Of a stretch of 36,792 bases of DNA, positions 1 to 36,792 are shown piece by piece. The first letter of the stretch is position 1. Each line of letters starts with the position of its first letter. Location of the stretch: assembly GCA_003058495.1 (NCBI GenBank), contig QBVC01000040.1, positions 1 through 36,792 of the forward strand. Direction: 5' to 3'. Both the position numbers and the translations under genes were made by a program. The notes beneath the pieces are model-generated. The model had not been told where the DNA came from. It made no database searches and saw only the letters and a list, made by a program, of their open reading frames with translations. The DNA comes from a gamma proteobacterium symbiont of Ctena orbiculata (GTDB taxonomy: Bacteria > Pseudomonadota > Gammaproteobacteria > Chromatiales > Chromatiaceae).

Positions 1-513
1 GGCAAGCCTGAAGCTTACCTCGATCTTTCCTTCGATGTTTCTGCGCCGGGCAACGGTGGGGTAGTACTTGTTCGCCTCAATCTTGGCCAATAGCTCGGCC
101 AGGTATTGTTGCCTGAAATCGATCCTGGATTGCACCCGGGGTGGAGGCGGTTGTGCTGCCACCCGGGTCTCCTCGGGAGGGGCGACAGGTTGTCTCTCCA
201 CGACCACAGGCTTGGGTATGGGTTTGACCCTGTGCTTTTTCTTCGGCTTCGGCTTTTGTTTTGGTTTGGGTTTCGGCTTCGGTTCGCTCTTTACCACCTC
301 TTTGACCGGGGGCTTGGGCGGCGCAACGACCTCGGGGACCGGTTCCGGGGGCGGGCGCTGAAAGGAGAGCTGTACCAGCAGCGGCGGCATCTTCTGCTCC
401 TCGATGGCCGCGGTGGCCATCATCTTGTCGGACCAATGGGCGACAAACAGGAGGTGCAGCAGCAGCGAGAGGGATAGCGCCAGCAACTGCCAGCCGGCGT
501 TGGTTCGAATCAT
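1..513 (-). CDS. tonB: TonB energy-transducing protein (C-terminus cut by window edge)
   Basis: Seen: 171 codons are present and the frame is still open at base 1, so the C-terminal domain is cut. Residues about 8-26 form a single N-terminal membrane segment. It carries Ser16 and His20, the spacing of the functional Ser/His pair in E. coli TonB. A Pro/Lys-rich periplasmic linker (about residues 48-100) has repeated KPKP units, followed by the beginning of the TonB C-terminal domain (LLAKIEANKYYPTVARRRN, then EGKIEVSF). Known: TonB spans the periplasm and passes proton-motive energy from ExbBD to outer-membrane receptors. The ATG overlaps the exbD stop as ATGA (510-513), so translation is probably coupled. 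Being last in an operon headed by a receptor, it is likely a dedicated rather than housekeeping TonB. Confidence 0.93.
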   Translation of the reverse strand, partial: MIRTNAGWQLLALSLSLLLHLLFVAHWSDKMMATAAIEEQKMPPLLVQLSFQRPPPEPVPEVVAPPKPPVKEVVKSEPKPKPKPKQKPKPKKKHRVKPIPKPVVVERQPVAPPEETRVAAQPPPPRVQSRIDFRQQYLAELLAKIEANKYYPTVARRRNIEGKIEVSFRLA

Positions 514-911
514 GGCTTCTCGGTGAGGATGTCCAGGGATTCGGCGCCGGACCTGCGCGCCGCGTCGATGATCTTTACCCCGGCACCGAAAGCGGCGGCC
601 TGATCGCCCTTGAGTCTGACAAATCGCTTGTTGGGGGCATGCAGGGCGCCGCGCAATCGCTCCTCGAGGCTCTCCAGGTTCGCGGCCTCCCCATCCAGCA
701 GGAGGTCGCCGTTGGGCAGCAGGACGATCTCGACGGTGTCATCCTCCGCACTGGGCTGGCTCGTTTGCGCCTCCGGCAGTTGGATATCGATGGCCTGATC
801 CTCGATAAAGTGGGCGGTGAGCATGAAAAAGACCAGCAGCAGGAAGACGATATCGATCAGCGGCGTGAGGTTGAGCACATGGCTGGAGCGCCGTTTGAAC
901 TCATACTCCAT
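510..911 (-). CDS. exbD: ExbD biopolymer transport protein
   Basis: A 133-residue protein beginning MEYEFKRRSSHVLNLTPLID. It has one N-terminal membrane helix (about residues 13-34). Asp20 sits at the start of that helix and corresponds to the essential Asp25 of E. coli ExbD. The rest is the periplasmic domain (IQLPEA... with VRLKGDQAAAFG). Known: ExbD forms the proton channel with ExbB and drives TonB. The frame is open upstream to 959, but the ATG at 911 fits the family N-terminus, and the extra residues would lie inside exbB. It overlaps the 3' end of exbB by 11 bases and its stop overlaps the tonB start. Confidence 0.95.
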   Translation of the reverse strand: MEYEFKRRSSHVLNLTPLIDIVFLLLVFFMLTAHFIEDQAIDIQLPEAQTSQPSAEDDTVEIVLLPNGDLLLDGEAANLESLEERLRGALHAPNKRFVRLKGDQAAAFGAGVKIIDAARRSGAESLDILTEKP

Positions 912-1563
912 CGGTGATGTTCTCCCAGTGGTGGGTCTGCTGCGTCTGTACGGGCACAACCGGGTCTACAACCCGCCTCTCCAGCAGCAGGGCGATACAA
1001 CGGCTCATCTTCAGGGCCCGGCGCTCCACGCTTCCCTCCAGGAAGTGGAGCATCAACAGCAGGGGTATGGCCACCGCAAGGCCCACGCCGGTGGTGATCA
1101 TCGCTTCCCAGATGCCGCCGGCCAGGGCCTGGGCATCCACCTTGCCCCCCGCCTGCTCGATCACCATGAAGGCCTTGATCATGCCGGTGATGGTGCCGAG
1201 CAGGCCGAGCAGGGGGGCGGTATTGCCCAGAATGCTCAGGGTGCGCAGGCCGAACTCCATGCGCTGGATCTCCTCGCCCCTGACCCTTTCACCGACACCA
1301 CGCAGGTCCTTGATGCCATCGTTATGGGCCTCTGCCACGGCGCGGATGATATTCGCCTCGGGACCCCGGAGTTGACTCAGCTCCTTTTGCGCCGCCGGGT
1401 CGTCGAGTAGTTGTCCCAGTCCCTGTTGCCACTGTTTTGGCAGTTGGCGCAGACGCAAAAAGAGAAAATAGCGTTCCAGCACGATGGCCAGACCGATGGA
1501 GGAGTAGAGGGCGAGAATCCAGATGACCGGTCCGCCCTTGGCGAGTAGTTCAGTGATATTCAT
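901..1563 (-). CDS. exbB: ExbB/MotA-TolQ-ExbB family proton channel
   Basis: A 220-residue inner-membrane protein with three hydrophobic segments: about 11-31 (GPVIWILALYSSIGLAIVLE), about 117-140 (the LSILGNTAPLLGLLGTITGM region) and about 158-180 (ITTGVGLAVAIPLLL). The GNTAPLLGLLGTI and GVGLAVAIP motifs are diagnostic of the MotA/TolQ/ExbB family. The ATG at 1563 is chosen because it forms an ATGA overlap with the stop of the upstream membrane gene. An in-frame ATG at 1575 is possible but lies deeper in that gene. Together with exbD and tonB it makes a complete energising complex for the receptor encoded at 4120-6303. ExbB is chosen over TolQ because exbD and tonB follow and no Tol/Pal genes are present. 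Confidence 0.94.
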   Translation of the reverse strand: MNITELLAKGGPVIWILALYSSIGLAIVLERYFLFLRLRQLPKQWQQGLGQLLDDPAAQKELSQLRGPEANIIRAVAEAHNDGIKDLRGVGERVRGEEIQRMEFGLRTLSILGNTAPLLGLLGTITGMIKAFMVIEQAGGKVDAQALAGGIWEAMITTGVGLAVAIPLLLMLHFLEGSVERRALKMSRCIALLLERRVVDPVVPVQTQQTHHWENITDGV

Positions 1564-2270
1564 GGCGTGATCCATCCCAAGGCGGTGGCACAGCCGATCA
1601 GGAGAAGCAGCCCGATGCTGGTATTCTCCAGGGCGATTCGGTGGCGTGCCAGGTGGAGTCTGATCTGCCGGCCCAGGTGGGCGACCCCGAAGGCGAAGAT
1701 CAGGGTGGGTAGAAGGACCGCTCCCAGCGCAAAGCCCGCGCCGAGGGAGGCGCCGGTGATGAGGCTGGCGCTGGTGGCAGCGGCGAGTATCAGGGTGGTC
1801 AGCGGGGCACAGGGATTCAATGCCATGCCCAGCCCCATCAGGTAGAGCCCGCCAGGCAGACCGCCTCGTTCTATTGTGCCTATTCCCGCCTCAGGTTTGT
1901 TGGCGAGTTCTACGGTTTGGCTGGTCTGGCATGCCGATGCGCATCCGTTGGGACGGCGGCGCAACAGAATGGAGAGTGCCACCAGGACCGTGGCCCCACC
2001 CAGGAGCCAGCGCACCCAGGGACCGGCGACCAGATCCTCCACCCAGAGCCCTAGCCAACCGGCTGCAGCCGCCAGCAGGGTGTAGCCGCTGACACGGCCG
2101 AGGGAGAACGGCACCAGGGTGCGCCAGGCGCTCCCTCTCCCCCGGTCGCAGGCCGTGAAGACCGGTCCCAGATAGGGCAGGCAGGCGATATTGCAGGGAC
2201 CGGCGCCGAAGCTGAGTCCCAGCAACAGTGCCGCGCCAAAGCTGAGGCTGACCGGCTCTATGGGGATCAT
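1560..2270 (-). CDS. DsbD_2 / sulfite-exporter TauE-like small membrane protein
   Basis: A 236-residue polytopic membrane protein with about six hydrophobic segments. It has Cys26 and Cys30 in GAGPCNIACLPYLGP, Cys154 in MALNPCAPLTTL, and a Cys110/Cys114 pair in a cytoplasmic-looking loop. These match the CcdA/DsbD_2 type of fold (often labelled TauE/SafE, COG2836-like), which shuttles thiol electrons or affects metal and cytochrome assembly. The exact role here is unknown. The ATG at 2270 overlaps the polyferredoxin stop (ATGA), and its own stop overlaps the exbB start. Related proteins occur beside CcoG-type ferredoxins in cbb3-oxidase maturation clusters, so pairing with the polyferredoxin at 2267-3322 suggests a joint redox or metal role (inference). 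Confidence 0.7.
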   Translation of the reverse strand: MIPIEPVSLSFGAALLLGLSFGAGPCNIACLPYLGPVFTACDRGRGSAWRTLVPFSLGRVSGYTLLAAAAGWLGLWVEDLVAGPWVRWLLGGATVLVALSILLRRRPNGCASACQTSQTVELANKPEAGIGTIERGGLPGGLYLMGLGMALNPCAPLTTLILAAATSASLITGASLGAGFALGAVLLPTLIFAFGVAHLGRQIRLHLARHRIALENTSIGLLLLIGCATALGWITP

Positions 2271-3322
2271 GACGACCCGGTCTCGGGGGCAGCGGATCGT
2301 TTCCTGAACCAGGCGATGAGATTGCCCTTCTCCCATTGGGTCTGTTGTTTCTTGCGCTTTTTGAAGTATTGCGGACTGGAACTGAAGACAGGGAAGCGGG
2401 TGTATTTCAGCTGCAGCACATCCTGGTCCGGGCAGAACTCCACGCAGCGGCCGCAGAGGGTGCAGTCCTCGAAGGTAACGTTGCGGCTCTCCATGTCGGT
2501 GTGTATCTCGCGGATATCCATGGGGCAGGCCTTGGCGCAGAGCGCGCAGCGGTCGCAGCGGGGGGTGGCGTTCTTGACCAGGCGCAGCAGGCCGATTTTG
2601 CGAAATACCGCATGCATGGCGAGCATCGGACAGATGCGGCAGAAGGGCTGGCGCACCGTCAATGCCAGGGCGATCATCAGACCGAAGAGAAAATCGGCCA
2701 GCAGGGACGTCACGATGGTGGTTGCATTGGCGGTGTCGAGATAGATCTGCGAGCTATCACCGGTGGCCAGGGTGGTGAGGATGCGGCTGGGGCAGATGCG
2801 GCAGAAGGGATCGCCCAGGTCGTGATTCAGCATGCCCATGCCGGTGAGCAGGGGAAATGCGAAGACAAGCAGAAGCAGGATGAACCACTTCACCGGGCGA
2901 ATCCGCTTGACCATACCCTCGGAGAGCGACTCGTGGCGCCGCAGACCGAGTTTCTGACCGATGATCTGGAGGATCTCCTGAAAGGTCCCCAGGGGGCAGA
3001 TCCAGCCGCAGAAGGCCTTGTTGAGCAGCACGAAGAGGATCAGGAAGGTCCCCAGGGTAATCAGCGTCGGCATGATGCCCATCATCAGGTTGCCGCCGCT
3101 GGCGATTGTCTCCCCCAGCCGGTGATCCATCTGGTGCTGGATCGGGATCAGGGTGCAGAGATCGGCGCCCTGATGGTCGTAGGCACAGCTCAAGGCGGGC
3201 AGGGAGCGGCTGATCTTGTCTTCCAGGTAGTACCCGGTGACCAGACCGCCATAGACGAAAAAGACAAAGGCGCCGATCTGTACCAGTTTTCGCAGCACGG
3301 AGAGGTTGATCACGCCGCTCAT
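2267..3322 (-). CDS. Membrane polyferredoxin (NapH/NosR/CcoG-like 4Fe-4S protein)
   Basis: A 351-residue membrane protein. Seen in order: a membrane helix at about 13-31; an extracytoplasmic loop with Cys46 and Cys56; a helix at 84-103 leading to FCGWICPLGTFQE (Cys105/109); helices at about 145-163 and 203-223, each followed by FCRICP (Cys174/177 and Cys228/231); then two classical ferredoxin motifs, CDRCALCAKACP (256-267) and CTLCGRCVEFCP (287-298). The tail is Lys/Arg-rich. Known: NapH, NosR and CcoG proteins pass electrons across the membrane through such clusters, and CcoG reduces copper. Inference: it could reduce an imported metal or periplasmic thiols for this TonB-linked operon. It is coupled by ATGA overlaps at both ends. 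The substrate is not determined by the sequence. Confidence 0.82.
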   Translation of the reverse strand: MSGVINLSVLRKLVQIGAFVFFVYGGLVTGYYLEDKISRSLPALSCAYDHQGADLCTLIPIQHQMDHRLGETIASGGNLMMGIMPTLITLGTFLILFVLLNKAFCGWICPLGTFQEILQIIGQKLGLRRHESLSEGMVKRIRPVKWFILLLLVFAFPLLTGMGMLNHDLGDPFCRICPSRILTTLATGDSSQIYLDTANATTIVTSLLADFLFGLMIALALTVRQPFCRICPMLAMHAVFRKIGLLRLVKNATPRCDRCALCAKACPMDIREIHTDMESRNVTFEDCTLCGRCVEFCPDQDVLQLKYTRFPVFSSSPQYFKKRKKQQTQWEKGNLIAWFRKRSAAPETGSS

Positions 3323-4107
3323 TTCCCCTCCCCCGCTTTGTTAACACGTCCGATGATACCGCCGGCAATAAATCCGATGCCGACCACCAGCAGTCCGAGC
3401 CGAGTGGACTGCCAATGCACAGGCGAGACCCGATAATCGGTGCTGAGCTGGGTGGTGAAGCGCCGGTTACCCTGAAGGTATTCGCTACTGATGGAAAAAT
3501 CCCCCACTCTTCGATCCCGTTCTCCCTTCACCAAGCCTGGAAAGTCGTCTGGGATGCGGAACTTCACCCGGCCCGATGCATCGGTGGTGGCCGAGAGACG
3601 GCTACCGTTGGAGGTTTGCAATACGACCTGGAGGCCGCCGACAGGCTGACCCTGGAAGCGCAGCAGAAACCCCCACTCCTGTCGCGCGTGGTAGCGATAG
3701 TGCTCCCGCGGGATCGGATCGGGGACGATCTCAAACTCGGTCTTCTGCTGGGCGGCGAGCCTGGCGGGGCTCTGCTTGCTGGGAGGACCGTGGCGGTATT
3801 CATAACGGATTACCGCCTCTTTGTGATCGCCCCAATCCTTCTCCGCCAGAATGGCGTGGTAGTTGTCCATCCCGGTCTTGGGCAGGGTGACAGCGCCGTG
3901 TTCCAGGGTGAGTGGCTCGGTGGAGAGATCGGGTTTCCAGAGAGTAATGGCAGCGTCCTCGCCATTCTCCAGGATGATGCGCTTCTCACCCCCGCGGTGG
4001 TTGTGGGAGGGCTCAGGGGCTGGGTTCTCTGCTTGCGCCGCGAATGCCGCCCCGGAGATCGACAACAGGGAGGCGGGTATAAAGACAGCTAACAATCGCC
4101 GGTACAT
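3319..4107 (-). CDS. Periplasmic DUF4198-like protein with C-terminal membrane anchor
   Basis: A 262-residue exported protein. A signal peptide (about 1-22, ending SGAAFA) precedes a His-containing stretch (SHNHRG). The body resembles the DUF4198 / carboxypeptidase-regulatory type beta-sandwich, including LRFQGQPVGGLQVVLQ and TDASGRVKFRIPDDF. A C-terminal hydrophobic helix (about 233-252, LGLLVVGIGFIAGGIIG) probably anchors it to the inner membrane. The start is the ATG at 4107. GAGGA lies 9 bases upstream of it, whereas the ATG at 4116 has the same GAGGA almost touching it. Known: DUF4198 proteins are often found with TonB receptors and metal uptake genes. Inference: it accepts or positions the substrate beside the polyferredoxin. 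Its stop overlaps the polyferredoxin start. Confidence 0.72.
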   Translation of the reverse strand: MYRRLLAVFIPASLLSISGAAFAAQAENPAPEPSHNHRGGEKRIILENGEDAAITLWKPDLSTEPLTLEHGAVTLPKTGMDNYHAILAEKDWGDHKEAVIRYEYRHGPPSKQSPARLAAQQKTEFEIVPDPIPREHYRYHARQEWGFLLRFQGQPVGGLQVVLQTSNGSRLSATTDASGRVKFRIPDDFPGLVKGERDRRVGDFSISSEYLQGNRRFTTQLSTDYRVSPVHWQSTRLGLLVVGIGFIAGGIIGRVNKAGEGK

Positions 4108-4119
4108 TGGATCCATTCC

Positions 4120-6303
4120 TCAAAAGTTGTAGCTGTAGCTCAGCATGGCGTTGCGTGGCGAGGCAGCCGCGTAGGTCTTGTCGCCGCTGGTGCTCTTCTT
4201 CACTTCGAGGGCGTAGAGCTTGTCGAACAGGTTCTCCACATTCAGCGAAATATGGTGCGGACCCCTCTGATAGCTCAGCAGCAGGTTGGTGACGAAGTCA
4301 TAGCCGCCGTACTGTTCCGTGTTGGCATTGTCGACGTAGTAGCTGCCCCAGCTGTTGCTGCGCAGCACGGCCTTGAAGCCGCTTGGGTGGCTGTAGCCGA
4401 GGGAGAGGCCATACTGCTGCCTCGGTATGAAGGGGAGCTGGTTGCCGGAGCGGTCGATCGGGGTCTGGGTCGGGCCCGTGCGTACCAACTCCACGAAGTC
4501 ACTGAAGCTGTAGTCGCTGTAGGCAAAGCTGCCTTCCGCCCAGAAGTGGCGGCTGAGATCGTAGCGGCCGCTCAGCTCGAATCCCTTCTTCAGGGTCTCA
4601 CCTGCGTTCTGAAACTCGGTGGTCAGATCCTCATTCAGCACCGAGACGATCTCATCGCTGACCGTTGTACGGTAGAGGGCGAGATCGAAGGACCAGGCCT
4701 GGGCGCGCCCCTTCAGACCGACCTCCAGATTGCGCGCCGTCGCCGCATCGAGTTTCGGATTGCTCTGGATCTCCGACTCCGAGGGGACCTGTCCCGACTG
4801 GGCGACCACCCCATAGAGATTCAGCAGGTTGTTCAGTTCATAGGTGATGCCCAGCTTGGGGGAGAAGAGGTTGAAGGTCTTGTCGGTGTTGGTGATCTCC
4901 GGGGCGTCGAAAAAGCTATAGCTGCCGGCGCCGTAGCTGTATTCGCCAAAGGCGGTGTTGTCGATATCGAAGTTGTTGCGATCGTAGCGGAAGCCGATGT
5001 CGATCGCCGTGCGCCGGTTCGGCTGCAGGGTCTCCTGGACAAACAGGCCATAGAGGGTGTTGGTGGCATCCTCCTCCTCGAGCAGCTCACCGGCCTCGTC
5101 GGAGTTGGTGTGGAGGATGGTCTCAGGCCCCATCGGATTCCAGGGCGGCGGCGGACTGGTCTCCACATCCGCATAGGTGAACTTCTTCGAACCCTCGGTA
5201 TCATCGCGGCGGGCGGTCACCCCGGCAACCAGGGTGCTCGGCCCCCAGAGCTGGTGCTTGTAGGCCAGCTCCAGGTCGGTGCCCACCACGGTGGTGCCGG
5301 GATTGTCGTTGATCGCACCGGTGACCGGGTGGTAGTGATCCCAGCGGTTGGCGTAGATGCGGGGCTTTATGGTCAGGTCGCCCAGCTCCTGTTCATAACG
5401 GGAGTTGAAGAACCAGATCGTCGAGTAGCGGCCGCTGTGCTGCCAGGGGCTGCTGCTGGTGTCCTTCTGCTCACCGCTGTCGAGATAGCGTTCGAACTCA
5501 CTCTCATCCATCGATCCGGGCAGCTGCAGGTCAGCCTCGTGATAACTCAGCTCGGATTCGAGGGTGGCGCCGTTGTCGAGCAGATAGCCGTGCTTGAAGG
5601 CGAGCTGCTTCGACTCGAACTCGTTCCAGTCCCGCCAGTCGTTGTCGGTCCTGCGGTAGGAGGCGGTCAGCGAGAAGGCGTTGCTCTCGTCGATGTCGCC
5701 GGCGAGCCTGCCGTGCAGGTTGCCCTGGCCGAACTGGCCGGCCCCCACCTTGATCCGGTTGCTGTCGGTGTCGAATACCGACTTGGAGATGATCTGGATG
5801 GTGCCGCCGGCGGAGCCCGCGCCGAAGAGCGAGCCCGGTCCCTTGGTGATCTCGATGCGTTCGATATCCTGGGTGTCGATAAAGTCGAAACGGGAGAAGC
5901 TGTCGGGATCGGTCATCGGCACGCCGTCGCGGATGACCATGATCTCGCGCACCCCATAGTTGGCCTTCTGGCCGGCACCGCGAATGATCAGGCGGCTGTC
6001 GTAGGCCGAGTTCTTGGAGTTGATCAGAACCCCGGGACTGCCCTCGATGGCGTCCTTGATGTTGAACATCTTTTCATTTTCGATACGCTCGGAATCGATG
6101 ACATCGATGGAGCCGGCCACATCCTGGGTGCGGCGCTCGACCCGGGATGCGGTGACGCTGATGACGTCATACGCCTCATCCTGAGGCGGCGCTGCGGATT
6201 CCTTCTCCTCCGCGGCCAGGTTGAGATGAAACAGGGTCAAAGAGAGAACGAGGGGGTATTTGATCTTATTGTTTCGTAACGACAGGTACATACAGCTTAT
6301 CAT
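4120..6303 (-). CDS. TonB-dependent outer-membrane receptor
   Basis: A 727-residue receptor. It has a signal peptide ending near NLAAEE, a TonB-box-like DVISVTASR (about 45-53), and a plug domain (about 55-175) with LIIRGAG, DGVPMTDP and IERIEITKGPGSLFGAGSAGG. A 22-strand-type barrel runs to a terminal aromatic residue (YSYNF). The receptor class transports siderophores, metals, cobalamin or other ligands through the outer membrane using TonB. The plug resembles cobalamin/siderophore-type receptors but no substrate can be read off. The ATG at 6303 has only GGA one base upstream, and the ATG at 6291 has GGA 11 bases away, so the exact start is uncertain. It heads the operon that ends in tonB. 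Only 13 bases separate it from the next gene. Confidence 0.94.
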   Translation of the reverse strand: MISCMYLSLRNNKIKYPLVLSLTLFHLNLAAEEKESAAPPQDEAYDVISVTASRVERRTQDVAGSIDVIDSERIENEKMFNIKDAIEGSPGVLINSKNSAYDSRLIIRGAGQKANYGVREIMVIRDGVPMTDPDSFSRFDFIDTQDIERIEITKGPGSLFGAGSAGGTIQIISKSVFDTDSNRIKVGAGQFGQGNLHGRLAGDIDESNAFSLTASYRRTDNDWRDWNEFESKQLAFKHGYLLDNGATLESELSYHEADLQLPGSMDESEFERYLDSGEQKDTSSSPWQHSGRYSTIWFFNSRYEQELGDLTIKPRIYANRWDHYHPVTGAINDNPGTTVVGTDLELAYKHQLWGPSTLVAGVTARRDDTEGSKKFTYADVETSPPPPWNPMGPETILHTNSDEAGELLEEEDATNTLYGLFVQETLQPNRRTAIDIGFRYDRNNFDIDNTAFGEYSYGAGSYSFFDAPEITNTDKTFNLFSPKLGITYELNNLLNLYGVVAQSGQVPSESEIQSNPKLDAATARNLEVGLKGRAQAWSFDLALYRTTVSDEIVSVLNEDLTTEFQNAGETLKKGFELSGRYDLSRHFWAEGSFAYSDYSFSDFVELVRTGPTQTPIDRSGNQLPFIPRQQYGLSLGYSHPSGFKAVLRSNSWGSYYVDNANTEQYGGYDFVTNLLLSYQRGPHHISLNVENLFDKLYALEVKKSTSGDKTYAAASPRNAMLSYSYNF

Positions 6304-6420
6304 CCAAAATCTGACAGGCGCAGGTTCACTTCAATGTGTCATTGCCCGGGGTAAAATTGTGCATCCATGGACAGGGATTCAGGTTTGGATCGCAAATAGC
6401 GGGCCAATTGCTAAGTTGCT

Positions 6421-6438
6421 GATATGTATGTAGATATC
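6421..6438. promoter_or_regulatory. Possible operator palindrome upstream of the TonB-receptor operon
   Basis: An inverted repeat, GATAT-8 nt-ATATC, lies in the 216-bp gap that must contain the operon promoter, about 120 bases before the receptor start. It does not match a Fur box well, and no riboswitch was recognised in the gap. The arms are only 5 bp, so chance is a real possibility. Confidence 0.25.
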
Positions 6439-6519
6439 TTGAGGAAACCGGGAGGAAAATAGGCCATATCACGCAGTAGGGCGTCATTTCCCATGATCGG
6501 CGCGGTGATCTGTCAGGCG

Positions 6520-8511
6520 TCAGAAAGCGGGGCTGGCAATATAGAGGTAGTCGTTGTTGTCCGCGGGGAGTTCGACAGCCGCGAGGTTGACAGCGGGGGT
6601 GGCCAGGTCATTGACCAGCAGTCCCCGGCCGCTGATGGAGTAGATGTAACTGTTCATCGCCTCGTCGGAGACAAAGAAACTCCGGCGTATGCCCTCCGGG
6701 TAGAACCAGTTGCCGCTGTTTTGCTCCTGATAGAAGATGTCGTGGTCGATGGCGGCGTAGGGCTCTATACCCTGTGTCGCGGTAACCCTGAACAGCTCCA
6801 GACCGTTGAAGATGTCACCGCTGTCGAAGGCGGGTAGGGTCACTGGGGCGTTCCATTGAGTCACCGGAATCGCCAGCATCTTCTCCTCCTCGAACCAGGT
6901 GAAGGCGTGGTGGTCATAGGCGGCTTCGGTGTAGCTTCCGGCGCCGATCAGGTGTTCAGACATCAGCGCAGGGGCTGAGAAATCACCGATATCGAACAGG
7001 CTCAGCTTGATACCCCAGGTATCCGTATCGATGCCGACGGCAAGAATCATATCCCCCTCGATCGGGTGCAGGTAGGTGGAGAATCCCGGTACTTCCAGCT
7101 CTCCCGCTACCGACGGATTATCGGCGTCACTGAGATCGAGGGTAATCAGGGGATCGATCTGCTCGAAGGTCACCAGGTAGCCCCTCTCCCCATCGAAGCG
7201 TACCGCAAACAGGCTCTCACCCGGTTTTCCCAGACTCTCCAGTTTTGTTCTCGGCAGCAGCTCACCCGCTGTCTGCTCCATGATATAGAGGCGGTTTTCA
7301 GGATCGGCTCTAAGCCACCATGCCTGTTCCGTGGTCACCACGCGGAGCAGGCCCTGATACTCATCCATGGCGAACTGGTTGAGGAGATGGCCATCGACGC
7401 GCCCACTGGCAAGATAGCGGGGCGTCGATTGAAGACTGAACTTGTGAATGGTGGTGCCGGGTTTCGGATACGCTTCCCCTTCCATCACCGGCAGCCAGAG
7501 CCAGTACATATCCTCGACACTGGCGATGTAGAGGTGATCCTCGTTGGCATAGACCATGCCGCTGTTGCCAAGGATGGTTTGACTGCTGATCTCTGCCTGC
7601 GGATTTGCCAAATCGAAACCCAGGATGGTCAAGGTGCCGGTGCCGTTGGCGATATCGGGCCGATAGATTGCCTCGCATTCGCAGATTGGTGCGGTGGTGG
7701 GCAGGCTGTTGGTTGCGGGATCCCTATTGTCGGAGAGAATCGGTAGCAGATCATCGATATCGACACTCGTGGGATCATCGAGCACAGGATTGAGGTCGAG
7801 CTGTGCAGTGACAATCAGATAGACCTGTTGATCAATCCTGCGTGCATCGACATAACGGGATTCAAACACCGTCTCCCTGATCAGGCTGGGCTGGCCGGGA
7901 TCGGCGACATCGAACAGAGAGACCTTGGTCATCTGGCCGATACGGGGCGCGATATCCGCAGCCAGGCTCACGTCGTAGAGCGGATAGATAGCTGGAGTAA
8001 GGTCGCTCACCACCCAGACGACGTCATCATCGAAGAAGAGCGCCCGGGGATAGCCGTCGATCTCCGTGCGCGAAAGCTCCTGGCTCTGCACCGCCGGCCA
8101 GGTCTGCAGGATCACCAGGTTACCGCCTGACAGGATATAGGTATGGTCGCCGCTGGTCTTGACGAAATCGGCCTCATCGACGCCAACCACCTGGTTGTTG
8201 GTTCCGCTGACGGTCTCTATTCCGGGTTGAGACACCGGTGCCCCCGAACTGACGCCCACCAGCGTTGTCGGTGCGCTTTCCAGTGCATCATCCGGTGCGG
8301 TTTGAGCGATGTTGACAAGCGCGTTCTGTCTGTCGTTGGTATCGATCAAATAGGACTTCAGTTCGTCGCAGGTATCGAACTGTTTCAGTTGCAGATCGTT
8401 CTGTGAAACGTTGTTGTCACCGTTGCTGGTGGACGAGTTGCAGCCGCTCAGAAGGATAGCCAGGAGGCAGAAGAGGGCGGTGAAGATAGCGCCGATAGTC
8501 TGTTTAGGCAT
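6520..8511 (-). CDS. Beta-propeller domain lipoprotein (PF09826-like)
   Basis: A 663-residue protein. The N-terminal signal has a lipobox, ILLSGC (Cys about 24), then an Asn/Ser-rich linker. Next comes VVGVDEADFVKTSGDHTYIL, the hallmark opening of the secreted beta-propeller family (PF09826, COG4880). The repeating beta-rich segments fit a WD40-like propeller. Known: these are exported proteins of unclear function, sometimes annotated as copper-amine-oxidase-like. The start is the ATG at 8511 because GGAG lies six bases upstream; a TTG at 8514 is in frame but less likely. It is transcribed alone, with 120 bases to bpt upstream and the 216-bp operon leader downstream. No link to the TonB operon can be shown beyond proximity and strand. 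Confidence 0.85.
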   Translation of the reverse strand: MPKQTIGAIFTALFCLLAILLSGCNSSTSNGDNNVSQNDLQLKQFDTCDELKSYLIDTNDRQNALVNIAQTAPDDALESAPTTLVGVSSGAPVSQPGIETVSGTNNQVVGVDEADFVKTSGDHTYILSGGNLVILQTWPAVQSQELSRTEIDGYPRALFFDDDVVWVVSDLTPAIYPLYDVSLAADIAPRIGQMTKVSLFDVADPGQPSLIRETVFESRYVDARRIDQQVYLIVTAQLDLNPVLDDPTSVDIDDLLPILSDNRDPATNSLPTTAPICECEAIYRPDIANGTGTLTILGFDLANPQAEISSQTILGNSGMVYANEDHLYIASVEDMYWLWLPVMEGEAYPKPGTTIHKFSLQSTPRYLASGRVDGHLLNQFAMDEYQGLLRVVTTEQAWWLRADPENRLYIMEQTAGELLPRTKLESLGKPGESLFAVRFDGERGYLVTFEQIDPLITLDLSDADNPSVAGELEVPGFSTYLHPIEGDMILAVGIDTDTWGIKLSLFDIGDFSAPALMSEHLIGAGSYTEAAYDHHAFTWFEEEKMLAIPVTQWNAPVTLPAFDSGDIFNGLELFRVTATQGIEPYAAIDHDIFYQEQNSGNWFYPEGIRRSFFVSDEAMNSYIYSISGRGLLVNDLATPAVNLAAVELPADNNDYLYIASPAF

Positions 8512-8634
8512 CAATGTCTCCGGCGGGGGTCGCTATGCGGATCGGGTTGCCTTACACCACCACAGATATCAGGATCGTAGAAAAACTAAAAGCGGGCGGC
8601 GCTGTTTCTGTGATCGGAGTGGAACTATAGGCCG

Positions 8635-9405
8635 TCATATCCTTTCATTCATGCCGTTGCCACCCTGTTTGAGTCTGCTGTGGTCTATCCACTGCTGTCC
8701 GTTCCAGGCCTCAAAAGGGCGGAAACGGGACTTATAGCTCATCTTGTCACAGCGCTCGATCCAGAATCCGGGATAGACCCACTTCAGACCGAGTCTTCTC
8801 GAGTAGTCGATCTGCCACAGCAGGGCAAAGATACCGAGGCTCTCCCGGGCCAGCTGCGGATCGAAGAAGGTATATACCGAGGAGGTGCCCTCCGGAAGCA
8901 GGTCGGTGACCGCAACGGCCGCCAGTTTCCCCGCCTTGCGGAATTCGATGAAGTGTGTTTCCGCCCAATCGCAAGTGAGGAACTGGGTGTATTGACCTGG
9001 ACTGTTGCACACCATGGCGCCGTCCGGGTGGCGTTCAGTCAGGTACTGCTGGTAGAGAAGGTAGTGCTCATCCCGATACTCTGCAGGACCGGGATTGACC
9101 TCGTAGCAAGGCAGGTTGCGCTTCCAGATACGACGTTGACTGCGTGAAGCCTGAAACCGCGCAGTCGGTATGCGCAGCGAGACGCAGTCGTTGCAGTGGG
9201 GACAGGCGGGTTGATAGAGATAACATCCACTGCGTCGAAATCCCCGATCGATCAACTGCTGATAGAGGTTCAGGGTGACCTTGGCGTTGGGGTCGAGAAA
9301 AAGATTGCGAGCCTCCCGTCCGGGCAGATAGGAGCAGTCATGAACCTGGCTCAGGTAGAGCGCGTAGCTCCCCTCCTGTTCGAACCCCGGGGGCGAGTTC
9401 AGCAT
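8635..9405 (-). CDS. bpt: Aspartate/glutamate leucyltransferase (Ate1-like, N-degron pathway)
   Basis: A 256-residue protein matching the bacterial Bpt family. The N-terminal ATE domain has the Cys cluster Cys24 (HDCSYLPGR) and Cys68/71/74 (ACPHCNDCVSLRIP). The C-terminal GNAT-like domain includes TSVYTFFDPQLARESLGIFA and the YPGFWIERCDKMSYK signature. Known: Bpt attaches leucine from Leu-tRNA to N-terminal Asp or Glu, making substrates for ClpS/ClpAP. The start overlaps the aat stop by seven bases (ATG at 9405, aat TGA at 9399-9401). The pair therefore forms a two-gene N-degron operon, a common gammaproteobacterial arrangement. Confidence 0.95.
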   Translation of the reverse strand: MLNSPPGFEQEGSYALYLSQVHDCSYLPGREARNLFLDPNAKVTLNLYQQLIDRGFRRSGCYLYQPACPHCNDCVSLRIPTARFQASRSQRRIWKRNLPCYEVNPGPAEYRDEHYLLYQQYLTERHPDGAMVCNSPGQYTQFLTCDWAETHFIEFRKAGKLAAVAVTDLLPEGTSSVYTFFDPQLARESLGIFALLWQIDYSRRLGLKWVYPGFWIERCDKMSYKSRFRPFEAWNGQQWIDHSRLKQGGNGMNERI

Positions 9406-10118
9406 CTATCCATCTCCGGGTAGTGCTTGCCTTCATCGGCCCAGCTCCCCGGCCGTCCCTCGAGCCGGGTCCAGCTCGCGAGGTCCCTGCAGAAGCCGGC
9501 CCTTGGAATCTCTTCGGCGCCCAGACTGGCCAGGTGTTGGGTATAGACTTGGCAGTCGATCATCTTGAAACCCCATTGGGTCAATTTCCGACTCAGGTGA
9601 ACCAGGGCGATTTTTGAGCTGTCGGTGGCGCGGCTGAACATCGATTCGCCGAAAAAGACGCCGCCAATGGCCATGCCGTAGAGTCCGCCGACAAGCATGT
9701 CGTCCTGCCAGACCTCGACGGAGTGGGCCAGTCCAAGCCGAAACTGCTGATGATAGGCATCGATCATTTCCGGAACCAGCCAAGTGCCCGGAGAGTTTTC
9801 CCGCGGTGCCGCGCAGCCCCTGATGACGGCGTCGAAATCCTGGTCAAAGGAGACTTTATAGGCCTTTTTCCGCAACAATTTTTTCAGGCTGCGGCTGACC
9901 TTGATCTTTTCCGGATAGAGCACCGTGCGCGGATCGGGCGACCACCAGAGGATCGGTTCACCTTCGGTAAACCAGGGAAATATACCCAGCTGATAGGCTT
10001 GAATAAGTCGTTGCGGGGTGAGGTCTCCCCCCACGGCCAGCAAACCGTCCGGCTCACGTTCCGCAAGGGAGACGTCGGGAAACGGCGTGTTCGGATTGTC
10101 GTCAAGCACGAAAATCAT
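9399..10118 (-). CDS. aat: Leucyl/phenylalanyl-tRNA--protein transferase
   Basis: A 239-residue protein closely following E. coli Aat: PFPDVSLAEREPDGLLAVGG, YQLGIFPWF, ILWWSPDPRTVLYP, HSVEVWQ and GVFFGESMFSRA. Known: it transfers Leu or Phe to N-terminal Lys/Arg of proteins for ClpAPS degradation in the cytoplasm. The ATG at 10118 is used. A TTG at 10133 would add five residues, but neither start has a clear ribosome binding site. It is first in an operon with bpt and is divergent from the PilZ gene at 10300. Confidence 0.95.
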   Translation of the reverse strand: MIFVLDDNPNTPFPDVSLAEREPDGLLAVGGDLTPQRLIQAYQLGIFPWFTEGEPILWWSPDPRTVLYPEKIKVSRSLKKLLRKKAYKVSFDQDFDAVIRGCAAPRENSPGTWLVPEMIDAYHQQFRLGLAHSVEVWQDDMLVGGLYGMAIGGVFFGESMFSRATDSSKIALVHLSRKLTQWGFKMIDCQVYTQHLASLGAEEIPRAGFCRDLASWTRLEGRPGSWADEGKHYPEMDRC

Positions 10119-10207
10119 CGTTTGCTGATTCAAAGGACTTAAAGTAACCTTAACAGCTACTTGTTTTTACAGATAAAAGTTCGCATTATTCTTAAGTCTG
10201 AGCAGTC

Positions 10208-10236
10208 GATTGCCACTGACTGGTTAGAAGGCAATC
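10208..10236. repeat. 7-bp inverted repeat between aat and the PilZ gene
   Basis: GATTGCC (10208-10214) and GGCAATC (10230-10236) are perfectly complementary with a 15-base spacer. They lie in the 181-bp divergent promoter region between aat and the PilZ gene. This could be an operator or chance. No confident -35/-10 pair was assigned to either gene. Confidence 0.25.
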
Positions 10237-10299
10237 ATAGCAGTTGGTTTTTACTGGATTATGGTTCAATACTAACATAAGCCGCATGGGAGTGAGTCC

Positions 10300-10968
10300 T
10301 TGCAAGACACAGTCAGATACTTGCAGATCGGTGACGTGCTGCAACTGCAGTGGGCGCCGCCCAGTGAAAATACGGAGCGCTACGCCGCCACCCTGATCGG
10401 ATTCCTGCCCGGGCAGAGTCTGGTGATCACGACTCCCCGCAGGCAGGGAAGGCCGCTCATCGTTCGGGACGGCCAGAGCTTTACCGTCAGAATGCTTCAG
10501 GGAAGCAATGTCTTCGGCTTTGTCTCTCATGTGCTGAACGCATCCTCAAAACCCTATCCCCATATCCATCTCTCCTACCCGGATGATGTCGAGAGTGCGG
10601 TGGTGCGCAATGCGCCGCGCGTTGACACCGAGATCGAAGCGCTTGCGGTATGGCCTCAGGGCGCCTCGGGGGCCGAGGAGCAACGCCCGGTGATCATTAC
10701 GGATATCAGCAGTACCGGGGCCCGCGTGATCGACAGGCAAAAGCTCGGTGAGATCGGAAGTGTTATTCAGGTGGTCTATACCCTCTCCGTTTGCAGCGGA
10801 GACGATACCCTGAAACTGATGAGCGTGATTCGGAATATACGCAAGGCTGAGGCCAAGGACGGTCGGGTGCGCTATGTCCATGGTTTGGAATTTCGCGGTC
10901 TGAACCGGTTCCAGCATCTGGTGCTCTGCGCATATGTCTTGGGCAGTATCGCCAGGGAGCGCGGCTGA
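10300..10968 (+). CDS. YcgR-like PilZ domain protein (c-di-GMP binding)
   Basis: A 222-residue two-domain protein. The N-terminal half (about 5-95) has the YcgR N-domain pattern (LQIGDVLQLQW, LIGFLPGQSLVIT, VRMLQGSNVFGF). The C-terminal PilZ domain has both c-di-GMP contact motifs, RNAPR (RxxxR, 103-107) and DISSTG (DxSxxG, 135-140), so binding is expected. Known: YcgR proteins act as flagellar brakes or other c-di-GMP effectors. No flagellar genes are in the window, so the target is not known. The start is a TTG preceded by GGGAGTGAG, the best ribosome binding site present. No in-frame ATG exists near the N-terminus. Confidence 0.88.
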   Translation: MQDTVRYLQIGDVLQLQWAPPSENTERYAATLIGFLPGQSLVITTPRRQGRPLIVRDGQSFTVRMLQGSNVFGFVSHVLNASSKPYPHIHLSYPDDVESAVVRNAPRVDTEIEALAVWPQGASGAEEQRPVIITDISSTGARVIDRQKLGEIGSVIQVVYTLSVCSGDDTLKLMSVIRNIRKAEAKDGRVRYVHGLEFRGLNRFQHLVLCAYVLGSIARERG

Positions 10969-11104
10969 GACGCATGCCGGGGATCCAGCGCTTGGCCGAC
11001 GCGGATCCGCCCCTTGCTTCTCCATTCAGCTCCCCGATAGGCGGCGATCCGATCCCGATTAGCGGCTATGATCAGCATAGGGATCGGGAGATTGGATCTG
11101 AACG

Positions 11105-11383
11105 ATGCTGATATTGGTCTACTATCTGTTTCTGCTTGTCTGCGCCGCCATGGGGGTCTTCTTTTTCGCACTCTACATCCACTCGAGACAGACCCTGCAG
11201 GCGCTGTCGGCGGTGTTGCTGTTGCTGCCGGTTGTGTATGAGGCTTGGGTCTTGGAAAACTGTGTGGGGGAGTGCAATATCAGGGTTGACCTGGTGGTGC
11301 TGTTTCCCGTTGAACTGTTGCTCCTGTCGGCCCTCTCTTGCTACGCATGGAGACGATTCAAAAACGCCGCTTCCAGCAAGTGA
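11105..11383 (+). CDS. Small hydrophobic membrane protein, function unknown
   Basis: A 92-residue protein with about three hydrophobic segments (2-24, 34-50, 60-78) and a basic tail (WRRFKNAASSK), so an inner-membrane protein is likely. It has Cys53, Cys57 and Cys78 and no recognised motif. It follows the PilZ gene by 136 bases on the same strand, with GGA eight bases before the ATG. It converges with the hydrolase gene, 31 bases away. It could be a spurious frame, but the membrane pattern and codon use look real. Confidence 0.6.
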   Translation: MLILVYYLFLLVCAAMGVFFFALYIHSRQTLQALSAVLLLLPVVYEAWVLENCVGECNIRVDLVVLFPVELLLLSALSCYAWRRFKNAASSK

Positions 11384-11414
11384 AGATGTGGATCACCACG
11401 GACTGACTGGCGTT

Positions 11415-12371
11415 TCAACCGTCAGGGAATCTGTGCGCGCCAAAATCGCTGTTGATCCCATCGATCGTAAGTTGCAGCCAATATTGCTCAAAGCGACGCC
11501 AAAGCCGCTCCTCGGGTAGATCGGTATGGCTGACCGGAAACTCCATGATCTCTCTCGGTCCTGAGAGGTGGTTGGCAATGGCGTAGACGGTCTTTGCGGG
11601 TACCACCTCATCTTTCAATCCCAATCCGATCAACGCCGGGCAGTGCACTGTATCGGCAAAGTTGACGGGATCGAAGTAGCGCATCACCAGCATCACATCA
11701 TCCAGGCGTTCCGGATGATTGGCGAGGTAGTGATTGATCTGCGCACCTGATCCTGACTTGACGAAGATATAGCGCCCTTCGGTCCAACCGAATGTGGGAA
11801 CACCCACCGCGAGCAGGTCGGGCGAGCCAAGCACCGATGCCGATTTCAGGGCCAGGGCGCCGGCAAAACTAACGCCGTGAAAGGTATAGTGGGTGGTCGG
11901 ATTGGGTAGTACCCGTTCAGCGACATAAGCACCCTGAATATAGTCACAGACAGCGCCGCGGATCACCGAGGTTTCAGGAGATGCTATACCGTTCAATACC
12001 CAGCCCCAGTGGGAGGGTGCCGCAAGGGCGTCGAGAGATCGGCCGAAACCGCGAACATCCACGCCAAAGCAGTTGAGCCCTGTTTCCGCCCAGGACCACT
12101 GCGGCATGCATCGACAGCCATAGCCGTGACTGTAGACGACCAGTGGTCGCGGCAGGTTATCCTGCCAATGGGTAAGCAGCCCGGTAATGCGTACACCGCC
12201 GAGGGATAGATAGGTCACATACTCCAATACGAGCCCGGGGTGGCCGGCTGAGTGCTCCGTGGCGGTAACAATCGGATCAGGATCGATTCCATCCAGCTTG
12301 TTCAGTGTCTCCTGCCAGAAGAGATCAAAATCCCTGGGTTTTGTGTGATCGGGTTTGAAATGGCGCCGCAT
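11415..12371 (-). CDS. Alpha/beta hydrolase, acetylxylan-esterase (AXE1)-like
   Basis: A 318-residue enzyme. Catalytic triad candidates are Ser168 in GVSFAG, Asp254 in GLKDEVVP and His282 in FPVSHTD. The oxyanion region VVYSHGYG (79-85) and the DVRGFGRS motif fit the AXE1/cephalosporin-C deacetylase family. Known members deacetylate xylan or small acetyl esters; the natural substrate here is not determined. No signal peptide is visible, so the protein is cytoplasmic. The ATG at 12371 (MRRHFKPDHT) is the likely start. The open frame extends to 12884, but that part is antisense to the cNMP gene and is not typical of the family. The gene is divergent from that gene and convergent with 11105-11383. 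Confidence 0.85.
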   Translation of the reverse strand: MRRHFKPDHTKPRDFDLFWQETLNKLDGIDPDPIVTATEHSAGHPGLVLEYVTYLSLGGVRITGLLTHWQDNLPRPLVVYSHGYGCRCMPQWSWAETGLNCFGVDVRGFGRSLDALAAPSHWGWVLNGIASPETSVIRGAVCDYIQGAYVAERVLPNPTTHYTFHGVSFAGALALKSASVLGSPDLLAVGVPTFGWTEGRYIFVKSGSGAQINHYLANHPERLDDVMLVMRYFDPVNFADTVHCPALIGLGLKDEVVPAKTVYAIANHLSGPREIMEFPVSHTDLPEERLWRRFEQYWLQLTIDGINSDFGAHRFPDG

Positions 12372-12494
12372 GATTCTACTATAGATTAGTAGGAGAGGAT
12401 TTTTGGACGATTGGCGTAGATCGGCCAGGCAAATCACCCGATAACAACAACTCATGCGGTACTGAGATGAAACGGCTTGATAAGGGTAACCGCA

Positions 12495-14528
12495 ATGGTG
12501 GAAACATCTGAACTCGCTGAACTCGCTGAACTCGCTGAACTTGCATTTTTCAAGGATATCGAGAGGGATGTGATTCGCCGTCTCGCGCAAGCCTCCGAAG
12601 TGCGGCAGATGGCAAAAGGCGAGATCCTGCTGCATCAGCACGACCGCGCCATTGCGCTCTATTTCCTGTTGACCGGGAAGGTGCAGTTTCTGATCCACGT
12701 GGCCGGCATGGATGATCTCCTGGTTGGCACCGACAGCGAGTCGGGGGCGATGATCGGATGGTCGGTGTTTCGCGCACCCTATCGTCATACGGTGACCGTG
12801 CGTTGTGAAAACGAATGCAGATTTATCCGCATTCCGAGGACGGTATTGACCGAACTGATGGAGCAGTCGCCTGTCACTGCCCATACCCTGCTGCGCCGTG
12901 TCGCTGAAGTGCTGGCGCGTCGGCTGGCGGGCAACAGGGATCGCCTGATCGCAAGCAGTGGGGTGGAGGGGCGGGCCGTGCTGGAGCCGGCGGCGCTGAA
13001 ATCGGCCCGGCAGGCAAGTCCGATCAGCGACTATGAAAACCTGGGCAGCGACCAGGAGTCGACCTTCCGCTTCTTACGCCATGCCACGTTTTTCGAGGCC
13101 ATGTCCGATCACCACTTGCGCACCATGCTCTCCCTTGGGCGCATGATTCGGGTAACCCCCGGCACCACCCTCTTCCAGCAGGGGGATGGGGCGGACAGGT
13201 TCTACCTGCTCGTCAGCGGCCGGGTCGAGCTCTGGTATTGCAGCAGTGAAGGCAAGGTCTGTTTCTTTCTCAATAGTCTGGAGAATCCCGGGCAGGCGTT
13301 CGGCTGGTCCGCGGTGGTCGATCCCCGTCACTACCAGGTCTCTGCAATCGCCAGCGATTCTGTCTGTGCCTTGGTGTTTAGCGCCGATTCCCTGACGGCG
13401 CTATGTCACCAGGATCCGCTCTTTGCCGGTGAGCTGATGGAGCGGGTGATCTGGCTGATCGGCAATCGCCTGCGGATGGCGCGGACCCAGTTGATCGCAC
13501 GGCGATACCACAAAGAGACGCTGGCCGTGACCGCGCTGCTGGAACAGAATGCCGATACCCTGCATGTGACCTCGCCACTGTACAAAATCCCCTACCTTCT
13601 GCAGAACCGCCTGACCCTCTCCGACGCCTTCGGCACCCTGGAACTGATCCGCAATCATGGCGAGGATGAGAATGAACGCAACCTGGCGAGGCTCTCTCTG
13701 GACATCCTGGAAAAAGTGCATGACGAACTCCATTTTTACCAGGGGCTGCAGCGAATCTACGAGAGTGTCGCCAATGCCCCCGAGGATCAGCCTTCAAGGG
13801 AGGTGCGACATCACTGCATGCAGGCGTTTCAGGCGCTGTTTCAACAGACCGGCTACAGGTTGGCGGGGGAGGAGCATCTGCCGGACGCCCCGGGACATCT
13901 CTTCATCATGAACCATCTGGAGAACCACACCGACAACATGCTGCCGAACGACTTTCGTCTTACCCTGGATACCCACTTCGTCTCCAGCATGTTGATCTAT
14001 CCGAAATACCATGAGGCGCCGATCCGGGTAATCCGCAAGCCGGAACTCGACTGGTACGGTTTTCAGCAATATTTCGACCGTCTCGAGTATCTCTATGTCT
14101 ATCCGGGCGAGGTCGACGAGGAGGATCGCGATCATCACCTGACCCGGGAGCAGCGCAACCGGCAATTCATGGATCAGGCGGTGGCGCGGCTGAACCAGGG
14201 GGAGAATATCATCATCTGTCCGGAGGGGCGCTGTTACTATACGGAGGAGTCCCCCGGCCCGTTCAAGTCCGGGGTCTTTCGCCTGGCGCTGGAAGCCGAT
14301 CCCGAACCCCTGATCATTCCCATGGCGGTGGCCAACTTCGATAAACGTCTGACCCGCACCACTACCGCGGCGATCGTATTTCCCCCTTTCAGGGTGAGCG
14401 ACCATGTGCAGGAGAGGGACGATCCACAGGCCCTCTACGACTTTATCGCAATCGTCAATGAGTGGTACAAGGGCTACGTCAGGCAGGCCATCGAACTGAC
14501 CCTGAAAGGTGATGCGATATCCGGGTGA
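12495..14528 (+). CDS. Two cNMP-binding domains fused to a PlsC-type acyltransferase
   Basis: A 677-residue protein. Two cyclic-nucleotide-binding folds (about 17-150 and 195-330) each carry the KGEILLHQHD / PGTTLFQQGDGADRFYLLVSG pattern. Instead of the cAMP-cassette FGE, both have GWS (IGWSVF at 88-93, FGWSAV at 269-274), so the ligand may differ from cAMP. A middle region (335-435) of unknown fold follows. The C-terminal lysophospholipid-acyltransferase-like domain (about 440-677) has NHLENHTD (473-480) and PEGRCYYTEESPGPFKSG. No DNA-binding helix-turn-helix is seen. Inference: a nucleotide- or redox-gated lipid acyltransferase. The ATG at 12495 has AAGGG eight bases upstream. A tandem 9-bp repeat codes its N-terminus. 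Confidence 0.85.
   Translation: MVETSELAELAELAELAFFKDIERDVIRRLAQASEVRQMAKGEILLHQHDRAIALYFLLTGKVQFLIHVAGMDDLLVGTDSESGAMIGWSVFRAPYRHTVTVRCENECRFIRIPRTVLTELMEQSPVTAHTLLRRVAEVLARRLAGNRDRLIASSGVEGRAVLEPAALKSARQASPISDYENLGSDQESTFRFLRHATFFEAMSDHHLRTMLSLGRMIRVTPGTTLFQQGDGADRFYLLVSGRVELWYCSSEGKVCFFLNSLENPGQAFGWSAVVDPRHYQVSAIASDSVCALVFSADSLTALCHQDPLFAGELMERVIWLIGNRLRMARTQLIARRYHKETLAVTALLEQNADTLHVTSPLYKIPYLLQNRLTLSDAFGTLELIRNHGEDENERNLARLSLDILEKVHDELHFYQGLQRIYESVANAPEDQPSREVRHHCMQAFQALFQQTGYRLAGEEHLPDAPGHLFIMNHLENHTDNMLPNDFRLTLDTHFVSSMLIYPKYHEAPIRVIRKPELDWYGFQQYFDRLEYLYVYPGEVDEEDRDHHLTREQRNRQFMDQAVARLNQGENIIICPEGRCYYTEESPGPFKSGVFRLALEADPEPLIIPMAVANFDKRLTRTTTAAIVFPPFRVSDHVQERDDPQALYDFIAIVNEWYKGYVRQAIELTLKGDAISG
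12508..12543 (+). repeat. Tandem 9-bp repeat in the 5' coding region (four copies)
   Basis: Four consecutive copies of CTGAACTCG, the last ending TTG, encode a run of Glu-Leu-Ala near the N-terminus of the cNMP/acyltransferase protein. Each copy is three codons, so gain or loss would keep the frame and change a short helical tail by three residues. Confidence 0.85.
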
Positions 14529-14534
14529 ATCGCT

Positions 14535-15755
14535 TCACTCGCGCAATTCCGGCTGTATGGCCCGGCGAAAGAGCTTGTTTTCGATTCGCTTCAACCTTCG
14601 CCGTTGCGCCTCGTCGGCAGGCAGCTGTTCGCAGTAGTATTTCGCGGTCTCCAGGTCCTTGCTGACATGTTCATGGTACTTGGCCAGCTGCTCGGCGGCG
14701 TTGCGGCAGCCCCTCTGCGCAAGCCCTTGCCAGATCTGCTGCGCCAACGCCCAATCTCCAAGGCCCTTGGCGAGCCGACCCAGCAGCGCCTTGCCGGCCG
14801 GCGGTAGTCTTTGGCGCTGCTGCTTCAGCAAGTCATAGGCGGCCTTCTTGTCACTATCCGCCAGCCAGCGGGCGAGGGCGGCGACGTCCGCACCATGGCG
14901 CTGGGGTTGGCTGATCACCTGAGTCAGGGCAGCGTGGGCCAGCGCCAGCGAGAGGAGGTCCTGCCTGTTGTGGTGCACAACCCGGGCCAGCCGTGGCGTG
15001 GAGCCGGATCTTACAAAGTCGAACCAGGCCTCGGGGGCCGCCGAACCCGGCAGGTCGTTGTGCCTGTGCAGGCCGAGCAGCCGCTGCTCCAGGGTGATCA
15101 GGCGGCAATCGGGCCATCTGCTTGAAAAGAGGCGGCGCACCGGATGGAGCAGATCGAGATGGGGCAGTCTGTTCAGATCGTCTGCGCGCCGCTGCATGCG
15201 GTAACGGGTTCCAAGCAGGGGCAGGTCGTAGCTCTTGCCGTTGTAGCTGATCAGGCGGTCCTCGCCGCTCAAGGCCAGCGCGAAGGCATCCAGCATGGCA
15301 CCCTCCGCGGCAAAGCGGGTGATCATATATTGGGTTACCCGGATGGCGTCGCCCTCCACATGGGCCATGCCGACGAGAAAGGCGAGGGTTCCACTGCCGC
15401 CGGAGAGACCGGTGGTCTCGGTGTCGATATAGACCTGTCGGCGATGGGCCTGGAGCTGCTCTCCGGGGAGTCTTGGCGTCTCCGCCAGCAGCGACAGGGG
15501 AAGCTGACCCATACTGCCTTCAAGGGGTATTCGCCGCGAGATCTGGATCAGGCCGTCACCGATCGGGTATCCCTTGAGCGCCCGGGCCAGGGTCTCGTCC
15601 CGGGTTGCCTGGTCAGGATCCTGGCGGATTGCAGCGTGGCGTCTGCCCTCAATCCGTGCCAGACGCCGGCGCAGATCGGAATCGGCTCGAGCGGATAGCG
15701 GCGCAGCGCTTCCCGGCTGCCCCTGGAGGCGGGAGAGTCTTGCCCTAAGACTCAT
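14535..15755 (-). CDS. mrfB: MrfB/YprB-like DEDDh exonuclease with TPR-like tail
   Basis: A 406-residue protein. The RNase H-like exonuclease domain (about 100-280) has exo I IDTETTG (Asp111, Glu113), exo II YNGKSYDLPLLGTR (Asp177), Asp201 and exo III HHNRQD (His261, Asp266), a DEDDh set. The C-terminal 110 residues form helical repeats (AYDLLKQQR, LAKGLGDWALAQQIWQGLAQRG), TPR-like. Known: MrfB (YprB) works with the helicase MrfA (YprA) in repair of mitomycin C damage in Bacillus subtilis. The start is the ATG at 15755, with a GTG just before it. It overlaps the helicase 3' end by 11 bases, so the pair is cotranscribed. Its 3' end is convergent with the acyltransferase gene, six bases apart. 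The symbol is assigned by family resemblance. Confidence 0.85.
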   Translation of the reverse strand: MSLRARLSRLQGQPGSAAPLSARADSDLRRRLARIEGRRHAAIRQDPDQATRDETLARALKGYPIGDGLIQISRRIPLEGSMGQLPLSLLAETPRLPGEQLQAHRRQVYIDTETTGLSGGSGTLAFLVGMAHVEGDAIRVTQYMITRFAAEGAMLDAFALALSGEDRLISYNGKSYDLPLLGTRYRMQRRADDLNRLPHLDLLHPVRRLFSSRWPDCRLITLEQRLLGLHRHNDLPGSAAPEAWFDFVRSGSTPRLARVVHHNRQDLLSLALAHAALTQVISQPQRHGADVAALARWLADSDKKAAYDLLKQQRQRLPPAGKALLGRLAKGLGDWALAQQIWQGLAQRGCRNAAEQLAKYHEHVSKDLETAKYYCEQLPADEAQRRRLKRIENKLFRRAIQPELRE

Positions 15756-18156
15756 CACGGCTCAACAGCGCCAACGCCTGAAGCGCCGCCTGCTTCGGCG
15801 AGTAGCCCCGGGACGCGTCGCTGGCCAGAATGGGGCCGATGCAAGCGGGGCAACCCTGGGCGCAGCCGCACTCCTTGACCAGTTGCCTGGCCTCTTCGGT
15901 GATGGTGTCACGGATTTCACAGAGGGGTGCGGAGAGACCGATGCCTCCCGGATAGTTGTCGTAGAGAAAGAGGGTGGGGGTGAAGCGATCCAGGTGCTGC
16001 GGATCGACTGCCTCCCCGTCGCCGCCGCGCAGCCTGCCCCGTCCCCCCGCATCCACCGTGGCGAACCAGCGGGCATTGCCGTCACCCACCGCCTTGCCGA
16101 TGTCCCCGGGTTCGGAGAGCATGCGTACGGTGGCGACTATGTGCATGGCATGGCTGGCGCCGAGAAAGCCGTCCAGGGCGATCTGGCGGGCGCTGAAGGC
16201 CTGCTCCATCGCCTCGGGATTGATCTGCCACCAGACGGCGCTGGTGTGCATCTCCTGATCCGGCAGTTCGATCTTGCCGTAGCCGACGTTTTCGTGGCTG
16301 TGGTAGCGGATCTTCTTGTAGCCGGTGATGCGCCTGACCAGGTGGACCTCGCCCTGGGCCACCGCATGACGGCGCTGCATGTGCTCTTCGAACCTGTCGA
16401 GAATCTTCAGCCGGGTGTAGTCGACGGCGTCGGTGTAGTAGTCGGCCCGGGTGGCGGTGACGAAGGCCTTGCGGCCCACCCAGTCGAGCCGCTCCACCTG
16501 GTAGGGGGCGGATTGCACCATGTAGATCGCCCCCTCGTAGAGGGTCATTGCCGCCGAGCTGTAGTCGACCTCGGCGATCACCCGCTTGGCGCCTCCGCTG
16601 GTATCCACCACCACGAAGTTCCCCTCCGCCACCGAGCGCAGGCTGACACTGTTGGCGGGGTAGCTGTCGCTCATCCAGTGCCACTCGTCCCCCTCCCGGT
16701 GCAGGATACCCTGCTCCTCCAGATAGGCGAGGAGTTCGCTCAGCGGCTCTGCGCCGAAGCGCTCTCCATCCCTGAAGGGGAGTTCGAAGGCGGCGCAGCG
16801 GACGTGGTCGAGGAGGATCAGCAGCTGGTCCGCGTCGATGCGCGCCTGCTCCGGCGAGGCGCCGAGGAAGAAGTCGGGGTTGCGGATGATGTACTGGTCC
16901 AGCGGCAGGCTGCTGGCCACCAGAACACCCAATGCGGTGCGCTGGCGTCTGCCTGCGCGGCCCAGGCGCTGCCAGGTGGCGGCGATGGTGCCCGGATAGC
17001 CGTTGAGGACACAGAGATCGAGGGCGCCGATATCCACACCCAGTTCCAGGGCCGAGGTGGAGACCACGCAGTCGAGCCTGCCTTGCCGCAACCGCCGCTC
17101 CATGTCGCGCCGTTCGCTGGGCAGGTAACCGCCCCGGTAGGCGGCGACCCGGGCGGGGCGCCGGGGATCCCTGTCGAAGCTCTCCTTGAGATATTTGGTC
17201 AGCACCTCGACCATCAGCCTGGATTGGGCGAAGACGATGCTCTTGAGGCCCTGGGCCAGCGCCAGCTTGGTGATCCGGGTGGTCTGGGAGCGGGCGGAGG
17301 CGCGGATCCCCAGCTCGGGATTGACCACCGGCGGATTCCACAGCAGCAGATGCCTGGCGCCCTGGGGGGCGCCGCTTTCGGTGATTGCCTCGACCTCCTC
17401 GCCGATCAGCTCTGCCGCCAGCTGCTGCGGATTGGCGATGGTGGCGGAACAGAGGATGAACAGGGGGTCGCCGCCGTAGAAGCGGCAGATACGGCGCAGG
17501 CGTCGCACCACATTCGCCACATGGGAGCCGAACACCCCGCGGTAGCTGTGCATCTCGTCGATCACCACATAGCGCAGGGATTCGAAGAACTGGGCCCACT
17601 TGGTGTGGTGGGGCAGTATCCCCTGGTGCAGCATGTCCGGATTGGAGACCACGATATCGCCGCGGGTGCGCACCGCCTTGCGGGCGTCTCCCGGGGTGTC
17701 GCCATCGAAGGTGAAGGCGCGCACACCCAGCCCGGCGGCCTGGTTGAGGGCGCTCAGCTCGGCCACCTGGTCCTGGGCCAGCGCCTTGGTGGGGAAGAGA
17801 TAGAGGGCCTTGGCCCGACTCCGCAGCGCCGCCTGCAGCACTGGCAGGTTGTAGCAGAGGGTCTTGCCCGAGGCGGTGGGGGTGACAATCACCGTATGCC
17901 GCCCATCGCTCAGCGAACGCCAGGCGGCGGCCTGGTGGCTGTAGAGCCGTTCGATCCCCCGTTGCCTCAAGGCGGCAACCAGTCTGGGATCGAGATCGTC
18001 GGGCAGGGGGCGGTAGTCGCCCTCGCTGGCGGGGAGCAGCAGCTCCCCCGTGATCCGTTGTCCGTATTTGCCGCGTAGCCTGGCGGCCAGGTGGTCCGCC
18101 GGATCGGGGGTCTTGGCCGGGCTGTCCGCCGGGATGGATGGAACGGGACTGTTCAT
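15745..18156 (-). CDS. mrfA: MrfA/YprA-like DEAD/DEAH helicase with DUF1998-type C-terminus
   Basis: An 803-residue superfamily 2 helicase. Motifs in order are TPTASGKT (Walker A), VIDEMHS (motif II), LCSATI (motif III), QSRLMVEVL and LGRAGRRQR (motif VI). The C-terminal region carries the Cys-rich CGCAQGCPACIG motif typical of the DUF1998/MrfA zinc domain. Known: MrfA unwinds and drives MrfB-dependent excision in mitomycin C repair. The start is the ATG at 18156, preceded by GAGAG in good position. The frame is open to 18198, but that would include the lexA-side operators. It is divergent from lexA with LexA-type boxes between, so SOS regulation is likely. The protein overlaps the mrfB-like gene downstream. 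Confidence 0.9.
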   Translation of the reverse strand: MNSPVPSIPADSPAKTPDPADHLAARLRGKYGQRITGELLLPASEGDYRPLPDDLDPRLVAALRQRGIERLYSHQAAAWRSLSDGRHTVIVTPTASGKTLCYNLPVLQAALRSRAKALYLFPTKALAQDQVAELSALNQAAGLGVRAFTFDGDTPGDARKAVRTRGDIVVSNPDMLHQGILPHHTKWAQFFESLRYVVIDEMHSYRGVFGSHVANVVRRLRRICRFYGGDPLFILCSATIANPQQLAAELIGEEVEAITESGAPQGARHLLLWNPPVVNPELGIRASARSQTTRITKLALAQGLKSIVFAQSRLMVEVLTKYLKESFDRDPRRPARVAAYRGGYLPSERRDMERRLRQGRLDCVVSTSALELGVDIGALDLCVLNGYPGTIAATWQRLGRAGRRQRTALGVLVASSLPLDQYIIRNPDFFLGASPEQARIDADQLLILLDHVRCAAFELPFRDGERFGAEPLSELLAYLEEQGILHREGDEWHWMSDSYPANSVSLRSVAEGNFVVVDTSGGAKRVIAEVDYSSAAMTLYEGAIYMVQSAPYQVERLDWVGRKAFVTATRADYYTDAVDYTRLKILDRFEEHMQRRHAVAQGEVHLVRRITGYKKIRYHSHENVGYGKIELPDQEMHTSAVWWQINPEAMEQAFSARQIALDGFLGASHAMHIVATVRMLSEPGDIGKAVGDGNARWFATVDAGGRGRLRGGDGEAVDPQHLDRFTPTLFLYDNYPGGIGLSAPLCEIRDTITEEARQLVKECGCAQGCPACIGPILASDASRGYSPKQAALQALALLSRDES

Positions 18157-18160
18157 GACT

Positions 18161-18175
18161 GTTCTCTCTCTGTTC
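18161..18175 (-). promoter_or_regulatory. Candidate LexA operator, GTTC-N7-GTTC, mrfA side
   Basis: GTTC (18161-18164), seven bases, GTTC (18172-18175) lies four bases before the mrfA start. GTTC-N7-GTTC is the known LexA box of Alphaproteobacteria. This copy and the one at 18193-18207 are in opposite orientation, with centres 32 bp apart, about three helical turns. The binding protein is inferred from lexA lying right beside it. Confidence 0.65.
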
Positions 18176-18192
18176 TCCTGGTGTAGAATAGA

Positions 18193-18207
18193 GAACAAGT
18201 GGAGAAC
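18193..18207 (+). promoter_or_regulatory. Candidate LexA operator, GAAC-N7-GAAC, lexA side
   Basis: GAAC (18193-18196), seven bases, GAAC (18204-18207), the inverse of the box at 18161-18175, lies 16 bases before the lexA start. It would place LexA over the lexA promoter for autoregulation. No E. coli-type CTGT-N8-ACAG box was seen in this gap. Confidence 0.65.
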
Positions 18208-18222
18208 AAATCAAGGAGCAGA

Positions 18223-18822
18223 ATGAAATTGACCCGGCGCCAGCAGGAGATCTACCGGATCCTGCGAGACAATATCGACCACTCCCAGCTCCCCCCTACC
18301 TATGAGGAGCTCTGCTCCCTATTGGGGTTGAAATCCCGCGGTTCGCTGCATAAGCATATCCAGGCCCTGGTGGAGGCGGGCCTGGTGGAGCCTATGGCGG
18401 GGTTGAAGCGGGGGATACGCCTGGTTGAATCCAGTGCGGCGGAGGGCATACCCTATCTCGGTCGCATCGCCGCCGGCAGACCCATCGAGGCGGTCAATCA
18501 GGCGCAACCGATGCAGGTTCCCGATGCGCTGCTTGGCAAAGGCCCCTGCTATGTGCTGCAGGTATGCGGGGATTCGATGATCGACGAAGGCATATATGAC
18601 GGCGACTATGTCGTGATCGAGGAGCAGGCCCAGGCACGGGACGGTGACATCGTGGTGGCGCTGATCGACAACGAAGAGGCCACCCTGAAAAGAATTGAAC
18701 AGCGTCCGGGTCAGGTCATACTCCATGCCGCCAATCCATCGATGAGTGCGATGATCTACAAACCGCAACAGGTGAGGATTCAGGGCGTCTTGCGCGGGCT
18801 TCTCAGATCCTATGCCAAGTGA
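18223..18822 (+). CDS. lexA: LexA repressor, SOS response
   Basis: A 199-residue repressor. The N-terminal winged helix (MKLTRRQQEIYRILRDN, PTYEELCSLLGLKSRGSLHKH) is followed by the autocleavage site Ala84-Gly85 in RIAAGRPI. The peptidase dyad is Ser118 (GDSM) and Lys156 (ATLKRI), matching E. coli LexA almost residue for residue. Known: RecA filaments trigger self-cleavage and derepress SOS genes. The ATG at 18223 is chosen because AAGGAG lies five bases before it; a GTG at 18199 is in frame but would put an operator inside the coding region. The stop is followed at 18 bases by the NUDIX gene. The operator spacing suggests that both lexA and mrfA are under its control. Confidence 0.95.
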   Translation: MKLTRRQQEIYRILRDNIDHSQLPPTYEELCSLLGLKSRGSLHKHIQALVEAGLVEPMAGLKRGIRLVESSAAEGIPYLGRIAAGRPIEAVNQAQPMQVPDALLGKGPCYVLQVCGDSMIDEGIYDGDYVVIEEQAQARDGDIVVALIDNEEATLKRIEQRPGQVILHAANPSMSAMIYKPQQVRIQGVLRGLLRSYAK

Positions 18823-18839
18823 GGGAGCGGAACGACCCC

Positions 18840-19706
18840 ATGAATGACCATCTACATGGCTATCTGCGCCATATCGAGCGTCTCAACAGCTGGGACCCGC
18901 GACATTTCACAACGCTCTTCTACCAGGGAGAGCGTATCGGGCGCCTAAAGCAACCCCTGAGGGAGGCCCTCGCAGACTGGCCCCAGGCCTTCCGCCAGGA
19001 TGGCGAGGGCGTTCATCTCCAGGAACGCTTCGACAGCTTCGATGCCCGCACCCGGCTGCTGGCCGAGGTTGTCACCGGCCTGGTCGAGGCGGGGGTCATC
19101 TCCCATATCCATGGTGAGCAGTATCCGGTCACCCGCCACGGCAGGGAGACCGCGATCGCCACCGTGGATCGAGCCAGCGCCCCCTATTTCGGTCTGCGGG
19201 CCTATGGCCAGCACCTCAACGGCTTCGTGCGCGATGGCGAGGCCCTGAAACTGTGGATCGCCAGGCGTTCCGCCGATCGGCGCAACTTTCCCGACCGTCT
19301 GGACAACATGGTGGCAGGGGGATTGCCTCACGACCTCTCCCTTGCGGAGAATCTGCGCAAGGAGTGCCGGGAAGAGGCCAACCTGCCGCTGGAGCTGGCG
19401 GACAGGGCGTTATCCGTGGGTGTCCTGACCTACTGTACGGAGACGGCGGTGGGCCTGAAACCCGATACCCTCTACTGTTACGATCTTGAACTCCCGGCCG
19501 ACTTCCGGCCGACAAACAGTGACGGCGAAGTGGCGGAGTTCATGTTGTTGCCAGTGGGAGAGGTGGCGCAACTGGTCGCGGAGACTGATGAATTCAAGCT
19601 CAACTGCAACCTGGTCGTGATTGACTTTTTAGTGCGTCATGGGATTATAAATCCCGAAACGCCCGGTTATCTGGATCTGGTGCAGGGTCTGCACGAAAAT
19701 ATATGA
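18840..19706 (+). CDS. DUF4743 / NUDIX hydrolase, TNR3-like
   Basis: A 288-residue protein. The N-terminal DUF4743 region (MNDHLHGYLRHIERLNSWD, FYQGERIGRLKQ) precedes a NUDIX domain (about 115-265) with a box variant, GGLPHDLSLAENLRKECREE then A in place of the usual Gly. The KECREEA form is that of the NUDIX domain attached to fungal thiamine pyrophosphokinase. Known: related enzymes hydrolyse oxidised thiamine diphosphate or nucleoside diphosphates; the substrate here is unknown. The ATG at 18840 has GGAG 12 bases upstream, and lexA ends 17 bases earlier. The two genes may be cotranscribed, and if so the hydrolase would be SOS-induced. A shift of start to a GTG at 18819 is possible. Confidence 0.88.
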   Translation: MNDHLHGYLRHIERLNSWDPRHFTTLFYQGERIGRLKQPLREALADWPQAFRQDGEGVHLQERFDSFDARTRLLAEVVTGLVEAGVISHIHGEQYPVTRHGRETAIATVDRASAPYFGLRAYGQHLNGFVRDGEALKLWIARRSADRRNFPDRLDNMVAGGLPHDLSLAENLRKECREEANLPLELADRALSVGVLTYCTETAVGLKPDTLYCYDLELPADFRPTNSDGEVAEFMLLPVGEVAQLVAETDEFKLNCNLVVIDFLVRHGIINPETPGYLDLVQGLHENI

Positions 19707-19856
19707 ATCTTTTTTGGTTGAATCTTGCGGTCCAGTAGACCTTTTCGCCAGGAAATGGAACCTAGGGTGTGGTATGCCAGTCCAACCCTCGTCCAATTTA
19801 CTATGATGATAGTCATGCGCAGACAGACTCCGCGCGAACAATGACCAGGTAGTTAC

Positions 19857-21944
19857 ATGAATATTTTCAAGGTTATTCTGCTCAGTTCGTTGCTCCTTTT
19901 CGGCAGTACGGGGCTTTGGGCCAAGCGCCAGCCGGTGCCGATCAGCGAGTTGCAGCCGACATCCGAGCAGCAACAGACCGCCAACGTTATCGTCAAGGTC
20001 ATCGAGAAATACCACTACAAGGAGGTGGATCTCGACGATGCCATGTCGAAGATGATTCTCGATCGTTACTTCGAGGCGCTCGATCCCAACCGCTCTTTCT
20101 TCCGCGCCAAGGATGTCCTGCGCTTCTCGCTCTACGAAGATAAATTGGATGACTACCTGCAGATCGGCAGGATCGAACCTGCTTTCGAGATCTTCCGCCT
20201 CTATCGGACCCGAGTCGCTGAAGCCGTTGCCCATGCCCATCAGCTGGTCGACGGCGAGTTCGATTTTTCCCTTGACGAGAGCTACAAGTACGAGCGGGAT
20301 GAAGAGCCCTGGCCGCAGACCCGAACCGAGCTGCAGGAGGTCTGGCGCAAGCGGGTGAAGAACGACTTTCTCAATCTGAGGCTGACCGACAAAAAGGACG
20401 AGGAGATCCGCAAAACCCTGCATGAGCGCTATAAGCGTCTGTTGAGCCGGGTGGAGCAGTTCGACAGCAACGATATATTCCAGACCTACATCAATGCCTA
20501 TACCCTGAGTCTGGAGCCCCACACCAGCTACATGTCGCCGAGCACATCGGAGAACTTCGATATCAGCATGCGCCTCTCCCTCGAGGGCATAGGCGCGGTA
20601 CTCAAGGATGACGACGGCTATACCGTGGTGCAGAAGACAGTGGTCGGTGGTCCGGCGGAGCAGAGCGATCTGCTGCATGCGGGTGATCGTATCGTCGGTG
20701 TCGGTCAGGGACTGGAGGGAGAGATCGTCGATATCGTCGGCTGGCGGCTGCAGGATGTGGTTGAACAGATTCGAGGCCCCAAGGGATCTGTAGTCAGGCT
20801 CAATATCATGCCCAAGGGGGATGAGACCGGTGCCAACCGCAAGCTCATCACCCTGGTGCGCAACAAGATCAAGCTGGAGGAGCAGGCGGCGAAGAGTTAT
20901 ATCCTGGAAAAGCTGGACGGTCTGAAGGGCGCGCGCATCGGTGTGGTCGAGGTGCCGACCTTCTACCGGGATTTCGCCGCCGAGGCGAGAGGGGACGAGG
21001 ATTACCGCAGTACCACCCGGGATGTGCGCAACCTGCTGATTGAACTCAAGAAGCAGGGCGTCGACGGGATTGTGATCGATCTGCGGGAGAACGGTGGCGG
21101 TTCCCTTTCCGAGGCGACGGAGCTGACCGGCCTGTTCATCGATTCCGGACCGGTGGTACAGATCAAGGATGCCTTTGGCAAGATCGAGATCGAACAGGAT
21201 CCGGATCAAACCATAGCCTACGAGGGGCCTCTGGCCGTGCTGGTAGACCGCAACAGCGCTTCCGCATCGGAGATCTTCGCCGGTGCCATCCAGGACTACA
21301 AGCGGGGCATAGTGATCGGCGAACCCACCTTCGGCAAGGGTACGGTGCAGACGCTGGTGGACCTGGGTCGCTTCGTGCCGGGGCGCAAGAAGGACCTGGG
21401 GAGGCTGCGGCTGACCATGGCCCAGTTCTTTCGCATCAATGGCGGCAGCACCCAGCATCGCGGCGTCGTGCCCGACATCCAGTTTCCTACCGCGAAATAC
21501 TCGGAGGAGTATGGCGAACGCTCGCTGGAAAATGCGCTCCCCTGGGCGCAGATCAGGCCGGCCAACTTCATCACCAAAGGCAAATGGGCGATGCCTCATC
21601 TGATAGAAAACCACATCAGTCGGGTGCGCAACGATCCGGGATTCGAGATGCTGGTCGATCAGGAGAAGCGCTTTCAGGCGATGGAGAAGCGTACCGTGGT
21701 GAGCCTGCTGGAGAGTCGCCGCCGTTCCGAATGGGATGACCGGGAGCAGGAGCAACTGCTGCACAAGAACCGGTTCAGGGCTTCCCAGGGGCTGCAGTCC
21801 ATCAAGACAATCGACCAGGCAGACAGGGATGATGAGATGGATGACAAGGAGTCGGAGGCGACTCAACGCATCGAACTCAACGAGGCGGCCCGTATCCTGA
21901 CCGACTCGATCCGGATGCAGGCACCGATGGCGGTAATGCGCTAA
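19857..21944 (+). CDS. prc: Tail-specific protease Prc (S41 family)
   Basis: A 695-residue periplasmic protease. A signal peptide (about 1-22, ending GLWA) comes first, then an N-terminal helical domain (SELQPTSEQQQTANVIVKVIEKYHY). The PDZ domain (about 230-320) includes MRLSLEGIGAVLK. The S41 catalytic domain has nucleophile Ser469 (SASASEIF), Asp480 and Lys494 (FGKGTVQ); the S/D/K spacing 11 and 25 matches E. coli Prc. A C-terminal DUF3340 segment runs from about 560. Known: Prc trims C-termini of envelope proteins and controls peptidoglycan enzymes. It stands alone; 150 bases precede it and 179 follow before gshA. No convincing promoter or rho-independent terminator was seen in either gap. 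Confidence 0.96.
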   Translation: MNIFKVILLSSLLLFGSTGLWAKRQPVPISELQPTSEQQQTANVIVKVIEKYHYKEVDLDDAMSKMILDRYFEALDPNRSFFRAKDVLRFSLYEDKLDDYLQIGRIEPAFEIFRLYRTRVAEAVAHAHQLVDGEFDFSLDESYKYERDEEPWPQTRTELQEVWRKRVKNDFLNLRLTDKKDEEIRKTLHERYKRLLSRVEQFDSNDIFQTYINAYTLSLEPHTSYMSPSTSENFDISMRLSLEGIGAVLKDDDGYTVVQKTVVGGPAEQSDLLHAGDRIVGVGQGLEGEIVDIVGWRLQDVVEQIRGPKGSVVRLNIMPKGDETGANRKLITLVRNKIKLEEQAAKSYILEKLDGLKGARIGVVEVPTFYRDFAAEARGDEDYRSTTRDVRNLLIELKKQGVDGIVIDLRENGGGSLSEATELTGLFIDSGPVVQIKDAFGKIEIEQDPDQTIAYEGPLAVLVDRNSASASEIFAGAIQDYKRGIVIGEPTFGKGTVQTLVDLGRFVPGRKKDLGRLRLTMAQFFRINGGSTQHRGVVPDIQFPTAKYSEEYGERSLENALPWAQIRPANFITKGKWAMPHLIENHISRVRNDPGFEMLVDQEKRFQAMEKRTVVSLLESRRRSEWDDREQEQLLHKNRFRASQGLQSIKTIDQADRDDEMDDKESEATQRIELNEAARILTDSIRMQAPMAVMR

Positions 21945-22123
21945 GCGGATCGATGCTTCCAGACAGCTTCAACGGTGGTATCATGGCCATCGATGCGGCG
22001 CCCGATTCGGCGGCGCCCAACTGACTTGCCATTTGATCCATCGGCATGGTTTTTCAAACTGACTGGAAATCTTCTTTGTTTCTGCTCTCAATCCAATAAT
22101 CTCGAAAACGGACTGCACCCGGT

Positions 22124-23749
22124 TTGTATAGATTACTCGAACAACGTCTGGAGAAACTGCATAAAGCGGATCAGGTTGGGCTGCTGAGGGGTGGGCTTAT
22201 CGGCCTCGAAAAAGAGGGGCTGCGGGTCTCCCCGGCCGGCTGCATTTCGCAAAAGCCTCATCCGCAAGCGTTGGGCTCGGCGTTGACCAACCGCTACATC
22301 ACCACCGACTACTCGGAAGCCCTGACCGAGATCATCACCCCTCCCTCGGCTGATCGAGAGGAGCCATTGCGGTTTTTATTCGAGGCGCACCACTTCCTCT
22401 ATCGCCATCTGGATGATGAGATTCTCTGGTCGACCAGCATGCCCTGCGTGGTGGAAAGCGACGAGCTGATCCCGATTGCGCAATACGGCAACTCCAATGC
22501 GGGAATAATGAAGACCGTCTACCGGCGCGGTCTGGGGCACCGCTACGGCAGGGTCATGCAGGTGATAGCCGGGGTCCACTTCAACTACTCCCTGCCGTTG
22601 CCGTTCTGGGAGCTGTATCAACACCTGGAGCAGGATGAGACGCCGATGCAGAGCTTCATCTCGGAGTCCTATTTTGCGATGCTGAGAAATCTGCAGCGGG
22701 TCGGTTGGTTGATTCCCTATCTCTTCGGGTCCTCGCCCGCAGTCTGCAAGTCGTTTCTCGGCGGCAGGCCCACCACGCTGCAGGTATTCGATGAGTACAG
22801 CTACTACTCCCCCTACGCCACCTCACTGAGAATGGGGGATATCGGTTATCAGAACAGCAAAGAGCAGGGTACGGGTATCAAGGCCTGTTACGATTGCCTC
22901 AGCGCCTATATCGAAACCCTCTCCCGTGCCATCGAGACCCCCTGTCCGATCTATCAGGCGATGGGTGTCAAGGTCGATGGCCGTTACGAGCAGCTGAATG
23001 CCAATATCCTGCAGATCGAAAACGAGTACTACAGTACGGTGCGCCCCAAGCAGATACCCGAAATGATGGAAAAACCGATCCACGCCCTGCAGCGGCGGGG
23101 GGTGCGCTATGTCGAACTGCGATCATTGGATGTCAACGCCTTCCACCCCCTTGGCATCGCCGAGGAGCAGATCTTCTTTGTCGAGGCGCTGATGCTGATG
23201 TGCCTGCTGCATGCCAGCCCGGCGATCAATGTGGCGGAACAGAGGGAGATCGATTGGAATGAACTCACCGCGGCGCACCAGGGAAGAAAACCCGGGCTGA
23301 CCCTGCAGCGCAATGGTGAAAGGGTTCCACTGCGTGACTGGGGATTGGCGATTTGCGACGCGATGCAGCCGATATGCGAGATCCTGGAGCAGGGGATGCC
23401 GGGCAAACCCTACAGCGAAAGCCTGATGATACAACGCTATCGTCTGCAGGATGCGAACCTGACCCCCTCGGCGCGCATGCTCGCAGAGATGCGCGACCGG
23501 GGTGAGAGCTTTTTCCAGTTCGCGCAGCGCATGTCGAAGCAGCACCAGCACACCTTTATGCAGCAGGAGCACTCGAGCCAGGACCAGCAGCTGTTGCAGC
23601 AGGAAGCGACCGATTCATGGCGCCGTCAGCGGGAGATTGAGGCGGCGGACAGGGTGAGTTTCGATCAATTCCTGGAAGACTACTTTGCGCAAAAGATCGA
23701 TCTGGCGCCATCCCCAGCATCTGAAAAGAGAAGCATATCGGTGCTTTGA
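22124..23749 (+). CDS. gshA: Glutamate--cysteine ligase
   Basis: A 541-residue enzyme of the gammaproteobacterial GshA type. Motifs include GLIGLEKEGLRV, ALGSALTNRYITTDYSEALTEIITPP, the GVHFNYSL and SYYSPYATSLRMGDIGYQN regions, and YVELRSLDVNAFHPLGI. These contain the ATP- and metal-binding residues known from E. coli GshA. Known: it makes gamma-glutamylcysteine, the first step of glutathione synthesis, in the cytoplasm. The start is TTG at 22124, which matches the family N-terminus; no ATG is close and no clear ribosome binding site was seen. metZ follows 65 bases downstream, so cysteine use and homocysteine synthesis sit side by side, which may or may not be functional. Confidence 0.95.
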   Translation: MYRLLEQRLEKLHKADQVGLLRGGLIGLEKEGLRVSPAGCISQKPHPQALGSALTNRYITTDYSEALTEIITPPSADREEPLRFLFEAHHFLYRHLDDEILWSTSMPCVVESDELIPIAQYGNSNAGIMKTVYRRGLGHRYGRVMQVIAGVHFNYSLPLPFWELYQHLEQDETPMQSFISESYFAMLRNLQRVGWLIPYLFGSSPAVCKSFLGGRPTTLQVFDEYSYYSPYATSLRMGDIGYQNSKEQGTGIKACYDCLSAYIETLSRAIETPCPIYQAMGVKVDGRYEQLNANILQIENEYYSTVRPKQIPEMMEKPIHALQRRGVRYVELRSLDVNAFHPLGIAEEQIFFVEALMLMCLLHASPAINVAEQREIDWNELTAAHQGRKPGLTLQRNGERVPLRDWGLAICDAMQPICEILEQGMPGKPYSESLMIQRYRLQDANLTPSARMLAEMRDRGESFFQFAQRMSKQHQHTFMQQEHSSQDQQLLQQEATDSWRRQREIEAADRVSFDQFLEDYFAQKIDLAPSPASEKRSISVL

Positions 23750-23814
23750 GTTGTAGAATGCCTAAGGGCAGAAGTACAACAATACTACCGATAACGAAGA
23801 GAGAGGATGGCAAA

Positions 23815-25002
23815 TTGGCACAGCATGACGGGGATTGGGGCTTTTCCACCCAGGCGATACGCATCGGGCACCACCGTACGGCGGAGGGGGAGCATGCCGA
23901 GCCCATATTTCCCACTTCCAGTTTCGTCTTCCGCAGCGCCGCCGAGGCGGCGGCAAGGTTCAGCAACGAAGAGCCGGGCAACATCTATTCACGCTTCACC
24001 AATCCCACGGTAAGGAACTTCGAGGAGCGCCTGGCCGCGCTGGAGGGGGGGGAGTGTTGCGTTGCCACCGCCTCCGGCATGTCCGCCATCATGGCCACCT
24101 GTATCGGTCTGTTGCAGGCGGGCGACCACATCGTCTCCTCGCAGAGCGTGTTTGGATCGACCACGATGCTGTTTACCAAGTATCTCTCCCGCTTCGGGAT
24201 AGAGACCAGCTTTGTCGATCTCAATGATCTGCAGGCCTGGGAGGCGGCGATAGGTCCGCAAACAAAGCTCTTGTTTCTCGAGACCCCCTCCAATCCGCTG
24301 ACCGATGTGGCGGACATCAGCGCATTGAGTGAGTTGGCCCATGCCCATGACTGCCTGCTGGCGGTGGACAACTGCTTCTGTACCCCCGCCCTGCAGCAGC
24401 CGCTCAATCTGGGGGCCGACATCGTCATCCACTCCGCTACCAAGTATCTCGACGGCCAGGGACGCTGTGTCGGCGGCGCCGTGGTGGGCAACAAGGAATT
24501 GGTGGGCGAGGAGGTGTTCGGGGTGTTGCGGACCACCGGTCCAACCATGAGTCCGTTCAACGCCTGGGTCTTTCTCAAGGGCCTCGAAACCCTCGAGCTG
24601 CGCATGCTCGCCCATTCCCGCAATGCCCAGATCCTGGCTGAATGGCTGGAGCGGCAACCGCAGATCGAGCGGGTCAATTTTCCAGGGCTGGTCAGCCACC
24701 CGCAGCATGAACTGGCAATGAGGCAGCAGCGTGGCCCCGGCAGTATCGTCTCCTTCACGCTGAAGGGGGGCCAGCCGGCGGCCTGGACCCTCATCGATGC
24801 CACACGGATACTCTCCATCACCGCCAATCTCGGTGACACCAAGACCACCATCACCCATCCGGCGACCACCACCCACGGCAGACTGACCCCGGAGGAGCGG
24901 GCCCAGGCCGGCATTGGCAACGGCCTGGTGCGGGTCGCCGTGGGGCTGGAGAATATTGAGGATATCCGCAACGACCTGGCGCGCGGCCTAGAGGCGGTGT
25001 GA
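23815..25002 (+). CDS. metZ: O-succinylhomoserine sulfhydrylase
   Basis: A 395-residue PLP enzyme of the Cys/Met metabolism family. It has WGFSTQAIRIGHHRTAEGEH, FSNEEPGNIYSRFTNPT and ATASGMSAI, with the PLP lysine Lys210 in HSATKYLDGQGR. The tail GNGLVRVAVGLENIEDI and the sequence as a whole follow Pseudomonas MetZ. Known: it forms homocysteine directly from O-succinylhomoserine and sulfide. The start is TTG at 23815, with AGAGAGGA seven bases upstream, and the N-terminus then matches MetZ homologues. An ATG at 23758 is in frame with only a weak site, adding 19 residues. Its stop overlaps the methyltransferase start (GTGA). Confidence 0.93.
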   Translation: MAQHDGDWGFSTQAIRIGHHRTAEGEHAEPIFPTSSFVFRSAAEAAARFSNEEPGNIYSRFTNPTVRNFEERLAALEGGECCVATASGMSAIMATCIGLLQAGDHIVSSQSVFGSTTMLFTKYLSRFGIETSFVDLNDLQAWEAAIGPQTKLLFLETPSNPLTDVADISALSELAHAHDCLLAVDNCFCTPALQQPLNLGADIVIHSATKYLDGQGRCVGGAVVGNKELVGEEVFGVLRTTGPTMSPFNAWVFLKGLETLELRMLAHSRNAQILAEWLERQPQIERVNFPGLVSHPQHELAMRQQRGPGSIVSFTLKGGQPAAWTLIDATRILSITANLGDTKTTITHPATTTHGRLTPEERAQAGIGNGLVRVAVGLENIEDIRNDLARGLEAV

Positions 25003-25598
25003 ACAGCGACAACCCGGACCCTCGTCAGGCGCTGCGCGGCAAGTGGGACCTGCGCCACGCCGATGCGGAGAAGAGCCCGGCGCCGGTGGAGGTGCTGACG
25101 AGAAATCTCCACCTGCTCCCCGGCAAGGGCCTGGCCCTCGATCTTGCCTGCGGCCTCGGCGGCAATGCACTCACCCTTGCCCAACAGGGGCTGGATGTCG
25201 TTGCCTGGGATATCTCCCCGGTGGCCATACGGCGCCTCGAGAGCTATGCGGCCGAGGCGGGCTTGACGAATCTGTCCGCTGAAATCCGGGATGTGGAGGC
25301 GGCTCCCCCGCCACCCTGCCACTTCGATCTGATCATCGTCAGCTACTATCTGGAGCGGGGCTTGATCCCCGGTCTGATTGATGCGCTTCGCCCCGGAGGC
25401 CTGATCTTCTATCAGACATTCACCAAGGCGGCGGTCACCGGCATCGGCCCGCAGAATCCCGCCTTCAGGTTGGATGACAACGAGCTGCGGCAGCTCTTTT
25501 CCGGGTTGAAGCTGCGCTATTACCGCGAGGAGAACCGGTTGGGCGAGGTGACGCAAGGGGTGCGGGACGTCGCCATGCTGGTAGCGGAGAAGTGCTGA
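24999..25598 (+). CDS. SAM-dependent class I methyltransferase
   Basis: A 199-residue protein. Motif I LALDLACGLGGNALTLA (about 45-60), motif II VVAWDISPVAIRRLE and DLIIVSYYLERGLIP (motif IV region) give the Rossmann methyltransferase fold, in the TehB/UbiE-like style. The substrate is not determined. The GTG start overlaps the metZ stop as GTGA, and the strand and overlap indicate translational coupling with metZ. Methionine pathway and SAM use may be related, but that is inference. The gene ends 28 bases before a convergent small gene. Confidence 0.85.
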   Translation: MNSDNPDPRQALRGKWDLRHADAEKSPAPVEVLTRNLHLLPGKGLALDLACGLGGNALTLAQQGLDVVAWDISPVAIRRLESYAAEAGLTNLSAEIRDVEAAPPPPCHFDLIIVSYYLERGLIPGLIDALRPGGLIFYQTFTKAAVTGIGPQNPAFRLDDNELRQLFSGLKLRYYREENRLGEVTQGVRDVAMLVAEKC

Positions 25599-25626
25599 AA
25601 GACGGGATTGTCATCTGCTGGCCGGT

Positions 25627-25830
25627 CTAATGGGCCACATGGGTAAAGTCGGTCCCCGGACGCAGACCGAAGGCCTCTTCCAGGTTCAGCTCCTCGATCA
25701 ACCGGTCTACCGCCTGCATACCGTGTTCCCGTTGAATCTCACCGAGCAGCAGGCGCACCGCATTGCGGTTGTAGCCGCTGCCGAAACTGATCTGCTGTTC
25801 GATGATTTCGCGTGCCTTGTCGATTGTCAT
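25627..25830 (-). CDS. Small conserved-looking protein, function unknown
   Basis: A 67-residue protein, MTIDKAREIIEQQ followed by NRNAVRLLLGEIQREHG. It is helical and charged, with no Cys and no membrane segment, so it is probably cytoplasmic. I do not recognise a family. The ATG at 25830 has AGGA nine bases upstream, which supports it over the longer frame up to 25908. It is convergent with the methyltransferase gene and divergent from the TPR gene. Confidence 0.65.
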   Translation of the reverse strand: MTIDKAREIIEQQISFGSGYNRNAVRLLLGEIQREHGMQAVDRLIEELNLEEAFGLRPGTDFTHVAH

Positions 25831-26036
25831 GGGACAAAATCCTAGCAGAGCCTGGGCGGAGAATATCCTCAAAACGCCCTGGGTTGAATAGACCGGACGC
25901 TCCCGCATCTAATGTGGGTGTGACGGGAACCGGCGATAGGGTGTATGTTTAAGTGGTGGGGCTGGAGATGCCAGGGGGGACGGTCGGTGCGGTTTCCGGC
26001 AAGCGGGTCTTTGGACTGTTCGCATGAGGCGGTGGT

Positions 26037-26342
26037 ATGGAACGTAGAGCCTTGGAGAAGATGCTGGCGCAGGGAAACGACAGTGCGCTGCTGCGCTATA
26101 CACTCGGTTCCCTCTGTCTGAAGGAGGAGGAACCGGAGATGGCGGTGCGCCACCTGGCCGAGGCGGTGAAGCAGGATCCGAACCATTCGGCGAGCTGGAA
26201 AATCTATGCCAAGGCGTTGGCGGCGTTAAGCCGGGAGGATGAGGCGCGGCAGGCCTATCAGCGGGGGATTGAGGTTGCCGAGGCGAGGGGGGATGTGCAG
26301 GCGGCGAAGGAGATGCGGGTCTTTTTGAAGCGCCTTGGCTAA
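26037..26342 (+). CDS. Small TPR-repeat protein
   Basis: A 101-residue soluble protein with about two and a half TPR units: LLRYTLGSLCLKEEEPEMAVRHL, then HSASWKIYAKALAALSREDEARQAYQRGIEVAE. The pattern of W/L/A/Y/A/P residues fits TPR helices. Known: TPR proteins bind partner proteins. No signal peptide is seen and the partner is unknown. GAGGCGG lies just upstream of the ATG. Divergent from the small gene at 25627-25830, with 206 bases between. Confidence 0.8.
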   Translation: MERRALEKMLAQGNDSALLRYTLGSLCLKEEEPEMAVRHLAEAVKQDPNHSASWKIYAKALAALSREDEARQAYQRGIEVAEARGDVQAAKEMRVFLKRLG

Positions 26343-27609
<1,267 letters not shown>

Positions 27610-27615
27610 TCCCGG

Positions 27616-28209
27616 ATGAAGCCCTTCTGCGAGGCCTGTGAAGAGAACAAGGCCCCCATCCTGCGGGTCCTGCTGGGGCTTTTCCGTGATCGGCAGACTG
27701 TCCTCGAGATCGGCAGCGGCACCGGGCAGCATGCGGTACACTTTGCCGCCGCGATGCCCCATCTGATCTGGCAGACCAGCGACCTGGAGGAGAACCACCC
27801 GGGGATTCGCGCCTGGCTGGAGGAGGCGGCCCTGGCCAACACCCGCGATCCTATCCTGCTCGATGTACTAAGCGATTGGCCCGGCGAGGCGTATGACGGG
27901 GTATTCAGCGCCAATACCACCCACATCATGTCATGGCCCGAGGTCGAGGGGATGTTTCGGGGAATCGGGCGCGTTCTGAAGCCGGAGGGGTGTTTTGCCC
28001 TCTACGGCCCCTTCAACTACCGGGGCGGCTATACCAGCGAAAGCAATCGAAACTTCGATCAATGGCTCAAGTCGCGGGATCCCCTGAGCGGCATTCGCGA
28101 TTTCGAGGCGCTCAACGAGCTGGCGGAATCGAATGAACTCCGGCTCGCCGAGGATGTGGAGATGCCGGTCAACAATCGAATCCTGGTCTGGCGCTGGGCT
28201 CACTCATAG
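27616..28209 (+). CDS. DUF938 (UPF0585) methyltransferase
   Basis: A 197-residue protein of the DUF938 family. It has motif I VLEIGSGTGQHAVHFA (about 29-44), SDLEENHPGIRAWL, TTHIMSWPEVEGMF and FALYGPFNYRGGYTSESNRNFDQWL. It is a class I SAM methyltransferase fold; the substrate is unknown. GGAG nine bases before the ATG gives a good ribosome binding site. It follows hemF by six bases and probably shares its transcript. Confidence 0.9.
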   Translation: MKPFCEACEENKAPILRVLLGLFRDRQTVLEIGSGTGQHAVHFAAAMPHLIWQTSDLEENHPGIRAWLEEAALANTRDPILLDVLSDWPGEAYDGVFSANTTHIMSWPEVEGMFRGIGRVLKPEGCFALYGPFNYRGGYTSESNRNFDQWLKSRDPLSGIRDFEALNELAESNELRLAEDVEMPVNNRILVWRWAHS

Positions 28210-28261
28210 GCCGGTATTCGCTCTCACGAGAACGCTCTTCATATATCTAGTCCATCCTCAT

Positions 28262-28290
28262 TACCCGCCATGGTCAGCCATGGGGCGGTA
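28262..28290. repeat. Imperfect GC-rich hairpin
   Basis: TACC, GCC and ATGG segments pair with CCAT, GGC and GGTA across the centre at 28274-28277, with a 1-nt and a 2-nt bulge. It sits 53 bases after the DUF938 stop. It could be part of a terminator, but no T-run follows. Confidence 0.4.
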
Positions 28291-28363
28291 GGTGCGAGAA
28301 TTGAGTAATGGTTTGAAAACTTAATACTTCAGGGAATTTCTTACAGATTGGCGAAGTCAAATG

Positions 28364-28379
28364 GATTATCCAGATAATC
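28364..28379. promoter_or_regulatory. Palindrome GATTATC-CA-GATAATC, candidate operator
   Basis: Perfect 7-bp arms with a 2-base centre lie in the A/T-rich stretch about 130 bases before the glycine-zipper start. The symmetry and location fit an operator, but no regulator is indicated and the site was seen once. Confidence 0.4.
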
Positions 28380-28444
28380 TATTGAAAAATAATAAGAAAA
28401 TATGCCTGCGTCCGGTTCAGGCGGGGTTCAGTTACAACCTCGTA

Positions 28445-28489
28445 AGCTTTAACCATGAACAGAGATTCACAGATATCAGGGTTAAAGCT
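28445..28489 (+). repeat. 10-bp inverted repeat in the probable 5' leader
   Basis: AGCTTTAACC (28445-28454) and GGTTAAAGCT (28480-28489) are perfectly complementary with a 25-base spacer. The right arm ends nine bases before the AGGAG ribosome binding site of the glycine-zipper gene (28498-28502). An RNA hairpin could affect translation or stability; this is inference. Confidence 0.5.
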
Positions 28490-28509
28490 AGAGAACCAGG
28501 AGATAGAAG

Positions 28510-29043
28510 ATGAAGACAAAGGCAATGACAATCGGAACAGCACTGATGATCGCGACAATGACCGCCACCGCGGGAGGCCACCGCGACTACTATCGTGACA
28601 GCGCCAAGGTCATCGATGTCGAACCGATCTACCGCAGTGTGGAGATCTCCTATCCCGAGCGGGAGTGTTGGGATGAAGAGGTCGATCACTATCACGCCGA
28701 CAGTAAGAGATATACCCCTACCGTGTTGGGCGGTATCATCGGCGGTGTGGTCGCCAATAAGATCAGCCGCGGCCGCGGGCGCGGCAGAGATGCCGCCACG
28801 GTGGCCGGCGCCCTGCTTGGCGGTGCCATCGGTCACGATATCAGCCAGCAGCGCAGGGGCGGGCACTACACGACATCGGTCGAACGCCGCTGTGAGGTCT
28901 CCCATCAGACCCGTTATGAGGAAGAGCTGGTGGGCTATGATGTAACATATCGCTACAAGGGGCGTGAATTCACCACCCGCACCAGGAATCATCCCGGGAA
29001 GCGGATTCCGATTGCGGTGACTGTCCGGCCGGTGGGGGATTAG
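28510..29043 (+). CDS. Glycine-zipper 2TM domain envelope protein
   Basis: A 177-residue exported protein. A short signal peptide (about 1-21) is followed by an acidic stretch (IYRSVEISYPERECWDEEVDHYH). The glycine-zipper segment (about 75-112) reads VLGGIIGGVVANKIS then AGALLGGAIGHDIS. The tail RRCEVSHQTRYEEELVGYDVTYRYKG is the usual end of the SlyB / 17-kDa surface antigen type. Known: such proteins sit in the envelope and link to stress and membrane integrity. AGGAG lies seven bases before the ATG. PepSY and a two-component system follow on the same strand. Confidence 0.9.
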   Translation: MKTKAMTIGTALMIATMTATAGGHRDYYRDSAKVIDVEPIYRSVEISYPERECWDEEVDHYHADSKRYTPTVLGGIIGGVVANKISRGRGRGRDAATVAGALLGGAIGHDISQQRRGGHYTTSVERRCEVSHQTRYEEELVGYDVTYRYKGREFTTRTRNHPGKRIPIAVTVRPVGD

Positions 29044-29076
29044 GTTTAACAGAACCCGGTTCAGGTATGCAAAACG

Positions 29077-29343
29077 ATGACGTATAGCACTCGATTACTA
29101 CCCAAGCTGCTGATCTGTGCGCTGCTGCTGATGCCAGGCCTCCATGCCTGGGCCGATATCAGCCTCGATCAGGCGGTGGAACAGGCCAAGCAGCGCCTGG
29201 GGGGGCGCGTCATCTCAGCCGAGACGCGGGAGCGGGACGGCAAGCGTGTCCACAATGTCCGCATCCTTACCAATGAGGGCAAGGTGCGACGGCTGCGGAT
29301 CAATGCCGAGGGCGGCCGTCGTCAACACAACGGCCGCCGTTGA
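29077..29343 (+). CDS. PepSY-domain small exported protein
   Basis: An 88-residue protein with signal peptide (about 1-26, LLPKLLICALLLMPGLHAWA) and a PepSY-like domain. The repeat is ISLDQAVEQAKQRLGGRVISAETRERDGK, then VHNVRILTNEGKVRRLRINAEGG. Known: PepSY modules are periplasmic regulators often next to PhoPQ-like genes. It lies 33 bases after the glycine-zipper stop and 89 bases before the response-regulator start, so the run may be one unit. Confidence 0.88.
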   Translation: MTYSTRLLPKLLICALLLMPGLHAWADISLDQAVEQAKQRLGGRVISAETRERDGKRVHNVRILTNEGKVRRLRINAEGGRRQHNGRR

Positions 29344-29432
29344 CCTGCCGGCTGCATCTATGATGAGCGGAACAGGCCTTTGTCATAAATCTTCAAGAGA
29401 CCGGGTGAGTGAACCGGGTCGCGGGTGTTCGG

Positions 29433-30107
29433 ATGCGTCTGCTCTTGGTTGAGGATGAGGCGGAAATCCGCGAACCGCTGGCGGAGAAGCTGCGCAAGCA
29501 GGGATTTACCGTCGACAGTGCGGAGGATGGCGCCGCCGGGCTCTTCCTGGGCAGGGAGTATGGCATCGACCTGGGCATTATCGACATCGGGCTGCCAAAG
29601 ATTTCCGGCATCGAGCTGATCAGGGAGCTGCGCAAGCTGGACAAGCACTTCCCCATCTTGATCCTCACCGCCCGCGGCAACTGGCAGGACAAGGTCGAGG
29701 GCCTGGAGGCGGGGGCGGACGACTATCTGGTCAAGCCGTTCCATGTGGAGGAGCTGCTGGCGCGGTTGAATGCCTTGCTGCGACGCTCGGGGGGCTGGTC
29801 TCAGCCGGTACTCTCGGGCGGTCCGGTGGAACTCGACACCCGGACCCAGACGGTCACTCTCCATGGCAGCCCGGTGGAGTTGACGGCCTACGAGTACAAG
29901 GTGCTCGAATATATGATGCTGCATGCCGGCAAGGTGATCTCCAAGAGCGATCTCACCGAGCATATCTACGACCAGGATTGGGATCGCGACAGCAACACCA
30001 TCGAGGTCTTCGTGCGCCGCCTGCGCAAGAAGCTCGATCCCGATGAGCGCTACAAGCCGATAGAGACCCTCCGTGGCCGAGGTTATCGCTTTGCCCTCGA
30101 ACCCTGA
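29433..30107 (+). CDS. PhoP-like OmpR-family response regulator
   Basis: A 224-residue regulator. Receiver domain: acidic pocket EDE (7-9), phosphorylation site Asp51 (IIDIGLP), Thr79 (LTARG) and Lys101 (LVKPF). The C-terminal winged helix (about 130-222) includes LTAYEYKVLEYMMLHAGKV and RRLRKKLD. The length equals PhoP of E. coli (223). Known: such regulators bind direct repeats upstream of envelope genes. The ATG at 29433 is the likely start; a GTG at 29409 is in frame. The sensor kinase gene follows 42 bases later. It may also control the PepSY and glycine-zipper genes upstream (inference). Confidence 0.92.
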   Translation: MRLLLVEDEAEIREPLAEKLRKQGFTVDSAEDGAAGLFLGREYGIDLGIIDIGLPKISGIELIRELRKLDKHFPILILTARGNWQDKVEGLEAGADDYLVKPFHVEELLARLNALLRRSGGWSQPVLSGGPVELDTRTQTVTLHGSPVELTAYEYKVLEYMMLHAGKVISKSDLTEHIYDQDWDRDSNTIEVFVRRLRKKLDPDERYKPIETLRGRGYRFALEP

Positions 30108-30149
30108 ACCACTCCATTGGCTGTGCTGAAACGGAGCTGATCGGCCGGT

Positions 30150-31508
30150 ATGGGAAAAGCGCCCACCCTCTCCATCCATCAACGCCTCTTGCTTGCGGCG
30201 AGTCTGGTATTGAGCGCCTTCCTCGGATTCACCGGACTGGCGCTCGACAAGGCGTTCCGCTCCGCCAGCGAAGAGGCCTTCCAGGCCCGCCTCTTCAGCA
30301 GCGTCTACGCCCTGTTGGCGGCGGCGGAGGAGGATGAGGCGGGGGGCATCAGGATGCCGGATCTGTTGACCGATCCCCGCTTCAATCGACCCGATTCGGG
30401 ACTCTATGCCCAGGTCAGGGACAGAACCGGGGATTACCTCTGGCAATCGCCGTCGTCCCTGGGGCGCGATCTTGGAACTATCCGGGACATGCAGCCGGGC
30501 GAGTCGCAAATAGAGCGCTTCAGGCTCGACCAAGGCACTGCCATGGGTTTGAGCTTCGGCGTCGCCTGGGAGGATTTTCAAGGGCGTGAATTGCACTATG
30601 TGTTGGCGGTGGCCGAGGATCTGAAACCGCTGCAGGAGCAGGTGGCCGCGTTTCGCGATAGCCTCTTTCTCTGGCTCGGCGGGGCAGCGCTGCTGTTGCT
30701 GCTGGTACAGGGCTGGGTGTTGCGCTGGGGATTGCGGCCACTGCGGGAGGTGGCGCAGGCGCTGACGGAGATCGAGTCGGGCAGTGCGGATCAGTTGCAG
30801 GGTGACTATCCGAAGGAGTTGAATCGCCTGACCTCGAATCTCAACTCATTGATCCGTCATGCCCAGGCCCGTCAACAACGCTATCGCGACAGCCTCGGAG
30901 ATCTTGCCCACAGTCTCAAAACCCCATTGGCGGTATTGCAGGGTGTGTCAGAGAGCGACAGCGTCGAACAGCGGCCGCTGCGGAAATCCGTCCGTGAACA
31001 GGTTGAGCGGATGAATCAGATCGTCAGTCATCAACTTCAGCGGGCGGCCGCATCCGGGCGAACCGTGCTGACTCAGACAGTGCCGATCAAACCGGTGGTG
31101 GAGCGCATTGCGGGCTCCCTCGACAAGGTCTACCGGGAGAAGGGGATAAGTTGGCGCATCGATGTCGCTGCGGATTGCCAATTTCACGGCGATGAGGGCG
31201 ATCTGATGGAGTTGCTGGGTAACCTGATGGAGAATGCCTGCAAATACGGCGATGGCCTGGTGCGTGTGAGGGCGGAGACAGGCAGGGGCCTGCACATCAG
31301 CGTGGAGGACAACGGCAGCGGTATCCCGCAAGATCAGGCGGAAGCGGTATTGCGAAGAGGGCATCGGGCCGATCAGCAGCAGCCGGGCCAGGGCATAGGC
31401 CTCTCGGTTGCCGCCGACATTGCCCTGGCCTACGGCGGGCGAGTCGAGATTGGAGCGGCCGAGGAGCTGGGAGGCGCGGTGGTTCATCTCTATCTGCCGA
31501 TGCGCTGA
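30150..31508 (+). CDS. PhoQ-like sensor histidine kinase
   Basis: A 452-residue inner-membrane kinase. TM1 is about 12-31, a periplasmic sensor about 32-170, TM2 about 172-191, then HAMP. The H-box DLAHSLKTPL contains His254; N-box ENACKYG, G1 DNGSGIP and G2 GQGIGLSVA follow. The DxxHSLKTPL form is that of PhoQ. The periplasmic part starts with an acidic cluster AAEEDEAGG (58-66), which may or may not act like the divalent-cation patch of PhoQ. Known: PhoQ senses Mg2+, acid and peptides. The gene follows the response regulator directly. Confidence 0.9.
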   Translation: MGKAPTLSIHQRLLLAASLVLSAFLGFTGLALDKAFRSASEEAFQARLFSSVYALLAAAEEDEAGGIRMPDLLTDPRFNRPDSGLYAQVRDRTGDYLWQSPSSLGRDLGTIRDMQPGESQIERFRLDQGTAMGLSFGVAWEDFQGRELHYVLAVAEDLKPLQEQVAAFRDSLFLWLGGAALLLLLVQGWVLRWGLRPLREVAQALTEIESGSADQLQGDYPKELNRLTSNLNSLIRHAQARQQRYRDSLGDLAHSLKTPLAVLQGVSESDSVEQRPLRKSVREQVERMNQIVSHQLQRAAASGRTVLTQTVPIKPVVERIAGSLDKVYREKGISWRIDVAADCQFHGDEGDLMELLGNLMENACKYGDGLVRVRAETGRGLHISVEDNGSGIPQDQAEAVLRRGHRADQQQPGQGIGLSVAADIALAYGGRVEIGAAEELGGAVVHLYLPMR

Positions 31509-31578
31509 ATCCTCCTCGAATTCGCCCGGGTCTCCGCCATCGGCTGCGCATTTTCCAATTCAGGAATATACTCTGACT

Positions 31579-32547
31579 ATGGATATGGATCTGCTAACCA
31601 GCCTGGAGAGACGTCTGGGGTCGGTGCATACGCGTCTGCGCGTGGGCATCGAGGAGGAGTCGCTGCCCAGCGTATTCGGCAAAGGGATCAACTTCTTCCA
31701 TCCGGAGAACTGGTACTCGAGTCACGGCCTGCTGCGATCGCTGTTGAAGGTTTCGGGCTTCTATTGGCGCGGCCGCAGAAACACCCTCAATTTTCGCACC
31801 ACCCACAACCGGTTTACCCTGCCGCAGTTGCCGCCCGGCTTCGACGGCTTCACCCTGCTGCATCTCAGCGATCTGCATACCGACATGCACCCCCCCGCCA
31901 TGGAGGCCTTGATCGAGCGGGTCTCCGGGATGAGCTATGATGCGGTTATCCTTACCGGTGATTATCGAGCCTGGACCTTCGGCGATATCGACGCCTCCAT
32001 GGCGGGCATGCGCAACCTCCGCAGCGCTTTGAAAGAGTCCGTGTATGCGGTATTGGGCAATCACGACACCATCCGCATGGTGCCTGAGCTGGAAGCGATG
32101 GATATCCAGGTGCTGCTAAATGAGTCGCTTACCCTGACCAGGGGGGACGAGGCCGTTCACCTGGCCGGGGTGGACGATGCCCACTACTACAAGGTCGACA
32201 ATATCGAAAAGGCGGCGGAAGGCATTCCCCTGGATGAGGTCTCCATCCTGCTCTCCCACACCCCTGAGATCTATCGTCAGGCGGCGCACAGCGGTTTCGA
32301 TCTCTTCTTCTGCGGCCACACCCACGGCGGCCAGATCTGCCTGCCGGGCGGCTATCCCATTACCCTGGATGCACGCTGTCCGCGGCGCCTCGGTTTCGGC
32401 TATTGGCAGCACGGAGAGATGCAGGGCTATACCACGGCCGGGGCAGGCACATCGATTGTCGAGGTGCGGATCAACTGTCCGCCGGAGATCGCCCTGCACA
32501 CCCTAGTAAGGTCGTCTGCGGACCCCCAGCAGGTAGAGCAGGCGTGA
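31579..32547 (+). CDS. Calcineurin-like metallophosphoesterase (YkuE/LpxG-like)
   Basis: A 322-residue phosphoesterase. It has all the metal motifs: LSDLHTD (Asp/His), TGDYRAW (GD), LGNHD, LLSHTPEI and CGHTHGGQI. Known: relatives are membrane-linked phosphoesterases such as YkuE and the lipid A enzyme LpxG; the substrate cannot be told. The ATG at 31579 (MDMDLLTS) avoids overlap with the sensor kinase gene, 70 bases upstream. A weak AGGA lies 13 bases away. The 3' end overlaps the convergent gene at 32503-32985 by 45 bases. Confidence 0.87.
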   Translation: MDMDLLTSLERRLGSVHTRLRVGIEEESLPSVFGKGINFFHPENWYSSHGLLRSLLKVSGFYWRGRRNTLNFRTTHNRFTLPQLPPGFDGFTLLHLSDLHTDMHPPAMEALIERVSGMSYDAVILTGDYRAWTFGDIDASMAGMRNLRSALKESVYAVLGNHDTIRMVPELEAMDIQVLLNESLTLTRGDEAVHLAGVDDAHYYKVDNIEKAAEGIPLDEVSILLSHTPEIYRQAAHSGFDLFFCGHTHGGQICLPGGYPITLDARCPRRLGFGYWQHGEMQGYTTAGAGTSIVEVRINCPPEIALHTLVRSSADPQQVEQA

Positions 32548-32985
32548 CAACAGGACCACAACGACCCAAAACGCCAACACAAGATAGAGTACGCTCCACC
32601 AGTGCAGATCGAAGACCACCGCACAGGGTATGAGCGGTACCAGGGACTCGGGAATCTGGTCCAAGCCAACGGCCTGGCTGCTTGGCGGCAGATCGATTCT
32701 GCGTTTGATGAAACTGGCGCAGAGATCACCCAGCATGGCGAAGGCGGCGATCATCATCCCCAGCGGCCAATCGATGCCGATGAGTTGAGCCACCATCGCC
32801 GTGATGACCAGGCTGGCGATCAAGCCGCGGATCGTCTTCGACGGTCCCAAAAGATGACGGCCGCTGGCGGTGACGAGACCACCGTCCAGGGGCCAGTTGA
32901 AATGGTCTTTAAACAGATGCCTTGCCAGGATGGGGGCGCCATTGGCCACAACTAAGAGGAGAAGTAGTTTTAGTTCGATTGCCAC
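32503..32985 (-). CDS. CDP-archaeol synthase-like (CarS/DUF46) membrane protein
   Basis: A 160-residue membrane protein of the CarS/DUF46 family. It has LVVANGAPILARH at the N-terminus, GRHLLGPSKTIRG (about 42-54), FAMLGDLCASFIKRR and LVPLIPCAVVF. About four to five helices are present. Known: archaeal CarS makes CDP-archaeol; bacterial homologues are common but have no firm role. The start is GTG at 32985 with GGAAG eight bases before it. It ends inside the metallophosphoesterase gene on the other strand. Confidence 0.85.
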   Translation of the reverse strand: MAIELKLLLLLVVANGAPILARHLFKDHFNWPLDGGLVTASGRHLLGPSKTIRGLIASLVITAMVAQLIGIDWPLGMMIAAFAMLGDLCASFIKRRIDLPPSSQAVGLDQIPESLVPLIPCAVVFDLHWWSVLYLVLAFWVVVVLLSRLLYLLGVRRRPY

Positions 32986-33080
32986 GGTTCAATCTTCCGA
33001 CCACTCCCGGGTTTTTGCGGGCTTCTACAAACCTATTCCTGGTTACTCACTTCAGCCATTTCATTAGCGACTCTCGGAAG

Positions 33081-33225
33081 TTTTGAGTTTTTAGTTTTGA
33101 GTTAATGAGTTCGCTTCGCTCACGACTGTCTAGGTTCTTTTATCCTAAACCACTTGCACAAGTTACGAGGGTCAACCAAAGCAGCGCACTTGAGGCCGAG
33201 ACAACTCAAAACTCAAAACTCAAAA
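33081..33225. repeat. Inverted repeat of 7-bp units around a 99-base spacer
   Basis: The region 32986-33308 has no gene. Arms 33081-33103 and 33203-33225 are complementary over 23 bp with one mismatch. Each arm is built of tandem 7-bp units, GAGTTTT on the left and ACTCAAA on the right. The spacer (33104-33202) is less GC-rich than the genes. A second pair, GTCAACCAA (about 33171) and TTGGTTGAC (about 33264), is also inverted. The structure resembles a non-autonomous repeat (MITE-like), but no terminal target duplication was identified. Confidence 0.7.
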
Positions 33226-33308
33226 CTCTTCAGCCCTTATTGGATATTAGCAAAGCATTAGAGGTTGGTTGACAGACGCGTTGGCTTATCCCTTTAAAAT
33301 ATGGTGGG

Positions 33309-34310
33309 TCAGCGGCCAACCGCCTGGCTCAATCTGAGGAAGTTCTCCAGGCGAAGGGGATCGATCTCGCCATTCGACATGGCGGCCCGGATGGCGCAGC
33401 CGGGTTCATGGTCGTGGCTGCAGTTGTGGAAGCGGCACTGGCCGAGGAAGGGATGGAACTCGGTAAATCCCCGCTCCAGCTCCTGTTGGGAGAGATCGGT
33501 GAGGCGAAAACTGCGGACACCTGGAGAATCGATCAGTTCACCCCCCTGTGGCAGGCTATAGCAGGTCGCCGCCGAGGTGGTGTGTCTACCCAGTCCGGTC
33601 GCTTCCGAGAGACGTCCCGTCTCCACGCCCATGGCTGGCAGCAGGGCATTGACCAGCGATGATTTTCCCACCCCCGACTGGCCAAGCAGAATGCTCGTCT
33701 CGTCCTTAAGCCTGTCGATCAACAGATCCAGTCCATGTTCGCGCTTGGCGCTGACGCCGATTACCGGGTATCCGATTGAGCGGTAGGGATCAAAGCGCGA
33801 GAGAAACTCATGCGCCAGGCCGCCCGCCAGGAGATCCAGTTTGTTGATTGCGATCAGGGGTGGGATGGCAATGGTTTCGGCGGTGACCAGGTATTGGTCT
33901 AAAAGATAACCGCTGGGTTCAGGCCTGGGGGCGAGTACGATCACCAGCTGGGTGATGTTTGCAGCCAGGGGTTTTTGCCTGCCGCTGTAGTCGGGGCGGC
34001 TGAGGATGCTGCTGCGGGGAAGCAGTGCGGTCACGACGCCTGTGGTCTCATCCACCTGTTGCCATATCACCCAGTCGCCGCAGACGGGGTGGCCTATGTT
34101 TTGTCTTGTCTGACAGCGAAACAGCTTACCTTGTGTGTCCATGACACCGAGGGTTGCTCCGTGACGGATGATCACGCGTCCCTCTTGAGGGGGGCTTTCA
34201 CCGGCCGCCGAAAGAGATTGCCTGGCCTTCGAATCGAGACGTCCGCGGCGTTTCTCCTGGATCGCCTGAATTCGGTTTTTCTGTTGTTTGCTCAGGCGGC
34301 GTCTGGCCAT
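33309..34310 (-). CDS. rsgA: Ribosome small-subunit-dependent GTPase A
   Basis: A 333-residue GTPase. An N-terminal OB-fold region with basic start (MARRRLSKQQKNR) precedes the circularly permuted GTPase: NKLD (G4), GQSGVGKSSLVN (G1), DSPGVRSF (G3). The C-terminal zinc motif is CRFHNCSHDHEPGC. Known: RsgA checks maturation of the 30S decoding site. It is preceded on the same strand by the cytochrome and M48 genes. The ATG at 34310 has only a weak GAGAC-type site. Confidence 0.96.
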   Translation of the reverse strand: MARRRLSKQQKNRIQAIQEKRRGRLDSKARQSLSAAGESPPQEGRVIIRHGATLGVMDTQGKLFRCQTRQNIGHPVCGDWVIWQQVDETTGVVTALLPRSSILSRPDYSGRQKPLAANITQLVIVLAPRPEPSGYLLDQYLVTAETIAIPPLIAINKLDLLAGGLAHEFLSRFDPYRSIGYPVIGVSAKREHGLDLLIDRLKDETSILLGQSGVGKSSLVNALLPAMGVETGRLSEATGLGRHTTSAATCYSLPQGGELIDSPGVRSFRLTDLSQQELERGFTEFHPFLGQCRFHNCSHDHEPGCAIRAAMSNGEIDPLRLENFLRLSQAVGR

Positions 34311-34322
34311 CGGGTAGTCGTC

Positions 34323-34607
34323 TCAGGGTGTAACGCCGAATTTGTAATATTCAAGGTTGAGGTAGGTTGCGGTATTTTCGATCTGGTCATCAAACCAGGT
34401 CAGTCCCAGATTCTGTTCGCAGAAACGCACTTGTCTATGCAGTCCCGGGAGGCTGGTGACGCGCCTGTTCTCCCGCGTATAGACCTCGCTGCCATGGCAC
34501 CTGACACAATACTTTTCGGTCAACTCCTTGCCCATGGCGGGGTCGACAGCCAGTGAGTTTGTTGATGCCAGAGTCAGCATGATTGCGGGGATTAGGGTTT
34601 TCATCAT
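34323..34607 (-). CDS. Small monoheme c-type cytochrome
   Basis: A 94-residue periplasmic protein. Signal peptide 1-20 (ending SLA), then haem motif CVRCH at 34-38. The rest ([29 protein letters not shown]) has no Met after the haem motif, so the sixth ligand may be His57 or absent. Cys63 is an extra cysteine. GGAG seven bases before the ATG supports the start. It is 12 bases upstream of rsgA on the same strand; a link to rsgA is not expected. Confidence 0.88.
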
Positions 34608-34738
34608 CTGCTATCTCCATTAACCGGTGGATTCATTGTTCCGTGAACGCCAAGGGTATCGTCCGACATCCGGTGGCCGGCACGGGTTGTCCTGAATGAC
34701 GCCTGTTGAGCTGAGAATATCATCTTTGGGCTTGGCTC

Positions 34739-35977
34739 CTATCGACTGCGAATATTGGCAATGCGTACAGGCGCCGGTGGATGGCTGTCGTGAAACAGCG
34801 AGTAGAGCGGATCCGGCGTCAAGGTACTTGCATTGTCCTGGTAGAGTTTGACCAAGGCCCGCACAAGAAACTCCCCATTGGTCTGGCTTACCGCATAGTT
34901 GTCGGCCTGAAACTCGAAGCGACGGGAGAGATAACTCCCTATGGGGGTGAAGAAAATCGTGAACACCGGCAGCACGAGCATAAACAGCAACAGGGCGGCG
35001 GCGTTCGAAGGCTGAGTGATGCCCAAACCACTGTAGAACCAGGGCTGCTGGGAGAGCCAGCCCAGAAGGGCCAGACCGGCAAGCGAGAGCAGGCCCATCA
35101 GCAGCATCTGTTTCAGGATATGTCTGAAACGGAAATGACCGAGTTCATGGGCGAGAACCGCTTCCATCTCATCGATACTCAGGGCTTCGAGCAGGGTGTC
35201 GAAAAAGACGATGCGCTTGCTCTTGCCGAAACCGGTGAAGTAGGCGTTTCCGTGACTCGACCGTTTCGAGCCGTCCATGACAAAAATACCATCGCTGGTG
35301 AAACCGCATCGCTGCAACAGCGACTGGATGCGGCTGCGCATCTCACCCTCACCCAGGGGAGTGAAGCTATTGAACAGCGGAGCGATGAACCTGGGGTAGG
35401 CCCAGCTGAGGGTGAGGCTGAAACCCATCCAGACGACCCATGCCGCGAGCCACCAGTAGCGCCCGGCACCCTGCATCAGCTGCAGCATGATCCAGAGCAG
35501 GGGCGCCCCCAACAGGATCGAGAGGGCGAGGCCGAGCAGTCGATCCTTGACGTATTGAACCGGGGTGATGCGATTGAAGCCGAACGCTGCCTCGAGACGG
35601 AATGTTCGATAGAGGTTGAAAGGCATCTCCAGCAGGCTGTTGACAAGGAAGAATGAGAAGATAAAGAGCATGCCGATGATGATCTCCCCCCATCCGGATT
35701 CACGCCAGTACCGGTCCAGCAGGTCGAGTCCGCCACCCAGGGTCCATATCAGCAGCAGCACGATCCCCAGAACTGTCTCGGTGATTGCAAGCCGGCCCTT
35801 CGCCTGGGTGTAATCCGCGGCTTTTTGGTGATCTGTGAGTGAGATCTTATCGCTGAATGCGTCGGGCACCTGGTTTCTGTGGCGCCGCACATGTCCGAGA
35901 TGGCGCAGCAGCAGCCAGAGCTGGAGCAGGGTGCCAAACAACAGGAAGAGGAGAAAAAGTTGGGTAAATAGCGACAT
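34739..35977 (-). CDS. M48 metalloprotease, Ste24/CAAX-type
   Basis: A 412-residue membrane protease. The N-terminal half has several helices and the Peptidase_M48_N pattern (DYTQAKGRL, LEMPFNLYRTFRLEAAFGFN). The zinc site HELGHFRF (His/His) is followed downstream by EFQADNYAV, with Glu as third ligand. Two further helices follow the active site (about 300-345). Known: Ste24-like proteases cleave membrane-protein or CAAX substrates. AGGA lies close before the ATG at 35977. It is divergent from orn, 251 bases away. Confidence 0.93.
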   Translation of the reverse strand: MSLFTQLFLLFLLFGTLLQLWLLLRHLGHVRRHRNQVPDAFSDKISLTDHQKAADYTQAKGRLAITETVLGIVLLLIWTLGGGLDLLDRYWRESGWGEIIIGMLFIFSFFLVNSLLEMPFNLYRTFRLEAAFGFNRITPVQYVKDRLLGLALSILLGAPLLWIMLQLMQGAGRYWWLAAWVVWMGFSLTLSWAYPRFIAPLFNSFTPLGEGEMRSRIQSLLQRCGFTSDGIFVMDGSKRSSHGNAYFTGFGKSKRIVFFDTLLEALSIDEMEAVLAHELGHFRFRHILKQMLLMGLLSLAGLALLGWLSQQPWFYSGLGITQPSNAAALLLFMLVLPVFTIFFTPIGSYLSRRFEFQADNYAVSQTNGEFLVRALVKLYQDNASTLTPDPLYSLFHDSHPPAPVRIANIRSR

Positions 35978-36228
35978 CGATCCTAATTTCAGTGGCGATT
36001 ATTGGGTCTGTAATTGGTTAGATCCTGGTTTGCAAAAAAACTCACCCGACGCGAACAGGCCGGCCTTCAATCCCAGTCATTCAACCATGAAGATCGAATC
36101 GATCCGGCTAAAACACCTGATCATCGGGCCTATCAGGCCTGTTATCACGAATCCAACCGGCCCTAGAATACAGAGTGAGGCGGCTTCCTGCTAGAATCTG
36201 CCAGCTGTTACTCAACAAGGACCACAAG

Positions 36229-36777
36229 ATGCCTGTAGATGCCTCCAATCTGATTTGGATCGATCTGGAAATGACTGGGCTGGATCCCCAGAATGACGAG
36301 ATTATCGAGATAGCCACCATTGTCACCGACATGCGCCTCAATATCCTTGCGGAAGGGCCGATGATTGCGATTCATCAGCCCCCGCAGCGGCTGGATGCGA
36401 TGGACGAGTGGAATCAGCGACAGCACGGCGCCTCCGGCTTAATCGATCGGGTAGCGCAGAGTGACTATGATGCAACGCGGGCGGAAACGGAAACCCTGGA
36501 GTTTCTGCAGAAATACCTGCCTCGGGGCGCATCACCCATGTGCGGCAACTCGATCTGTCAGGATAGGCGTTTTCTCGCCAGGTTGATGCCGAAGCTTGAG
36601 GCCTTCTTTCACTATCGCAACCTGGATGTCAGTACCCTGAAGGAGCTGGTCAATCGCTGGGCGCCCTCGTTGAGCGAAGGATTCAGCAAGGCGGGAAGGC
36701 ACCTGGCGCTGGATGATATCAGGGATTCTATCGCCGAGTTGCGCTACTATCGCGATCACTTCCTGCGCCTGCCCTGA
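36229..36777 (+). CDS. orn: Oligoribonuclease
   Basis: A 182-residue DEDDh exoribonuclease: [10 protein letters not shown] (Asp12, Glu14), a second Asp region in [12 protein letters not shown], and [12 protein letters not shown] (His, Asp). Length matches E. coli Orn (181). Known: Orn degrades short RNA and the c-di-GMP breakdown product pGpG; the PilZ protein in the same window is an effector of c-di-GMP. The ATG at 36229 has AAGGA nine bases upstream; the frame extends to 36175 but without a site. Confidence 0.96.
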
Positions 36778-36792
36778 CAGCTGCACGGCGTC

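What the first reader, a model, noticed from the sequence alone, without database searches (positions are those of the whole stretch)
1..6303. A TonB-dependent operon with its own energiser, a polyferredoxin and a thiol/TauE-like protein: possible reductive metal uptake system
Seven genes run in one direction, nearly all coupled by stop/start overlaps: receptor, DUF4198-like periplasmic protein, five-motif membrane polyferredoxin, DsbD_2/TauE-like protein, ExbB, ExbD and TonB. Known: NapH/CcoG-like proteins move electrons across the membrane and CcoG acts on copper; DUF4198 proteins often accompany metal uptake. Inference: substrate enters through the receptor and is reduced in the periplasm. 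The tight coupling of redox and TonB parts is not a pattern I recognise as described.
Basis: partly seen in the sequence, partly recalled or inferred. Interest (0 to 1): 0.8.

Follow-up and report, generated by a model that had tools for sequence, protein, structure and literature searches.

The report
Copper uptake operon with electron wire
A conserved but so far undescribed bacterial gene set probably pulls in bound copper through the outer membrane and reduces it in the periplasm with a membrane-spanning iron-sulfur protein, which may matter for enzymes that destroy nitrous oxide or consume oxygen.

Summary
The seven-gene operon is real: minus strand, TonB cut by the contig end. Its core, DUF4198-like / NapH-like polyferredoxin / DsbD_2, is a conserved unit. 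In 81 loci (window plus 80 named) the DUF4198-like gene is directly upstream in 81 of 81, DsbD_2 directly downstream in 77 of 77 with sequence held, a related receptor directly upstream in 57 of 69, ExbB-ExbD directly downstream in 42 of 70. The polyferredoxin has four extra invariant, predicted periplasmic cysteines (95 of 95 and 5 of 5), absent from E. coli NapH and the genome's own CcoG. Fur boxes are not enriched (4 of 78). PCuAC copper-chaperone genes follow TonB in three lineages; one copy leads into a nosZ cluster. NosZ occurs in 12 of 16 carrier genomes against 54 of 354 others, but cytochrome d1 is nearly as associated. My reading: reductive copper acquisition for periplasmic copper enzymes, a polyferredoxin analogue of the PepSY-based CrtA/CrpH system. 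A divergent branch adds an ATP-driven low-potential reductase pair. Copper is inferred, not shown.

The parts
6468..6487 (-). dyad ATGACGC-N6-GCGTGAT upstream of the operon; candidate site of an enhancer-binding activator
   Evidence: seen; exact pattern found upstream of the operon in 3 of 4 genomes scanned (G000, G004, G016, not G010); no regulon found from it
6391..6406 (-). sigma-54 (-24/-12) promoter-like element TGGCCCGCTATTTGCG
   Evidence: sigma-54-like element above shuffles in 16 of 17 genus loci (this one included) and 16 of 37 others; control stretch upstream of the DUF4198-like gene 0 of 17 and 7 of 59
4120..6303 (-). TonB-dependent outer-membrane receptor (receptor group 1)
   Evidence: PF00593/PF07715 over cut-off; nearest solved chains PqqU/YncD; W-x-H-x-H at 321-325 in 16 of 16 aligned group members
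3319..4116 (-). DUF4198-like periplasmic protein with His-containing N-terminal region and hydrophobic C-terminal segment (both by eye)
   Evidence: directly upstream of the polyferredoxin in 81 of 81 loci
2267..3322 (-). NapH-like membrane polyferredoxin with extra cysteines C46, C56, C174, C177
1560..2336 (-). DsbD_2-family membrane protein (probable start at 2270), conserved GPCNxxCLP and NPCAP
   Evidence: PF13386 69.4 bits; cysteines invariant in 13 of 13 aligned; downstream in 77 of 77 loci with sequence held
901..1575 (-). ExbB-type proton channel subunit (probable start at 1563)
   Evidence: PF01618 95.5 bits
510..959 (-). ExbD-type subunit (probable start at 911)
   Evidence: PF02472 101.7 bits
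1..513 (-). TonB, C-terminus cut by the contig end (longer in genus-mates, for example 225 aa in L039)

Best explanation
A TonB-energised reductive copper acquisition system. The receptor, powered by its own ExbB-ExbD-TonB, brings a copper complex into the periplasm. The membrane-anchored DUF4198-like protein binds it. The polyferredoxin carries electrons from cytoplasmic ferredoxin clusters, through a cytoplasmic-face four-cysteine site (C105, C109, C228, C231), to a periplasmic-face four-cysteine site (C46, C56, C174, C177), where Cu(II) is reduced and released from its ligand. DsbD_2 exports reducing equivalents through its paired cysteines to keep periplasmic copper-handling thiols (TlpA, SCO1 type) reduced. 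Copper(I) is handed to periplasmic chaperones (PCuAC, SCO1) for NosZ and haem-copper oxidases, so no inner-membrane importer is needed. Shown: gene content, conservation, cysteine invariance, predicted topology, neighbours. Inferred: the metal, the direction of electron flow, cluster binding, and every biochemical step.
For: Module conservation. Extra cysteines 95 of 95 and 5 of 5, absent from E. coli NapH and own CcoG; positive-inside topology puts them in the periplasm. DsbD_2 cysteines invariant in 13 of 13 aligned. PCuAC directly after TonB in L056, L135 and L093. Module in G091 runs into NosZ, NosD, a NapG-like protein, SCO1 and PCuAC. TlpA-like gene directly after TonB in L054, L120, L122; TlpA reduces copper-binding cysteines of oxidase subunit II (PMC7558416, passage). 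PCuAC in 16 of 16 carrier genomes (no control genomes of the same class were searched). NosZ in 12 of 16 carriers against 54 of 354; Sec-type NosZ 9 of 16 against 17 of 354, still associated after stratifying by cytochrome d1. No Fur-box enrichment, 4 of 78. No importer in the operon.
Against: PCuAC neighbours in only 3 and NosZ in only one of 124 loci examined, duplicates included. Cytochrome d1, no copper enzyme, is in 12 of 16 carriers against 70 of 354, so denitrifying or low-oxygen life could explain much of the NosZ link; none of these counts is corrected for descent. Four of 16 carriers have no NosZ. The nine receptors scanned match no curated copper family; best is the siderophore model, below its cut-off. 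One operon (L082/L133) lies beside nif accessory-like genes. nifH is mildly enriched too (5 of 16 against 31 of 354). DUF4198 genes in Caulobacter are iron- and Fur-regulated (PMC3751524, passages). No structure could be predicted.
Confidence: 0.6

Rival explanations
1. Reductive ferri-siderophore uptake: the same machinery reduces Fe(III) of a siderophore in the periplasm, and Fe(II) enters through a ferrous transporter elsewhere in the genome (not searched for).
For: The closest receptor model is TIGR01783 siderophore, 196.6 bits against a cut-off of 223.5; Caulobacter DUF4198 genes are Fur-regulated; one divergent operon (L058) ends in HlyD and MacB-type genes that could recycle a ligand; carriers include Mariprofundus, an iron oxidiser (recalled).
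Against: No Fur-box enrichment, 4 of 78; sigma-54-like promoters in part of the loci instead; PCuAC, NosZ and SCO1 neighbours.
Confidence: 0.2
2. Thiol or sulfur redox module: polyferredoxin and DsbD_2 supply electrons for periplasmic disulfide or sulfur chemistry and the receptor imports an organic substrate rather than a metal.
For: TlpA-like, rhodanese and DsrE genes beside some copies; many carriers named belong to sulfur-oxidising groups (lifestyle recalled); nearest solved receptor is the PQQ transporter.
Against: Also in Methylomonas, Neptuniibacter and Mariprofundus; PCuAC and NosZ neighbours unexplained.
Confidence: 0.1
3. Uptake of another metal (nickel, cobalt, molybdenum, vanadium) for nitrogenase or hydrogenase.
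For: L082/L133 copy beside nifV-, nifW-, nifZ-like genes and L058 beside a NiFe hydrogenase-like large subunit (names recalled from motifs); nifH in 5 of 16 carriers against 31 of 354.
Against: 11 of 16 carriers in the class sample have no nifH over cut-off; of the 20 genus-mates that carry the polyferredoxin 9 have none.
Confidence: 0.07

Closest known systems
CrtA/CrpH copper operon (Bordetella; PMC12914433, PMC13038864)
   Same: TonB-dependent receptor next to a membrane protein proposed as periplasmic copper reductase; ExbBD/TonB and PCuAC/ScoI in some operons; no Fur site (abstracts and passages)
   Different: Reductase there is a PepSY_TM protein with haem-binding motifs, here a polyferredoxin with DsbD_2 and DUF4198-like partners; receptor only distantly similar to CrtA (9RVQ, 50.3 bits)
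CcoG/RdxA/FixG cupric reductase
   Same: Membrane Fe-S protein, likely electron donor to Cu(II)
   Different: CcoG is described as acting in the cytoplasm (PMC13038864 passage); G000's CcoG on contig C34 lacks the four extra cysteines
NapH / NosH ferredoxin-type proteins
   Same: Predicted four membrane helices, CxxxCP motifs; NapH also has the C-terminal two-cluster ferredoxin
   Different: Scores far below the NapH cut-off (70.9 against 234); E. coli NapH lacks C46, C56, C174, C177
NosA/OprC copper receptors
   Same: TonB-dependent receptor linked to NosZ (nosA mutants make NosZ without copper; PMC7558416 passage)
   Different: No match to the TonB-copper model among listed hits
FtrABCD / FetMP iron systems (recalled)
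   Same: Polyferredoxin used in periplasmic iron handling (recalled)
   Different: No FTR1 permease or P19 protein among the operon's Pfam hits; sequences not compared

Membership tests
CrtA/CrpH-type copper acquisition | TonB-dependent receptor of the CrtA family | tested here: inconclusive
   CrtA structure 9RVQ is matched at 50.3 bits by the window receptor and 134.4 bits by the receptor profile, below PqqU/YncD at 281.8, which speaks against it; the CrtA ligand-site residues were not mapped
CrtA/CrpH-type copper acquisition | PepSY_TM membrane protein in the operon | tested here: not met
   no PF03929 among the operon proteins; a PepSY_TM gene was seen near the Methylomonas copy
CcoG (TIGR02745) | score over the curated cut-off | tested here: not met
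   own-genome search at E up to 0.001 finds CcoG on C34 and a weak hit on C25, nothing on C29
NapH (NF007013 / TIGR02163) | score over the curated cut-off | tested here: not met
   70.9 of 234 and 74.2 of 213.05 bits
DsbD_2 (PF13386) | score over the gathering cut-off | tested here: met
   69.4 bits against 24.9
DsbD/CcdA-type thiol carriers | paired redox cysteines in two membrane helices | tested here: met
   C48, C52, C176 (258-aa numbering) invariant in 13 of 13 aligned; helix placement by eye, redox activity untested
DUF4198 (PF10670) | score over the gathering cut-off | tested here: not met
   18.4 bits against 34
NosA/OprC copper receptors (TIGR01778, number recalled) | match to the TonB-copper model | tested here: not met
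   absent from the 25 best of 28 hits of the window receptor (three weaker hits not shown) and from 8 other receptors at E up to 1e-30
ExbB/ExbD/TonB energiser | ExbB and ExbD Pfam matches over cut-off | tested here: met
   95.5 of 22.9 and 101.7 of 25.4 bits
ExbB/ExbD/TonB energiser | TonB C-terminal domain over cut-off | tested here: inconclusive
   18.2 of 24.6 bits; the gene is cut by the contig end
Fur-regulated iron uptake | Fur box upstream | tested here: not met
   4 of 78 upstream stretches above the 95% shuffle level; the window is not among the four
sigma-54-dependent operon | GG-N10-GC promoter element upstream | tested here: met
   sequence element only: 16 of 17 genus loci, 16 of 37 others; activator of the window's operon not identified
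transmembrane Fe-S electron wire | clusters bound by the two four-cysteine sites | not testable with these tools

The most novel reading that the evidence does not exclude
The polyferredoxin is a complete transmembrane iron-sulfur wire with a periplasmic outlet cluster, a reductase type not described. In the divergent branch (5 of 5 loci: L058, L091, L092, L093, L094) it is fed by an ATP-driven low-potential donor pair (2-hydroxyacyl-CoA dehydratase D-component plus BadF/BcrA-type ATPase), so that cells would spend ATP to reduce very stable metal complexes outside the cytoplasm.
Probability: 0.3. Interest if true: 0.87.

Novelty: new variant of a known kind. Interest (0 to 1): 0.66.

Why it matters
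Relatively few bacterial copper acquisition systems are known (PMC13038864 passage), and supply of copper to NosZ, the enzyme that consumes nitrous oxide, is an open matter (recalled). A conserved module with its own energiser and a predicted periplasmic-facing Fe-S reductase, with 443 tblastn-confirmed relatives of its polyferredoxin in one genome scan (only the best 80 were read and not all need carry the module) and tied to Sec-type NosZ, would make copper supply for denitrification in marine sediments and animal symbionts directly testable. The ATP-linked branch would be a new use of that reductase class.

Tried and rejected
Nitrogen-fixation system: rejected as a rule; 11 of 16 carriers lack nifH over cut-off. 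Iron/Fur control: no enrichment. CcoG: separate gene in the genome. TauE exporter: below cut-off. Regulon by the upstream dyad: 4 genomes scanned with one mismatch, 5 candidate sites and the activator homologue read; no convincing co-regulated gene; led nowhere. The activator homologue in G000 (60% identical, C48, best of 24 matches) has uninformative neighbours. Viral contigs: no relative. Plasmids: one distant match at E up to 1e-30, Sulfurovum, 32.6%. Clustering of other genes around 100 de-duplicated loci: mostly lineage-specific neighbours. Neighbours scanned in L052, L138, L144, L125, L140 and L128 gave nothing copper-related. The comparator G000_C25 is void: the script took the wrong reading frame. 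NosH of G091 in the same call lacks the four cysteines but also aligns badly in its C-terminal part, so it is not counted as a control. An earlier count said 12 of 21 genus-mates hold nifH; recounted it is 11 of 21.
Full report
Observation. Seven genes run on the minus strand: receptor, DUF4198-like, NapH-like polyferredoxin, DsbD_2, ExbB, ExbD and TonB, the last cut by the contig end. Domain matches are over their cut-offs for receptor, Fer4_5/Fer4_10, DsbD_2, ExbB and ExbD. The DUF4198 match (18.4 of 34 bits) and the cut TonB (18.2 of 24.6) are below. Four junctions are ATGA-type overlaps, read.

Host. So the window is from Thiodiazotropha.

Conservation. The polyferredoxin occurs in 30 of 93 related genomes at E up to 1e-20, the own genome counted, including 20 of 21 genus-mates. 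Of those 20, 19 show all seven genes in the same order; the other is cut by its contig end. In a class sample it occurs in 16 of 370 genomes at E up to 1e-45, from 10 families, so it is sporadic and widespread. A scan of named genomes found 513 stretches, of which 443 encode a relative; the best 80 were kept and read. Over the window and these 80: DUF4198-like gene directly upstream 81 of 81; DsbD_2 directly downstream 77 of 77 with enough sequence; a receptor of 600 bits or more to the profile directly upstream 57 of 69, anywhere in the locus 48 of 53; ExbB and ExbD directly downstream 42 of 70. In several Neptuniibacter-type loci the receptor is on the other strand beyond TonB. In five Zetaproteobacteria-type loci (L163, L165, L166, L167, L171) ExbB-ExbD-TonB precede the receptor, while L137 and L151 have them downstream. 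A further small gene lies between receptor and DUF4198-like gene in 8 loci; the one scanned, in L166, is like LTXXQ at 22.8 of 24.3 bits.

Two receptor groups. I aligned the window receptor and 29 of the 61 receptors that passed. They fall into two groups, 16 and 14, on average only 21% identical to each other, serving the same triad. The nine receptors scanned match no curated substrate family over cut-off. The nearest solved chains are YncD/PqqU, 281.8 bits with the profile; CrtA (9RVQ) has 134.4.

The polyferredoxin. Beyond the ferredoxin pair and the C105/C109 and C228/C231 motifs it has C46, C56, C174 and C177, invariant in 95 of 95 sequences and in 5 of 5 of the divergent branch. They are absent from E. 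coli NapH and from the genome's own CcoG, the two controls. The search patterns contain C105 and cysteines of the second ferredoxin site but none of these four, so selection did not create them. Hydropathy and charge put four helices near residues 13-25, 85-105, 149-160 and 207-221, with the loops holding the four cysteines on the periplasmic side (K+R 2.3 and 2.0, against 6.2 and 22.5 inside).

DsbD_2. C48, C52 and C176 (258-aa numbering) are invariant in 13 of 13 aligned, as in thiol carriers of the DsbD type (recalled).

Regulation. Fur boxes: 4 of 78 above the 95% shuffle level, as chance gives. Sigma-54-like promoters upstream of the receptor: 16 of 17 genus loci and 16 of 37 others at shuffle p up to 0.05, against 0 of 17 and 7 of 59 in a control stretch. 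They were not found in most Sedimenticola and Zetaproteobacteria loci. A small sigma-54 activator, Pfam showing no sensor domain in the L141 protein, lies near the operon in L056, L093 and L141 and, partial and about 6 kb off, in L129, 46-48% identical to each other's type; more distant activators (32-34%) lie near L058, L153, L154, L156 and L171. No regulon could be drawn from the upstream dyad.

Copper links. PCuAC genes lie directly after TonB in L056, L135 and L093, the only hits in the 124 loci searched, 24 of them duplicates (Pfam). The 16 carrier genomes hold 20 PCuAC matches, one or two each; a rough binomial for 3 of 100 loci is 6e-5, assuming independence. In G091 the module, whose DsbD_2 gene matches only in part, is followed by Sec-type NosZ (869 bits, cut-off 625; clade II by recalled naming), cytochromes c, NosD (380.9, cut-off 300), a NapG-like protein, an ABC-2 permease, SCO1 and PCuAC. 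TlpA-like genes follow TonB in L054, L120 and L122 and lie convergent beside the module in L149; L139 and L127 have weaker matches below cut-off. Co-occurrence in the 370-genome sample: NosZ 12 of 16 carriers against 54 of 354 (p 4e-7); Sec-type NosZ 9 of 16 against 17 of 354 (p 8e-8); nifH 5 of 16 against 31 of 354 (p 0.013); cytochrome d1 12 of 16 against 70 of 354 (p 6e-6). Stratified by d1, NosZ keeps p 0.005 and Sec-type NosZ p 6e-5; d1 within NosZ carriers has p 0.51 and within NosZ-free genomes p 0.05. Three of the 16 carriers (G168, G354, G419) were found by the divergent form only. None of this is corrected for descent.

Divergent branch. Five loci with a polyferredoxin about 35-38% identical (L058, L091-L094) all carry an HGD-D protein and a BcrAD/BadF ATPase; none of the other loci does, 5 of 124 (Pfam for L091 and, HGD-D only, L058). 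These are known as ATP-dependent low-potential electron donors (recalled). L058 adds HlyD and MacB-type genes.

Mechanism. The model is stated under best explanation. Literature support: CcoG reduces Cu(II) and not Fe(III) in vitro; TlpA reduces copper-site cysteines of oxidase subunit II; nosA mutants make NosZ without copper (PMC7558416, passages). CrtA/CrpH joins a TonB-dependent copper transporter with a PepSY_TM protein (PMC12914433, PMC13038864; abstracts and passages). Against it: DUF4198 genes of Caulobacter are Fur-regulated (PMC3751524, passages), and one operon is beside nif-like genes.

Print check. Searches gave no paper that I saw to describe this gene set. Of the papers listed I looked at passages of seven (PMC3403914, PMC3751524, PMC6461927, PMC13038864, PMC12914433, PMC6769254, PMC7558416) and at the rest as listings only. 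The only paper found with both Thiodiazotropha and TonB (PMC6461927) names transporters in figure-legend abbreviations. The library lacks most subscription journals.

Verdict. A real, conserved, so far undescribed variant of TonB-dependent reductive metal acquisition, most likely for copper.

Noticed in passing
L058 10028-12134: Second, divergent system in a genus-mate (G007) with HGD-D protein, BcrAD/BadF-like ATPase, DsbD_2-like protein, HlyD and MacB-type genes, beside a NiFe hydrogenase-like large subunit (the last by recalled motif).
   Followed up: partly
L055 (several places): Stretches like parts of the 292-aa frame recur across the nos/module region of G091, and DsbD_2 there matches only in part.
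   Followed up: no
L082/L133 and L205 3130-5950: One copy of the operon lies before nifV-, nifW-, nifZ-like genes (names recalled from sequence).
   Followed up: partly
window 6520-8514: Beta-propeller gene (PF09826, 400.8 bits) upstream of the operon; two adjacent copies in genus-mates L040-L044.
   Followed up: no
L166 7653-8189: LTXXQ-like protein (just below cut-off) between receptor and DUF4198-like gene in eight Zetaproteobacteria-type loci; may be a metal-binding partner.
   Followed up: partly
L149 11070-16727: Methylomonas copy has a PepSY_TM gene and two further receptor-like genes close by.
   Followed up: no
L157 5185-8037: dCache-GGDEF-EAL gene directly upstream of the module; like-sized frames stand at the same place in L152, L159 and L160 (not scanned).
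   Followed up: no
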